Origin: Limnohabitans sp. Rim8
GTDB lineage: Bacteria; Pseudomonadota; Gammaproteobacteria; Burkholderiales; Burkholderiaceae_C
NCBI RefSeq assembly: GCF_945901735.1
Contig: NZ_CAMDLM010000003.1
Span: 62,001-126,000, forward strand
Length of the DNA stretch: 64,000 nt
Reading direction: 5' to 3'
The first letter of the stretch is position 1. Each line of letters opens with the position of its first letter. The notes below the pieces were generated by a model, which had not been told where the DNA came from, searched no databases, and saw nothing but the letters and a program-made list of their open reading frames with translations. The translations under genes and the position numbers were made by a program. Of this stretch, positions 1 through 64,000 are shown piece by piece.

Positions 1-1
1 C

Positions 2-1660
2 GGCTCATTGGCCGCGATCATTGCCAAGCAATTCTTCAGTGGCTTGGACGAAGGCTCTGCCTTCATCTTCGCGCTGTTGGCTTTTGCTGCCGGCTTCATC
101 GTGCGGCCTTTCGGTGCGATCTTCTTCGGCCGCTTGGGCGACATGATCGGCCGCAAGTACACCTTCTTGGTCACCATCCTGATCATGGGTGTCTCGACCT
201 TCATCGTGGGCATTTTGCCCAACTACGCCAGCATTGGCGTGGCCGCTCCTGTCATCCTGATCTGCCTGCGCTTGCTGCAAGGCTTGGCTTTGGGTGGCGA
301 GTACGGTGGTGCCGCTACTTACGTGGCCGAGCACGCCCCAGCGGGTCAGCGCGGTGCTTACACGGCCTGGATCCAGACCACTGCAACTTTGGGCTTGTTC
401 TTGTCGTTGATGGTGATTTTGGGCACGCGAACCATCATCGGCGAAGAAGCTTTTGCTGATTGGGGCTGGCGCGTTCCGTTCCTGGTCTCGGTGATCATGC
501 TGATCATCTCGGTCTACATCCGTTTGAGCATGAACGAATCGCCTGCTTTCGTGAAAATGAAAGCCGAAGGCAAGACCTCCAAAGCCCCTCTGTCCGAATC
601 TTTCGGTCAGTGGAAAAACCTGAAGATCGTGATCTTGGCCTTGTTCGGCTTAGTGATGGGCCAGGCCGTGGTTTGGTATTCCGGTCAGTTCTACGCTTTG
701 TTCTTCTTGACACAAGCCTTGAAAGTGGACGGCGCCACCGCCAACATCATGGTCGCGATCTCCTTGATCATCGGCACCCCTTTCTTCGTGGTCTTCGGCT
801 CGCTGTCGGACAAAATCGGTCGTAAACCACTGATCTTGGCCGGTTGCTTGTTGGCCGTGGTCACTTACTTCCCGGTTTTCGAGGCGTTGACCAAAGCGGC
901 TAACCCTGACCTGTATGCTGCTCAGCAGTCGGCCAAGGTGACGGTGACTGCCGATCCAGCCGAGTGCTCGTTCCAGTTCAACCCCACAGGCACCAAGAAG
1001 TTCACTTCTTCTTGCGACATCGCTAAACAGCGTTTGGCAGGTGCTTCGGTGTCCTACGAAAACATTGCAGCGCCTGCGGGCACCCCTGCCGTGATCAAAG
1101 TGGGCGAGACTTTGGTGAACGTCAAGTACGCCGCTGAAGACATTGCTGCTGCCAAGGCCAAGGCCGAGGAAAAGCTGGCGGCTCTGAACGCGGTTGAACC
1201 CAAAGATGCCAAGGCCATCGAAGCTGCGAGCAAGTCGGTCAAAGACCTGAGCAACGAGAAGACCGCCGGTACGACCTTGCTGGCATCCAACTTGGGCGCT
1301 GCTTTGAAGGCCGCCAACTACCCTGTCAAAGCTGACATGGCCAAGTTCGACAAAGTCACCGTTGTCATCATCCTCACTTACTTGGTGTTGTTGGTGACCA
1401 TGGTCTACGGTCCTATCGCTGCCATGCTGGTCGAGATGTTCCCCACCCGCATCCGTTACACATCGATGTCCTTGCCCTACCACATCGGTAACGGCTGGTT
1501 CGGTGGTTTGATGCCCACGACTGCTTTCGCGATCGTGGCCCAGACCGGTAACATGTACAACGGTTTGTGGTATCCCATCATCATCGCCGGTGCAACCGTC
1601 GTGATCGGTGGTTTGTTCATCAAAGAAACCAAAGACGTGGACATTTACGCCAACGACTGA
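2..1660 (+). CDS. MHS-family MFS transporter (5' end outside window)
   Basis: MFS motifs (GRLGDMIGRKYTF, GSLSDKIGRKPLIL, GGEYGGAATYVAEHAP); ~140-aa Ala/Lys-rich insert between TM segments; frame open to the window edge. Confidence 0.85.
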   Translation, partial: GSLAAIIAKQFFSGLDEGSAFIFALLAFAAGFIVRPFGAIFFGRLGDMIGRKYTFLVTILIMGVSTFIVGILPNYASIGVAAPVILICLRLLQGLALGGEYGGAATYVAEHAPAGQRGAYTAWIQTTATLGLFLSLMVILGTRTIIGEEAFADWGWRVPFLVSVIMLIISVYIRLSMNESPAFVKMKAEGKTSKAPLSESFGQWKNLKIVILALFGLVMGQAVVWYSGQFYALFFLTQALKVDGATANIMVAISLIIGTPFFVVFGSLSDKIGRKPLILAGCLLAVVTYFPVFEALTKAANPDLYAAQQSAKVTVTADPAECSFQFNPTGTKKFTSSCDIAKQRLAGASVSYENIAAPAGTPAVIKVGETLVNVKYAAEDIAAAKAKAEEKLAALNAVEPKDAKAIEAASKSVKDLSNEKTAGTTLLASNLGAALKAANYPVKADMAKFDKVTVVIILTYLVLLVTMVYGPIAAMLVEMFPTRIRYTSMSLPYHIGNGWFGGLMPTTAFAIVAQTGNMYNGLWYPIIIAGATVVIGGLFIKETKDVDIYAND

Positions 1661-1702
1661 ACCTCGCTGTCAGCAACCCGGGGTGACTCGGGTGCTCAAT
1701 TT

Positions 1703-1735
1703 GGGCCTTCCCTGCATGGAGGGCCTTCTTTCTTT
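1703..1735 (+). terminator. putative Rho-independent terminator after MFS gene
   Basis: GGGCCTTCC-CTGCAT-GGAGGGCC hairpin followed by a T-rich run. Confidence 0.5.
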
Positions 1736-1747
1736 TGGAGATGAATG

Positions 1748-1933
1748 ATGTGGAAAATTGTTGTGGGTTTCGTGATCTTTGCGGCCTTGGCTTTGTATGT
1801 GATCAGCCAAGGCGGTGACAGCCTGGACATGAGCGGTGAAAAGCACGGCGCAGACGCCGTGCATGTGGAACCCGCCAAGGCCGATGCTGCTGCACCTGCT
1901 GCACCGGCCGCAGACGCCAGCGCAGCCAAGTAA
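1748..1933 (+). CDS. small single-TM hypothetical protein
   Basis: GGAG ribosome-binding site upstream; N-terminal hydrophobic helix ([21 protein letters not shown]) and Ala-rich tail; flanked by terminators. Confidence 0.6.
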
Positions 1934-1975
1934 GCGCACCAGCATCCCAGGGCTTCAGGCTCTGGCGATCGCCCC

Positions 1976-2004
1976 AAAGCCACGCAGCCGCGTGGCTTTT
2001 CTTT
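1976..2004 (+). terminator. Rho-independent terminator
   Basis: AAAGCCACGC-AGCC-GCGTGGCTTTTCTTTT. Confidence 0.7.
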
Positions 2005-2069
2005 TGGGCCGCAGAAATGTCACAGCCTGCGCCCTAGAATGTTTGGCCCCCACCCGAAAAAGCCCGTCC

Positions 2070-5000
2070 ATGTCCCAAGGTCTCATCCGCATCCGTGGTG
2101 CCCGTCAGCACAACCTCAAAAATATCGATTTGGACATCCGCACCGGCGAGTTGACAGTGGTCACCGGCCCCAGCGGGTCGGGCAAGTCGAGTCTGGTGTT
2201 TGACACGCTGTACGCCGAAGGCCAGCGCCGCTATGTGGAGACCTTCAGCGCCTATGCCCGTCAGTTTTTGGACCGCATGGACAAGCCGGCAGTCGACAAG
2301 GTCGAAGGCGTGCCTCCGGCGATTGCGATCGACCAGACCAACCCGGTGCGCAGCTCACGCTCCACCGTGGGCACCATGACCGAGCTGAATGACCACCTGA
2401 AGTTGTTGTTTGCCCGCTTGGGCCAGTTGTTTGACAAAGACACTGCGAAAAGCGTGCGCACCGACAACCCCGATACGGTTTATGCCGAACTGGCCCAGCG
2501 TTCCGCGCAAGCGGGTGACCCGCGCCTTTACTTGACCTTTCCGGTCGAGCTGCCCGCGAACACCAGCGCCGAGCAGGTTGAGCAATGGTTGTCGGCCAGC
2601 GGCTTCACCAAAGTGCAAGCCGAGCGCGAAGTGGCCACCCCCACCGGCCCGCGCAAAGTGCTGGACGTGGTCGCCGACCGTTTTCGCATCGGCACCGCCG
2701 AAAAAGCCCGCGTGGTCGAAGCCATCGAAGTGGCCCTCAAACGCGGCGGCCGCCTGAATGTGTACGTGGAGAAATTGGGGTCAGATCCCAATTTATCTTC
2801 TTCCTCAGAGCCCGCCTTTGACCTCTGGCGTTTTTCCACAGGCCTGCATTGCCCCGAGAGCGACCAGCGCTACACCGACCCGATCCCGTCGATGTTTTCC
2901 TTCAACTCGGCCGTGGGCGCGTGCGAGACCTGCCGGGGTTTTGGACGTGTGATCGGGGTCGACTACGGCCTCGTCATTCCGAATCCCAAATTCACCTTGC
3001 GAGCCGGGGCCATCAAGACGCTGCAAACACCCGCCTGGCAAGAAAACCAGGACGATCTGATGCGCCACGCTGAGGCCGCCGGCATTCCGCGTGACACGCC
3101 TTGGGACAAGCTGACAAAGGCGCAGCAAGATTGGGTGATCAACGGCTCACCCGAGTGGAAGGGCCGCTGGAACCACCAGTGGTACGGCGTGAAGCGCTTT
3201 TTTGAGTACCTGGAGAGCAAGGCCTACAAGATGCACATCCGTGTGCTCTTGTCCAAGTACCGCAGTTACACCGAGTGCCCCAGTTGCCAAGGGGCGCGGT
3301 TGAAGACCGAGAGTTTGCTCTGGCGCATTGGCAGCCACTCGGATGCCGATGGGGTGTTGCCTGTCGAAAAGCGTTTCATGCCCGCAGGTGTGAAGTGGAC
3401 GCGTGGTCAGTTGGAGGCGCTGCCGGGTCTGAGTTTGCACGACATGATGATCATGCCGCTGGACCGGTTGCGTTTGTTTTTTGATCGGGTGTCGGCCTCT
3501 GGGCATGAGAAGTCGGAAAACGCTGGATCCACCACAAGGTCTGCGTCAGAGCGGGGGGCGGGCGACGATTTTGGCGTACCCCCGCCGTATGAGGAGCCCG
3601 CCCCCCGCTCTGATGCAGACCAAACCTCCGAAGAAACCACCGAAGCAAGCCAGGCAAAAACCCAAGGCCCCAGTGCCGAACAAAAAGCCCTGCAACTGCT
3701 GTTGGAAGAAATCACCACCCGCCTCAAATACCTGTGTGACGTGGGCATTGGCTACCTCACGCTCGACCGCCAAAGCCGCACGCTCAGCGGCGGTGAAGTG
3801 CAGCGCATCAACCTCACCACCGCCTTGGGCACCAGCCTGGTCAACACCCTTTTTGTGCTGGACGAACCCAGCATTGGCTTGCACCCGCGTGACATGCACC
3901 GCATCACCTTGGCCATGCACCGCCTGCGCGACGCGGGCAACACGCTGGTGGTGGTCGAGCACGACCCGGCCGTCATGATGGCCGCTGACCGCATGATCGA
4001 CATGGGCCCTGGCCCGGGCGAGCGCGGGGGGCAAATTGTGTTTGACGGCAGTACCGCCGACCTGCGCAACGCCGATACGCTGACGGGCGCATACCTTGGA
4101 GGACGCAAGCAAGTCGGCTTGGGCTTCAAGCGCATGGTCACCGACAGCACGCCGCGTTTGATTCTGGAAGGCGCGCGCGAGCACAACCTGCAAAACATCA
4201 GCGTGGACTTTCCGCTCCAGCGCTTGGTCACCATTACCGGCGTCAGTGGTTCGGGCAAATCGAGCTTGATTCAAGACGTGTTGGCTCCGGCGCTGATGCG
4301 CCACTTTGGCAAAGCCACCGAAACACCCGGCGCGCACGACCGCCTGCTGGGCGCCGACCACCTGAGCGATGTGGTGTTTGTGGACCAATCACCGATTGGC
4401 AAAACCGCCCGCTCCAACCCCGTGAGCTATGTGGGCGCATGGGACGCGATCCGCGAGATTTTTGCCACTGCGCCACTGTCGCGCCAGCGCGGCTACACCG
4501 CCAGCAAGTTCAGCTTCAACGGCGGCGATGGCCGTTGCCCCACTTGTGGCGGCTCGGGTTTTGAGCATGTGGAGATGCAGTTCTTGAGCGATGTCTATTT
4601 GCGTTGCCCCGATTGCGATGGCAAGCGCTACCGCCCCGAGATTTTGGAAATCACCGTCGAACGCCAAGCCATTGGCGGCGCAGTGCGTCACCTGAACGTG
4701 GCCGACGTGCTGGCCCTCACGGTGAGTGAAGCCGCCGCTTTGTTTGCGCAAGACCGCGACGTGATCCGTGCCCTGCAGCCCATCGTGGATGTAGGTCTGG
4801 AATACGTGCGCTTGGGCCAGCCCGTGCCCACCTTGTCGGGTGGCGAGGCGCAGCGCCTCAAACTCGCGGGCTTTCTGGCCGAGGCCGCCAAAAGTGCGTC
4901 CAAGAGCCGCCAGAGTCTAGCGCGCAAGGGCACGCTTTTCATGTTTGACGAGCCGACCACCGGTCTGCACTTTGACGACATCGCCAAGCTGATGCGCGCT

Positions 5001-8000
5001 TTGCGCAAGCTGCTCGAAGCTGGGCATTCGCTCATCGTCATTGAGCACAATCTGGACGTGATCCGTGCCAGCGATTGGCTGATCGATTTGGGGCCTGAGG
5101 GCGGCTATGCCGGCGGCCTGATTGTGGCCGAGGGCACGCCCGAAGATGTGCGCCAGCACGCGACATCGCACACGGGGCTGGCATTGCGCGACTATGCCGA
5201 GTCCATGGGGGAGGTGTTGGGTGTGGCTGAGCGTTTGGGTGCGGATTTGTACCTTGGTGGGGGCGAGGCTGCGGTGTCAGCGGGTTCCTCATACGGCGGG
5301 GGTGCGCCAAAATCGTCACCCTCTGACACCGCAACCTCGCTTGCTAAGGTTCGAGGCGGGGTTGGTGCCACATTGCTGGCTCCGGTTGCTCGTCGGCCGC
5401 CTGTTTTGAACAACAACATCCAAATCGTCAACGCCAAAGAGCACAACCTCAAAAACCTGAGCGTGGACATTCCACGCGGCAAGTTCAACGTGGTCACCGG
5501 CGTGAGTGGCTCGGGCAAATCCACGTTGGCCTTTGACATCCTGTTCAACGAAGGCCAACGCCGCTATCTGGAAAGCCTGAACGCCTATGCCCGCAGCATC
5601 GTGCAACCCGCAGGTCGCCCCGAAGTTGATGCGGTCTATGGCATCCCGCCCACCGTGGCGATTGAGCAGCGCTTGTCGCGAGGCGGCCGCAAATCCACCG
5701 TGGGTACGACCACAGAGGTCTGGCATTTCTTGCGTTTGCTCTACGTCAAGCTGGGCATTCAGCATTGCGTGCACGACAACACACCCGTGCAGCCGCAAAC
5801 GCCCGACAGCATCGTCGCGCAACTCATGACGCAATTCAAAGGCCAGCACATCGGTCTGTTGGCCCCGCTGGTGACGAACCGCAAGGGCGTTTACACCGAA
5901 CTGGCCGACTGGGCGCGGCCGCGCGGCTACACCCACCTGCGCGTGGACGGCGAGTTTTTGCCCACGCAAGGCTTTCCGCGCATCGACCGCTTCAAAGAGC
6001 ACAACATCGAATTGCCTGTGGTCAGTCTGGATGTGTTGCCGAGCCATGAAACCGCGCTGCGCCAAGCCCTGAGCAAAACACTGGAACACGGCAAAGGCGT
6101 GGTCCATGTGCTGAGCGATCTGGACGGCCTGCGCGAAGCGATGTTCAGTGGCGAGTCCACCGCCCGCATCGGGCAGCACCGCGTGTTCTCTACCTTGCGG
6201 GCCTGCCCCGCGTGCGACACCTCGTATGCCGAGCTGGACCCGCGTTTGTTCTCGTACAACAGCAAGCACGGCTGGTGCCCCGACTGCGTGGGCACGGGCG
6301 TCAAGCTGAGCAAAGACGAGCGCCAAGTGTTTGACGACTCGGTGCAAGACGATAAAAACAAGGGCCGCGAGCAAACCTTTGCCGAGCCCGAGATCGAAGA
6401 CCTGGCCAATGTGGCTTGCCCCCGTTGCGAAGGCACCCGCCTGAATGCCACAGCACGCGCCGTTCGGCTGGGCGCAGCGCCGGGACAGGGCTGGCGCATC
6501 ACCGACATCGCCAGTTTGTCGGTCACCGATGTGCGCAGCTGGGTTGACAAGCTGCACCTGACTGGTCGCGACGCCGACATCGCCCGTGACCTGGTGCCCG
6601 AGATCCAAAGCCGTCTGGAGTTTCTGGAAGAAGTGGGCCTGGGTTACCTCACGCTCGACCGGGGTGCGCCCACGCTGTCGGGCGGTGAGGCGCAGCGCAT
6701 TCGCCTGGCCGCGCAATTGGGCAGCAACTTGCAAGGCGTGTGCTACGTGTTGGACGAACCCACCATTGGCCTGCATGCGCGTGACAACCGGATTTTGCTC
6801 AACGCCTTGCAAAGCCTGAGCGACAAGGGCAACACCCTGGTGGTGGTCGAGCACGACGAAGACACCATCCGCCGCGCCGACCACATCATCGACATTGGCC
6901 CGAGTGCCGGCAAACGCGGTGGCCGTTTGGTGGCTGAGGGCTCGGTGGCCGACATCACGGCGTCTGCCGATTCGCAAACGGGGCGCTATTTGTTGCATGC
7001 GATGAAGCATCCGATGCAAGTTCGCAGGTCGGTGTCAGTCTCGACACGGGGCAATGGGCTGAACGCCTCATATGGCGGGGGTACGCCAAAATCGTCGCCC
7101 AGCCCATCACCCCATGTCGAGACATTGGCGTCGCCGATGCAATGGCTCACCCTCACGGGTGCCAACCTGCACAACCTGCGTCAGGTCGATGTGCAGGTGC
7201 CCCTCAAGCGCTTGGTGGCCGTCACGGGTGTCAGTGGCTCGGGCAAATCCACCTTGGCCCGCGACGTGTTGCTGGCCAATGTGCAGGCCCTGGTCAGCCA
7301 ACGTTCCACCTTTGCCGGGCGCACGGCGCAAGACGCGGGCCAGCGCGTGGCTTTGACGGCGTGCAGCGATGTGCAGGGCTTTGAGACGATCGACCGTGTG
7401 CTCGAAGTCGACCAGACCCCGATTGGCAAAACACCTCGCTCTTGCCCTGCCACCTACATTGGTTTTTGGGACACGATCCGCAAGTTGTTTGCAGAAACGC
7501 TGGAGGCCAAGGCGCGGGGTTATGCCGCTGGGCGCTTCAGCTTCAACACCGGTGAAGGCCGTTGCCCCAGCTGCGAAGGCCAGGGCATGCGCACCATCGA
7601 GATGAGCTTTTTGCCCGATGTGAAAGTGCCTTGTGAAACCTGCCGAGGCGCGCGGTTCAACCCCGAGACTTTGGCGGTGACTTGGCGTGGCAAGAGCATT
7701 GGCGACGTGTTGAAAATGGAGGTCGACGAGGCGGTGGACTTTTTCGCCAGCATGCCCAGCATCGCGCACCCGCTGCAGTTGCTCAAGGATGTGGGCTTGG
7801 GTTACCTGACTTTGGGTCAGCCTTCGCCCACGCTCAGTGGCGGCGAAGCCCAGCGCATCAAGTTGGTGACCGAGCTGACCAAGGTGCGCGACGAGGTGGG
7901 CAAACGCGGCAACAAAGCGCCGCACACTTTGTATGTGCTGGACGAGCCCACGGTGGGCCTGCACATGGCCGACGTGGACAAGCTCATCAGCGTGCTGCAC

Positions 8001-8201
8001 CGCTTGGTCAACGCGGGCCACAGCGTGATCGTGATCGAGCACGACCTCGACGTGATCGCCGAAGCCGACTGGGTGATTGACCTGGGCCCGGAAGGGGGCA
8101 ACGCCGGGGGCCGCATTGTGGCCGCCATGACGCCTGAGGCCTTGGTGATTTTGGGCACCCACACCGGGGTGGCGCTGGGCCCGGTGTTGGCGCGGGTGTG
8201 A
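2070..8201 (+). CDS. uvrA: double-length UvrA paralogue (two tandem UvrA units, four ABC ATPase domains)
   Basis: Repeated UvrA hallmarks: [80 protein letters not shown]; four LSGGE signatures; CxxC zinc motifs; start at ATGTCCCAAGGTCTC. Confidence 0.93.
2772..2794. repeat. REP-like hairpin inside uvrA-type CDS
   Basis: AAATTGGG-GTCAGAT-CCCAATTT, perfect 8-bp stem; translated as KLGSDPNL between VYVE and the conserved [14 protein letters not shown]. Confidence 0.75.
3538..3621 (-). repeat. core-and-variable-stem palindromic element, copy 1 (reverse orientation) inside uvrA-type CDS
   Basis: Left arm 3538-3562 GGTCTGCGTCAGAGCGGGGGGCGGG pairs with right arm 3597-3621 (1 mismatch in 25); core 3563-3596 is the reverse complement of CTCCTCATACGGCGGGGGTACGCCAAAATCGTCG. 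Confidence 0.9.
5263..5340 (+). repeat. core-and-variable-stem palindromic element, copy 2 inside uvrA-type CDS
   Basis: Left arm 5263-5285 GCGAGGCTGCGGTGTCAGCGGGT pairs with 5318-5340 (2 mismatches in 23); core TCCTCATACGGCGGGGGTGCGCCAAAATCGTC at 5286-5317. Confidence 0.9.
7038..7123 (+). repeat. core-and-variable-stem palindromic element, copy 3 inside uvrA-type CDS
   Basis: Left arm 7038-7061 GTCTCGACACGGGGCAATGGGCTG pairs with 7100-7123 (3 transition mismatches in 24); core CCTCATATGGCGGGGGTACGCCAAAATCGTCG at 7066-7097. Confidence 0.9.
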
Positions 8202-8216
8202 GGCTGTAGGCTGGGG

Positions 8217-9392
8217 TCAGCCCGCCGCAGCCACACCCAACCGCCACAGTGAAGTGACTTCGGCCGAGCGGGCCGCATGCAGCGGGTCGCTGGCGTCTTG
8301 CGCTTTGGCGTGTACCGGCTTCACGTCCAAGCGGTCCAGCACCTGAAGGCCCGCGTCGGCGATCCAGCCCAGCAAGGCCACGCGGGTGCGCAGGCCCAGG
8401 TGTTCGGCCAAGTCGGACAAAATCAGCCAACCCTCGCCGCCGTCGCACAGGTGGGCGGGCAAGCCTGTCAAAAAGCCCTTGAGCATCTGGCTGCCCTCGT
8501 CGTAGACGGCTTGCTCCAGCAAGGTGGTGGGCCGTGCGGGCAACCAAGGGGGGTTGCAGACCACCACGGCCGCTTGACCTTCGGGGAACAGGTCGGTTTG
8601 AACCAGTTGAACCTGGTTTTGCAGACCGAGGCGTTGCAAATTGTCCAGGGCGCAAGCCAAAGCACGTTCGGACAGGTCGGTGCCGATCACTTGGGCGGCA
8701 CCACGGCGGGACAGGACCGCAGACAAAACGCCGCTGCCCACGCCGATGTCAAACGCCACCGGGTGTGTGGCCATGGCGGGTGGCCAACGGGCTTTGGCCA
8801 CCAGTTCCACATACTCGCCCCGAACCGGAGAAAAAACGCCGTAATGCGGGTAAATGCGCAAGGCCTCACCCATGGCGGGCACCTCGACACCGTTCTTGCG
8901 CCACTCGAATGCGCCAATCGCCCCTTGCAGGCTGCGCAGCGAGACGACCGAGGCCTGCCCGTTGGCGGGGCCAAAGGCTTGCAGGCAGGCCGCTTTGGCA
9001 TCGGGTGCGCGGCGCAGATCTATGCCGTAGTCGCTGTTCAGCTCAATCAAAACTTGGCTCAAGATGCGGGTGCGTTGGGCTTGTGCTTGTCGATGGGTAT
9101 GGAAGGCTGCGCCCGGCAGGGCGGGTGCCTGTGTGTTGGATTTTTTGACGCGCACCTTTTTGGGTTTGTCGATGCGCCGTGTCAGCGCTTGCAACATTTG
9201 CCGCGCATTTTGAAAATCGCTGCGCCAGAGCAAGCCCGTGCCCGCGCAAGCCAGGCGGTAGGCCGTGTCGGCGGTCATGGTGTCGCCGGCCAGCACCACA
9301 TGCTTGGGCATGACTTGGTCGGAGCGCCAAATGGCGGAGCGGTTGGCGTCTTTTTCAGACCAGGTCAACAGGGGAGGGGCGATCATGCGCAA
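8217..9392 (-). CDS. class I SAM-dependent methyltransferase (HemK/PrmB-like fold)
   Basis: FDIGVGSGVLSAVLSRRGAAQVIGTDLSERAL and VVCNPPWLP motifs. Confidence 0.8.
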   Translation of the reverse strand: MRMIAPPLLTWSEKDANRSAIWRSDQVMPKHVVLAGDTMTADTAYRLACAGTGLLWRSDFQNARQMLQALTRRIDKPKKVRVKKSNTQAPALPGAAFHTHRQAQAQRTRILSQVLIELNSDYGIDLRRAPDAKAACLQAFGPANGQASVVSLRSLQGAIGAFEWRKNGVEVPAMGEALRIYPHYGVFSPVRGEYVELVAKARWPPAMATHPVAFDIGVGSGVLSAVLSRRGAAQVIGTDLSERALACALDNLQRLGLQNQVQLVQTDLFPEGQAAVVVCNPPWLPARPTTLLEQAVYDEGSQMLKGFLTGLPAHLCDGGEGWLILSDLAEHLGLRTRVALLGWIADAGLQVLDRLDVKPVHAKAQDASDPLHAARSAEVTSLWRLGVAAAG

Positions 9393-9456
9393 GTCCAGTC
9401 GGTGGGGGTGAGCATCGCGCCAATGGCCGCGATGGGGGTGTTTGAAACCGGGCAGG

Positions 9457-10245
9457 TCAGCTCAGGTGCGTCAGCAAGTGCCGGGTCAGTTCGGCAAAAC
9501 CGGCACCGCGTTCACTGGGGGTGATGTAACGAGGCCGATGCGTCAGTTGGGCTTCAAAGCGGCGGATATTGGCCACACCCACACTGAACGTAAAGTGTTC
9601 GAACATCACTTGGTCATTGGTGGAGTCTCCCACATAAACCCAGCGCGCGGTATCGGCATCCAGTGCCCGTCCCCACAATTGCTGGACGATCCATTGGGCC
9701 CCCGAGAGTTTGTGGTGCTCACCGAACCAGCCGTTGATGTGGATGCTGCTGACGGTGGCGTTCATGCCTTCACTGCGCATGAGTTGCACCGCCTGGGCGA
9801 TGGCTTGCGGCGGCAAATGCGTGAACTCGCTGTGGTCGATCGCTATGTCGGTTTCCCGTCCAGCGCTGTCCTGGGCCAAAGTGGCACCGGGCACCTCGCG
9901 CACGATGCGCGCCGCCACCGCTTGCAAGCGCGTCCGATGGGCTGCCCGCACGGCGGCACTTTGCTGGTAGATGGCCCGGGGCGCGCCGTTGGCTTGGGGT
10001 ATCCAGGCCGCAGCCCCGTTTTCAGCGACCAATGCATCGACCGGCCAGTTTTGGGCAAAGTCCCGGCTCCAACCCATGGGGCGCCCTGTGATGGGGATGA
10101 CCATCAGACCCGCTTGTTTCAGCGCGGCAAGGGCGTGCAAGGCATCGGCCGTGATCGCGCCTTCGGTGGTCAGGGTGTCATCGATGTCGGTGAACACCCC
10201 CAGCCAGGGCCGAGGGGGGCGTGGCCAATCCTTCAGGTCCAGCAT
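9457..10245 (-). CDS. HAD-superfamily hydrolase
   Basis: FTDIDDTLTTEG motif I, PITGRPMGW, YVGDSTNDQVMF motif IV; start at MLDLKDW. Confidence 0.8.
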   Translation of the reverse strand: MLDLKDWPRPPRPWLGVFTDIDDTLTTEGAITADALHALAALKQAGLMVIPITGRPMGWSRDFAQNWPVDALVAENGAAAWIPQANGAPRAIYQQSAAVRAAHRTRLQAVAARIVREVPGATLAQDSAGRETDIAIDHSEFTHLPPQAIAQAVQLMRSEGMNATVSSIHINGWFGEHHKLSGAQWIVQQLWGRALDADTARWVYVGDSTNDQVMFEHFTFSVGVANIRRFEAQLTHRPRYITPSERGAGFAELTRHLLTHLS

Positions 10246-10256
10246 GCCGCAGCGCG

Positions 10257-11102
10257 TCAGTGGGCCAGTGCCTTCAGGCGCTGGAGCACCGCCAGCGTGG
10301 CCGCACTTTGGTTCATGGTGTAGAAGTGGATGGCGGGCACGCCGCCGTTGATGAGTTGCTCGCACAGGTCAGACACCACGTCCAGGCCGAAGGCCTTGAT
10401 CGAGTCGGTGTCGTCGCCATAGGCTTGCAAGCGCAAACGGATCCAGCGAGGGATCTCGGCTCCGCAGGCGTCAGAAAAGCGCAGCAATTGCGCCGAGCTG
10501 GTGATGGGCATGATGCCCGGCACCACCGGCACATCGACACCCAGTTTGTAGGCGTCGTCCACAAAGCGGAAATACGCATCGCTGTTGTAGAAATATTGCG
10601 TGATGGCCGAGTTGGCGCCGGCCTTCACCTTCGTGGCAAAGGCTTGCAAATCGGCTTCGGGCGATTTGGCTTGCGGGTGAATTTCGGGGTAGGCCGCCAC
10701 CTCGATGTGAAAGTCGTCACCCGTCTCGGCGCGGATGAAGGCGACCAGATCGCTGGCGTAATGGAACTCGCCACCCGCACCGTAGCCGCTGGGTAAGTCG
10801 CCCCGCAAGGCCACCAGGCGCTTGACGCCCATGGCCTTGAGCGTGGCCAACTCGGCGCGTACCGAAGCTTTGGTCGCGCCAATGCACGAGAAGTGCGAGG
10901 CCGCAGGCACGCCCTCGGCCAGGATCGCACCCACGGTGGCAAAAGTGCCCTCTTGTGTGGAGCCCCCAGCGCCGTAGGTCACCGAGCAAAACTCGGGCTG
11001 CAGGCTGTACAGCTGTTCGCGCACGCTGCGCAGTTTGTCTGCGCCTTCGGGTGTTTTGGGCGGGAAAAATTCCAGGCTGATGGGCAGTTTCAAACCAGAC
11101 AT
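10257..11102 (-). CDS. metF: methylenetetrahydrofolate reductase
   Basis: PISLEFFPPKTPEG, FCSVTYGAGGST, ALRGDLP, GIMPITS motifs. Confidence 0.95.
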   Translation of the reverse strand: MSGLKLPISLEFFPPKTPEGADKLRSVREQLYSLQPEFCSVTYGAGGSTQEGTFATVGAILAEGVPAASHFSCIGATKASVRAELATLKAMGVKRLVALRGDLPSGYGAGGEFHYASDLVAFIRAETGDDFHIEVAAYPEIHPQAKSPEADLQAFATKVKAGANSAITQYFYNSDAYFRFVDDAYKLGVDVPVVPGIMPITSSAQLLRFSDACGAEIPRWIRLRLQAYGDDTDSIKAFGLDVVSDLCEQLINGGVPAIHFYTMNQSAATLAVLQRLKALAH

Positions 11103-11118
11103 CACTTCAACTTTCAAT

Positions 11119-11967
11119 TCAGTAGTCGTTGGCCTTGGCATACGCCAAGGCGGCCAGATCGGCCTCGTGGGCTTCGCGCGCTTTTTCGCGCGCGGGTGCC
11201 ACTGCCGCTGGGTCAGGCCAGCAGGCCTGCACAAAAAATTCGTGGTTGCCGTCGCCCCCTTCAATGGGGCTGTCCAGCCACGCGGTGACTTGCATGCCCA
11301 GCTCGGACAAAGCCGTGCGCACGCGCTTTTCGATGAACGGAAAATGGGTGTCGTCTTTGACGATGCCGCCCTTGCCCACCTGTCCTGGCTGCAACTCGAA
11401 CTGCGGCTTGACCAGCATCAGCAACTGTCCTGTGGGTTTGAGCAAATGCACCACGCCCGGCAGAACCAGGGTGAGCGAGATGAACGACACATCGCCCACC
11501 ATCAAGTCAAAGCCCTTCAGCGCATCTGGCACGCGCTCGTCGCCAGGCGCCAGCTCACGGGCGTTCACGCCTTCGATGCAGACCACGCGCTCGTCTTCAC
11601 GGATGCGCGGGTGCACCTGGGCATGGCCCACGTCAATGCCTACCACTTCGGCCGCGCCCTGCTGCAACAAGCAGTCGGTGAAGCCGCCGGTGCTTTGCCC
11701 CACGTCCAGGCAGCGCAGGCCCTGCACTTGCACGCCCGTGGCCTTCAAGGCCCCTTCGAGCTTGAGGCCGCCGCGCGAGACATAGCGCGACTCGGCGTCG
11801 TCCAGCAACTCCAGGGCCGCGCCATCGGGCACCTCGTCGCGGTTTTTAACGATGGCACGCCAACTTCCGTCGGGCAACTGCCACTTCACGCCCCCAGCAA
11901 TCAGTCGTTGAGCTTGAGAACGGGAAGCGGCCAAGCCGCGCTCCACGAGGAGTTGGTCAATGCGCAT
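11119..11967 (-). CDS. tlyA: TlyA-family rRNA (cytidine-2'-O)-methyltransferase / hemolysin A-like
   Basis: MRIDQLLVERGLAASRSQAQRLI S4-like N-terminus; LDVGQSTGGFTDCLLQQGA. Confidence 0.92.
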   Translation of the reverse strand: MRIDQLLVERGLAASRSQAQRLIAGGVKWQLPDGSWRAIVKNRDEVPDGAALELLDDAESRYVSRGGLKLEGALKATGVQVQGLRCLDVGQSTGGFTDCLLQQGAAEVVGIDVGHAQVHPRIREDERVVCIEGVNARELAPGDERVPDALKGFDLMVGDVSFISLTLVLPGVVHLLKPTGQLLMLVKPQFELQPGQVGKGGIVKDDTHFPFIEKRVRTALSELGMQVTAWLDSPIEGGDGNHEFFVQACWPDPAAVAPAREKAREAHEADLAALAYAKANDY

Positions 11968-11977
11968 GCGTTGGGTT

Positions 11978-13411
11978 TCAATAGCGGTAAGTGTCGGCTT
12001 TGTAAGGACCGTTCTTGGACACACCGATATAAGCGGCTTGCTCCTCGCTGAGTTCGGAGAGCATCGCGCCGACCTTTTTCAGGTGCAGGCGGGCCACTTT
12101 TTCATCGAGGTGCTTGGGCAGCACATAGACCTTGCCGTTGTCATACTGGTCTTGCTTGGTGAACAGTTCGATCTGGGCGATGGTCTGATTGGCAAACGAA
12201 GAAGACATCACAAAGCTGGGGTGGCCGGTGGCGCAACCCAGGTTCACCAAGCGGCCCTTGGCCAACAGGGTGATCTTCTTGCCATCAGGAAAGATGACGT
12301 GGTCGACTTGTGGCTTGATCTCGTCCCACTGCAGCTTTTCCAAGGACACGACATCGATTTCGTTGTCAAAATGACCGATGTTGCAGACGATGGCTTCGTC
12401 TTTCATGGCGGCCATGTGCTCGTAGCGGATCACGTTCTTGTTGCCGGTGGCCGAGACGAAGATGTCGCACTTGTCGGCGGCGTATTCCATGGTCACGACC
12501 TTAAAACCTTCCATCGCCGCTTGCAGGGCGTTGATCGGGTCGATCTCCGTCACCCAGACTTGGGCGCTCAAGGCGCGCAAGGCTTGGGCCGAGCCCTTGC
12601 CCACATCGCCATAACCGGCGACCACGGCCACTTTGCCGGCGATCATCACGTCGGTGGCGCGCTTGATCGAATCGACCAAAGATTCGCGGCAGCCGTACAG
12701 GTTGTCGAACTTGCTCTTGGTCACCGAGTCGTTCACGTTGATGGCGCGGAACATCAGGTTGCCTTTGGCGGCCATCTCGTTCAAGCGCAACACGCCAGTG
12801 GTGGTCTCTTCGGTCACACCGATGATGTGCGCACCTTTGCGGCTGTACCAAGTGGGGTCCACGGCCAACTTGGCCTTGATGGCGTTGAACAGACAAGTCT
12901 CTTCTTCGCTGGTGGGGTTGGCGATCAAAGACGCGTCGGTTTCGGCGCGCTTGCCCAAGTGCATCAGCAAGGTGGCATCGCCGCCGTCGTCCAAGATCAT
13001 GTTCGGGCCTTCGCCTTCGGTGCCTGCGGCGCCGAAGTCAAAAATGCGGTGGGTGTAGTCCCAGTAGTCGGCCAAGGTCTCGCCCTTGATGGCAAACACC
13101 GGCGTGCCCTTGGCGGCAATGGCGGCGGCGGCGTGGTCTTGGGTCGAGAAGATGTTGCATGAGGCCCAACGCACGTCGGCGCCCAGGGCTTGCAAGGTCT
13201 CGATCAGCACAGCCGTCTGGATGGTCATGTGCAGCGAACCGGTGATGCGTGCGCCCTTCAGCGGCTGGGCCTTGTTGAATTCTTCGCGGATGGCCATCAG
13301 ACCAGGCATTTCGGTCTCGGCGATTTTGATTTCTTTGCGGCCCCAGTCGGCCAGGCCGATGTCGGCGATCACGCAGTCGGCGTTGAGGGTGGAAGGCATA
13401 CGTGCATTCAT
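11978..13411 (-). CDS. ahcY: adenosylhomocysteinase
   Basis: [39 protein letters not shown]-terminal [10 protein letters not shown]. Confidence 0.98.
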
Positions 13412-13494
13412 GAGAAAAGCTCCAAGTCATGTGAATGAACCACACGCATGGGAAAAGCACTGATGGGGAAAAACAGGCTCACCGCACGTCGTGT

Positions 13495-13587
13495 GGATGA
13501 GCGTCGTTGCTGTTGAAGTTTTCCGAGCCTCACGCCCCGCTGCCGACTTGTTTGGCAAGTCAGGGGGCGCTGCAACGCTCCTCGGAA
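13495..13587 (-). ncRNA. S-adenosylhomocysteine (SAH) riboswitch upstream of ahcY
   Basis: Minus strand TCCGAGGAGCGTTGCAGC...GTGAGGCTCGGA...AGCAACGACGCTCATCC matches the SAH riboswitch conserved blocks; located in the ahcY leader. Confidence 0.9.
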
Positions 13588-13649
13588 GTGCGCATTCTAA
13601 CGCAGTTGGCTTGGCCCAAGTCGCCAACGGGGCATTGTGCAGGCGAATG

Positions 13650-14351
13650 TCAAGTGCAAAGGGCCAAAACCGCCAAGGGGGCTGTTTCGGCGCGCAACAC
13701 GCGCGGCCCCAGCGAAACCGGTGCGAAACCTGCGGCCAATGCGGCGCTTTCTTCGGCAGGGCTCAGACCGCCTTCGGGGCCGCTCAACACGGTCACTGGC
13801 GCTGGGCTGGCTTGGCGGGGTACAGGCTGCGTGCCCTCAGACAAGGACAAGACCCAGCGCTCGCCAGGTGTGGACTTTTTTAGCCATTCGGTCAGTGTCA
13901 CGGCCGGGTGGATCGGGGGCACGCGGTTGCGCCCAGACTGCTCGGCCGCGGCCACCGCCACGCCTTGCCAATGCGCCAGTTTTTTCTCGGCCCGCTCGCC
14001 TTTGAGCTTGAGCACGCTGCGCTCGGCCACCAGCGGGGTGATGCTGGCCACACCCAGTTCAGTGGCTTTTTCGACCAGCCAGTCCATGCGCTCGTTGGCC
14101 GTGATGCCCGCCAGCAAGTGCACCGCACGGTGGGCTTCGCGCTCGATGGCGTGGTGCGCACCCACGTTGACCTCGACATCGCTGCGGCCCATGCGGGTCA
14201 CGGTGGCTTCAAACTCGCCACCTTCGCCGTTGAACAAGGTGATGGCATCGCCCGGCTGCAGGCGCAGCACCTGCACATGGCGTGCAGCGCCCGGTGGCAG
14301 ACTCAGGGCCAAGCCGGTGGCCAAGGGGGAGGGGCAATAAAAGCGGGGCAT
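13650..14351 (-). CDS. rsmE: 16S rRNA (uracil1498-N3)-methyltransferase
   Basis: MPRFYCPSPLATG, ATELGVASITPLVAERSVLKL, VLSGPEGGLSPAEE, LGPRVLRAETAPLAVLA. Confidence 0.95.
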   Translation of the reverse strand: MPRFYCPSPLATGLALSLPPGAARHVQVLRLQPGDAITLFNGEGGEFEATVTRMGRSDVEVNVGAHHAIEREAHRAVHLLAGITANERMDWLVEKATELGVASITPLVAERSVLKLKGERAEKKLAHWQGVAVAAAEQSGRNRVPPIHPAVTLTEWLKKSTPGERWVLSLSEGTQPVPRQASPAPVTVLSGPEGGLSPAEESAALAAGFAPVSLGPRVLRAETAPLAVLALCT

Positions 14352-14353
14352 GC

Positions 14354-15466
14354 TCACATGCGCCCGTAAGCAAAACCCACTTGTGGGGTGGTGCCCTCGA
14401 TGTCGTCGATCAGTTTGAGCAGTGGGCCCAGTTCGCGGTAGCGGTCGCAGGTGGTGCGGATGTAATGCAGAAAACGCGGTGCATCGGCCAGGTATTTGGG
14501 CTTGCCGTCGCGCAGCGTCAGGCGGGCAAAAATACCGGCTACTTTCAGGTGGCGCTGCAGCCCCATCCATTCGACAGCGCGGTAAAAAGCGCCAAAGTCG
14601 CTGTGCCAGTCCTCAAAGTCCATCAGCCCAGCTTTGCGGGCTTTTTCCCAATAACGGATGGTGATGTCCAGTACAAAGTCCTCGTCCCACGTCAGGAACG
14701 CGTCGCGCATCAGGCTGGCGATGTCGTAGCTGATGGGGCCATAGACCGCGTCCTGGAAGTCGAGCACACCGAGCTGCTCATTTTGAAATGGCATCATCAG
14801 GTTGCGGGGCATGAAGTCGCGGTGGACATACACGCTGGGCGCGGCCAGGTTGCGCTGCACGATGAGGGCGAAGGCATGGTCCAACACGTCGCGGTTTTTG
14901 CCTTCGAGTTGCACCCCCCTGTGCTGGGCCAAATACCAGTCCGGAAACAGGCTCAGTTCCCGGTGCAGCAGGGCGGCGTCATAAGGCGGCAGCACACCGG
15001 GGCGCGAAGCCAGTTGCCACTGCACCAGCACGTCCACGGCCTGCATGTACAGGCCGTGGTTGGCCTGTGGGCGCTCGGGGTCGATGGCCGACATCAGGGT
15101 GGCGTCACCCAGATCACTCAGCAGCATGAAGCCGTGGGCCGGGTCCCAGTTCAGCACTTCGGGGGCCTGCAGACCGGCGTCTTGCATCAAGGCGGCGATG
15201 CGCACGAAGGGCTCTGAATTTTCCCTGTCGGGCGGGGCGTCCATGACGATGCGGCTGCCGCCCTGGTGCCTGTCCACCCGCAGGTAGCGGCGAAAGCTGG
15301 CGTCGGCCGAGGCCACGCGCAAACTGGCGGGCAAAAGGCCATGAGCGCTGGCCAAACCGGACAACCAGCGGTCAAAAACCACGTGCCGGGCCGGATCGGT
15401 CCAGATGACGCTGTCGGCTTGGCTTGGGTTGGGGGCTGAAGTGGGGGGCTGGGTGAGGTGGCTCAT
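14354..15466 (-). CDS. amgK: aminoglycoside-phosphotransferase-family sugar kinase (AmgK-like)
   Basis: ASFRRYLRVD, YVHRDFMPRNLM, GVLDFQDAVYGPISYDIASLMRDAF; divergent from lptD. Confidence 0.85.
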   Translation of the reverse strand: MSHLTQPPTSAPNPSQADSVIWTDPARHVVFDRWLSGLASAHGLLPASLRVASADASFRRYLRVDRHQGGSRIVMDAPPDRENSEPFVRIAALMQDAGLQAPEVLNWDPAHGFMLLSDLGDATLMSAIDPERPQANHGLYMQAVDVLVQWQLASRPGVLPPYDAALLHRELSLFPDWYLAQHRGVQLEGKNRDVLDHAFALIVQRNLAAPSVYVHRDFMPRNLMMPFQNEQLGVLDFQDAVYGPISYDIASLMRDAFLTWDEDFVLDITIRYWEKARKAGLMDFEDWHSDFGAFYRAVEWMGLQRHLKVAGIFARLTLRDGKPKYLADAPRFLHYIRTTCDRYRELGPLLKLIDDIEGTTPQVGFAYGRM

Positions 15467-15519
15467 GGATAATCCCATTTTACAAAGCCCGCAACAAGCG
15501 CTTTGCCTGTACCACTCGC

Positions 15520-18003
15520 GTGTCCAAACTCTGCCCCATCCTCGTGCCCCTTTTCCCTGTCCTTTGTTTGCAGCCGCTGGTGGCCCATCTCCCTTTGCGG
15601 TCTGTGGCGTGGGCGGTGCTGTTCGTGGTGCAAAGTGTCACGCTGGCTGGGGCGCAGGCCCAATCGCAGACCCAAACGCCGGGGGGAGCCGCAACGGCGC
15701 CCGCAGGCCTGGTCTTGCGCAGCAGCCCCCTGCTGGAAGAAGCCATTTCGCAGCGCCAGGAGCAAGAGGGGGCGATGTACCTGCAAGGCCAGCGCCTGCG
15801 TGTGAGGCCTGATTTGGACATGGTGATCGAGGGCGAGGCCAGCATCCGCAAGCCGGGTGTGAGCATTCAGGCAGGGCAACTGTCCTATGACCAAAGCCAT
15901 GACGTGGTCGAGGCCACAGGCCAGGTGCGCTTGAGCCGACCGGGCAGTTTGTTGACCGGCCCCAAGCTCACACTGCAGGTTGACAGTTTCCAAGGCAAGC
16001 TGACGCAGCCCACTTTTGAACTTTACAAAAGCGGTGCCTACGGTCAGGCGGCGCAGATCGAGTTTGTCGATGAGCGGCGCGCCACCGTGCGCGAAGCCAG
16101 TTACACCACCTGCAGGCGCACGCCCGGGCCTGAATGGTTGCCTGCATGGGTGCTCAAGGCCACCCGCTTGAACCTGGACGAAGAAGAGTCCACCGTGCAG
16201 GCTGAAGGGGTGCTGTTGCGCTTTCAAGACTTTCCAGTGCTGGCCATTCCTGCCGTCACCTTCCCGATGACCAGCGAGCGCAAGTCGGGCCTGTTGCCGC
16301 CCGTGATGGGCATCACCAGCACCAACGGGGTGGAGCTGGCCCAGCCCTACTACTTCGACATCGCACCCAACCGCGACGCCAACGTCACCACCCACCTCAT
16401 GAGCAAGCGTGGCGTGGCGGTGGACACTGAATTCCGTTACCTGGAGCCCGACTACAGTGGCCTGGCCCGGCTGAACCTGATGCCCAAGGACAGCCTGCGC
16501 AACCAAGCCCGCTGGGGCTGGTCCAGCCAGCACAACGGCAGTCTGGATACAGGGCTGGACAGCGTGGGGCGCATCGGTTTGGGCCTGAACCTGAACCGGG
16601 TCAGCGACGACAACTATTGGCGAGATTTTCCGCGCTCTGGCCTGGTCTTGACCCAGCGCCTTTTGCCATCCACAGGGGTCTTGAGCTGGGGCCGTGGCGA
16701 CCTGAGCATGAGCGCGCAGGTTCAGCGCTGGCAAACCCTGCAAGACTTCAACGCCCCCATCACCCCGCCTTATGACCGTGCGCCCCAAATCGGGCTCCGC
16801 TATGGACAGTGGCAAGCCGATGGCCTGGACTGGTCTGTGCAGGCCGAGACCACCCGCTTTGAGGCCAGCTACGACCGCATCCCTTTGGCCAGCAATGCGG
16901 TGCGACCCGTGTCTCGCAATGGCGAGCGCAGCTTTGTGCTGGCGCAAGTCAGCCGCCCCTGGATCCGCCCTTGGGGCTTCGTCACGCCCAAACTGCAATT
17001 GCATGCCACCCGTTACCAACTTGACCAAGCACTCGATTCGGGGGGGCGTTCTGCGAACCGGGTGTTGCCCACCCTCTCATTGGATTCGGGCCTGGTGTAC
17101 GAGCGCGAGACCCAGTGGTTTGGCCGGGGCGTGACGCAAACGCTGGAGCCACGCGCTTTTTATGCGCGCACGCCGTTTCGGGACCAAAGCCTTTTGCCGG
17201 TGTACGACACGGGCGCAACCGATTTCAATTTGTCGACCATTTACAGCGAAAACGCCTACGTGGGCCACGACCGTTTGGTGGACAACGACGCCTTGACCCT
17301 GGGTGTCACCAGTCGTTTTTTTGATGCCGACAACGGGGCTGAGATGTTGCGTGTGGGCATGGCCCAGCGCATCCGTTTTTCTGACCAACAAGTGGTGCTG
17401 CCCGGCCAGTCCGCTGCGGCTGCGGGTCTGAGTGATTTGTTGTTGGGCGCTGGCGTGCGCTGGGATGACCGTTGGGCGCTCGATGCCACAGTGCAGGTCA
17501 ATAACCAGACTGACCGCGCCAGCCGCAGTACCTTGCAAGCCCGCTACAGTCCCAGCCCTTACCGGGTGCTGAATGCGGCTTACCGTCTGAATCAGGGCGT
17601 GAGTGAGCAGATCGACATGGGCTGGCAATGGCCACTGAGCGACTTGCTGGGCCGGCGCGATGCGGCTGCGGAAAGTGCCTGGAGCCGAACACCCGGCCAG
17701 GGTCTGGGCCCGGACCGGTGGTACAGCGTGGGCCGCCTGAACTTTAGCTTGACCGAAGGCCGCATGGTCGACAGCCTTCTGGGTCTGGAATACGATGGCG
17801 GCTGCTGGATTGGGCGCATCGCTTTCGAGCGCATCCAGAGCACGGTGAGCACCGCGACCAGCCGTTTGCTGTTCCAGCTTGAATTCATTGGTCTGGCCCG
17901 TGTCGGGGCCAGCCCACTCAATGCCCTGCGCAACAACATCCCCCGTTACCAAAACTTGCGAGACTCCACCGTTGAACCAAGCCGTTTCCAGCACTATGAA
18001 TAA
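15520..18003 (+). CDS. lptD: LPS-assembly protein LptD
   Basis: Ostα-like N-domain, TFPMTSERKSGLLPP, GVELAQPYYFDIAPNRDA; upstream of surA. Confidence 0.95.
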   Translation: MSKLCPILVPLFPVLCLQPLVAHLPLRSVAWAVLFVVQSVTLAGAQAQSQTQTPGGAATAPAGLVLRSSPLLEEAISQRQEQEGAMYLQGQRLRVRPDLDMVIEGEASIRKPGVSIQAGQLSYDQSHDVVEATGQVRLSRPGSLLTGPKLTLQVDSFQGKLTQPTFELYKSGAYGQAAQIEFVDERRATVREASYTTCRRTPGPEWLPAWVLKATRLNLDEEESTVQAEGVLLRFQDFPVLAIPAVTFPMTSERKSGLLPPVMGITSTNGVELAQPYYFDIAPNRDANVTTHLMSKRGVAVDTEFRYLEPDYSGLARLNLMPKDSLRNQARWGWSSQHNGSLDTGLDSVGRIGLGLNLNRVSDDNYWRDFPRSGLVLTQRLLPSTGVLSWGRGDLSMSAQVQRWQTLQDFNAPITPPYDRAPQIGLRYGQWQADGLDWSVQAETTRFEASYDRIPLASNAVRPVSRNGERSFVLAQVSRPWIRPWGFVTPKLQLHATRYQLDQALDSGGRSANRVLPTLSLDSGLVYERETQWFGRGVTQTLEPRAFYARTPFRDQSLLPVYDTGATDFNLSTIYSENAYVGHDRLVDNDALTLGVTSRFFDADNGAEMLRVGMAQRIRFSDQQVVLPGQSAAAAGLSDLLLGAGVRWDDRWALDATVQVNNQTDRASRSTLQARYSPSPYRVLNAAYRLNQGVSEQIDMGWQWPLSDLLGRRDAAAESAWSRTPGQGLGPDRWYSVGRLNFSLTEGRMVDSLLGLEYDGGCWIGRIAFERIQSTVSTATSRLLFQLEFIGLARVGASPLNALRNNIPRYQNLRDSTVEPSRFQHYE

Positions 18004-19357
18004 ATACCAGTTTCCTGTTCGCGCCTTGTGGTTTGCCTGCGCCTCGGTCTGCCTGGCCGCAGCCTGGGTGCCCCTGAATGTGTCTGCCCAAACCCCGGCC
18101 TCCGCTGCGTCACGTCCTGCGGCCATACGCTCGGTCGACTTCATTGTCGCCGTGGTCAACTCCGAACCCATCACCCATCAGGAGGTGCAGACCCTGGGCC
18201 TGCGCCTTCAGCGCGAAGCGCAGGCGCAAGGCCGGCCTGTTGCCGCCCCTGAGGCCAAGCAACTGGCGCTGGAGCAACTCATCAATGACAAAGCCCAGCT
18301 CCAGCAAGCCCGAGACGCGGGCATCGTGGTCGACGAAGACGCTTTGGACCAAGCCGAGGTCGGTGTGGCCAGCAACAACCAGCTCACGCGCGAAGCCATG
18401 CGCCAGCGCTTACAACAAGAAGGCGTGGCCCTGAGCACCTTTCGCGAGCAGCTGCGCAACCAGCTGCTGCTGAACCGCGTGCGTGAGCGGGAAGTGGACG
18501 CGCGCATCCGAATCAGCGACATCGAGGTCGAGCAGTTTTTGCAAGAACAGCTCAAGGCCCAGACTGCACGCGCCCCAGCCGATCTGAATCTGGCCATGAT
18601 CCTGATCGCCGTGCCGGAAAACAGCACCGAAGAACAAACCAAGCCGCTGGAGGCCCAAGCGCGTGATGTGGCCCGCCGCGCACGCAGTGGCGACAACTTT
18701 GCCGAGTTGGCCAAGACCTTCTCGCAAACAGCCGACCGAGGGGCCAATGGCGGGGCATTGGGATTGCGCCCGGTCGAGCGTTATCCCGAGCTGTTTGTGC
18801 AGGCCGTTGCGGCATTGCCTGTGGGCGGTGTGTCCGAGGTGTTGCGCTCGGGTGCAGGTTTTCATGTGCTCAAAGTGCTGGAGCGCCCACAGCCCCCCGC
18901 CACTTTGATGGGCACGCAAACCCGTGCGCGGCACATTTTGTTGCGCTTGACGCCACAGCTGACCCAGGCCCAAGCGCTGGCGCAGCTGAGCGCCTTGCGT
19001 CAGGACATTGTCTCGGGCAAGGCCGACTTCGCGGAATCGGCCAAACGCCTGTCGCAAGACGGCAGCGCTGCCCAGGGGGGTGATTTGGGCTGGGCCAGCC
19101 CCGGCATGTTTGTGCCCGAGTTCGAGCAGACCATGAACCGCCTGCGCCCCGGTCAGGTGGCCGAGCCGCTGGTCTCGCGCTTTGGGGTGCACCTGATCGA
19201 GGTGACCGATCGGCGCGATGCCCCCTTGAGCGAAGCCGAGCAAGGCGCGCTGGCGCGCAATGTCTTGCGTGAAAAGAAACTTGACGAAGCCTATGTCGCT
19301 TGGGCCGAGGATGTACGCGGCCGCGCCTACGTCGAATTGCGCGAGCCTGTGCAATGA
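17996..19357 (+). CDS. surA: periplasmic chaperone / peptidyl-prolyl isomerase SurA
   Basis: Signal peptide; [18 protein letters not shown]; two parvulin domains ([42 protein letters not shown]). Confidence 0.95.
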
Positions 19358-20133
19358 GGCACATCGCCCGCAAACGCTTTGGCCAGCACTTTCTGACGGA
19401 CGGCGGCATCATCGATGCCATTGTGGACACGATTGCCCCTGTGGCAGGTCAGCCCATGGTCGAGATCGGCCCCGGTCTGGCTGCGCTCACACAGCCGCTG
19501 GTTGAGCGCCTGGGCCATCTGACGGTGATTGAGCTCGACCGTGACTTGGCGGTGCGTCTGCGCGAACACCCGCAGCTGTCGGTGGTGGAGTCGGATGTGC
19601 TGAAGGTCGACTTTCGGGCGCTGGCAGCGCAAATGTTGGCCAAGGCCACGACGGCACCCCTGCGCAAAATTCGGGTGGTGGGTAACTTGCCCTACAACAT
19701 CTCCACGCCCATTTTGTTCCATCTGCTGGCGCAGGTCGACGTGATCGAAGACCAGCACTTCATGCTGCAAAAAGAAGTCATCGACCGCATGGTGGCCCAA
19801 CCCGCCACCTCGGACTACAGCCGCCTGTCGGTCATGCTGCAGTGGCGCTACGACATGGCCAACGTGTTGTTTGTGCCGCCCGAGAGTTTTGATCCACCGC
19901 CACGCGTGGACAGCGCCGTGGTGCGCATGGTGCCTTTGGCCCAGCCGCCAGAGGTCCACTTCAAAACGCTGGAAACCTTGGTGCAGGTGGCCTTCAGCCA
20001 GCGCCGCAAAATCTTGCGCAATACCCTGGGCAAGTGGTTAGATGAAAAGGGTTTTGCCGGGCAGTTTGATTTGCAGCGCCGCGCTGAAGAAGTCCCCGTG
20101 GCCGAGTTCGTGGCCTTGGCGCAGGCGGTCTGA
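19354..20133 (+). CDS. rsmA: 16S rRNA (adenine1518/1519-N6,N6)-dimethyltransferase
   Basis: [40 protein letters not shown]; start overlaps surA stop. Confidence 0.96.
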
Positions 20134-20149
20134 ACACTGAAAAAAGATC

Positions 20150-20236
20150 GGTCACCGCTCACGGGATGCGAGGTCCATGGCCGTTTTGTCTGCCGAGGTG
20201 AACATCGTGGATCTCGGCTCGGGGGCCGGGATGACA
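20150..20236. repeat. degraded intergenic REP-like palindromic repeat
   Basis: GGATCTCGGCTCGGGGGCCGGGATGACA resembles the dispersed GTCATCCCGGC...GCCGGGATCC type; chance translation gives SSRPPSRDP. Confidence 0.45.
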
Positions 20237-20256
20237 GAGGACGATGAATTGCCATG

Positions 20257-20282
20257 AAAAAGCCCCGCACTGCGGGGCTTTT
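20257..20282. terminator. bidirectional Rho-independent terminator
   Basis: AAAAAGCCCCGC-ACT-GCGGGGCTTTT between convergent genes. Confidence 0.8.
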
Positions 20283-20317
20283 GTCATTCTGGTCCCATTC
20301 AAGGGGCATTCAGAACA

Positions 20318-20521
20318 TCAGGCGGCGGCGAGCCAATATCCTGCGTTGAATGGGCTGCTCATGCGCAGCGCCAAGGGCGACACGTCCACCAATTTGTCGG
20401 TGGGCATTTTTTCGCCATCTTCGATCGAGTCGACCACCATGGCGTCCTCGGTTTGTGCCTCCATCGCCCGTCCTGCTTGGCTGTTTTGCGCAGAACGGGC
20501 TACAGAAAAGAATAGAAGCAT
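20318..20521 (-). CDS. small hypothetical protein
   Basis: 67-aa ORF directly downstream of the barstar gene; no recognised domain. Confidence 0.3.
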   Translation of the reverse strand: MLLFFSVARSAQNSQAGRAMEAQTEDAMVVDSIEDGEKMPTDKLVDVSPLALRMSSPFNAGYWLAAA

Positions 20522-20925
20522 CGGAAGGGTATCTTCCGGTCTCCCCAGTAATCGGCCGTGTCGCGGAAGATGTCCAGCAATTGCTCGCGGGCTTCCTTGT
20601 CAAACTTGACGTGAGCAGGAATTTGCTCCAGCACCACAATAAAGCCAGGCTGTTGGCCCGACTTGTGCAAGGGGTCGGTCATGCAGTCGTACAAGGCATC
20701 AAAATTCTTGCCAAAGTGCGAGGGCAGTGTGAATTGCGCACCAATGAGGTCCAGCACATCTTGTTTGCTCTGGGCTTCGGCCAGGTTGGCATACAAAAAG
20801 TGGTGGCCTAGGCCTTGGGCGGCTTCTTGCAAATCGCTCACGCGGTACGCGCGAATCGATTGCACGATGTTCGACCGCACGCCCTTCAGGGGCGCCTCTT
20901 GGTCTTTAAGTGTCGGCATGTCCAT
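20500..20925 (-). CDS. barstar-family ribonuclease inhibitor
   Basis: HFLYANLAEAQSKQDVLDLIGAQFTLPSHFGKNFDALYDCMTD matches the barstar fold signature. Confidence 0.92.
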   Translation of the reverse strand: MDMPTLKDQEAPLKGVRSNIVQSIRAYRVSDLQEAAQGLGHHFLYANLAEAQSKQDVLDLIGAQFTLPSHFGKNFDALYDCMTDPLHKSGQQPGFIVVLEQIPAHVKFDKEAREQLLDIFRDTADYWGDRKIPFRCFYSFL

Positions 20926-20954
20926 CTCCGTGGTCTTTCTTGAAAACTAAAAAA

Positions 20955-21368
20955 TCAGGGTCTGTCAACGATCATGCGAAAGCTCGCGTAATGGTCTTCG
21001 GTGTAATAACAGGCTTTCGGTTCTGTGGGCACAGGGCCGCCGCAGACAATGCGACGGGCTCCACGGTGACGCAAGCCGGGTGTCCTGACGGTGTATTCGA
21101 GGTAGTAACCCCTCGCCTCGCGTGGCAAGAGTCGCTCGCGGTTGCCAAACACCGTACCGTCCTTTTCGTAGGGAAAAGGACGACCCTTGCGGATATTTTG
21201 GTAGGTTGTCTGGCCTTCACGGGGCAAATCAGTGACCAACAAAGTGGTTTGAAGTTGCGCCTCTTGGGGTGACCGTGCCTGCACCAAAAATGTGCATGCC
21301 AGCAAAATAAAGCCCATCAGCACAGCGAACCAGTACCGACGGGCCAAGGCTTGTTGTGCCACCCTCAT
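20955..21368 (-). CDS. secreted guanyl-specific ribonuclease (RNase Sa/barnase-like)
   Basis: N-terminal signal/TM segment; FPYEKDGTVFGNRERLLP...YYLEYTVRTPGLRHRGARRIVCGG...YYTEDHYASFRMI. Confidence 0.92.
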   Translation of the reverse strand: MRVAQQALARRYWFAVLMGFILLACTFLVQARSPQEAQLQTTLLVTDLPREGQTTYQNIRKGRPFPYEKDGTVFGNRERLLPREARGYYLEYTVRTPGLRHRGARRIVCGGPVPTEPKACYYTEDHYASFRMIVDRP

Positions 21369-21522
21369 GAATACACCTTTCAGGAGCATCCGGGTTTACC
21401 CGAAAACTCGAAGGCGCTAGTGTGTATCAAATGCGATAAAAATGCAAGCGATTGCCCGTTAAATAGGCAAAGACAGTTTGCTCATTCAAAGAACATGTGA
21501 GTACGCACACCTGTTAGAACGG

Positions 21523-23826
21523 TCAACGAGCCGCGTTGGCATCGGCCACGGTGAGCGCCGTCATGTTGACGATCCGGCGTACCGTGGTGCTGGGCGTCAA
21601 AATGTGCACGGGTTTGGCCGCACCCAAAAGAACCGGTCCAACGGCGATGTTGCCACCCGCAGCCGTCTTGAGCAGGTTGTAGGCAATGTTGGCCGCATCC
21701 ATGTTGGGCAGAACCAACAAGTTGGCATCGCCCGCCAAGCGGCTGTTGGGCATGATGGCTTGGCGTGCCGCCGAATCCAGGGCAACGTCGCCGTGCATTT
21801 CGCCGTCCACTTCGAGCCAAGGTGCGTTTATGCGCAGCAAGTCCAGCACGTTTCGCATCTTGATGGCGCTGGGCTCGTTGGACGAGCCGAAGTTCGAGTG
21901 CGATAACAAAGCGGCTTTGGGCTGGATACCGAAACGGCGCATTTCTTCGGCCGCCATGACGGTGAACTCGGCCAGCTGCTCGGCGGTGGGGTCGTAGTTG
22001 ACGTGGGTGTCCACCATGAACACCTGACGCCCTGGCAGCATCAAGCCGTTCATGCAGGCGAAGGTGTTGACACCTGCGCGCTTGCCAATGACTTGGTCGA
22101 TGTAGCTCAGGTGCATGGGGTTGGCGCCCCAGGTGCCGCAGATCATGCCGTCCACGTCGCCTTTGTGCAGCAACATGGCGCCAATGAGCGACAGGCGGCG
22201 GCGCATTTCGATCTTGGCGATCTGCTGGGTGACGCCCTTGCGCTCGGTCATGCGGTGGTAGGTCTGCCAGAAATCGCGGTAACGGTGGTCGTCTTCCACG
22301 TTCACGATGTCGTAATCCAGTTCTTCTTTCAAGCGCAGGCCGAATTTTTCGATGCGCTCGGCGATCACGGCCGGGCGGCCGATCAGCGTGGGGCGGGCGA
22401 TGCCTTCGTCCACCACGATCTGGGCAGCGCGAAGCACGCGCTCTTCTTCGCCTTCGCTGTAGGCGATGCGCTTGTTCAGGGCACGTTTGGCGGCCGTGAA
22501 GATGGGCTTCATCATGGTGCCGGAGGCGTACACAAAGCCTTGCAGCCTTTCCCGGTAAGCGTCCATGTCGGTGATGGGGCGAGAGGCCACGCCAGAATCG
22601 AATGCAGCCTGGGCCACCGCAGGGGCGATTTTCATCATCAAGCGCGGGTCAAATGGCTTGGGGATCAGGTACTCTGGGCCAAACGCCAGGGGCTCGCCCA
22701 CATAAGCGGCTGCCACGACTTCGCTTTGCTCGGCTTGCGCCAACTCGGCAATCGCGTGCACGGCCGCAATTTCCATTTCCAGCGTGATGGTGGTGGCGCC
22801 GCAGTCCAACGCACCCCGAAAAATGTAGGGGAAGCACAGGACGTTGTTGACCTGGTTGGGGTAGTCGGTCCGGCCGGTGGCCATGATGGCGTCGTCTCGC
22901 ACTGCTTTGACGTCTTCAGGGTCGATTTCGGGGTTGGGGTTGGCCAGCGCAAAAATCAGCGGGGTGGCGGCCATGGACTTGACCATGTCCTGCTTGAGCA
23001 CACCACCGGCCGACAAACCCAGGAACACGTCGGCACCGATCATCACTTCGCGCAGCGTGCGGTGATCGGTTTTTTGTACAAACTGGATCTTGTCTTCGTC
23101 CATCAGTTCGGTGCGGCCTTCGTAGACCACGCCCGCCAAATCGGTGACCCAGATGTTTTCGCGCGGGATGCCCAGCTTGACCAACAAACCCAGACAAGCC
23201 AAGGCCGCTGCGCCTGCACCGGAGGTGACCAGCTTGATTTTCTTGGGGTCTTTGCCGACGATTTTGAGGCCGTTCAAAATGGCCGCGCCCACCACGATGG
23301 CGGTGCCATGTTGGTCGTCATGAAAGACCGGGATCTTCATGCGCTCGCGCAGTTTGCGTTCGATGTAGAAGCAGTCGGGGGCCTTGATGTCTTCGAGGTT
23401 GATGCCACCAAACGTCGGCTCCAGTGACGCGATGATCTCGACCAGCTTGTCCGGGTCTTTTTCGTTGATCTCAATGTCGAACACATCGATGCCCGAGAAC
23501 TTCTTGAACAAGACGCCCTTGCCTTCCATGACCGGCTTGCTGGCCAGCGGGCCGATGTCGCCCAAGCCCAGCACGGCGGTGCCGTTGGTCACCACGCCCA
23601 CCAGGTTGCCCCGGCTGGTGTACTTGAAGGCGTTGGCGGGGTCTTTGACGATCTCTTCGCAGGGGGCTGCCACGCCGGGCGAATAGGCCAAGGCCAGATC
23701 GTGCTGGTTGACCAGTTGTTTGGTGGCGGCGATGGCCACTTTGCCGGGGGTGGGGAACTGGTGGTATTCGAGGGCGGCTTTGCGCAGTTGGGCACGTTTT
23801 TCTTCGGCTTGGACCTTGTTGGTCAT
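21523..23826 (-). CDS. maeB: NADP-dependent malic enzyme with C-terminal phosphotransacetylase-like domain
   Basis: [38 protein letters not shown]; 767 aa with a PTA-type C-terminal half. Confidence 0.95.
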
Positions 23827-24035
23827 GGGGTGGGGCTCCGTTGTAGGGATGTGCTGTCAGGGCTGCTGGGGTTCAGCAGGCAAGATGCTTAGAAAGGAAG
23901 GGTCAACGCAACGCGCAAGGCGACAGCGGGAAATATTTTCATTGTAGACCCGGGATTCAAACCTTTGAGTCTGGCCAATGCCCTTCTCCAGTGAGTTGGC
24001 TTTTGACTTTCGCGCACAAATGGCGGGGATCAGCG

Positions 24036-24635
24036 CTAATGCTTCCAGGCTTTGTGTCGCAAGGCCTCGGTCACGCGGGTCGAGCGAGCGCCCGCCAGCA
24101 CTTGGCATGTGGCGCCGGCTTGGAGAAAGCCGGGTTGTTCTACCGCCAGATAAAAACCACAACGCCCGCTTTGCACCATGTCTTTGGCGGCCAGGGCGTA
24201 ATCCATGACGGCGTTGAACTTGCCGCAGGGCTCGCGCGGATGGGTGATGCGAAAAATGACAGCACCAAAATCGAGACGGTCGCCGATGAACAGGTCTTGT
24301 TCGAGCAGGCCTTGCAAGCTCAGGTTTTCGCCCAAATAACCCGGAGCCAAGGTTTCTTCAAACATCGTCGCGCCCTGGGCCATCCGCTGTGCTTGCCACC
24401 ACGGCAAGTGCTCTGACGGCAAGGCGTACACCGCTTTGCTCAGGCCACCATGCACCGACAAATCAGCCTGCGCGTCACCGGCCAAGCCCAGTACCGTGAC
24501 CTCGATGGGGCCTGAGACGTTGGTTTTGCCAATCGCCGACACCAGCTTGCGCCTACCCACCATCAAGGGGCGCACTTGGCCGGTCTGGATGGCGCGCAGC
24601 GTGCCCGACAAACCGGGTCGCAAAGTCGGCTGCAT
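24036..24635 (-). CDS. MOSC-domain protein (YiiM-like)
   Basis: GDAQADLSVHGGLSKAVYALPSEHLPWW, PGYLGENLSLQGL, IGDRLDFGAVIFRITHPREPC. Confidence 0.88.
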   Translation of the reverse strand: MQPTLRPGLSGTLRAIQTGQVRPLMVGRRKLVSAIGKTNVSGPIEVTVLGLAGDAQADLSVHGGLSKAVYALPSEHLPWWQAQRMAQGATMFEETLAPGYLGENLSLQGLLEQDLFIGDRLDFGAVIFRITHPREPCGKFNAVMDYALAAKDMVQSGRCGFYLAVEQPGFLQAGATCQVLAGARSTRVTEALRHKAWKH

Positions 24636-24642
24636 GGGCCTT

Positions 24643-26031
24643 TTAGCCGCGCATCAAGGCTTCGATCTCGTCGGCCTTGACGGGCACGCCGCGCGTGATC
24701 AGCTCGCACCCCGTGGCGGTCACGATGGCATCGTCTTCGATGCGGATGCCGATGTGGTGGAAGGGCTCGGGGACGCCCGGTGCTGGGCGCACATAAAGGC
24801 CGGGCTCGATGGTCAGGACCATGCCCGGCTGCAGGATTCGGCTGGGGCGGTCCTTGATCAATTCTCCACTCAACGGGTCTTTCCGCTCGCTGATCTGACC
24901 CACCTGCGAGGGCTCGACATAGCTGCCGCAGTCGTGCACGTCCATGCCCAGCCAGTGGCCGGTGCGGTGCATGTAAAACTGAAAATAGCTGCGGTTGGCG
25001 ATCACGTCTTGCGCGTTGCCCACCTTGTTCTTGTCGAGCAAGCCCACATCGAGCAGGCCTTGCGCCAACACGGCCACGGTGGCCTCGTGCGGGTCCACAA
25101 AGCGGGCGCCGGCACGGGTGGCGACCACGGCCGCATCTTGCGAAGCCAGCACCAGGTCGTACAAGGCGCGTTGCGGTCCGGTGAATTTTCCGTTGGCCGG
25201 AAAGGTGCGTGTGATGTCGCTGGCGTAGCCGTCCAGCTCACAACCCGCGTCGATCAGCACCAGATCGCCGTCTTTGATCAAAGCGGTGTCGGCGCGGTAG
25301 TGCAGCACGCAGGCATTGGCACCGCCTGCCACGATGGAGCCGTAAGCCGGGTATTGCGAGCCGCTTTGGCGGAACTCGTGCAGCAGCTCGGCGTCCAGGT
25401 GGTATTCGCGCACTTCTTGCCCGGCGCGCAACATGGCGGCGCTTCGCTGCATGGCACGAATGTGGGCGCGTGCGCTGATGGTGCTGGCGCGGCGCATGGT
25501 GTCTTGCTCGTGCGGGTCTTTGACCAGGCGCATCTCGTCGAGCAGGCTGCACAGGTCGCGCTGCTGCTCAGGGCACAAAGCGCCATAGCGCACCCGCGCA
25601 CGCACCGATTGCAGCCAGCCACTCACCAGACTTTCCAGCCCGGTGTGGATGGCAAAGGGGTACCAGACGGTGCTGCTATTTTCCAGCAACTTGGGCATTT
25701 GCGCGGCCAACTCGCCGATGGGCAAAGCCCGGTTCACGCCCAAAACGGCCGGCGCGGCTTCTGGCCCCAGGCGAATGCCGTCCCAGATCTCGCGCTCAAG
25801 GTCTTTGGCCTGGCAAAACAAGGTGCAGTCGCCTTCGGCCGTGATGACCAGCGTGGCATGCGGCTCGGTGAAACCCGTCAGGTAATAAAAGTAGCTGTCA
25901 TGCCGGTACAGGTAATCGCTGTCGCGGTTGCGCTGGCGCTCGGGCGCGGTGGGGATGATGGCGATGCCGCCAGCGCCCAGTTGGGCGGCGAGACGGGCGC
26001 GGCGCTGTGTGCAGATGGTGTGAGAATTCAT
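24643..26031 (-). CDS. pepP: Xaa-Pro aminopeptidase
   Basis: YLYRHDSYFYYLTGFTEP, VLIDAGCELDGYASDITRTFPANGKFT, HRTGHWLGMDVHDCG, MVLTIEPGLYV. Confidence 0.95.
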   Translation of the reverse strand: MNSHTICTQRRARLAAQLGAGGIAIIPTAPERQRNRDSDYLYRHDSYFYYLTGFTEPHATLVITAEGDCTLFCQAKDLEREIWDGIRLGPEAAPAVLGVNRALPIGELAAQMPKLLENSSTVWYPFAIHTGLESLVSGWLQSVRARVRYGALCPEQQRDLCSLLDEMRLVKDPHEQDTMRRASTISARAHIRAMQRSAAMLRAGQEVREYHLDAELLHEFRQSGSQYPAYGSIVAGGANACVLHYRADTALIKDGDLVLIDAGCELDGYASDITRTFPANGKFTGPQRALYDLVLASQDAAVVATRAGARFVDPHEATVAVLAQGLLDVGLLDKNKVGNAQDVIANRSYFQFYMHRTGHWLGMDVHDCGSYVEPSQVGQISERKDPLSGELIKDRPSRILQPGMVLTIEPGLYVRPAPGVPEPFHHIGIRIEDDAIVTATGCELITRGVPVKADEIEALMRG

Positions 26032-26147
26032 CTTCACATTGTAGGAGAGCCTGTGCGCATGCAGGCGGCTAACCCTGAAGTTTTGACTCCGTCGCCAGCA
26101 CGACCGATCCAGGGCTGGGTCAATCCGTTGACAAGGATAAGAATCGC

Positions 26148-26501
26148 TCAGACCGGAGTTGACTTTTTGCAGCCCGCCTTGGTCATGGCGGTGTCCACGG
26201 CCTCCACTTCGCCCTTCCACTTGGCCACATCACCAGCATGGTCGCCGGAGAGCTTGCTAGCAGGCACTAAAACAAAAAACACGGTCGCCGCATCAATGTT
26301 GGCTTTGGTGTCTTGCATGGAAGAGAACTTTTGTAATTCAGCCCGGGCATTGGACATGTCCATGTTCAACTGGGTGCAGTCACGGCCAGAGTACTTTTCG
26401 TGCGACACAAAAGATGCGGAAATGCTTTCAGGACGGGTAGCACAGGCCGCCAAAAGTGCGATGGAAATGGCCATCGAGGCCAGTTTAAGTTGGGTTGTCA
26501 T
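26148..26501 (-). CDS. hypothetical lipoprotein
   Basis: Lipobox LLAAC after hydrophobic N-terminus. Confidence 0.65.
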   Translation of the reverse strand: MTTQLKLASMAISIALLAACATRPESISASFVSHEKYSGRDCTQLNMDMSNARAELQKFSSMQDTKANIDAATVFFVLVPASKLSGDHAGDVAKWKGEVEAVDTAMTKAGCKKSTPV

Positions 26502-26518
26502 TTTTAAGAGGTTTTAAA

Positions 26519-27331
26519 TTAATGAATACCAATTAATTTTTTAATTGGTAGTCTATTGTATCGATTTAAAAAAAACAGCCGTTGCGGGGTGCCCACATCG
26601 GTCCAGTCGCCTGCGTAAACCTCGCCCGTCACTTGCCCCTGGTCCATGGCCGCCCGCAACAAGGGGGCGAGCGCCAGCGCCACGCCCTCGGGGTTGCCTG
26701 TGGGCACCCCGCAGTCCGCGAAAAAGGCTTGTTTGTACAGCGCGATGGTGCTGAAGGTGTGGTCACGTCCCGCTGCGCCCGGGGGCAGGTTGAGCACTTG
26801 GCCTGAAGCCGACAGGCCGAAGTCGCCGCCCGGGTTGTGCATGGGGTTGGGCACCAGCCACAAGTGCGCTAGGGCAGCACTGGTGGCAAAGCGTTGCAGG
26901 GCCGGGTCGCTGAACACGAAATCGGGCGCAAACACGTCGCCGGCCACCACCCAGAACACCGTGTCCAAGCCAGGCATGGCCCGCACGATGCCACCGGCGG
27001 TCTCCAGTGCACGGCCAAAGTCCTGGCCTTCATGCGAATAACGGATGTGCACCTCGGGCAAGCCGGCCCAGTGAACCCGTTCACCGAAATGTGCCGGGAT
27101 TTGCTCGCCCAGCCAGGCGGTGTTGACCAGCTGACGCACAAAGCCGCCACGGGCCAGGGCCTGCATGGGCCACTGCATGAGCGGCTGGCCGCGCACGCGC
27201 AGCAAGGGTTTGGGGGTGCTGTCGGTCAAAGGCCGCATGCGCTCTCCGCGTCCGGCAGCAAGGACCATGGCTTGGGCTGGATGTGCAGGGCTGATCGGGG
27301 TGTGCGAAGGGTGAGCAAATGAAGGCAACAT
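26519..27331 (-). CDS. murU: N-acetylmuramate-1-phosphate uridylyltransferase-like nucleotidyltransferase
   Basis: AMVLAAGRGERMRPLTDSTPKPLLRVRGQPLMQW; VVAGDVFAPDF; YAGDWTDVGTPQRL. Confidence 0.85.
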   Translation of the reverse strand: MLPSFAHPSHTPISPAHPAQAMVLAAGRGERMRPLTDSTPKPLLRVRGQPLMQWPMQALARGGFVRQLVNTAWLGEQIPAHFGERVHWAGLPEVHIRYSHEGQDFGRALETAGGIVRAMPGLDTVFWVVAGDVFAPDFVFSDPALQRFATSAALAHLWLVPNPMHNPGGDFGLSASGQVLNLPPGAAGRDHTFSTIALYKQAFFADCGVPTGNPEGVALALAPLLRAAMDQGQVTGEVYAGDWTDVGTPQRLFFLNRYNRLPIKKLIGIH

Positions 27332-27454
27332 GCCCAGATGTTGCCACGGTTGAAGGCGCTCACGGGACAGCCCAAGCCAAATTCCGTGCCCTAAACTTCG
27401 GCGTGCAGGCCGTTCGCAGCGTACGAGCCAGGCCGCCCCCAGGAGACTGACCCC

Positions 27455-28543
27455 ATGACACGCCCCCCCATCAGCGTCATCACCGCCGCACAAAACGCCT
27501 CACAGCGCCTGGCTGATCGCCACACCCCTTTTGTCATGAACGACTGGTACGTGGCCGCCTTTGGTGAGGAAATCAAAGACCAACTGCTGGCCCGCACGCT
27601 GCTGGGCCGCCGTTTGGTGTTTTACCGCGCCAGCGACTGCCGCGTGGTGGCGCTGGAAGACCGCTGCCCGCACCGCTCCATGCCGCTGTCGGCGGGCACG
27701 CTGGATCAAGACACCATCGTCTGCGGCTACCACGGTCTGCGCTTCAATACCGAGGGCGATTGCATCGAGGTGCCTTCCCAGTCAAGCTGCCCCACCCACA
27801 TGGGCATCCGGGCCTACCGCACCATTCAGCGCGGCGCGGTGGTCTGGATCTGGATGGGTGAGGCTGAGCAGGCTGACTTGTCCAAACTGCCGCCGCAAGA
27901 CTGGATGTCAGACGCCCAGTGGGAGCGCTCGCAGGGCTATTTGAGTCTGCAAGCCAACTACGTGCGCTTGCATGAAAACCTGCTGGATTTGACGCATCTG
28001 AGCTTTTTGCACGCCAAAAGTTTTGGCACGCCCGATTACGCCAAAGCCGCTTTTGAGACCGAAATTGGAGATGGCCAATTTGCCTTGCTGCGCAACGTGG
28101 TGCCGACCACGCTGCCGCCTGTGTGGGGTGTGCCCACCGGCCTGACGGGTCAGGGCCAGGCGGCCCGCATCGTGCGCTCCGAGTTTCGCAGTCTGGGCCT
28201 GCACGAGGTGTCGGTGCTGTTTTACGACTGCCATCTGCCCGAGGCGCAGCGGCCGCAGTTTCGCATCCGCACCGCGCACATGCCCACGCCGGCGACCGCC
28301 ACCAGCACGCACTATTTCATCGTGCACGGGCGAGACTTTGCGCTGAACGATCCAGGCACCACCCGCTTCATGCACGATCAGCTGTTTGTGGCTTTTCAGG
28401 AAGATGTGGACGGCCTGGCGCTGCAAGAGCTTGCCTTGGCCAGCACACCCGCTGAAGACTTGTACGAGTTTTCGGTGGCAGCCGACGCCCCTGCGGTGGC
28501 CATGCGCCGCTACGTGCTGGCGCGCCAGCAAAAAGAAGCCTAG
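27455..28543 (+). CDS. Rieske [2Fe-2S] aromatic-ring oxygenase (VanA-like)
   Basis: CPHRSMPLSAG...CGYHGLRFN Rieske motif; NLLDLTHLSFLH. Confidence 0.9.
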   Translation: MTRPPISVITAAQNASQRLADRHTPFVMNDWYVAAFGEEIKDQLLARTLLGRRLVFYRASDCRVVALEDRCPHRSMPLSAGTLDQDTIVCGYHGLRFNTEGDCIEVPSQSSCPTHMGIRAYRTIQRGAVVWIWMGEAEQADLSKLPPQDWMSDAQWERSQGYLSLQANYVRLHENLLDLTHLSFLHAKSFGTPDYAKAAFETEIGDGQFALLRNVVPTTLPPVWGVPTGLTGQGQAARIVRSEFRSLGLHEVSVLFYDCHLPEAQRPQFRIRTAHMPTPATATSTHYFIVHGRDFALNDPGTTRFMHDQLFVAFQEDVDGLALQELALASTPAEDLYEFSVAADAPAVAMRRYVLARQQKEA

Positions 28544-28562
28544 GCCTGAACAGACGCCGGTT

Positions 28563-29441
28563 TCAGGCGTGAGCGCTTGAGTTGAGTGCGCCCATGGCCT
28601 CGCCCATCACGATGGGGCGGGTCGGTGTCCAGTCGGGGTTGAACTGAATCACGCCCTGCGGGAACAGCATCACCACCGTGGAGCCAAGCAAAAAGCGACC
28701 CATCTCTTCGCCTTGCGCCAGGGTGATGCTGCCCATCTCGTAGGTCCATTCGCGCACGGTGCCTGGGCGCGGCGGGTTGACCACGCCGTGCCACACAGTG
28801 GCCATGCTGCCCACGATGGTCGCCCCCACCAGCACCACCACAAAGGGGCCGTGCTCGCCCTCAAACACGCACACCACCCGCTCGTTTCGGGCAAACAGCC
28901 CGGGCACGCCGCGTGCGGTGGTGGGGTTGACCGAGAACAAATCGCCCGGCACGTAAACCATGCGCGTCAGACGCCCTGCGCAAGGCATGTGGATGCGGTG
29001 GTAGTCGCGCGGGCTGAGGTAAAGGGTGGCAAATTCGCCGTTCTCAAATTGCGCCGCCAGCGCCGCATCGCCGCCCACCAGGGCGCGGGTGCTGTAGCCG
29101 TGGCCCTTGGCCTGAAACACCTGGTCACCCACCACTGGGCCGCACTGGCTGATGGCCCCGTCGACTGGGGAAACAAATGCCGCCGACGCCAAAGGCCGGG
29201 CATCGCCCCGCAGTGGGCGGGTGAAAAATGCGTTGAAGCTCTTGTAGCTGGCCGTGTCCGGATTGGCAGCCTCCATCATGTTCACGTTGTAGCGCTGCAC
29301 AAACCAGTTGACGATGCCGGTGGTCACGCCGCCCCATTGGCTGCCCGCGACCCAGCCTGCAAAGGCGGTCAGGGCTTGTTTGGGGATCAGGTACTGCGGC
29401 AGGACGGCCAGGCGGTCCGAAAAAGAAGGGGTGCTTGACAT
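28563..29441 (-). CDS. psd: phosphatidylserine decarboxylase
   Basis: FFTRPLRGDARPL, VSPVDGAISQ, YHRIHMPCAG, FLLGSTVVMLFP (GST autocleavage site). Confidence 0.96.
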   Translation of the reverse strand: MSSTPSFSDRLAVLPQYLIPKQALTAFAGWVAGSQWGGVTTGIVNWFVQRYNVNMMEAANPDTASYKSFNAFFTRPLRGDARPLASAAFVSPVDGAISQCGPVVGDQVFQAKGHGYSTRALVGGDAALAAQFENGEFATLYLSPRDYHRIHMPCAGRLTRMVYVPGDLFSVNPTTARGVPGLFARNERVVCVFEGEHGPFVVVLVGATIVGSMATVWHGVVNPPRPGTVREWTYEMGSITLAQGEEMGRFLLGSTVVMLFPQGVIQFNPDWTPTRPIVMGEAMGALNSSAHA

Positions 29442-29535
29442 GAAGGGGTCGCAGGCGCGGTACAAAAAGAAGCTCATGATTTTATCGGTCACCCGCAAAC
29501 CTGCTCAGGCATGCCGCCACGGGCACAATCCCGCC

Positions 29536-30465
29536 ATGAACAACCCCTTGCTTTCGGTCGAACACTTGGTCAAGCGCTACGGCGAAGCCACCGTGGTCAA
29601 TGACCTGTCTTTCCACATCCAGCCCGGCGAATGCCTGGGCGTGATCGGCCCCAACGGCGCGGGCAAAACCACCACGCTGCGCATGTGCTTGGGTTTGTCT
29701 GAGCCGAGCGGCGGTGAGATCCGCTACTTCGATGGTCTGCAAATGCCGGGTGATGCCCTTGCCATCAAAGCCCGCCTGGGCGTTGTGGCGCAATCCGACA
29801 CGCTGGATCCGGACTTCACGTCAGAAGAAAACCTGCTGGTGTTTGGTCGGTACTTCGGCATACCCGACGCCGTGATCCGCGAACGCATTCCGCAACTGCT
29901 GGAGTTTGGTGCGCTCAGCCACAAGGCCAAAGCCAAACCGGGCGAGTTGTCGGGCGGCATGAAACGGCGATTGAGCCTGTCGCGCGCGCTCATCAACCAG
30001 CCGCAACTGCTGATGCTGGACGAGCCCACCACGGGTCTGGACCCGCAGGCGCGCCACCTGATGTGGGAGCGGCTGCAGCTGCTGCTGCAAGAAGGTAAAT
30101 CTATTTTGCTCACCACCCACTTCATGGACGAGGCTGAGCGCCTGTGCTCGCGCCTTTTGGTGCTGGACCAAGGCCGAAAGATCGCCGAGGGCAAGCCGCG
30201 TGACCTGATCGCCGAGCACCTGGAGCCCGAGGTGGTGGAAGTGTTTGGGCAAGGCGCGGTGGCGCTGGGGCAAGAAGCGGGCTTGAAAGCCCTGGCGGGT
30301 CGGGTCGAGGTGAGTGGTGAGACCGTTTTCTTCTACACCCAGGACAGCCGCGCACTCATGCACGCGCTGGAGGCGTGGCCCGCCATGCGCACCTTGCACC
30401 GCCCTTCTAATTTGGAAGACCTGTTTTTGAAGTTGACCGGACGCCAGATTCGGGAAGAAGGCTAA
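29536..30465 (+). CDS. NodI/CcmA-type ABC transporter ATP-binding protein
   Basis: GPNGAGKTTTLRM, LSGGMKRRLSLSRALI, LMLDEPTTGLDPQARH. Confidence 0.92.
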   Translation: MNNPLLSVEHLVKRYGEATVVNDLSFHIQPGECLGVIGPNGAGKTTTLRMCLGLSEPSGGEIRYFDGLQMPGDALAIKARLGVVAQSDTLDPDFTSEENLLVFGRYFGIPDAVIRERIPQLLEFGALSHKAKAKPGELSGGMKRRLSLSRALINQPQLLMLDEPTTGLDPQARHLMWERLQLLLQEGKSILLTTHFMDEAERLCSRLLVLDQGRKIAEGKPRDLIAEHLEPEVVEVFGQGAVALGQEAGLKALAGRVEVSGETVFFYTQDSRALMHALEAWPAMRTLHRPSNLEDLFLKLTGRQIREEG

Positions 30466-30468
30466 ACC

Positions 30469-31275
30469 ATGAGTCAAATCCAAAACAACATCTGGGCCGC
30501 GCCCCGCCTGTCCATGCGCTGGTGGCCTGTGTTCCAGCGCAACTGGCTGGTCTGGAAAAAGCTCGCCATCCCCAGTCTGGTGGGCAACATCGCCGAACCC
30601 CTCATGTGGCTGGTGGCTTTTGGTTACGGCATGGGCGCGCTCATCGGGCAGGTCGAGATGGGCGGCGAAAAAGTGCCCTACATCCTGTTTCTGGCCAGCG
30701 GCAGCATCTGCATGAGCGCCATGAACGCCGCCACGTTTGAGGCCTTGTATTCGGCGTTCTCGCGCATGCACGTACAAAAAACCTGGGACGGCATCATGAA
30801 CGCCCCGGTGCGGTTGGACGACGTGGTGTTGGCTGAAATGCTCTGGGCCGCATTCAAGGCGCTGTTCAGCGTTACGGCCATTCTGTTGGTGATGCTGGTG
30901 CTGGACATCAGCCACAGCTGGAAGCTGCTGGTCGCTTGGCCTGTGCTGCTGGGCGTGGGCATCACCTTCAGCTGCATGGCGCTCATCTTCAACGCGTTGG
31001 CCAAGGGATACGACTTTTTTACCTACTACTTCACCCTGTTCCTCACGCCCATGATGTTCCTCTCGGGCATCTTTTTCCCGCGTGAGCAACTGCCCGCCTT
31101 TGTGCGCGTGATCGCCGACTGGCTGCCGCTGTCGGTGGCGGTGGATTTGGTGCGCCCGATGTTCTTGGACCGCTGGCCCGACGAGCCCGTGCGCCTGGTG
31201 TTGGTGCTGGCGGGATTTGCGGGGGTGTCGTTTTGGATTGCGTTGGCCTTGACGCGCAAGCGTTTTCGCAGTTGA
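30469..31275 (+). CDS. NodJ-type ABC-2 transporter permease
   Basis: Six-TM ABC-2 permease immediately downstream of the NodI-type ATPase. Confidence 0.9.
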   Translation: MSQIQNNIWAAPRLSMRWWPVFQRNWLVWKKLAIPSLVGNIAEPLMWLVAFGYGMGALIGQVEMGGEKVPYILFLASGSICMSAMNAATFEALYSAFSRMHVQKTWDGIMNAPVRLDDVVLAEMLWAAFKALFSVTAILLVMLVLDISHSWKLLVAWPVLLGVGITFSCMALIFNALAKGYDFFTYYFTLFLTPMMFLSGIFFPREQLPAFVRVIADWLPLSVAVDLVRPMFLDRWPDEPVRLVLVLAGFAGVSFWIALALTRKRFRS

Positions 31276-31561
31276 CGCTTGGCCGGCAGAGATGACAAAA
31301 ACACTGGAAAAATGTGGACCGTGTTGCATGAGCGACAAGGGATCGCTGTTTCCGAAAAGAGCTTCTGAAAAATGGGAATTTAATTTTTTTCAAAAAATGG
31401 GGGAATTTTTTTCAGGTTTGAGTTTTGTTTTTCCGTGAGAAATGCGGGTTATCACCAGTATTTTTGAGTTTTTGATGACATAAATTAGCATTTGATAATT
31501 CTTTTGTAATAGTTTTATCAAACGACGACAAGCCATCAACTTAACAGATCAACAACGGGAG

Positions 31562-32845
31562 ATGACGATGAAATTGAACCGACTCAGTGCTGCTTTGCTT
31601 GCAGCCGCGCTGGCCACTGGGGTGCATGCCCAGCCTGGCAAAGACAACCTCAACACGATGAAGCAGATGAAGGTCGCCACGACCGATCTGAACATCCCCG
31701 TGGTGCCGCAAACCGGCCGCAATGCCGACGCCATTCGCAACAACCTGAAAAAAATCAAGATGCCCGATGGCTTCAAGATCGAGTTGTTTGCCGTGGTGCC
31801 CGATGCGCGCCACATGGCGATTGCCCCCTCCACCAACATGCTGTTCGTGGGCACACGCAAAACCACCGTCTGGGCGGTGACCGACCGCAACAGCGACGGC
31901 ATTGCCGACGAGGTGAAGTCGTTTGCGCCCTCGCTCAACTTCAAGGTGCCCAATGGCGTGTGCTGGACCAAGGATGGTTTCCTGGTCGTGGCCGAGCACA
32001 ACCGCGTGCTGAACTTCCCAGCCGCTGAATTCTTCTATGAAGGCCCAGATGTCGCGGTGATCGAGGTGGTGCCCCAAGGCAAACTGATCCCGACCGAGCA
32101 CGAGTCGTACAACCACGGTGCGCGCACTTGCCGCGTAGGTCCTGACGGCAAGCTTTACGTCACGCTGGGCCAACCTTTCAACGTGCAGCCGCGTGACAAG
32201 GTCGATGAATTCAACCGCCTGGGCATTGGTGGCATCGTGCGCATGGACCCCTTTGACGGCAGTGGCCGCGAGGTCTACAGCATCGGCATGCGCAACTCGG
32301 TGGGCCAAGACTTCAACCCCAAAGACGGCAGCCTGTGGTGGACCGACAACCAAACCGACGGTTTGGGCAATGAAGTGCCGCCGGGTGAGTTGAACCGCTC
32401 TACCAAAAAGGGCGAGCACTTTGGCTACCCCTACTGGAACGGCAAATTCAAAGTGGCTGGCACATCGGCCGCGCCAGATTTGAAGGACATGAAAGAGCCC
32501 GCCAACGCGGTGTTCCCTCAGGTGGAGTTTCCGGCCCACCAGGCACAGTTGGGCATGACTTTCTACACCGGCAACAAGTTCCCCGCCAAATACCGTGGTG
32601 GCATCTTTGTGGCCTCACATGGTTCGTGGAACCGCAGCCCTGCCAGCGGCGCGCTCATCAACTTCGTTTCGCTCAAAGCCGATGGCACGGCCGACAAGTC
32701 CGAGGTGTTTGCCGAAGGCTGGTTGAGCCCTGAAACCGGTACTTACATCGGTCGCCCGGTGGATGTGGCGGTCATGAAAGACGGCTCCATGCTGATCTCG
32801 GACGACTTTGTGGGTGCGATTTACCGCGTGACTTACGGCAACTGA
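31562..32845 (+). CDS. sorbosone-dehydrogenase-family (PQQ-type beta-propeller) oxidoreductase
   Basis: Signal peptide; ARHMAIAPSTNMLFVGTR, GLGNEVPPGELN, LISDDFVGAIYRVTY. Confidence 0.88.
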   Translation: MTMKLNRLSAALLAAALATGVHAQPGKDNLNTMKQMKVATTDLNIPVVPQTGRNADAIRNNLKKIKMPDGFKIELFAVVPDARHMAIAPSTNMLFVGTRKTTVWAVTDRNSDGIADEVKSFAPSLNFKVPNGVCWTKDGFLVVAEHNRVLNFPAAEFFYEGPDVAVIEVVPQGKLIPTEHESYNHGARTCRVGPDGKLYVTLGQPFNVQPRDKVDEFNRLGIGGIVRMDPFDGSGREVYSIGMRNSVGQDFNPKDGSLWWTDNQTDGLGNEVPPGELNRSTKKGEHFGYPYWNGKFKVAGTSAAPDLKDMKEPANAVFPQVEFPAHQAQLGMTFYTGNKFPAKYRGGIFVASHGSWNRSPASGALINFVSLKADGTADKSEVFAEGWLSPETGTYIGRPVDVAVMKDGSMLISDDFVGAIYRVTYGN

Positions 32846-32860
32846 TGCCTTGATCGATGA

Positions 32861-32891
32861 AGGCACCCGCGCTTTGCGGATGCCTTTTTTT
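32861..32891 (+). terminator. Rho-independent terminator/attenuator
   Basis: AGGCACCCGC-GCTTT-GCGGATGCCTTTTTTT. Confidence 0.75.
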
Positions 32892-32896
32892 CAAGG

Positions 32897-33256
32897 ATGA
32901 AAAGGTTGAACATGTTTTCAGCAAGCGCAAAAAGTTTTCAAGCCATCAGTTTGGTTTTGGCCATGAGCGCGGGGCTGGCTTGTCAGGCCCAAGCGGCAGA
33001 CGCCAAAGCCGGTCAGATCAAGGCCGGCATGTGCGTGACCTGCCATGGTGCTTTGGGTTTGTCCACCATGCCCAATGCGCCCCACCTGGCCGGTCAACCG
33101 GCCATTTACATTGAAGAGCAACTCAAGCAATACCGCAGCGGCAAACGGGCCAATGAGGTCATGGCGGTGATGGCCAAGCCCTTGACCGACAAGGAAATAG
33201 AAAATCTGGCCGCTTGGTACGCATCCATCCCCATTGAAGTGGGCCCACCTCGCTAA
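32897..33256 (+). CDS. class I c-type cytochrome
   Basis: Signal peptide; CVTCHG heme motif; distal Met region VMAVMAKPLTDKEIENLAAWYAS. Confidence 0.92.
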   Translation: MKRLNMFSASAKSFQAISLVLAMSAGLACQAQAADAKAGQIKAGMCVTCHGALGLSTMPNAPHLAGQPAIYIEEQLKQYRSGKRANEVMAVMAKPLTDKEIENLAAWYASIPIEVGPPR

Positions 33257-33422
33257 TGGCATCCAAGCGCAAATTCTCAAGCCAGCTTAGTGGAAAACGC
33301 TGTCTTTTTGGCGTCGATACAGCTCCAAGTTTCGCAGGAAAAAAATCAAAAAAGGGTGTGAGCGGGCCCAAGCCCTTGAGCCATCCGCCCTTGTTCCATG
33401 CCCGATACAACCGCCCACGATC

Positions 33423-35663
33423 ATGAACGCTGCTCCCATGACCCTTTCTCCCCCATCCAGCCAGAACCGCACCCGTCCCGTACGGCTTGCGCCTGTGGCC
33501 TGGGCCATTGTCCTGTTGTCTGCCGCTGGCGCGCAAGCGCAAGCGCAGGCGCAGGCGGTGCCTCAGCCAGCGGCCGTGGCCGATGCCGATGCCGGGGCCT
33601 TGTCGCCGGTGGTCGTCTCTGCTGAACGCACAGGGGGTGGCGTCTGGCGCGGTGCGGCGTCGGTCGATGTGGTTGACGGCGAGGAACTGCGCGAGGGCCA
33701 GGCCCAAGTCAACCTGTCCGAAAGCTTGGGTCGTGTGCCTGGCTTGGTGATTCGCAACCGGCAAAACTACGCCCAGGACTTGCAAATTTCGGTGCGAGGT
33801 TATGGGGCGCGTGCCACCTTTGGCGTGCGCGGTGTGCGTTTGTTTGTCGACGGCATCCCGGCCAGCGCCCCCGATGGCTCGGGGCAGGTGGCCAATTTCC
33901 CTTTGGGCGGTGCCGACCGCATTGAAGTGGTGCGCGGCCCGATGGCGGCGCTGTATGGTTCTTCGTCGGGGGGCGCGTTGCTGCTGTACACCGAAGAGGG
34001 GCAGCACCCGGCCCAATGGCGTACCGGGATGGTCGCGGGGTCCGATGGTTTGTGGCGGCTGTCAACGCAGGCGACGGGCAAAACAGGCGCCCCCAAAGAG
34101 CCAGGTTGGTCTTATGCGCTGGATGTGAGCCGGTTTGAAACCGACGGCACGCGGCCGCAGTCGGCGGCCGACCGGACCAATGCCAACCTGAAGCTCTCGC
34201 GCCCGCACGAGGGTGGGCGCACGGTGTTGGTGTTCAACCAGCACAGCAGTTTTGCGTTGGACCCACAGGGTTTGGAGCGCAAGGATCTGGACAGCGGCGT
34301 GTTCAAAACAGACCCCGGCGCCATCAACTTCAACACCCGTAAATCGGTGGCCCAAACCCAATTGGGCTTGGCTTTTGAGCAGGCCCTGGGGGGCGGGCAC
34401 AAGTTGGAATTGATGGGTTACGGCGGGCAGCGGCAATTGATGCAGTACCAGTCAATCCCACTCACTTCTCAAGCCGGTGCAAACAACGTGGGCAGCTCCG
34501 GTGGTGTGATCGATCTGGACCGTGATTACTGGGGCTGGAATGCCCGCTGGCGAAATGCGCGTGACTGGCAAGGCGGGCGCTTGTCGCTCAGTGCCGGTTT
34601 GGCATCTGACCACCAAAGCGATGTGCGCAAAGGTTTTGAAAATTTCACGGGTACTTCTGCCAATCCGACAGCTATTGGCGTGCAGGGCAAGCTGCGTCGC
34701 GACGAGGTCAACCGCGCCCAAACGATGGACCCGTATGTGCAAGCCGAATGGCGTACGCAAGACCTGACGCTCATGGTCGGGGTGCGCCAGACGCAAACTG
34801 AATACGAGTCCTCGGACCGATTCCTCGGCAACGGTGACGACAGTGATCGCAAGACCTTCCAGGCCACCTTGCCGGTGGTGGGCGTGCGCTGGCAGTGGAG
34901 CCCAGCTTTGCAGGCCTTTGCCAGTGTGGGCAAAGGCTACGAAATCCCGACCCTCAACGAGGTGGCTTACCGCACCGACAAGGTCTCCGGCTTCAACACC
35001 CAGCTCAATGCCGCCCGCAGCACCAGCGCCGAATTTGGCTTGCGGGGTCGTGCCGAGCGCTTGGGCTGGACCGCCACAGTCTTTGACATCCGTACAGACG
35101 ATGAGATCGTGGTGCAAAACAACTCGGGTGGCCGTGCCACCTTCCAAAATGCCGGACGCACTCAGCGCCAAGGCTTGGAGCTGTCGGGTGACTGGCGCCA
35201 TGGCCCTGTGAGTTTGGTTTCTGCGCTGACTTGGATGCAGGCCGAATACCGCGATGCATTTCTGACCTGCGCTCGCGTAGGTTGTCCAGTCGCTTTTCCA
35301 AGGGTGCCGGTGTCCGCAGGCAACCGCCTCCCCGGCTTGCCCATTCAGCAAGTGTTTGTGCAAGCCGCTTGGGACACGGGCTGGCTGGGCAGCCGCGTGG
35401 TTTTTGAGACACGCCATGCGGGCCGGGTGATGGTCAATGACCTAAACAGCGATTCGGCGGCAGGTCACACCTTGTTCAACTTGGGCGTGCACTTCAAGCA
35501 AGATCGGGGGGATTGGACGCTGCGCGAGTTCATTCGGGTGGACAACCTGACCGACCGCCGCCATGTGGGCTCGGTCATCGTCAACGATGGCAATTTCCGC
35601 TTCTTTGAACCCGGCCCGGGCCGCAAACTCTTGCTGGGGCTGGAGGCGCAGCGCAGGTTCTGA
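33423..35663 (+). CDS. pqqU: TonB-dependent receptor, YncD/PqqU-like
   Basis: INLSESL-type plug, VPGLVIRNRQNYAQDLQISVRGYGARATFGVRGVRLFVDGIPA, YQSIPL, DDEIVVQNNSGGRATFQNAGRTQRQG, VDNLTDRRHVGSVIVND; recalled similarity to E. coli YncD (PqqU). Confidence 0.82.
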   Translation: MNAAPMTLSPPSSQNRTRPVRLAPVAWAIVLLSAAGAQAQAQAQAVPQPAAVADADAGALSPVVVSAERTGGGVWRGAASVDVVDGEELREGQAQVNLSESLGRVPGLVIRNRQNYAQDLQISVRGYGARATFGVRGVRLFVDGIPASAPDGSGQVANFPLGGADRIEVVRGPMAALYGSSSGGALLLYTEEGQHPAQWRTGMVAGSDGLWRLSTQATGKTGAPKEPGWSYALDVSRFETDGTRPQSAADRTNANLKLSRPHEGGRTVLVFNQHSSFALDPQGLERKDLDSGVFKTDPGAINFNTRKSVAQTQLGLAFEQALGGGHKLELMGYGGQRQLMQYQSIPLTSQAGANNVGSSGGVIDLDRDYWGWNARWRNARDWQGGRLSLSAGLASDHQSDVRKGFENFTGTSANPTAIGVQGKLRRDEVNRAQTMDPYVQAEWRTQDLTLMVGVRQTQTEYESSDRFLGNGDDSDRKTFQATLPVVGVRWQWSPALQAFASVGKGYEIPTLNEVAYRTDKVSGFNTQLNAARSTSAEFGLRGRAERLGWTATVFDIRTDDEIVVQNNSGGRATFQNAGRTQRQGLELSGDWRHGPVSLVSALTWMQAEYRDAFLTCARVGCPVAFPRVPVSAGNRLPGLPIQQVFVQAAWDTGWLGSRVVFETRHAGRVMVNDLNSDSAAGHTLFNLGVHFKQDRGDWTLREFIRVDNLTDRRHVGSVIVNDGNFRFFEPGPGRKLLLGLEAQRRF

Positions 35664-35736
35664 GTCTGTGGTCAGGGCTGGGCCCGTTAAGATCCTCGCT
35701 TTGAGTTTCCCCACCCATTTCGAAGGATTGAAGAAC

Positions 35737-36585
35737 ATGAGCATCCAGACCGTAGGCATCATTGGCGCAGGCACCATGGGCCATGGCATCGCACAGGCCT
35801 GTGCGGTGACGGGCATTCAGGTGGTGATGGTCGATATCTCGGACGCGGCCGTGGCCAAGGGCCTGGCCAGCGTGGCCAAGAGCCTGGACCGATTGGTCAG
35901 CAAAGAAAAAATCAGCGAAGCCGACAAGGCCGCTGCGCTGGCCCGCATTCAGGGCTCCAGCAATTACGATGACCTGAAAAGTGCCCAACTGGTCATCGAA
36001 GCGGCCACCGAGAACCACGAGCTCAAGGTCAAGATCTTGAAGCAGCTCGACGGCCTGTTGGCCCCCAGCGTGATCATCGCGTCCAACACCTCGTCGATCT
36101 CGATCACCCAGTTGGCCGCCGCCACGCAGCGTGCGGACCGCTTCATCGGCATGCATTTTTTCAACCCCGTGCCCATGATGGCGCTGGTCGAAATCATCCG
36201 TGGTCTGCAGACCAGCGACGCCACCCACGACGCCGTGCACGACATGGCGCTGGCCTTGGGCAAGACGCCCATCACGGTGAAGAACGCCCCTGGCTTTGTG
36301 GTCAACCGTATTTTGGTGCCCATGATCAACGAGGCCTTCTTTGTGCTGGGCGAGGGCCTGGCAGAAGCCGAAGCCATCGACGCGGGCATGAAGCTCGGCT
36401 GCAACCAGCCGATTGGCCCGCTGGCGCTGGCCGACATGATCGGCCTGGATGTGTGCTTGGCGGTGATGGAGGTCTACCTCAAGGAATTCGGCGACAGCAA
36501 ATACCGCCCCAGCCCGCTGCTGAAAGAAATGGTGGCTGCGGGTCGTTTGGGCCGCAAGACCGGGCAGGGCGTTTACACCTACTGA
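35737..36585 (+). CDS. 3-hydroxybutyryl-CoA dehydrogenase
   Basis: VGIIGAGTMGHGIAQACA; SNTSSISITQLAAATQRADRFIGMHFFNPVPMM. Confidence 0.95.
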   Translation: MSIQTVGIIGAGTMGHGIAQACAVTGIQVVMVDISDAAVAKGLASVAKSLDRLVSKEKISEADKAAALARIQGSSNYDDLKSAQLVIEAATENHELKVKILKQLDGLLAPSVIIASNTSSISITQLAAATQRADRFIGMHFFNPVPMMALVEIIRGLQTSDATHDAVHDMALALGKTPITVKNAPGFVVNRILVPMINEAFFVLGEGLAEAEAIDAGMKLGCNQPIGPLALADMIGLDVCLAVMEVYLKEFGDSKYRPSPLLKEMVAAGRLGRKTGQGVYTY

Positions 36586-36761
36586 ACAGCCCCGCCGGCA
36601 GCGACGCGGCAGTTCGTTGGCGTCGCATGCACAGCCATGGATGTCCACGCTTGGCTCGTCATGACGCAATCCATGACGCTCGCTTTGCGCAAAGGGTGTG
36701 ATCGTGTCGGCCTGTCACCCGTGTGAAAGCCCTACCGGGCGCCGCGCTCTAGCATGCAGCC

Positions 36762-37568
36762 ATGAACACCACCGCCCACCCCGAAGGCCAGATCGACTGC
36801 ACCGTGCACGGTGCAGTCCTTCAAATTTGCATCAACCGCCCCGCCAAGCGCAACGGCTTCACGCCCAAGATGTTCCGCGAGTTGGGTGAGGCGTACACCC
36901 GGCTCGACGACGACCCTGCCCTGCGCGTGGGCGTGTTGTGTGCGGCGGGTGACCACTTCACCGCCGGGCTGGACTTGCCCACCATCGCACCGCTGATGAA
37001 GCGCGGCGAAAAGTCGGTGCCGCTGGGCCTGGTGGATCCCCTGAACCTGGGCATGGAGGGGTATCGGCGACGCGTCAAACCCATGGTGGTGGCGGTACAG
37101 GGCATCACCTACACGCTGGGCATCGAGCTGATGCTGGCGGCCGACATCGTGGTGGCGGCCGACGACTGCCGGTTCTCGCAGCTGGAGGTGCAGCGCGGCA
37201 TCATGGCCACGGGCGGTGCGACCTTGCGCATGGCCGAGCGTGCGGGCATGGGCAATGCGCTGTTGCATTTGCTCACGGCCGATGTGTTCGACAGCGCCGA
37301 AGCGCTGCGCCTGAACTTTGTGCAAAAGGTGGTGCCTGCGGCGGGCCTGCTGCCCGAGGCCATGCGCATTGCTGGGCAGATCGCCGCGCAAGCGCCGCTG
37401 GCGGTGGTGGCCACGCGGCAAAACGTGCTCAAGGCGCTGGAGCACGGCCCGCTGGTGGCCATGCACGACTTCATTCCGGTGCAAAGAACGCTGTCCAACA
37501 GCGACGATGCGGCCGAGGGTGTGCGTTCGTTTGTGGAAAAACGCGCAGCCCGTTTCACCGGGGGTTGA
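36762..37568 (+). CDS. enoyl-CoA hydratase/isomerase (crotonase) family
   Basis: ICINRPAKRNGFTPKM; GVLCAAGDHFTAGLDL; LMLAADIVVAADDCRFSQLEVQRGI. Confidence 0.92.
   Translation: MNTTAHPEGQIDCTVHGAVLQICINRPAKRNGFTPKMFRELGEAYTRLDDDPALRVGVLCAAGDHFTAGLDLPTIAPLMKRGEKSVPLGLVDPLNLGMEGYRRRVKPMVVAVQGITYTLGIELMLAADIVVAADDCRFSQLEVQRGIMATGGATLRMAERAGMGNALLHLLTADVFDSAEALRLNFVQKVVPAAGLLPEAMRIAGQIAAQAPLAVVATRQNVLKALEHGPLVAMHDFIPVQRTLSNSDDAAEGVRSFVEKRAARFTGG
36795..36818. repeat. 24-bp perfect palindrome in crotonase N-terminal coding region
   Basis: GACTGCACCGTG|CACGGTGCAGTC, zero spacer, zero mismatch. Confidence 0.95.
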
Positions 37569-37572
37569 AGTC

Positions 37573-37592
37573 GCCCGGCAGACATGCCGGGC
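37573..37592. terminator. inverted repeat after crotonase gene (possible terminator, no T-run)
   Basis: GCCCGGCA-GACA-TGCCGGGC just after the stop codon. Confidence 0.35.
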
Positions 37593-37631
37593 CAAGCTGA
37601 GCTGCCACTGGCCGTGCCCCACAATCGGCGC

Positions 37632-38651
37632 ATGACCGAACCGAACGCCTTGCACCCTTACGCTGAACTCACCCCGGACCGGGTGATGGACGCATTACAA
37701 GACTTGGGCCTGTGGCCCGACGGCCGTTTGCTGGCGCTCAGCTCGTACGAAAACCGCGTGTACCGTGCGCACCTGGACGAGCCGGTGCAAGGCAGCGCGG
37801 CGGTGGTGCTCAAGTTTTACCGGCCTGGGCGCTGGAGCCGAGAACAGATTCAAGAAGAACACGACTTTGCGGCTGAGCTGCTGGCGGCTGAAGTGCCGGT
37901 GGTGCCACCATTGGTGCTGAACGGCCAGACGCTGCACCAAAGTGCCGGGTTTGATTTTTCGGTCAGCCCCTTGCGCGGCGGCCGCACGCCCGAGCTGGAT
38001 GATTTTGAGGTGCTCGAGTGGATTGGCCGTTTTCTGGCCCGCATCCACACCGTGGGCGCGGCCCAGCCCTTTGCGCACCGCCCTACGCTCGATGTGCAGA
38101 CCTTTGCGCTCGAGCCCGCCGAGTGGCTGCAATCGCACCAGATGGTTCCGCTGGAGGTCGAGCGCGAATGGCGGGAGGCCTTCGCTGCGGCGCTGGCGTT
38201 GGTGCAAGAAAAAATGGCGGAAGGCTCAGCGGACCGCCGCCTGATTCGCCTGCACGGCGACTGCCATCCGGGCAATATTTTGTGGACACCTGCCGATCTG
38301 CCCGGTGGTGGCCCACACTTTGTGGACTTAGACGATGCCCGCATGGGCTCCGCCGTGCAAGACCTTTGGATGCTGCTGTCGGGAGACCGTGCTCAGCGCA
38401 CGCAACAACTCTCGGCCTTGCTCGATGGTTATGAACAGATACGCGACTTCGACCGGGCCGAGCTGAACCTGATTGAGCCGCTGCGCACGCTGCGGTTGAT
38501 CCATTACAGCGCCTGGCTGGCGCGGCGCTGGGAAGACCCGATTTTTCCGGTCAACTTTCCGTGGTTTGGCACACCCGATTACTGGCGCGGCCAAGTGCTG
38601 ATGCTGCAAGAGCAAATCGAGCAGATGCAGGAAGCGCCGCTGGTGGTGTGA
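37632..38651 (+). CDS. srkA: SrkA/RdoA/YihE-type stress response kinase
   Basis: LSSYENRVYRAHLDE; LHGDCHPGNILW; FVDLDDARMGSAVQDLWML. Confidence 0.93.
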   Translation: MTEPNALHPYAELTPDRVMDALQDLGLWPDGRLLALSSYENRVYRAHLDEPVQGSAAVVLKFYRPGRWSREQIQEEHDFAAELLAAEVPVVPPLVLNGQTLHQSAGFDFSVSPLRGGRTPELDDFEVLEWIGRFLARIHTVGAAQPFAHRPTLDVQTFALEPAEWLQSHQMVPLEVEREWREAFAAALALVQEKMAEGSADRRLIRLHGDCHPGNILWTPADLPGGGPHFVDLDDARMGSAVQDLWMLLSGDRAQRTQQLSALLDGYEQIRDFDRAELNLIEPLRTLRLIHYSAWLARRWEDPIFPVNFPWFGTPDYWRGQVLMLQEQIEQMQEAPLVV

Positions 38652-39907
38652 GCAAATTGACAACGCCCCGTCCCCCTACGCCATACCTGGGTTTTGCCAT
38701 CGTTGGCTGCGGCGCCGCGATCGCTCCGCTCGACTTCGCGGTCAACATGGCCTTTCCCGCCATGACCGAAGCCTTCGCCTTGGCCACCCCCGACATCCGC
38801 TGGGTGGCGCTGTGCTATGTCATCACCTACGGCAGCCTGATGTTGTTTTGCGGGGTGCTGGGGGACCGCCTGGGCCACTTGCGCGTGTTCCGCTGGGGCT
38901 TGGTGCTGTCGGCGCTGGCCTTGGTGGCCTGTGCGGCGGCACCGTCTTATGGTTGGTTGCTGGCCGGGCGGGTTTTGCAGGGCATCGGGGTGGCGCTGAC
39001 CTTGTCCTGCGCTCCGGCCTTGGCCATGGGCTTGCTGGCCGCCGGGCAACGCACGCAGGCGCTGTCGGTGTATGGCGCCATGTTTGCGGCGGCGGGTGTG
39101 CTGGCCCCTTTGCTCGGCGGCCTGAGCATGCTGCACTGGGGTTGGGCCGGGGTGTACGGTTTTCGGGCGCCGATTGTGCTGTTGGCCTGGTTGTGCACGC
39201 CTTGGTTGGTGCGTCGCCTGCGGGCGCAGACACTGAGCACGCCCAGCGCTGCCAGCCAGGCGGGCAGCGTGCGGGGGCTGTGGGGCCTATTGCGGCGCGA
39301 TGCCGATTTCGCCTGGATCAACCTGCTCAGTGTGGGGGTTCAGTTTTGCGGTTTCACGATTGCCCTTTGCTTGCCCTACGCCTTGCCAGCGGCTGGCTGG
39401 GGTGGCACGGCCAGTGGTGCCATGCTGTCCCTCTGGGCGCTGGGGGTGCTGGCCGGTTCGGGCGTGGCCCCAATGCTGCTGCGCCGCATGGATTTGCAGT
39501 CTGCGGGCCTCGCAGCGCAAGGGATCATGGCCTTGGGTTTGGCCTCGATCGGTGCGGTGCCAATGGCGCAAGCCTGGCCCTTCATGGCCTTGGCCTTGCT
39601 GCTGCAGGGTTTGGGCCTGGGGGTGTTTCAGGTGGTCTACGCCGACCAGGTCGTGGCCACTTTGCCCGACTCAGCGCGGGGCCTGTCGGGCAGCCTGACC
39701 CTGGTGACCCGCACCGTCGGCATCGTGGGTGCGGCCATGGTTTGGCTGTGGCTCATGGAACGGTTGCAAAGTCGGGCTGTGGCGCAAGGCGCTTCAAAGC
39801 CTGAAGCCATTTGGGCGAGCACCATGGGCCTGCTGCCCTGGGCTGCAGGCCTGGCTTTGGCCTTGCTGCTGTTGAGCGTGTGGCGTCGGTCAATCCGCTG
39901 GCATTGA
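38648..39907 (+). CDS. MFS transporter (probable GTG start overlapping srkA stop)
   Basis: GVLGDRLGHLRVFRWGL and multiple TM segments; GTGTGAG overlap. Confidence 0.88.
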   Translation: MSKLTTPRPPTPYLGFAIVGCGAAIAPLDFAVNMAFPAMTEAFALATPDIRWVALCYVITYGSLMLFCGVLGDRLGHLRVFRWGLVLSALALVACAAAPSYGWLLAGRVLQGIGVALTLSCAPALAMGLLAAGQRTQALSVYGAMFAAAGVLAPLLGGLSMLHWGWAGVYGFRAPIVLLAWLCTPWLVRRLRAQTLSTPSAASQAGSVRGLWGLLRRDADFAWINLLSVGVQFCGFTIALCLPYALPAAGWGGTASGAMLSLWALGVLAGSGVAPMLLRRMDLQSAGLAAQGIMALGLASIGAVPMAQAWPFMALALLLQGLGLGVFQVVYADQVVATLPDSARGLSGSLTLVTRTVGIVGAAMVWLWLMERLQSRAVAQGASKPEAIWASTMGLLPWAAGLALALLLLSVWRRSIRWH

Positions 39908-39962
39908 GCCTGCTCAGTTTGTGGCTGGGTTGCCCAGCCTGTGTCGGCGAAGCGCGAACGAT

Positions 39963-41210
39963 TCAAACGCGAGTCGGTGCGCCGCGTTCAGCCCGACGCA
40001 CCCGCCAGAACAACCAACTGGCAATGCACAGGTTGAGGAAGTTCCAGGCGATGCCATTCAAAAAGGCGGCGTGGTAACTGCCCGTCATGTCAAACACCCA
40101 GCCCGACATCCAGCCGCCCAGCGCCATGCCCAACAAGGTGGCCATGATCACCGAACCCACGCGGGCCCCCGCTTCTTTGGGGTCGAAGTGCTCGCGCACG
40201 ATGATGGCGTAGGCAGGCACGATGCCGCCTTGAAACAGCCCGAACATGGCCGAGACGAGGTACAGCGGCACCAAGCCGTCAAAAGGCAAAAACATCAGCA
40301 GCGCCACGCCTTGCAAAAAAGAGCCCAGCAGCAAAGTGCGGATGCCGCCAATGCGGTCGCTGATCATGCCAAACACCAACCGGCTGACGATGCCGCTGGC
40401 CAGCATGAGCGAGAGCATTTCAGCCCCGCGTGCCGCGCCAAAACCCAGGTCAGAGCAATAAGCCACGATGTGCACCTGTGGCATGGACATGGCCACACAG
40501 CAGGCCACACCGGCGACAAACAGCAGGCCCTGCGCAAGCGCAGGTTTCAGGCCAAAGGGGCGGCTGCGGTCCACGGGCACGGTGCTGGCGTTGGCCGGTG
40601 TCAGGTTCACCAGCGGCGGGCGCTGGCGCATCAACATGGCCAGCAAAAACATGCCCACGCCGCAAAAAATACCCAGCATGATGTAGGTCTGCCGCCAGCC
40701 CACAGTCTCCACGCCGTGCTGAACAATGGGCGGCCAGATGGTGCCCGCGATGTAATTGCCGCTGGCGCAAATGGCCACCGCGATGCCGCGTCGGCGGTTC
40801 CACCATAAAGCGGTGTCGGCCATAAGGGGGGCGAAGGTCGATGAACTGCCAATCAGTCCCATCAGCCCATGCGCCAGACCAAAGGCCCAGATGCTGCCTG
40901 ACATGCCGGCCCAGATAAAGCCACCACACACCGCCAATGCCCCGACCCACAGCACCGGGGTCAAGCCATGCCGGTCGGCCAATCGGCCGGTGATCAGGCC
41001 GCCCAGCCCCAAGCAAATCATCATCAAGGTGTAAGGCAGCGAGGCGTCGGCCCGGCCCACGCCAAACTCGGTCTGCACCGCAGGCAGCACCACCGAGACG
41101 ATGTACATGCTGCTGTTGCCCAGCACCACCAACCCCAGCGTGGCCAGCAAACGCCAGGCGGCTTGGCGGGAATCGATGAGAGACGGGTCGGCGGGGAGGG
41201 ATTTCATCAA
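39963..41210 (-). CDS. MFS transporter
   Basis: GLGGLITGRLADRHGLTPVLW, SRLVFGMISDRIGGIRTLL. Confidence 0.9.
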   Translation of the reverse strand: MMKSLPADPSLIDSRQAAWRLLATLGLVVLGNSSMYIVSVVLPAVQTEFGVGRADASLPYTLMMICLGLGGLITGRLADRHGLTPVLWVGALAVCGGFIWAGMSGSIWAFGLAHGLMGLIGSSSTFAPLMADTALWWNRRRGIAVAICASGNYIAGTIWPPIVQHGVETVGWRQTYIMLGIFCGVGMFLLAMLMRQRPPLVNLTPANASTVPVDRSRPFGLKPALAQGLLFVAGVACCVAMSMPQVHIVAYCSDLGFGAARGAEMLSLMLASGIVSRLVFGMISDRIGGIRTLLLGSFLQGVALLMFLPFDGLVPLYLVSAMFGLFQGGIVPAYAIIVREHFDPKEAGARVGSVIMATLLGMALGGWMSGWVFDMTGSYHAAFLNGIAWNFLNLCIASWLFWRVRRAERGAPTRV

Positions 41211-41270
41211 GTCAATTTAGCCGATGACTGCGGGTGGGCTTGTCTTGTGGGTTACTGGTGTGGTGCAACA

Positions 41271-41297
41271 AAAAAAGGGCCAGCTTGGCTGGCCCTT
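41271..41297 (-). terminator. Rho-independent terminator of htpG
   Basis: Minus strand AAGGGCCAGCCAAGCTGGCCCTTTTTTT. Confidence 0.8.
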
Positions 41298-41316
41298 GAG
41301 TGCGGATGGCTGAAAA

Positions 41317-43284
41317 TCAGCTCAGCAGCGCATTCACCCGCGTCACATAAGCCGCCGGGTCTGCGGGCATGCCGCCTTCGGCCAGCAGGGCTTGGTCAAA
41401 CAGGATGTGGGCCAGGTCGTGGAAGTGCACCGAGCCGTCGAGCTTTTTCACCAGCGGGTGCTCGGGGTTGACCTCCAGCACGGGCTTGACTTCAGGGGCG
41501 CTTTGCCCAGCTTGCTTGAGCATGCGAGCCAGTTGCATGCTCATGCCGTCGTCGGTCACCACCAGGCAGGCGGGGCTGTCGACCAGGCGGCTGGTCACCC
41601 GCACGTCTTCGGCTTTGTCTTTCAGCGCTTCTTTCAGTTTGGCCAGCATGGGCTTGAAGGTTTCGGCCGCGTCTTCGGCGGCTTTCTTTTCTTCTTCGTC
41701 TTGCAGCTTGCCCAGGTCAAACGCGCCTTTGGCTACGCTTTGCAGCGGCGTGCCGTCAAACTCGTGCACAAAGTTGAGCGCCCACTCGTCCACGCGGTCG
41801 GTCATCAGCAGCACTTCGATGCCCTTTTTCTTGAAGACTTCGAGCTGTGGGCTGTTCTTGGCGGCGGCCAGGGTGTCGGCGGTGATGTAGTAAATAGCGT
41901 CCTGACCTTCTTTCATGCGGGCTTTGTAGTCGGCAAAGCTGACGCTCACGGTGTCGTGGGTCGATGACGCAAAACGCAGCAACTTGGACAGGCGGGCTAG
42001 GTTGCCAAAGTCTTCGCCCAGGCCCTCTTTCAGCACAGCGCCAAACTCGGCGTAGAACTTGGAATACTGGCCGAGCTTGGCTTTATCCTCGTCGCTCAAC
42101 ACGTCGGTGACTTCTTCGCTGGCTTCAGGTGCCTTGTCGTGTTTCGCCAAGTCTTCCAGCATGGACAACACACGCTTGGTACAGCCTTCGCGGATGGCTT
42201 TGACGTCGCGGCTTTCTTGCAGCAGTTCGCGGCTCACGTTCAGGGGCAGGTCGGCCGAGTCCACCACGCCCTTTACAAAACGCAGGTAGCTGGGCATCAG
42301 TGCTTCGGCATCGTCCATGATGAAGACGCGCTTGACGTAGAGCTTGATGCCAGCTTTCTTGTCGCGGTTCCACAGGTCTTGCGGGGCTTTGCTGGGGATG
42401 TAGAGCAGCTGGGTGTATTCGGTGCTGCCTTCCACGCGGTTGTGCGTCCAAGTCAGCGGGGCCTCAAAGTCGCGGCTGATCTGCTTGTAGAAGTCGGCGT
42501 ATTGCTCGTCGGTGATGTCTTTCTTGGGGCGGGTCCACAGGGCGCTGGCTTTGTTGACGGTGTCCCACTCGCCGGTCTTGACCATGCCGCCAGGTTGGCG
42601 GCCCGCCTTTTCATCATTCGGGTCGATCAGTTCGCCGTCTTGCCACGCTTCCTTTTCCATCAAGATGGGCAGGCTGATGTGGTCGGAGTATTTGCCGACG
42701 ATTTCTTTGAGTTTCCAGGCATTGGCGTAGTCAAGTGCTTCTTCGCGCAGATGCAAGATCACGCTGGTGCCGCGTTCTGTGCGGGTGATGGTCTCGACTT
42801 CAAAGTCGCCCGTGCCGCCGCTGACCCAGCGCACGCCTTCGGCAGGCGTTGCACCCGCGCGGCGGGTTTCCACGGTGATCTTGTCGGCCACGATGAAGCC
42901 CGAATAAAAGCCCACGCCAAATTGGCCGATCAACTGCGCGTCCGACTTTTGGTCGCCGCTCAGCTTGCTCACAAAGTCCTTGGTGCCGCTCTTGGCGATC
43001 GTGCCCAGGTGGTCGATGGCTTCTTGCGCCGTCATGCCGATGCCGTTGTCGGTGATGGTGAGCGTCTTGGCCGTTTTGTCAAAAGACAAGCGCACCTGCA
43101 ACTCGGGCGCGTCTTCGTACAGACCGTTGTTGTTCAGCGCTTCAAAGCGCAGCTTGTCACAGGCGTCCGAGGCGTTGGAAATCAGCTCGCGCAGAAAAAT
43201 TTCCTGGTTGGAATACAGCGAGTGGGTGACCAGGTGCAGCAGTTGCGCAACTTCGGCCTGAAAGGCATGGGTTTGTTTGCTCAT
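41317..43284 (-). CDS. htpG: molecular chaperone HtpG (Hsp90)
   Basis: [48 protein letters not shown]. Confidence 0.98.
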
Positions 43285-43307
43285 AGCGGTTCAACAGTAA
43301 AAAAGAT

Positions 43308-43340
43308 CAGAAAACAAGAACGCCCCACAGCTTGGGGCGT
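43308..43340 (-). terminator. Rho-independent terminator of rluF-like gene
   Basis: Minus strand ACGCCCCAAGCTGTGGGGCGTTCTTGTTTTC. Confidence 0.7.
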
Positions 43341-43360
43341 CGTGGGTGAATTTCAAGAGG

Positions 43361-44269
43361 TCAAAACGATTCGTTCGGCCCCAAATACCGCCAAGTCCCA
43401 GCTGGCATTTGCCCCAATTGCACGCCACCCATCCGGATGCGCTTGAGGCCGACGACTTTCAGGCCCACTTGCTCGCACATGCGGCGGATTTGGCGTTTTT
43501 TGCCTTCGGTCAGCACAAAGCGCAGCTGCTCGGGGTTTTGCCAGTCTACTTTGGCGGGCTTGAGGGGTTTGCCGTCCAGGCTCAGGCCGATGCGCAGGCG
43601 CTCCAATTGGGCTGGCGGGAAAACCGCTTGCACGTTGGCGCTGACCCGGTCGAAGTCGCCAATCACGGTGAGCTGGTTGGCCTTGCCGCCATAGGTGGCC
43701 GACGCAGCCGAGGCGGCGGCGGTGTTTTCATGGCCGGTGTAGGCCACGCGCACCAGGTATTCCTTTTCCATCTCCGAGTCTTCGCCAATCAACTGGCGCG
43801 CCACCCGGCCGTCTTGCGTCAGCACCAACAAACCTGTGGAGTCGATGTCCAAGCGCCCTGCCGGGGCCAAGCCGCGCAGGTGCGGCGGGGTGAAACGCAG
43901 CTTGGACGGGTCGCCGCCCCAGTGGCTGCGCGGGTTGATCAAGGTGATGGCGGGCTCGTGCCCGTCTTCGGCTTGGCCGCTCACATAGCCCATGGGCTTA
44001 TGCAAAAGAATAGTCACTTGCCGGTCTTGCTGTTGCTCGGCGGCTTTGTCGATGGTGATGCGGTCTGACAGGGTGACCTGCTGGCCCATGCTGGCGGGCA
44101 GGCCGTTGACCTGGACCCAGCCTTGCTCGATCCAAGCGTCGGCTTCGCGGCGCGAGCACATGCGCAACTCGGCCATGCGCTTGTTCAGGCGCGAGGTGCC
44201 GCTGGGTGCAGCGGCTTCGCCTTTGCCTTCGGGGCGGGGGGCGCGTTTGAATGCGAGGGGCTGGGTCAT
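43361..44269 (-). CDS. RluB/RluF-family 23S rRNA pseudouridine synthase
   Basis: S4 domain [71 protein letters not shown]. Confidence 0.93.
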
Positions 44270-44333
44270 GAATTAAGAGTGCGCAAAAGAAGTGGGTCGA
44301 TTGTCTCTTCTTTTGGCGTTTGAAAGAATGCGG

Positions 44334-45062
44334 TCATGCCTTGCGTGTCGGGCCGTCTAACTGGGATTGGCGCAGGCCTTGTAAATCCAAAATCCGCAGA
44401 CCGCCGTACTCCACCCGAATGAGCTGGTGTGCTTCGAGTACGCGCAGCGCTTCGTTCACGCGTTGGCGCGACAAACCCACCAGATAAGCCAGCTCTTGCT
44501 GGGTGATGCGCAGCACCTCGCCGACGCCGGAAAACAGCACCGGGTTGAACAAGGCCGCCAAATGGCGCGCCAGGCGCAGCTCGGGATTGGTCATGCGGTC
44601 CATTTCGCGCGCTGCAATGAACTGGCCTAAGCGCTCGTTGAGCTGCTGCATGATGAAACGGTTGAAGCCCAGTGAATGGTCGATCAGCCAGTGAAAGGTG
44701 TCCAGCGGCAGCCCCGCCACCACGCTGGGCCGCAGCGCCTGGATGTTGTAGCGGTAAACCTCACGCTTGAGGACCGTGCCCTCGCCAAACCAGCCGCCAG
44801 GCGGTATGCCGGTGAAGGTCATGGTTTGGCCGCTGGCGTTGTCGGTGCTCATTTTCAGCAGGCCCGAAATCACGCCAAACCAATACGTCACAGGGCGGGC
44901 CACGCGGCACACATGGTCACCGGTTTGGGGGTCGCTGACCACCAACTGCGGCACGATTTGCAGGCGCTCTTCGTGGCGCAACAAGCCCAGCCAGGGGATG
45001 TCCTGCAATTCGGCCGGGGTGGGTGCGCGGCGGCGCTGGTGGACGCTGTTTTCTTTGGCCAT
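44334..45062 (-). CDS. Crp/Fnr-family transcriptional regulator
   Basis: cNMP-binding-like domain; C-terminal HTH ITQQELAYLVGLSRQRVNEALRVLE. Confidence 0.9.
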   Translation of the reverse strand: MAKENSVHQRRRAPTPAELQDIPWLGLLRHEERLQIVPQLVVSDPQTGDHVCRVARPVTYWFGVISGLLKMSTDNASGQTMTFTGIPPGGWFGEGTVLKREVYRYNIQALRPSVVAGLPLDTFHWLIDHSLGFNRFIMQQLNERLGQFIAAREMDRMTNPELRLARHLAALFNPVLFSGVGEVLRITQQELAYLVGLSRQRVNEALRVLEAHQLIRVEYGGLRILDLQGLRQSQLDGPTRKA

Positions 45063-45116
45063 GGTGCTTGTCGATGTGTCAGCTGACGGTCAGTTGGTCT
45101 AGGGGTCTTCCCTGAA

Positions 45117-45134
45117 TTGTCGTCCAAACGACAA
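45117..45134. promoter_or_regulatory. candidate operator (inverted repeat) in the Crp/Fnr-ligase divergent region
   Basis: TTGTCGT-CCAA-ACGACAA perfect 7-bp arms. Confidence 0.5.
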
Positions 45135-45218
45135 CTTGGCGTCAAACGAATGCCTACGATCGTGCCCAAGTTCAGTCGCATTGCATTCAATGCACCGTTA
45201 TTGGAGACAGGAAAGCTC

Positions 45219-47165
45219 ATGCAAACAACGTTTCCCCGCTTGATGCTCAAGCACGCTGCCGAGCGCCCCACAGCGCCCGCACTGCGCGAGAAAATTTATG
45301 GCATTTGGCAGGCCACCAGCTGGGCTGGGCTGTCGCAACTGGTCGAGTCCATCGCCTGTGGTCTGCACCAAGCGGGTTTGCAACGCGGTGAGCACCTGAT
45401 TGTGGTGGGCGCCAACCGCCCGCGCTTGTATGCCACCATGCTGGCCGCGCAGTCGCTGGGCGCCATTCCCGTGCCGCTGTACCAAGACGCTGCCGCCGCC
45501 GAATGCGTGTTCCCGATCACCAACGCCGAAGTGCGTTTTTGTGTGGTGGAAGACCAAGAGCAGGTCGACAAGATGCTGGAAGTGCGTGAACAGTGCCCGC
45601 AATTGACCCACATCGTCTATGACAACCCGCGCGGCTTGCGCAAATACACCGAAGATGGTCTGGGCTCGCTCGAAGAGCTGATCGCAGCCGGTGGCGTATT
45701 TGCCCAGCAGCATCCACAGTTTTTCAAGGAAGAAGTCGAAAAATCGACCTCCACCGATGTGTCGGCGATGTTCTTCACCTCGGGCACCACCGGCAACCCC
45801 AAGGGCGTGGTGCACACCCATGGCTCCCTGATCAACCGCGCCGACGCGGGCGCAGAGTTCGACAAGCTGACCAGCGCCGAAGACGTGTTGGCCTACATGC
45901 CGCCAGCCTGGATTGGCCAGAACATCTTCAGCTACGCCCAGTGGCTGGTGTGTGGCTATGTGGTCAATTGCCCCGAGTCATCGGCCACGGTGACCATCGA
46001 CCTGAAAGAAATCGGCCCGACGTATTACTTCGCGCCGCCCCGGGTGTTTGAGGGCATGCTGACCAGCGTGATGATCCGCATGGAAGACGCGGGCAGTTTC
46101 AAGCGCCAGTTGTTTCACTACTTCATGGGTGTGGCCAAAAAAGTTGGCCCGGCCTTGATGGACGGCCAGTCGGTCGGCTTTATGGACCGTTTGGTGTATG
46201 GCTTGGGCAACCTGATGGTTTATGGCCCCTTGCGCAACAACCTGGGTTTCAGCCGCGTGCGCGTGGCCTACACCGCAGGCGAGGCCATTGGCCCCGACCT
46301 GTTCACCTTCTTCCGCTCGATTGGCGTGAACATCAAGCAGCTGTATGGCTCCACCGAAACCGCTGTGTTTGTGTGCCTGCAGCCTGACAACCAGGCGCGA
46401 GCCGACACGGTGGGCGTGCCGTGCAAGGGTGTGGAAATCAAGGTGGCCGCGAACGGCGAGATCATGGTCAAGTCGCCCGGCTTGCTCAAGGGCTACTATA
46501 AAAACCAACAAGCCACCGACGAAGTGCTGACGGCCGACGGCTGGTACCACACCAGCGACGCGGGCTTTATCGACAGCCACGGCCACCTCAAAATCATTGA
46601 CCGCGTGAAAGACGTGGGCCGCATCCAGGGCGGTGCCAACGACGGCGCGATGTTTGCGCCCAAGTATGTCGAAAACAAACTCAAGTTTTTCCCGCACATC
46701 AAGGAGGTGGTGGCCTACGGTGACCAGCGCGAAAAAGTGTGTGTGATGCTCAACATCGACTTTGACGCCGTGGGCAATTGGGCCGAGCGCCGCAACCTGC
46801 CTTATGCCGGTTACACCGATCTGGCGCAAAAGCCCGAGGTGTACCAACTGATCAAAGAATGCGTGGAAAAGGTCAATGCCGATCTGGCCGAAGACACTTT
46901 GCTGGCCGGTAGCCAAGTCAGCCGGTTCTTGGTCCTGCACAAAGAGCTGGACGCCGACGATGGCGAGTTGACGCGCACCAACAAGGTTCGCCGTGGCTTC
47001 ATTGCCGACAAATACAAACCGCTGGTCGATGGTCTTTACGAAGGCAAAACCGAGCAGTACATCGAGACGGTGGTCAAGTTCGAAGATGGTCGCACCGGCA
47101 GTGTCAGCGCCACGCTCCAGATTTCCGACGCCAAAACATTCACACCCGTGAAGGCCGCAGCATGA
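45219..47165 (+). CDS. AMP-forming long-chain acyl-CoA synthetase-type ligase
   Basis: MFFTSGTTGNPKGVVHTHGSL; YGSTETAVF; GWYHTSDAGFIDSHGHLKIIDRVKD. Confidence 0.92.
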   Translation: MQTTFPRLMLKHAAERPTAPALREKIYGIWQATSWAGLSQLVESIACGLHQAGLQRGEHLIVVGANRPRLYATMLAAQSLGAIPVPLYQDAAAAECVFPITNAEVRFCVVEDQEQVDKMLEVREQCPQLTHIVYDNPRGLRKYTEDGLGSLEELIAAGGVFAQQHPQFFKEEVEKSTSTDVSAMFFTSGTTGNPKGVVHTHGSLINRADAGAEFDKLTSAEDVLAYMPPAWIGQNIFSYAQWLVCGYVVNCPESSATVTIDLKEIGPTYYFAPPRVFEGMLTSVMIRMEDAGSFKRQLFHYFMGVAKKVGPALMDGQSVGFMDRLVYGLGNLMVYGPLRNNLGFSRVRVAYTAGEAIGPDLFTFFRSIGVNIKQLYGSTETAVFVCLQPDNQARADTVGVPCKGVEIKVAANGEIMVKSPGLLKGYYKNQQATDEVLTADGWYHTSDAGFIDSHGHLKIIDRVKDVGRIQGGANDGAMFAPKYVENKLKFFPHIKEVVAYGDQREKVCVMLNIDFDAVGNWAERRNLPYAGYTDLAQKPEVYQLIKECVEKVNADLAEDTLLAGSQVSRFLVLHKELDADDGELTRTNKVRRGFIADKYKPLVDGLYEGKTEQYIETVVKFEDGRTGSVSATLQISDAKTFTPVKAAA

Positions 47166-47944
47166 CCAAGAAAATCGGCGACGTCATTCTGGACGTCAAC
47201 AACATCAGTTTGCGATTCGGCGGCGTCAAGGCGCTGACCGACATCTCGTTCAATGTGCGCGAGCACGAAGTGCGGGCCATCATCGGCCCCAACGGCGCGG
47301 GTAAGAGCTCGATGCTCAACTGCATCAACGGGGTGTACACGCCGCAAGAGGGCAGCATCACCTTCAGTGGTCAAAAGTTTGACCACATGAACAGCCGCCA
47401 AGTGGCCGAGATGGGCATTGCCCGCACGTTCCAAAATTTGGCCTTATTCAAGGGCATGAGCGTGATCGACAACATCATGACCGGCCGCAACCTGCACATC
47501 AAGAGCAACCTGTTCATGCAGGCCCTGCGCATCGGCCCCGCCCAGCGCGAAGAAGAAAAGAACCGCGAATTCGTCGAGCACATCATCGACTTTCTGGAAA
47601 TTCAGGCGTTCCGCAAAACACCGGTGGGTCAGCTGCCTTATGGTTTGCAAAAGCGGGTGGACCTGGGCCGCGCTTTGGCCATGGAGCCCAAGGTGCTCTT
47701 GCTCGACGAACCCATGGCCGGTATGAACATGGAAGAAAAGCAGGACATGTGCCGCTTCATTCTGGATGTGAACGACGAGTTCGGCACCACCATCGTGCTG
47801 ATCGAGCACGACATGGGCGTGGTGATGGACATCTCGGACCGCGTGGTGGTGCTGGACTACGGCAAAAAAATCGGCGACGGGACTCCCGAAGAAGTGCGCA
47901 ACAACGAAGAAGTGATCAGTGCCTATCTGGGCACCAGTCACTGA
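47162..47944 (+). CDS. livG: Liv/HAAT-type ABC transporter ATP-binding protein (LivG-like)
   Basis: IIGPNGAGKSSMLNCINGVY; GIARTFQNLALF; LDEPMAGMN. Confidence 0.92.
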   Translation: MTKKIGDVILDVNNISLRFGGVKALTDISFNVREHEVRAIIGPNGAGKSSMLNCINGVYTPQEGSITFSGQKFDHMNSRQVAEMGIARTFQNLALFKGMSVIDNIMTGRNLHIKSNLFMQALRIGPAQREEEKNREFVEHIIDFLEIQAFRKTPVGQLPYGLQKRVDLGRALAMEPKVLLLDEPMAGMNMEEKQDMCRFILDVNDEFGTTIVLIEHDMGVVMDISDRVVVLDYGKKIGDGTPEEVRNNEEVISAYLGTSH

Positions 47945-47956
47945 GGAGAATACACC

Positions 47957-48886
47957 ATGGCATTTTTTCTCGAAGCACTTTTTGGCGGTCTGATGGCCGG
48001 CATGCTTTACTCGCTTGTGGCGCTTGGTTTTGTTTTGATTTTCAAAGCCTCGGGCGTGTTCAATTTCGCGCAAGGCGCGATGGTGTTGTTCGCCGCTTTG
48101 GCCATGGCCCGTTTTTCCGAGTGGATCCCGGGCTGGTTGGGCTTGGACAACAAGTTCTTGGGCAACCTGATTGCTTTTTTACTGGCGGCTGCAGTCATGT
48201 TTGTGTTGGCTTGGCTGATCGAGCGCTTGGTGCTGCGCCACCTGGTCAACCAAGAAGGTGTCACCTTGCTCATGGCCACGCTGGGCATCACTTACTTTTT
48301 GGACGGTTTGGGCCAGACCATTTTTGGCAGTGCGATTTACAAGATCGATGTCGGCATGCCGAAAGAACCCGTTTTCCTGTTTGAGTCGGTGTTTCCGGGT
48401 GGCGTTTTGATCAGCTTGGAAGATGTCTATGCAGCCTGCATTGCTGCTTTGCTTGTCGTGGTCTTGTCGCTGTTTTTCCAAAAAACCGGTACCGGTCGCG
48501 CCCTGCGTGCGGTGGCCGATGACCACCAAGCGGCCCAATCGATTGGCATTCCACTCAACCGCATTTGGGTGATCGTCTGGTTTGTGGCGGGCATCACCGC
48601 CTTGGTGGCCGGCATCATCTGGGGCTCCAAATTGGGGGTGCAGTTTTCGCTGACCACGGTGGCTCTGCGTGCTTTGCCGGTGATCATTTTGGGAGGCTTG
48701 ACCTCGGTGCCGGGTGCCATCATTGGCGGTCTGATCATTGGTGTGGGTGAGAAGCTGTCCGAGGTCTACCTGGGGCCCTATGTGGGCGGTGGCATTGAAA
48801 TTTGGTTCGCATACATGCTGGCCCTCGTCTTTTTGTTGTTCCGTCCACAAGGACTGTTCGGCGAAAAAATCATCGACCGCGTGTAA
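47957..48886 (+). CDS. livH: Liv/HAAT-type ABC transporter permease (LivH-like)
   Basis: GLMAGMLYSLVALGFVLIFKASGVFNFAQGAM; ALPVIILGGLTSVPGAIIGGLIIG. Confidence 0.93.
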   Translation: MAFFLEALFGGLMAGMLYSLVALGFVLIFKASGVFNFAQGAMVLFAALAMARFSEWIPGWLGLDNKFLGNLIAFLLAAAVMFVLAWLIERLVLRHLVNQEGVTLLMATLGITYFLDGLGQTIFGSAIYKIDVGMPKEPVFLFESVFPGGVLISLEDVYAACIAALLVVVLSLFFQKTGTGRALRAVADDHQAAQSIGIPLNRIWVIVWFVAGITALVAGIIWGSKLGVQFSLTTVALRALPVIILGGLTSVPGAIIGGLIIGVGEKLSEVYLGPYVGGGIEIWFAYMLALVFLLFRPQGLFGEKIIDRV

Positions 48887-48897
48887 GGAGAGACGCC

Positions 48898-49974
48898 ATG
48901 TTTTACAGAGAAAACGGTCAGTTCAAGACCTCTTACCGCAAAGACCAGCAGATATTTGCCATCGCGCAAGACCGTTGGGTCGTCTTGGCGCTGATCGCCT
49001 TTGCCTTTTTGGGTGTTCCCTTTTTGGCCGATGAATACATGTTTCGCGCTATTTTGGTTCCCTTTTTGATCCTGGCTTTGGCGGCTTTGGGGGTGAATAT
49101 TCTGGTGGGTTATTGCGGTCAGATCTCCCTGGGCTCAGGGGCTTTCATGGCCGTGGGCGCTTACATGGCTTACAACACCTATGTGCGCATCGAGGGCATG
49201 CCGGTCATTTTGGCCTTGCTTGCAGGGGGATTCTTCGCCACATTGGTGGGTATCTTCTTTGGGATTCCCAGCTTGCGCGTCAAGGGCCTTTATTTGGCAG
49301 TGGCCACCTTGGCTGCGCAGTTCTTTTGCGATTGGGCATTCAGCCGCATCAGCTGGTTCACAAACAACAGCTCTTCTGGCTCTGTGGCGGTCTCTGATTT
49401 CCAAGTGTTGGGCTGGGTCATTGATTCGCCGGTTGACAAATACCTGTTTGCCTTGAGCTTCTTGGTGGTGTTTGGTTTGCTTGCCAAAAACCTGGTGCGC
49501 TCGGCCATTGGCCGGGAATGGATGGCGATCCGTGACATGGATGTGGCGGCGGCGGTCATTGGCATTCGCCCTGTTTACGCCAAGCTCACCGCTTTTGCGG
49601 TCAGCTCGTTCATCGTGGGGGTGGCCGGCGGCCTGTGGGGCTTTGTGCACTTGGGCTCCTGGGAGCCTGCGGCGTTCTCGATTGACCGATCCTTTCAGTT
49701 GCTGTTCATGGTCATCATCGGCGGCATGGGCTCCATCATGGGCAGTTTCTTTGGCGCGGCCTTCATTGTGGTGTTGCCCATTTTCCTGAACCAGTTTTTG
49801 CCGGCTGTGGGGGCGCTTTTCGGGGTTGAAATCTCGACGGCCTTGGTCTCCCATGTCGAATACATGATTTTTGGTGCTTTGATTGTCTGGTTCTTGATTG
49901 CCGAGCCTCATGGCCTGGCCAAGCTCTGGAGCATTGCCAAGCAGAAGTTGCGGTTGTGGCCCTTCCCGCACTGA
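48898..49974 (+). CDS. livM: Liv/HAAT-type ABC transporter permease (LivM-like)
   Basis: LGVNILVGYCGQISLGSGAFMAVGAYMAY; IIGGMGSIMGSFFGAAFIV. Confidence 0.93.
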   Translation: MFYRENGQFKTSYRKDQQIFAIAQDRWVVLALIAFAFLGVPFLADEYMFRAILVPFLILALAALGVNILVGYCGQISLGSGAFMAVGAYMAYNTYVRIEGMPVILALLAGGFFATLVGIFFGIPSLRVKGLYLAVATLAAQFFCDWAFSRISWFTNNSSSGSVAVSDFQVLGWVIDSPVDKYLFALSFLVVFGLLAKNLVRSAIGREWMAIRDMDVAAAVIGIRPVYAKLTAFAVSSFIVGVAGGLWGFVHLGSWEPAAFSIDRSFQLLFMVIIGGMGSIMGSFFGAAFIVVLPIFLNQFLPAVGALFGVEISTALVSHVEYMIFGALIVWFLIAEPHGLAKLWSIAKQKLRLWPFPH

Positions 49975-50084
49975 ATAGCGCTGGTGTGCTTAAGTCGACT
50001 GCCTGGAATTCGGCTTGCGCACCATCACTTTTCAAATGATGGGCCCATTGATTTTTTTTAAACACGATTGAAGGAGACAGTTCC

Positions 50085-51422
50085 ATGAAACTCAAAAAGT
50101 TAGCGATGTTGGCCACTTTGGCTTGCGCAGGCTTGTCTGCTGTGGTCACCACCACAGCAGTCATGGCGCAAGAAAAAGTTCAGTTTTTCCCAAGCTTGAC
50201 GGGCCGAACAGGTCCTGTCGCGCCCAATGCCACACCTTTTGCAAACGGTTATGCCGATTACATGAAGTTGGTCAACCTTCGCGGCGGCATCAACGGTGTC
50301 AAAACCTTGGTGGAAGAGTGTGAAACAGCCTATGCGACCGACCGCGGTGTGGAGTGCTATGAGCGCCTCAAAGGCAAGCACGGTGGTGCGACCGTGTTCC
50401 AGCCCTTGTCAACTGGCATCACCTTTGCGCTGACCGAGAAAATCCCGGCTGACAAAATTCCCATGATCACTTCTGGTTATGGCCGCAGCGACTCTGCCGA
50501 TGGGGGTGTCTTCAAGTGGAACTTCCCCTTGACTGGCCACTACTGGGTGGCCGGTGACGTTTTGTTGCAGCACATCGCCAAGCAAGCGGGTGGTTGGGAC
50601 AACCTCAAGGGCAAGAAAATTGCTGTTGGGTACCATGACAGTCCGTTTGGCAAAGAGTTGTTGCCCATCGTGCAAGAGCGCGCGGCCATGCATGGTTTCA
50701 CTTTGCAGTTGTTGCCAATTCCAGCGCCTGGCGTTGAGCAAAAAGCCATTTGGTTGCAAATCCGTCAGCAGCGTCCTGATTACGTGATGTTGCAAACATG
50801 GGGCGTCATGACGGCCACATCGATCAAGGAAGCGGTTGCGACCGGTTATCCACGCGAAAAAATGTTTGGCACTTGGTGGTCGGGTGCTGAGCCTGATCTC
50901 AAGGACATCGGTGCTGCCGCCAAGGGTTACAACGCCGTGATGATGCAACATGGCGCTGAGCCAAACTCTGCAGTGGCCAAAGAAATCTTGGCCAAAGTGC
51001 ACGACAAAGGTCAGGGTACTGGACCCAAAGCCGAAGTGGGCGAAGTGCTGTACATGCGCGGTGTGGTGGGTGCCATGTTGGCGGTGGAGGGCGTTCGCCA
51101 AGCACAAGAGCGTTTTGGCAAAGGCAAGGTCATGACCGGTGAACAAGCGCGCTGGGGCTATGAAAACCTGAACTTGACTCAGGCCAAATTGGATGGCCTG
51201 GGTTTCAAGGGGGTTATGCGTCCGGTTTCCACATCGTGTGCTGATCACATGGGCTCTGCATGGGCTCGTGTTCACACCTGGGATGGCAGCAAGTTTGTCT
51301 GGGCATCGGATTGGTTGCAGGCCGATGAGCAGATCATCAAGCCCTTGGTCAAAGCGTCTGCAGACAAGTACGCCGCCGAGAAAAAACTTACTCGCCGCGC
51401 CGCTACGGATTGCCAGTCTTGA
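50085..51422 (+). CDS. Liv-type periplasmic substrate-binding protein
   Basis: Signal peptide; type I periplasmic-binding fold; within Liv operon. Confidence 0.9.
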   Translation: MKLKKLAMLATLACAGLSAVVTTTAVMAQEKVQFFPSLTGRTGPVAPNATPFANGYADYMKLVNLRGGINGVKTLVEECETAYATDRGVECYERLKGKHGGATVFQPLSTGITFALTEKIPADKIPMITSGYGRSDSADGGVFKWNFPLTGHYWVAGDVLLQHIAKQAGGWDNLKGKKIAVGYHDSPFGKELLPIVQERAAMHGFTLQLLPIPAPGVEQKAIWLQIRQQRPDYVMLQTWGVMTATSIKEAVATGYPREKMFGTWWSGAEPDLKDIGAAAKGYNAVMMQHGAEPNSAVAKEILAKVHDKGQGTGPKAEVGEVLYMRGVVGAMLAVEGVRQAQERFGKGKVMTGEQARWGYENLNLTQAKLDGLGFKGVMRPVSTSCADHMGSAWARVHTWDGSKFVWASDWLQADEQIIKPLVKASADKYAAEKKLTRRAATDCQS

Positions 51423-51560
51423 TCTGAAACCACACCTGCCGCGCAAGCGGCAGGTGGTCAGCTGCAGTGGGCGACTGTCCGCCAGCAGCTGCCAAATGAA
51501 ACCCTTGCGTGCAGCAGTTTCATTTGGCTTGAACCCCCAGAATTTGAAAAGGCACAGTCC

Positions 51561-52370
51561 ATGAGCGACAAAAACATTGTTCTGAACGTCAATGGCATTG
51601 AAGTCATTTACAACCACGTCATCTTGGTGCTCAAGGGCGTGTCCCTTCAGGTGCCCGAGCAAGGCATCGTGTCTTTGCTCGGCGGCAACGGTGCAGGCAA
51701 AACCACTACTTTGCGGGCGATCTCTAACTTGCTCAAGGGTGAGCGTGGTGACGTGACCAAAGGCAGCATCGAGCTGCGCGGTGAGCGCATCGAAAACCTC
51801 ACCCCCGCAGACCTGGTCAACCGGGGCGTGGTGCAGGTCATGGAAGGGCGTCATTGTTTTGCCCACTTGTCGATCGAAGACAACCTGTTGACCGGCAGCT
51901 ACACCCGCAAAGACAAGGGCGAAATCGCGGCCAACTTGGACAAGGTTTACACCTATTTCCCGCGCCTCAAAACCCGCCGCACCTCGCAAGCGGCCTACAC
52001 ATCGGGCGGCGAGCAGCAAATGTGCGCCATTGGCCGCGCCCTGATGACCAATCCCAGTGTGATGCTGCTCGATGAGCCCTCGATGGGTCTGGCGCCGCAG
52101 ATCGTGGAAGAGGTGTTCAATATCGTCAAAGATTTGAACGAGAAAGAAAAAGTCACCTTCTTGATCGCAGAGCAAAACACCAACATGGCGCTCAAATATT
52201 CGGATTACGGCTACATCATGGAGTCGGGGCGCATCGTGATGGACGGCGTGGCTGAAGACCTGCGTACCAACGAAGACGTGAAAGAGTTTTACTTGGGCAT
52301 GGGCGGTGGGGAGCGCAAGAGTTTCAAGGACGTCAAGAGCTACAAGCGCCGCAAGCGCTGGTTGGCTTGA
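51561..52370 (+). CDS. livF: Liv/HAAT-type ABC transporter ATP-binding protein (LivF-like)
   Basis: LLGGNGAGKTTTLRAIS; SGGEQQMCAIGRALM; LDEPSMGLAPQIVEEVF. Confidence 0.93.
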   Translation: MSDKNIVLNVNGIEVIYNHVILVLKGVSLQVPEQGIVSLLGGNGAGKTTTLRAISNLLKGERGDVTKGSIELRGERIENLTPADLVNRGVVQVMEGRHCFAHLSIEDNLLTGSYTRKDKGEIAANLDKVYTYFPRLKTRRTSQAAYTSGGEQQMCAIGRALMTNPSVMLLDEPSMGLAPQIVEEVFNIVKDLNEKEKVTFLIAEQNTNMALKYSDYGYIMESGRIVMDGVAEDLRTNEDVKEFYLGMGGGERKSFKDVKSYKRRKRWLA

Positions 52371-52422
52371 TGCGCTGACTTTCCTCCTTGACGTTTCATC
52401 GCAGTACCCCTGAAAGAAAAAC

Positions 52423-53679
52423 ATGTCCCAGCACTTTGATGCGTTGGAAACGCGCGCCCCTGAAGTCCGTGAAACCGCCCTGATGGCCGCTTTGCCCGCG
52501 CAGCTTGCCCACGCCAAAGCCCATGCCCCGGCCTTTGCCGACTTGCTCAAGGATGTCGATGCGGCCCGCATCAACAGCCGTGCTGCTTTGGCCCAGTTGC
52601 CCGTGATCCGCAAAACCGAATTGCTGGAGCGCCAGAAGGCTTCGCGCGCGGCAGGCGGCAATGTGTTTGGTGGTTTCAGCACCCTGGGTTTTGGCCAAGG
52701 CATGACCCGCGTGTTTGCCAGCCCCGGCACGATTTACGAACCCGAGGGCACCCGCGCTGACTACTGGCGCATGGCCCGAACCCTGTTCGCGGCCGGCTTT
52801 CGCCCGGGCGAGTTGATCCACAATTGCTTCAGTTACCACTTCACACCTGCGGGTTCCATGATGGAAACGGGCGCCCATGCCCTGGGCTGCACCGTGTTCC
52901 CGGGCGGCATTGGCCAGACCGAGCAGCAAGTGACCGCCATGGCCGAGTTGCAGCCTGCGGGCTACATTGGCACGCCGAGTTTCCTGAAAATCATCATCGA
53001 AAAAGCCGCCGAGATGGGTGTGGCCTTGCCCAGCGTTCGCAAGGCACTGGTGTCGGGCGAGGCTTTTCCGCCCAGCCTGCGCGACTGGATGACGGCGCAC
53101 GGCGTCGATGCTTACCAGTGCTACGCCACCGCCGATGTCGGCCTGATCGCTTACGAAACCGCTGCGCGTGAAGGTCTGGTGCTGGACGAAGGCGTGATTG
53201 TCGAGATCGTGCGACCCGGCACCGGCGACCCGGTGCCCGAAGGCGAAGTGGGCGAGCTGGTCATCACCACGCTCAACCCCGACTATCCCTTGATCCGTTT
53301 TGGCACAGGCGACTTGTCGGCCATCCTGCCTGGCCCCTGCCCCACGGGCCGCACCGGCCAACGCATCAAGGGCTGGATGGGCCGCGCCGATCAAACCACC
53401 AAGATCCGGGGCATGTTTGTGCACCCCGGCCAGGTGGCCGAGATCGTCAAACGCTTCCCCGAAGTGAGCAAAGCCCGCCTGGTGGTGACGGGTGAGATGG
53501 CCAATGACCAAATGGCCTTGCATGTGGAGACCGCTCGTTTGTCCGACGATGCGCTCAAGGCCCGGGTGTCTGAAGCGGTGCGCGATGTGACCAAGCTGCG
53601 CGGAGACGTCCACCTGGTGGCGCAGGGCAGTTTGGCCAACGACGGCAAGGTGATTGAAGACGCCAGAAGCTACCAGTGA
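52423..53679 (+). CDS. phenylacetate-CoA ligase (PaaK)-family AMP-binding protein
   Basis: FASPGTIYEPEGTRADYWRMARTLFAAGF; CYATADVGLIAYET; GRADQTTKIRGMFVHPGQVAEI. Confidence 0.9.
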   Translation: MSQHFDALETRAPEVRETALMAALPAQLAHAKAHAPAFADLLKDVDAARINSRAALAQLPVIRKTELLERQKASRAAGGNVFGGFSTLGFGQGMTRVFASPGTIYEPEGTRADYWRMARTLFAAGFRPGELIHNCFSYHFTPAGSMMETGAHALGCTVFPGGIGQTEQQVTAMAELQPAGYIGTPSFLKIIIEKAAEMGVALPSVRKALVSGEAFPPSLRDWMTAHGVDAYQCYATADVGLIAYETAAREGLVLDEGVIVEIVRPGTGDPVPEGEVGELVITTLNPDYPLIRFGTGDLSAILPGPCPTGRTGQRIKGWMGRADQTTKIRGMFVHPGQVAEIVKRFPEVSKARLVVTGEMANDQMALHVETARLSDDALKARVSEAVRDVTKLRGDVHLVAQGSLANDGKVIEDARSYQ

Positions 53680-53809
53680 GTGCGATTGGGCCTTGATTAG
53701 GATGATGACCTTGTACCAATGGGGAAATTGGGGAGAACGTCTAAGTGTTTTCCGCCATCGTCAGCCCCCGCTTCGGTTCTACAATGATGGATTACTTTTG
53801 AGGTTTGAA

Positions 53810-54796
53810 ATGAAAAAACTGTTTGCTTTGACCGCATTGGCCGTTGTTTCGGTGGGGGCGCTGGCCCAAGCCTACCCAGGTACCAAACCTATTTCCATCG
53901 TTGTGCCTTTCACTGCTGGCGGCCCCACAGACCGTGTGGCTCGCGATTTGGCCGAAGCGATGCGCAAACATGTCCCCGGCTCCAATTTTGTGGTCGAAAA
54001 CGCAGCGGGCGCGGGCGGCACGATCGGCGCGAACAAAGTCGCCAAAGCCAACCCCGATGGTCACACTTTGCTGTTGCACCACATTGGCATGGCCGCCATC
54101 CCCGCTTTATACCGTAAGCTTGCTTACAAACCGCTGGACGACTTCGAATACTTGGGCATGGTCAACGACGTGCCCATGACCTTGATCGGCAAACCCCAGT
54201 TGCCTGCCAACACTTATCGCGACTTCGAAAACTACATCCGCGCCAACTCCGGCAAACTCAATATTGCCCACGCGGGTTTGGGTTCGGCCTCGCATCTGTG
54301 CGGGCTGCTCTGGCAATCCACATTGCAGACCAAAGACGCGATGACTACGATTCCGTTTGGCGGTACTGCGCCGGCCATGACCGCCCTGATCGGTGGCCAG
54401 GTTGATGTGATGTGTGACCAAACCACCAACACCACTCAGCAAATCGAGTCGGGTCGTGTCAAGGCCTTTGCCGTAACCACCGCCAAGCCCTTGAGCACTC
54501 ACCCCGTGCTCAAACACTACCCCAGCTTGCAAGAGATGGGCCTCAAAGGCTTCAACTTGACCATCTGGCACGGTTTGTATGCCCCCAAAGGAACACCCGA
54601 AGCCATCACCAAAACCTTGAACGAGGCTTTGCAGAAAGCGCTGAAGGACCCCGAGTTCATCAAAAAGAACGAAGGCTTGGGTGCCCTAGTGGTGACCGAC
54701 AACAGAACCAATCCTGCTGAGCACAAGAAATTTGTGACCGCTGAAATGGTCAAGATCAAAGCCGCTGTGGACGCCGCTGGCAAATACGCCGACTGA
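53810..54796 (+). CDS. tripartite tricarboxylate transporter-type substrate-binding protein (Bug family)
   Basis: Signal peptide; YPGTKPISIVVPFTAGGPTDRVARDLA; VVENAAGAGGTIGANKVAKANPDGHTLL. Confidence 0.92.
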   Translation: MKKLFALTALAVVSVGALAQAYPGTKPISIVVPFTAGGPTDRVARDLAEAMRKHVPGSNFVVENAAGAGGTIGANKVAKANPDGHTLLLHHIGMAAIPALYRKLAYKPLDDFEYLGMVNDVPMTLIGKPQLPANTYRDFENYIRANSGKLNIAHAGLGSASHLCGLLWQSTLQTKDAMTTIPFGGTAPAMTALIGGQVDVMCDQTTNTTQQIESGRVKAFAVTTAKPLSTHPVLKHYPSLQEMGLKGFNLTIWHGLYAPKGTPEAITKTLNEALQKALKDPEFIKKNEGLGALVVTDNRTNPAEHKKFVTAEMVKIKAAVDAAGKYAD

Positions 54797-54816
54797 TCGC
54801 CCCTTGGCTCACCCCC

Positions 54817-54842
54817 AAAAGCCCGACTTGGTCGGGCTTTTT
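54817..54842 (+). terminator. Rho-independent terminator
   Basis: AAAAGCCCGAC-TTG-GTCGGGCTTTTT. Confidence 0.8.
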
Positions 54843-54958
54843 GCTGGGCGCTTCGCGAAGTGATGGTGGTTGGACCGTCAGGTCTCGACCTGAGTGAAAG
54901 CCGGTCTTTGCAGGTTGGTGCATTCAGGTCCGATGCGCCGTTCGCACAACACAGCCGT

Positions 54959-55411
54959 TCAGTTGACGAACTTTTCTGTCCCCAGAATCCCCAGTTTCTT
55001 CAAACCCTGCCGTTGGGCCCCAGCCAGCACGGCGGCGGCGGCTTCGTACTTGGCCTGAGGGTGCGAGCGGATGTGCAGCTCGGGCTGGGGTTGCAGCAAA
55101 GCGGCCTGGGCCAGTTGCGCCTGCAAAGCCACCCGATCCGCCAAGGCTTGGCCATTCCAAGAGATGACCGAGCTGGCATCGATGTCGATGCGCACAATTT
55201 GCGGTGGCTTGGGCGGCGGCGCGGTGCTGACCACGGGCATGTCCAGGTTGACCGCGTGCAATTGCGCAGGGATGGTGATGATCAGCATGATCAACAGCAC
55301 CAGCATCACGTCGATCAGCGGCGTGGTGTTGATGTCCATCATCAGCTCGTCTTCTTCGGGGGGACTCAAGCTGGGGGTCTGGTGGCTTTGAAAGCCCGTG
55401 ATCGGTTTCAT
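54959..55411 (-). CDS. exbD: ExbD/TolR-family biopolymer transporter
   Basis: MMDINTTPLIDVMLVLLIMLIITIPAQ. Confidence 0.92.
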   Translation of the reverse strand: MKPITGFQSHQTPSLSPPEEDELMMDINTTPLIDVMLVLLIMLIITIPAQLHAVNLDMPVVSTAPPPKPPQIVRIDIDASSVISWNGQALADRVALQAQLAQAALLQPQPELHIRSHPQAKYEAAAAVLAGAQRQGLKKLGILGTEKFVN

Positions 55412-55412
55412 G

Positions 55413-55829
55413 TCAGTTCCCCGGGTCGGTGATGAAGCCGACTTTGGCGATGCCCGCGCGCTGCACGGCGTTCATCACCTGCCCGACGGCGGCAAAGTCG
55501 CTTTGCGCGTCGCCGCGAATGTGCACTTCAGGCTGGGGTTGAATGACCGCGAACTTTTTCAGCCGCTCACGCAAGTCCGCCGCGTTTTTCATCGGGGTGT
55601 CGTACAAAAAAATCTGCCCGGTTTTGTTCACCGAGATGATCAGGTTCTCAGGCAAAGCTTGACGGGGCACGTTTTTCTCTTGTGGCAGCTTGACCTGGAT
55701 CGAGGTGGTCACCACCGGGATCGTGATCAAGAAAATGATCAGCAGCACCAGCATCACGTCCACCAGTGGCGTGGTGTTGATGGTGCTCATGATGTCGTCT
55801 TCCGACTCGGTGCCGATGTGCATGGCCAT
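55413..55829 (-). CDS. exbD: ExbD/TolR-family biopolymer transporter
   Basis: MSTINTTPLVDVMLVLLIIFLITIPVV. Confidence 0.93.
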   Translation of the reverse strand: MAMHIGTESEDDIMSTINTTPLVDVMLVLLIIFLITIPVVTTSIQVKLPQEKNVPRQALPENLIISVNKTGQIFLYDTPMKNAADLRERLKKFAVIQPQPEVHIRGDAQSDFAAVGQVMNAVQRAGIAKVGFITDPGN

Positions 55830-55853
55830 GGCGCAGTCTCCGGTGTGGGGGCG

Positions 55854-56714
55854 TTATTTCTTGACCGAAGACAACAGCACGGCGTGCAGGTCCGCCGCAA
55901 AAGCGTTGACTTCCTCCATCACCGCCTTGTTGCGGCGCACCAGCCAGTTGTAGCCCAACACTGCAGGCACAGCCACAGCCAAGCCGATGGCAGTCATGAT
56001 CAGTGCTTCGCCCACGGGGCTAGCCACTTTGTCGATGCTGGCCTGGCCAGAGATGCCGATTTTGACCAGCGCGTGGTAGATGCCCCACACGGTGCCGAAC
56101 AGGCCCACAAAGGGCGCGGTGGAGCCCACCGTGGCCAGCACCGCCAGGCTGTCTTGCAAGCGGCTTTGCACCGTCCCCAGGGCGCGCTGCAGGCTCATGC
56201 TGACCCAGGTGTTGAAGTCCACGTTGCTGAGCAAGCCCTCGTGTCGGTGGGCACTCTCCAGCCCTTTTTCGGTGATGAACCGGTAGGGGCTGGCAGGGTC
56301 AAGCCCGTCCACGGCCTGGCGCAGGCTGGCCGCTGCCCAGAAGTCACCCTGTGCGGCTTTGCCGTGTTGGCGCATGCGCGATTGTTCGGCGAACTTGGTG
56401 AAGATGACGTACCAGCTGCCCACGCTCATGAGCACCAAAATCAGCAACGTGATCTTGGCCACGGCATCGCCCTGCGCCCACAGCGCGCCCAGGCCATAGG
56501 GGTTGTCGAGGGCCTCGCTGCTTGGGGCCGTGGAATTGGCGCCAGTTGAGGCTGCGCTGGCCGGGGCACCCAGGGTGGCCGTGGCGGCTGGCGTTGCGGT
56601 CGCAGCGGTTGCAGCTTTGGCCGCCGCCGTGGGGGTGTTGGCCCAAGCCGCGCCGCACAGCAAGGCGGCAGACAGGCTCAGGCTGGCCAGGATGGGTTGA
56701 ATGGGGGTGCGCAT
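55854..56714 (-). CDS. exbB: MotA/TolQ/ExbB proton channel
   Basis: VGSTAPFVGLFGTVWGIYHAL; PVGEALIMTAIGLAVAVPAVLGYNW. Confidence 0.94.
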   Translation of the reverse strand: MRTPIQPILASLSLSAALLCGAAWANTPTAAAKAATAATATPAATATLGAPASAASTGANSTAPSSEALDNPYGLGALWAQGDAVAKITLLILVLMSVGSWYVIFTKFAEQSRMRQHGKAAQGDFWAAASLRQAVDGLDPASPYRFITEKGLESAHRHEGLLSNVDFNTWVSMSLQRALGTVQSRLQDSLAVLATVGSTAPFVGLFGTVWGIYHALVKIGISGQASIDKVASPVGEALIMTAIGLAVAVPAVLGYNWLVRRNKAVMEEVNAFAADLHAVLLSSVKK

Positions 56715-56773
56715 CGGTGGAGACTCCTTGAATCGAGGCAGTGTGGGCTTGTTCGTGGGTGTGCGGGCGCGGC

Positions 56774-57511
56774 TCATTCCAGCCGCCAGGTGTATTTCAT
56801 GCTGGCCCAGGCTTGCTCAGGGCGGCCGTCCACGGTGGCAGGCTGAAAGCGGCATTTGGACAAACCCGCACGGGCGGCTTCGTCGAGGCGTTTGAAGCCC
56901 GAGCTTTTTTCGATCTCGGACTGGATCACTTTGCCATCCACCCCGACCAAAAAGCGCAGGCTCACGGTGCCTTCTTCTTCCATGCGCCGCGAGGCACTGG
57001 GGTAGTCGGGCTTGTCGCACTGGGCCGCGCTGACGCTGGCAGGGGTGCGCGTGGGCGGCGCGGCGCGCGCCGGGGCCGCAGGCGCAGCCGCTGTGGCAGG
57101 TGCAGGTGTGGGTGCGGGTTGCGGGTTGCTGTTGGCCACGGCCGTGATGGCCTGTTTGGGCGTAGTGCTGGGCGCGACCGCCACTTCGACCGGTGGCACC
57201 TGGGCCGGTGGCATGGGACTGGGGGCGAACACTGCAGGCGGTGACGCGGGTGCCACCGGTGGCGGCGCTTGTGGTTGGGGCGGCGGTGGCAGCGGCGCAG
57301 GGGGTGGATCAATTTTGGGCGGTGGGGGCGGTGGGGGCGGTGGGGTTTCCTGCAGCAAAATGGCTTGGACCACCTGGGGCAATTGGCGGCCGATGTCGCG
57401 GGCGAGGCCAGCTTGGATGGCCCAAAATGCCAGCAAATGCAGCAACACGACCACGCCCAAACCCCATGGCTTTCGCCTGGAGCGGGTTTGCAAATAGGTG
57501 GAGCCCGTCAT
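56774..57511 (-). CDS. tonB: energy transducer TonB
   Basis: N-terminal TM, Pro-rich linker PPPPPPPPKIDPPPAPLPPPPQPQ, C-terminal PDYPSASRRMEEEGTVSLRFLVGVDGKV. Confidence 0.93.
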   Translation of the reverse strand: MTGSTYLQTRSRRKPWGLGVVVLLHLLAFWAIQAGLARDIGRQLPQVVQAILLQETPPPPPPPPPKIDPPPAPLPPPPQPQAPPPVAPASPPAVFAPSPMPPAQVPPVEVAVAPSTTPKQAITAVANSNPQPAPTPAPATAAAPAAPARAAPPTRTPASVSAAQCDKPDYPSASRRMEEEGTVSLRFLVGVDGKVIQSEIEKSSGFKRLDEAARAGLSKCRFQPATVDGRPEQAWASMKYTWRLE

Positions 57512-57637
57512 GCTGGAATGGGTGCTGGAAGTGCTTTGAGGGGAATGCGTCAAGTGGCGTATTTTGCGGGATAAGGGCGGGGCAGTTGGCGGGCTGGGGC
57601 AAATGACCGGCAGGTGTCCAGTTTCAGGGCCGCCTGC

Positions 57638-57841
57638 TCAGGGGCGGATGAGAAAGGCCTGTCGGCGCTCCTGCGGGCCGGCGCCGTCCAGTTGCATGGT
57701 CCAGACGCCGTGCAGTTGCTCGGGCTGGACATCTGCGGTGGCAGGGCAAGTGGGTGGCAAGGTGGTGCAGCCTGGCAGCGCCAAGAGCGCGATCAGGGCA
57801 CCCCAGCACGCCATGCGACAGCCAGAGTGGGGTGCGCTCAT
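57638..57841 (-). CDS. short lipoprotein (possibly 3'-truncated)
   Basis: Lipobox LALPGC; start overlaps rep stop. Confidence 0.4.
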   Translation of the reverse strand: MSAPHSGCRMACWGALIALLALPGCTTLPPTCPATADVQPEQLHGVWTMQLDGAGPQERRQAFLIRP

Positions 57842-59931
57842 CTTTTGGCCTGCGCTGCCGCTGAGACGGATGCGGCCGCCCGCTGCGCAAATTCGGCCCG
57901 CAGCGCCTTGAGCTTTTCGCGCGGGTCTTCTTTGGTGGTGTTTTCGTCCAGCCGCATTTCGGCAATGAAGCGGCTGGGCAGGGCGGCCACGGTTTCTCGG
58001 CCTTTTTTGCGGCGGCGGGTCCAGCTCACGGACAGGCTGCGCTGGGCGCGGGTGATGCCCACGTACATCAGGCGGCGCTCTTCTTGCAAGCGCAACAAAA
58101 TGCCCTCCTGGCTGGCCCCTTCGGTGGTGTCGTCGCCCAGCTTGAAAGGCAGCAAGCCTTCGTTCACCCCCACCAGCGTGACATGCGGCCACTCCAAACC
58201 CTTGGAGGCGTGCAAGGTCGACAACGTGACCACGTTTTGGTCTTTTTCGCGCTCGCCCAGGGTCGAGATGAGGGAGATGGTTTGTGCCACATCGAGCAGG
58301 TTTTTGGTCTCAGCCGCCTCGGCCCCTGTTTGAGCCCCTGTGGCGTCTTCGATCTCGCCGCCGCAGCGCCCCGCCATCCAGTCGCAAAACTCCAGCACGT
58401 TGGTCCAGCGGGCGCTGGCTACTTTTTCGTTGTCTTCGCCGTCGTACAGGTACGATTCGTAACCGATCTCTTTCAGCCAATCCAACAAGAACGCGAGGGC
58501 ATCGGTTTTGCCCAAAGTCAGCCGGGCGCGGTGTTCCAGGTCGTTGATGTAGCGGCCAAATTCATGCAGTCCCGCCACTGATCGTGCATTGACTGCGCTG
58601 GGCAAGCTGCCCGCAAACAGCGATTCGAACAGACTGAGCTTGTACTGGGTGGCAAAGGTGCCCAGCTGGTCCAGCGTCTGGTGGCCAATGCCGCGCTTGG
58701 GGCTGGTGATGGCGCGCAAAAACGCCGGGTCGTCGTCGTTGTTGATCCACAGGCGAAACCAGGCGCACAAGTCCTTGATCTCGGCCTTGTCAAAAAAGCT
58801 CTGCCCGCCCGACACCTTGTAGGGCATGTTGGCGCGGCGCAGTGCTTGTTCAAACGGCCGGGCCATGTGGTTGGCCCGGTACAAGATGGCGAAGTCCTTG
58901 AACTCGCGGTGTTTGGATTCAAGCGAGTGGCCGCTGCGGATCGACTGGATGCGGGCAATCGCCCGGTCGGCCTCGTGCTCTTCGTTCACCGCATCGACCA
59001 CGCGCACGGGTTCGCCCTCGCCCAATTCAGAGAACAGGGTTTTGGGGTAGAGCTTGGGGTTGGACTCTATGACGTGGTTGGCCGCCCTCAAAATCGCGCT
59101 GGTGGAGCGGTAGTTTTGCTCAAGCTTGATGACTTTGAGCCGCGGGAAATCCAGCGGCAAGCGCTTGAGGTTGTCCAGCGTCGCGCCGCGCCAGCCGTAG
59201 ATCGACTGGTCGTCGTCGCCCACCGCCGTGAAACGCGCCCGCTCGCCCACCAGGTGTTTTAACACCTCGTACTGGGTGGCGTTGGTGTCTTGGTATTCGT
59301 CCACCAGCACATGGCCCATCTTGGCCTGCCAGCGCTCGCGCACCTCAGGAAACTCGGCCAGCAGCTTCAGGGGCAAGCCGATCAGGTCGTCGAAGTCCAC
59401 ACTTTGGTAAGCCGTCAAGCGTTCTTGGTACAGCGCCATGATGCGGGCGATCACCCGGGCGTTGTCGTCAGGCGCTTGCGCTGCAGCCTGCTCGGCGTTC
59501 AGCCCCATGTTTTTCCACAGGCTGATGGTCCATTGCCACTGGCGGGCGGTGGCCGCGTCGGTGGTGCCGCCGCAATCCTTCAAGATGCTGGTCACGTCGT
59601 CGGCGTCCATGATGCTGAACTGGGGTTTCAGGCCCAGCACCGCGCCGTCTTCGCGCATGATGCGAACGCCCAAAGCATGGAAGGTACAAATCAGCACATC
59701 CTTGGCGGCGCGGCCAATCAGCTGCTTGGCCCGCTCGCGCATCTCGGCGGCGGCTTTGTTGGTGAAGGTGATGGCGGCGATGCGCTTGGGCTCGAGCCCG
59801 GCTTCGATCAAGCGCCCGATCTTGTGCGTGATCACCCGCGTTTTGCCCGAACCCGCCCCGGCCAACACCAGGCAGGGGCCGGAGACAAAGTTCACGGCTT
59901 CGAGTTGGGCGTTGTTGAGTCCGGCTGACAT
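57838..59931 (-). CDS. rep: UvrD/Rep-family ATP-dependent DNA helicase
   Basis: LNNAQLEAVNFVSGPCLVLAGAGSGKTRVITHKI; AITFTNKAAAEMRER; VDEYQDTNATQYEVLK; DDQSIYGWRGA. Confidence 0.93.
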   Translation of the reverse strand: MSAGLNNAQLEAVNFVSGPCLVLAGAGSGKTRVITHKIGRLIEAGLEPKRIAAITFTNKAAAEMRERAKQLIGRAAKDVLICTFHALGVRIMREDGAVLGLKPQFSIMDADDVTSILKDCGGTTDAATARQWQWTISLWKNMGLNAEQAAAQAPDDNARVIARIMALYQERLTAYQSVDFDDLIGLPLKLLAEFPEVRERWQAKMGHVLVDEYQDTNATQYEVLKHLVGERARFTAVGDDDQSIYGWRGATLDNLKRLPLDFPRLKVIKLEQNYRSTSAILRAANHVIESNPKLYPKTLFSELGEGEPVRVVDAVNEEHEADRAIARIQSIRSGHSLESKHREFKDFAILYRANHMARPFEQALRRANMPYKVSGGQSFFDKAEIKDLCAWFRLWINNDDDPAFLRAITSPKRGIGHQTLDQLGTFATQYKLSLFESLFAGSLPSAVNARSVAGLHEFGRYINDLEHRARLTLGKTDALAFLLDWLKEIGYESYLYDGEDNEKVASARWTNVLEFCDWMAGRCGGEIEDATGAQTGAEAAETKNLLDVAQTISLISTLGEREKDQNVVTLSTLHASKGLEWPHVTLVGVNEGLLPFKLGDDTTEGASQEGILLRLQEERRLMYVGITRAQRSLSVSWTRRRKKGRETVAALPSRFIAEMRLDENTTKEDPREKLKALRAEFAQRAAASVSAAAQAKR

Positions 59932-60336
59932 GTAGTAATTGGCATCAATAATTGGGTGGGGATGCCTAGTAGGTTCGAACTGCTCTTTAAAACGGTGGAA
60001 AACTCAGTTTTATACTGTGGGGTGCTGTTCAGCCAAGTCGGCTTTAGGAATCTTTGCAAAGGCGGCGTCTGTGGGTGCAAAAATGTAATGGTGCCTTTGG
60101 CTTTGAGTGTATCAATCAATGTCTTGTGGTTAGAAAATTTGAAACGTCAGTTTGTACTGCCAAACGGTTTCCCTAGGCCACATCCAGCCGCAATTGAACA
60201 CATCACAGCCATCCTCAGATGAATGCCGTCTGCCTAGGCAGGGGCATTGGTCTTCGCAAGCGCTTGTTTTCTGTGTTTGAAACAAAATAGTTTTTAGTTT
60301 TCAGACAACAAATACCAAAACGATGGGTTTTCGCCG

Positions 60337-61875
60337 ATGAACGCCAGCACTTCTGAGCAGCTCCAACAAAAAACAGCTTCACAAGCCCCTGTTGCCCTGG
60401 TCATTGGCAGCGGTTTTGGTGGGTTGGCAGCCGCCATTCGCCTGTCCGCCAAAGGTTATCGGGTGCATGTGCTCGAGAAATTGAATGCGCCAGGAGGACG
60501 GGCTCGCGTGATCCATGTCGACGGTTACACCTTTGACGCTGGCCCAACGATCGTCACCGTCCCCTTTTTGCTTGAAGAGCTTTGGGACTTGGCTGGACGC
60601 CAATTGGCCGATGATGTTGAGCTGCGTTTGCTGGACCCTTTTTACCGAATCCGTTTTGACGACGGCGACCATTTCGATTACAGCGGAGACCCCGAGCGAA
60701 TGCTCAAAGAGGTTCTGCGCATCGACCCCAACGCCGGACCTGGCTACGCCGCTTTCATGGCGGAGGCGGACCTTTGTTATGAGTTGGGCTTTGAAGCTTT
60801 AGGCTGCGAAGCATTTGTCCGCATGGGCGATCTGTTCAAGGCAATTCCCTCAATGATCCGAATGAAGGGCTGGCGAAGTTTGCACACGATGGTCGCCACA
60901 CACTTCAAACACCCCAAGTTGCGCCAAGCCATGAGCCTGCAGGCGCTTTTGATTGGTGGCAATCCGTTTTCTGTGACCTGCGTGTTCTCACTCATCAATG
61001 CGCTGGAGCGGCGCTTTGGCGTGCACTGGGCCATGGGCGGCACCGGGGCTTTGGTCAATGGCCTGGTGGATGTGATCGAAGGCATGGGCGGCAGTCTGCG
61101 CACTGGGGCTGAAGTTCGCCGCATCGAAGTCAAAGATGGGCGCGCTTGTGGCGTGACCTTGGCCACTGGCGAAACCATTCCTTCCGATATTGTGGTCTGC
61201 AATGCCGACACGGCTTGGACGTACAAGAATCTCATTGACCCGAAAGACCGAAAGGTATGGACCGACAGCAAGATCAAAAACGGCAAGTATTCTATGGGTC
61301 TTTTTGTTTGGTACTTTGGCACCAACAAGCGCTTTGATGACGTGCCGCACCACATGATGCTGCTGGGCCCGCGCTACGAAGCGCTGCTGAAAGACATCTT
61401 CAAAAAACACCATCTGGCCGAAGATTTCAGCCTTTACCTGCATCGACCCACAGCCACTGATGCGGGCATGGCGCCTGAGGGCTGCGATACCTTTTATGTG
61501 CTGGCACCCGTGCCGAACCTGCAAAGCGGTACCGACTGGGCGGCTCATGCGGAGCCTTACCGTGCCGCCATTGCCAAAGCGCTTGAAGAGACGGTTCTGC
61601 CTAACTTGAGCGAACACCTGACGGTATCGTTCATGACCACTCCGCAAGACTTTCAAGACAATCTGTTGTCTTATCAAGGTGCTGCCTTTGGGCTGGAACC
61701 GCTTTTGTTGCAAAGCGCATGGTTCAGGCCGCACAACCTGAGCGAAGACATCGAAAACCTGTTCATGGTGGGTGCCAGCACCCACCCAGGTGCAGGCATA
61801 CCCGGTGTGCTGATGTCGGCTAAAGCGCTGGACACTGTGCTGCCTGACCCGGCTACTTTGAAGCGTTCGCAGTGA
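60337..61875 (+). CDS. crtI: CrtI-type phytoene desaturase
   Basis: VIGSGFGGLAAAIRLSAKGYRVHVLEKLNAPGGRARV; FDAGPTIVTVPFLLEELWDLAGR; C-terminal GASTHPGAGIPGVLMSAK. Confidence 0.92.
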   Translation: MNASTSEQLQQKTASQAPVALVIGSGFGGLAAAIRLSAKGYRVHVLEKLNAPGGRARVIHVDGYTFDAGPTIVTVPFLLEELWDLAGRQLADDVELRLLDPFYRIRFDDGDHFDYSGDPERMLKEVLRIDPNAGPGYAAFMAEADLCYELGFEALGCEAFVRMGDLFKAIPSMIRMKGWRSLHTMVATHFKHPKLRQAMSLQALLIGGNPFSVTCVFSLINALERRFGVHWAMGGTGALVNGLVDVIEGMGGSLRTGAEVRRIEVKDGRACGVTLATGETIPSDIVVCNADTAWTYKNLIDPKDRKVWTDSKIKNGKYSMGLFVWYFGTNKRFDDVPHHMMLLGPRYEALLKDIFKKHHLAEDFSLYLHRPTATDAGMAPEGCDTFYVLAPVPNLQSGTDWAAHAEPYRAAIAKALEETVLPNLSEHLTVSFMTTPQDFQDNLLSYQGAAFGLEPLLLQSAWFRPHNLSEDIENLFMVGASTHPGAGIPGVLMSAKALDTVLPDPATLKRSQ

Positions 61876-62654
61876 TGCACAGCAGCCAACTTCTGTGGAC
61901 TCAAACCATGGCCGTTGCCCATCGGTTGTTGCTTGAGCAATGGCGCCAGAAACGAGGCTTGATTTTTTGGGCTGTTTTTCCGTCAACGATGATGCTGCTG
62001 TTCGGATTGGTTTATGCACACAACGACAGCATGCGCGCCGGCCTGGATGCCGCTGCGGCTGGCATTTTGGTGGGTGCTGCGCTTTTTTTCAGCTGTCTGG
62101 GCGGCACCGTCGCGGTGATCGCTGCTGAACGTGAACGGGGCACTCTGCCCCGACTGCTCACGACCCCACTTCACCCCGCAGCGTATTTCCTGGGTGTTGT
62201 CATTGCACAGTTGTTGTTGGCTTTGATGCAAGTGGTCATGCTCTACAGCATCGCCCTGTCCATTGGGGTCCAATACCATGGCAGTCTTTTCTTGGGCGGT
62301 TTGATTTTGCTGCTCTCCGTGTTCTCCTATGTGGGTATGGGATTTTTTCTGGGCGCACGGTTTGCACGGCGCAGCGAAGAAGTGGTGGTGGCCTTGTCGG
62401 CGATTGGGGTGCCTTTGTTGGTGTTGGGTGGCACCTTTTTCCCACTAGAAATCATGCCCCAAGGCATGCAAGCCTTTGCACAAATCAACCCCATGTTGCA
62501 CATGAACCAGGCCTTCAAAGGTGTCGCCGCTTATGGCATGGGCTGGAATGAACTGCGCTTTGAATTGAGCTTTCTGCTTGTTTTTTGCGGGCTCTCGCTG
62601 GCTTTAGGCATTCAGTCCTATCGGCACTTGCTGCATGTGGACAAATCCCAATGA
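61875..62654 (+). CDS. ABC-2-type exporter permease
   Basis: Multiple TM segments, ABC-2 architecture; overlaps crtI stop. Confidence 0.88.
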   Translation: MHSSQLLWTQTMAVAHRLLLEQWRQKRGLIFWAVFPSTMMLLFGLVYAHNDSMRAGLDAAAAGILVGAALFFSCLGGTVAVIAAERERGTLPRLLTTPLHPAAYFLGVVIAQLLLALMQVVMLYSIALSIGVQYHGSLFLGGLILLLSVFSYVGMGFFLGARFARRSEEVVVALSAIGVPLLVLGGTFFPLEIMPQGMQAFAQINPMLHMNQAFKGVAAYGMGWNELRFELSFLLVFCGLSLALGIQSYRHLLHVDKSQ

Positions 62655-63583
62655 ATGCATCTCTAGAAATCAACGACGTTCACAAGTGGTTTGGCAGCCA
62701 CCATGTTCTGGACGGCTTTAGTCTGCGTATTGAGAGTGGAGAGGTTGTGGGTCTGTTGGGGCCCAATGGCTGTGGCAAATCCACCGTCTTGAACATCGTC
62801 AGCAAGTTATTGCCCTACGACCTTGGGCAGGTGCGCCTCATGGGCAAGCCATTGAACGAACTGAGCTACCGGGCACGCGAGCTTGTTGGTGTGTGCACAC
62901 AGCACTGCGCCTTGTACCCGGATTTATTTCCTGCCGAAAATCTGCACTTTTTTGCGCGCTTGTACGGCCTTTCTGAAAAGGAACGCCACGAAAGAGTTGC
63001 AGAGCTGATGCGCATTTTTGAATTGGAAAATTTCGCTAAGACTCGCGTGGGTCAACTTTCGGGGGGCTGGCGACAAAGGCTGCACCTGGCCGTTTCCTTG
63101 GTGCACAAGCCCAAGTTACTCGTGCTGGACGAGCCCACAGCGGCGGTGGATTTAGAAGCGCGTATGGACCTTTGGCGCCTCATCGAGGGTTTGCGTGACA
63201 GCGGCACCACCATTTTATTGACCAGCCATCATCTCGCAGAGGCGCAGCGGCTTTGCAGCCGCGTTGCTCTGATGCGAGACGGCAAAGTCCTTGCCGCGGG
63301 CAGCGTGCCCGAATTGTTGGCGCGCATGCCCGGTCAAGCGGTGGCCAAGGTGCAATCTGTTGACGGCGAGGCGGTTGTGCAGAGGGCACTTGGTCTGGGT
63401 TGGCAAGTTCGCCAACACGCCGATCAGATGCGTCTTTTGCTACCGCAACTCTTGAGCCTGCGCGAAATCGTGGACGCTTTAGATGGTACAAAGGTCAGCG
63501 CGGTCAGCGTTCTGCCGGTGACATTGGACGATGTCTACCTGGAACTCATGGATGACGAACTCACACCGCCATCGACCATTTGA
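62651..63583 (+). CDS. ABC transporter ATP-binding protein
   Basis: GPNGCGKSTVLNIVSKL; LSGGWRQRLHLAVSL; LLVLDEPTAAVDLEAR; overlaps permease stop. Confidence 0.92.
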   Translation: MNASLEINDVHKWFGSHHVLDGFSLRIESGEVVGLLGPNGCGKSTVLNIVSKLLPYDLGQVRLMGKPLNELSYRARELVGVCTQHCALYPDLFPAENLHFFARLYGLSEKERHERVAELMRIFELENFAKTRVGQLSGGWRQRLHLAVSLVHKPKLLVLDEPTAAVDLEARMDLWRLIEGLRDSGTTILLTSHHLAEAQRLCSRVALMRDGKVLAAGSVPELLARMPGQAVAKVQSVDGEAVVQRALGLGWQVRQHADQMRLLLPQLLSLREIVDALDGTKVSAVSVLPVTLDDVYLELMDDELTPPSTI

Positions 63584-63674
63584 CCCATCTCTTACAACTT
63601 TGAATGGCAGGTGCGAAGCGCATTGAGCTGTTCAAGCCATATTGATCGTGAACCCCCTTTTAAAAGGTTTCAAA

Positions 63675-64000
63675 ATGAATTTCCCAATGCGCCAGATACG
63701 ACGCACTTTGTTGCTGATGGGCATCAGCTTGATGGCCAGCTTGGCAGCCCAAGCCCAGGCTCCTGTTCGAGTAGGCTCCAAAATCGATACGGAAGGCAAA
63801 CTGCTGGGCCACATCATGGTGCTTGCGCTTGAAGCCAACGGCATCAAGACTGAAAACAAGGTTTCTCTTGGCAACACCAAAATAGTGCGCACCGCCTTGC
63901 TTGCCGGTGAGATTGATCTCTATCCCGAGTACACAGGCAATGGCGCGTTCATGCTGGGCGCCGAAAACAGCCCCGCATGGAAAGACTTTCGGGCAGGCTA
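63675..64000 (+). CDS. osmoprotectant/OpuBC-like ABC transporter substrate-binding protein (3' end outside window)
   Basis: Signal peptide; VRVGSKIDTEGKLLGHIMVLALEANGIKTENKVSLGNTKIVRTALLAGEIDLYPEYTGNGAFML; open to the window end. Confidence 0.85.
   Translation, partial: MNFPMRQIRRTLLLMGISLMASLAAQAQAPVRVGSKIDTEGKLLGHIMVLALEANGIKTENKVSLGNTKIVRTALLAGEIDLYPEYTGNGAFMLGAENSPAWKDFRAG

Follow-up and report, generated by a model that had tools for sequence, protein, structure and literature searches.

The window analysed here, a stretch of 64,000 nucleotides from Limnohabitans sp. Rim8 (order Burkholderiales), very probably contains a locus for PQQ scavenging and use, combining uptake by a PqqU receptor with a periplasmic AA12-like enzyme and a cytochrome c. 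The first-pass annotation had proposed such a reading, and it is supported by the residue signature of the receptor, the cofactor residues of the enzyme, a host genome with no PqqC, PqqD or PqqE found, and recurrent linkage across genomes. We further think it likely that the locus represents a widespread, undescribed class of AA12-like secreted PQQ consumers, usually accompanied by a cytochrome c and linked to PqqU by gene order or co-occurrence, which would be the missing PQQ enzyme of PqqU bacteria reported without one, such as the ammonia-oxidising Nitrosomonadaceae.

Organization of the locus

The three genes follow one another on the + strand as listed in the first-pass annotation, with open reading frames of 427, 119 and 746 aa. 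The first (P0001; 31562..32845) encodes a secreted AA12-like/GSDH-family dehydrogenase, the second (P0002; 32897..33256) a periplasmic monohaem cytochrome c, the presumed electron acceptor, and the third (P0003; 33423..35663) a PqqU (YncD)-type TonB-dependent receptor, predicted to import PQQ with high affinity. Based on the reading frame coordinates, 51 bases separate the enzyme from the cytochrome and 166 bases the cytochrome from the receptor. The A+T-rich intergenic region ahead of the enzyme gene (31276..31561, + strand) is the likely cassette promoter. A weak sigma-70-like site within it (31472-31499, + strand) is at chance level, as the promoter scan yielded 1 site against a mean of 1.0 in shuffles. 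A weak hairpin followed by a T-rich tail in the enzyme–cytochrome gap (32867..32879, + strand) is a possible attenuator of a chance-level class, the counts of the promoter and terminator scans both being no better than chance.

The dehydrogenase and its cytochrome partner

The enzyme, which the first-pass annotation placed in the sorbosone dehydrogenase family, matches the GSDH family (Pfam PF07995; 53.5 bits, gathering cut-off 25). The predicted model is a six-bladed propeller with a pLDDT of 88, and ranks 1–4 of the Foldseek search against the PDB were all AA12 enzymes (E values of 2.6e-20 to 1.6e-19), with 6jt5 and 6h7t as best matches. We mapped the PQQ and Ca residues from the AA12 positions in PMC6881789. 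For the AA12 residues R273, H363, R430, N431, D451, H539, H560, W563 and N564, the alignment gave the counterparts R83, H185, R244, N245, D266, H326, H353, W356 and N357, while R398 was matched to the remaining AA12 residue, R621, by position only. R83, H185, R244, N245, D266, H326, W356, N357 and R398 are invariant in 75 of 75 sequences, and the position of AA12 His560 is occupied by Lys or Arg in 14 of the 75 homologues. The window enzyme keeps the AA12 PQQ-binding residues and is predicted from its sequence to be PQQ- and Ca-dependent.

The Pfam TrAA12 family (PF22807) matches only 4 of 30 homologues, the window enzyme not being among them, and we name the enzyme AA12-like rather than AA12. 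It shares the six-bladed propeller and the counterparts of the PQQ/Ca residues with the AA12 pyranose dehydrogenases of Coprinopsis cinerea (CcPDH; 6jt5, 6jwf) and T. reesei (6h7t), but it is only about 18–20% identical to them, bacterial, secreted alone and accompanied by a separate c-type cytochrome, whereas those enzymes carry a fused b-type domain. Asd (YliI, 2g8s) and the sGDH of A. calcoaceticus belong to the same GSDH superfamily, with a conserved catalytic His and Arg-Asn pair; the window enzyme has an AA12-type HGSWN loop where sGDH uses Lys377. An assignment as a PVC-type haem protein (TIGR02604) was rejected, the score being 69.6 against a cut-off of 122 bits and CxxCH being absent from the sequence.

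The periplasmic cytochrome c expected between the enzyme and receptor genes was also borne out. The protein matches Cytochrom_C (PF00034, 33.4 bits), contains a single CxxCH (haem motif CVTCH at 33032-33046) and has an export signal, as judged by eye; these features are those of a monohaem class I cytochrome. Its best PDB relatives are cytochromes c4/c552/c554, and in almost every closely homologous locus the enzyme and the cytochrome occur as a pair.

The receptor carries the PqqU signature

The best NCBIfam model for the receptor is that of PqqU (NF041535, TonB_rec_PqqU) with 591 bits, the runner-up reaching 128 bits; as the score stays below the curated equivalog cut-off of 1200 bits, we call the receptor PqqU by the published residue signature and not as an NF041535 equivalog. 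This signature, Y/F/W99, R304 and R365 (PMC12124388), corresponds in the alignment to F133, R337 and R402. The further PQQ contacts Q84, Q121, K274, Q308, Q310, N477, Y481 and R536 are identical in the receptor, which thus keeps 11 of the 11 named PQQ-contact residues checked, Y99 as the signature-permitted F. Across the window receptor and the 105 related receptors examined, Q84, F99, K274, R304, R365 and Y481 are invariant. A candidate TonB box, SPVVVSA, can be placed by inspection at residues 61-67 (33603..33623, + strand).

The best solved structures for the receptor are E. coli YncD (6v81) and PqqU (9c4o), the aligned residues being 41.5% identical to those of 6v81. The strong PqqU likeness seen in the first-pass annotation holds: the YncD/PqqU motifs that it had named are truly in the sequence, and the receptor scores far higher against PqqU than against siderophore or cobalamin receptors. 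E. coli PqqU (PMC12124388) shares with it the plug-and-barrel family and the checked PQQ contacts, but only the window receptor is linked to a presumed consumer and a cytochrome.

Host genome and proposed route of PQQ

When the Limnohabitans genome was checked for PQQ synthesis genes, no PqqC, PqqD or true PqqE was found, a weak PqqE match on contig 2 being MoaA. Judged by its gene content, the host, a freshwater-type bacterium, is apparently unable to make PQQ. E. coli likewise appears to lack PQQ synthesis. Its known PQQ consumers, Gcd and YliI, are encoded away from PqqU. A search of the Limnohabitans genome for an eight-bladed quinoprotein dehydrogenase gave a sole PQQ_2 match, which is BamB, and contig 15 carries the gene for a full-length canonical Asd-like GSDH (430 bits).

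In the proposed route, the receptor would bind free environmental PQQ and release it into the periplasm in a TonB-driven step. The co-encoded six-bladed AA12-like dehydrogenase would there take up PQQ and Ca2+ in its apo-form, and since this consumer would be periplasmic, an inner-membrane PQQ importer would be unnecessary. The dehydrogenase would oxidise its substrate, probably a sugar or aldehyde-like compound, with the conserved His185 as base, and electrons would reach the respiratory chain by way of the cytochrome c encoded next to it. The Asd-like enzyme on contig 15 would share the imported PQQ. The ABC genes upstream of the cassette were considered as a PQQ importer and rejected, the permease being of the ABC-2/NodJ type (exporter class) and the pair persisting beside receptors without the enzyme cassette.

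Recurrent linkage of the enzyme to PqqU

Our survey sample comprised 399 genomes of the order, 113 of them PqqU-bearing. In 28 of these 113, PqqU has an enzyme homologue no more than 1.5 kb away, against about 0.4 expected (about 70-fold), so that the neighbourhood recurs far above chance; about 75% of the PqqU genomes are without an adjoining enzyme of this type. Linked loci are codirectional, divergent or convergent, and both enzyme–cytochrome–PqqU and PqqU–enzyme–cytochrome orders occur. PqqU or PqqC was found in 26 of the 28 genomes with a close enzyme homologue compared with 126 of the 371 others (p 5e-10; the Fisher tests, here and below, ignore shared ancestry). Where a close homologue is encoded, it adjoins PqqU in 9 of the 12 genomes that lack PqqC, against 2 of the 16 that have it (p 0.0015). 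Neither PqqU nor PqqC was found in 28 of the 121 enzyme-bearing genomes listed; such cases might reflect PQQ entry by diffusion through porins, gaps in the assemblies or an enzyme role unrelated to PQQ. In four Burkholderiales genomes PqqU lies near pqq biosynthesis genes (PMC12124388), a neighbourhood that also ties PqqU to PQQ biology; the window-type partner differs from these in being a consumer enzyme with a cytochrome, mostly in genomes without PqqC.

The enzyme and cytochrome genes form a cassette (31276..33245, + strand), which collinear relatives either carry whole or lack altogether. It is present in three of them (L013, L017 and L020); five others (L012, L014, L015, L016 and L023) keep the receptor without it, and no cassette remnants were found in these five. 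The link is therefore common and not obligatory, and the "module" of the first-pass annotation stands as a frequent association but not as an obligate unit.

On the receptor tree adjacent loci fall into clumps, with about 12 changes of adjacency compared with 29 in shuffles and not one per adjacent locus, as would fit one old cluster kept by descent and amplified by statistical non-independence in place of repeated selection. This explanation is unlikely, as gene order and orientation vary by lineage and the twelve changes argue for repeated gains or losses. Alternatively, the receptor might import PQQ for an Asd-like dehydrogenase elsewhere, the AA12-like neighbour being a non-PQQ propeller placed there by chance; the GSDH on contig 15 and the relatives retaining the receptor alone would suit this view, which we nevertheless regard as very unlikely given the 70-fold adjacency in several gene orders, the invariant PQQ/Ca residues, the ranking of AA12 PQQ enzymes at the top of the structure search and the strong co-occurrence of the enzyme with PQQ sources. 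That the receptor carries another anionic small molecule (a PQQ-metal complex, a PQQ analogue or the enzyme's substrate) might be argued from its modest identity and sub-cut-off score, from the ability of TonB receptors to switch ligand and from an adjacency that equally fits substrate import, but is highly improbable with every checked contact kept, including the three signature residues as well as K274 and R536, which are less conserved, and with adjacency predicted by PqqC absence, which substrate import would not explain.

A candidate PQQ enzyme for Nitrosomonadaceae

The frequent pairing of PqqU with the enzyme in relatives suggests that a class of PQQ-using enzymes has been overlooked, and no report of this link was found in the literature searched. 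A 2025 survey described PqqU in 1861 genomes and 22 phyla but detected no PQQ enzyme in several lineages, among them Nitrosomonadaceae with 40 PqqU genomes, and suggested that PQQ might act there as an antioxidant or serve an enzyme yet to be identified. The domains named in its methods omit the six-bladed GSDH family, which would explain why no PQQ enzyme was found there, and the class described here offers a testable candidate for the enzyme missing from these lineages. Within Nitrosomonadaceae, 13 genomes with the enzyme show neither PqqU nor PqqC, weak PqqC matches in the family (43-67 bits, cut-off 240) having been rejected; the explanations given above for such genomes could apply here too. 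The enzyme type was present in all 22 sampled Nitrosomonadaceae genomes with PqqU, compared with 13 of 39 without it (p 7e-8). As a genomic rule, the enzyme together with PqqU where PqqC is missing would predict bacteria that rely on the PQQ of their neighbours in freshwater and nitrifying communities.

Architecture of the locus and properties of the encoded proteins

As the first-pass annotation had described, a dehydrogenase, a cytochrome c and a TonB receptor are encoded consecutively on the + strand at 31562–35663, corresponding to a secreted enzyme of 427 aa (31562–32845), a cytochrome c of 119 aa with a single CVTCH motif (32897–33256) and a TonB-dependent receptor of 746 aa (33423–35663), separated by 51 and 166 bases, respectively. 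The enzyme gene is preceded by a 286-base A+T-rich stretch, in which promoter-like and terminator-like matches were no more numerous than expected by chance, so that it is spacing and common strand that point to an operon structure. Close to the start of the window lies a 2121-aa open reading frame (1836–8201, +).

The resemblance of the receptor to PqqU (YncD), the E. coli PQQ transporter, was borne out by the NCBIfam search, where PqqU was the top model (591 bits, E 2e-177) compared with 128 bits for the second, siderophore-type model. The closest solved structures were those of E. coli YncD/PqqU (E about 1e-143; 41.5% identity over 648 aligned residues), whereas the first non-PqqU structure matched with an E of only 5e-10. 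A cryo-EM study lists the PQQ contacts of PqqU (PMC12124388); at the 11 positions mapped onto the receptor, ten residues are identical and Y99 is replaced by Phe, a substitution permitted by the PqqU signature of the same study. Q84, F99, K274, R304, R365 and Y481 are invariant across the window receptor and 105 related receptors, and against the PqqU model no other protein of the same genome scored above 98 bits. As NCBIfam sets its equivalog cut-off at 1200 bits, above the 591 bits reached, we assign the receptor to PqqU by the published residue signature, with PQQ transport as its predicted function.

PqqU homologues adjacent to the enzyme often carry L at the position of E. coli Q310 and A or T at that of N477, two sites at which Q and N are kept in many of the other receptors (receptors of loci L126, L130, L132, L133, L135 and L175–L191); this difference may mark a receptor subclade. 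Compared with L013, a locus from a relative, the receptor is 77% identical, the enzyme 97% and the flanking genes 92–96%, showing that the receptor is evolving much faster than its neighbours, perhaps under phage pressure.

The enzyme contains the Pfam domains GSDH (PF07995) and DUF7133. Its AlphaFold2 model (pLDDT 88) matched fungal AA12 PQQ dehydrogenases as the top four structures, and the top 20 consisted entirely of six-bladed enzymes of PQQ sugar dehydrogenase type. The AA12 PQQ and Ca residues, known from a PQQ-bound crystal (PMC6881789), align to R83, H185, R244, N245, D266, H326, H353, W356 and N357, with R398 paired to its counterpart by position alone. All of these are invariant in 75 family sequences except H353, where 61 sequences have His and the other 14 a Lys or Arg. 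With all AA12 counterparts present, the lack of PQQ-binding residues that the first-pass annotation had named as an argument against a PQQ module does not apply, and residues and modelled fold together predict a PQQ-dependent enzyme. The cytochrome is a one-haem relative of cytochromes c4, c552 and c554; where a locus encodes an enzyme with 50% or more identity to that of the window, the cytochrome gene is almost always found alongside, and this near-constant pairing suggests that the cytochrome serves as the electron acceptor.

Of the PQQ synthesis genes, which the first-pass annotation had proposed to look for, those for PqqC, PqqD and PqqE were not found in the 96% complete assembly. The sole weak PqqE match was MoaA. 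BamB is the only PQQ_2-domain gene, and contig 15 encodes a further, Asd-like GSDH enzyme. With GSDH-type enzymes present and none of these synthesis proteins found, the organism is predicted to use PQQ without making it. The canonical Asd/YliI-like gene on contig 15 (locus L158, 7247–8509) lies directly upstream of phosphate-uptake genes resembling pstS and pstC, possibly tying sugar-acid formation to phosphate starvation.

Linkage of the enzyme and PqqU across the order

The enzyme, the receptor and PqqC were searched, and their positions compared, in one set of 399 genomes of the order. Of the 113 PqqU-bearing genomes (112 above the search threshold plus G215, with a weaker receptor), 28 have an enzyme homologue no more than 1.5 kb from PqqU, compared with about 0.4 genomes expected by chance, a rough estimate from gene density in 3.5 Mb genomes. 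The first-pass annotation had sought a check on conservation of the gene order; the adjacency recurs, but the order itself varies. The arrangements comprise enzyme–cytochrome–PqqU in one direction (genomes G000, G049, G108, G147, G152, G250, G264, G309), divergent (G198, G143, G382, G245) and convergent (G144, G181, G203, G376) pairs, PqqU leading (G210, Pollutimonas locus L061) and, in G215, a single PqqU flanked by two enzyme–cytochrome pairs. The enzymes of these two pairs (L124, contig 9, 2–5888) share 77% and 35% identity with that of the window. Mapped onto the receptor tree, adjacency shows about 12 changes compared with 29 for shuffled labels, indicating that it is partly inherited and partly made or lost repeatedly.

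PqqU or PqqC was found in 26/28 genomes with a close homologue (enzyme at least 51% identical to that of the window) compared with 126/371 others (Fisher p 5e-10). The close homologue lies beside PqqU in nine of 12 genomes without PqqC and in two of 16 with it (p 0.0015); both p values are weakened by the shared ancestry of the genomes. In PQQ-making cells the enzyme is mostly apart from PqqU, whereas in non-makers the receptor usually adjoins it, the direction that a scavenging module predicts.

PqqU, AA12/GSDH dehydrogenases and quinoprotein–cytochrome pairs are each already known separately. A search of open-licence papers found no report of a physical or phylogenetic link between PqqU and the AA12-like enzyme class.

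Co-occurrence in Nitrosomonadaceae

The study that lists the PQQ contacts (PMC12124388) also reported finding no PQQ-dependent enzyme in the Nitrosomonadaceae that carry PqqU (n = 40) or in some further groups; the searches named there used PF01011, PF13360, PF13570 and a published dehydrogenase model, and the domains listed do not include GSDH PF07995. Nitrosovibrio sp. Nv4 (Nitrosomonadaceae) encodes an AA12-like enzyme matching only PF07995 and DUF7133 in Pfam, which keeps every AA12-type PQQ residue mapped in the window enzyme. Among 61 genomes of its family, whose Nitrosomonadaceae label rests on Nv4, the enzyme occurs in 22/22 with PqqU compared with 13/39 without (p 7e-8), and PqqC was above the cut-off in none. 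In this family the enzyme gene and PqqU lie apart, and no cytochrome gene was near it at the one locus examined, so that the evidence here is one of co-occurrence. The reported absence of a PQQ enzyme in these bacteria becomes testable.

Thirteen enzyme-bearing, mostly small genomes in the family of genome G417 yielded neither PqqU nor PqqC (G422, G426, G428, G430, G432, G434, G438, G442, G446, G450, G452, G454, G466), which may reflect either another PQQ entry route, incomplete assembly or a different function.

Gain or loss of the enzyme–cytochrome cassette

The ABC genes on the flank, the receptor gene and the hydroxyacyl-CoA dehydrogenase gene are retained in five collinear loci from relatives (L012, L014, L015, L016, L023), but the enzyme–cytochrome block is missing from them, with no remnants at the locus. 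This block is therefore a cassette gained or lost beside the receptor gene. Four of these relatives (L012, L014, L015 and L023) encode a more divergent enzyme of the family elsewhere. L014 (CALQKH020000004.1) is labelled Akkermansia muciniphila; as it is collinear with the window at 83–96% protein identity, its label or bin looks wrong.
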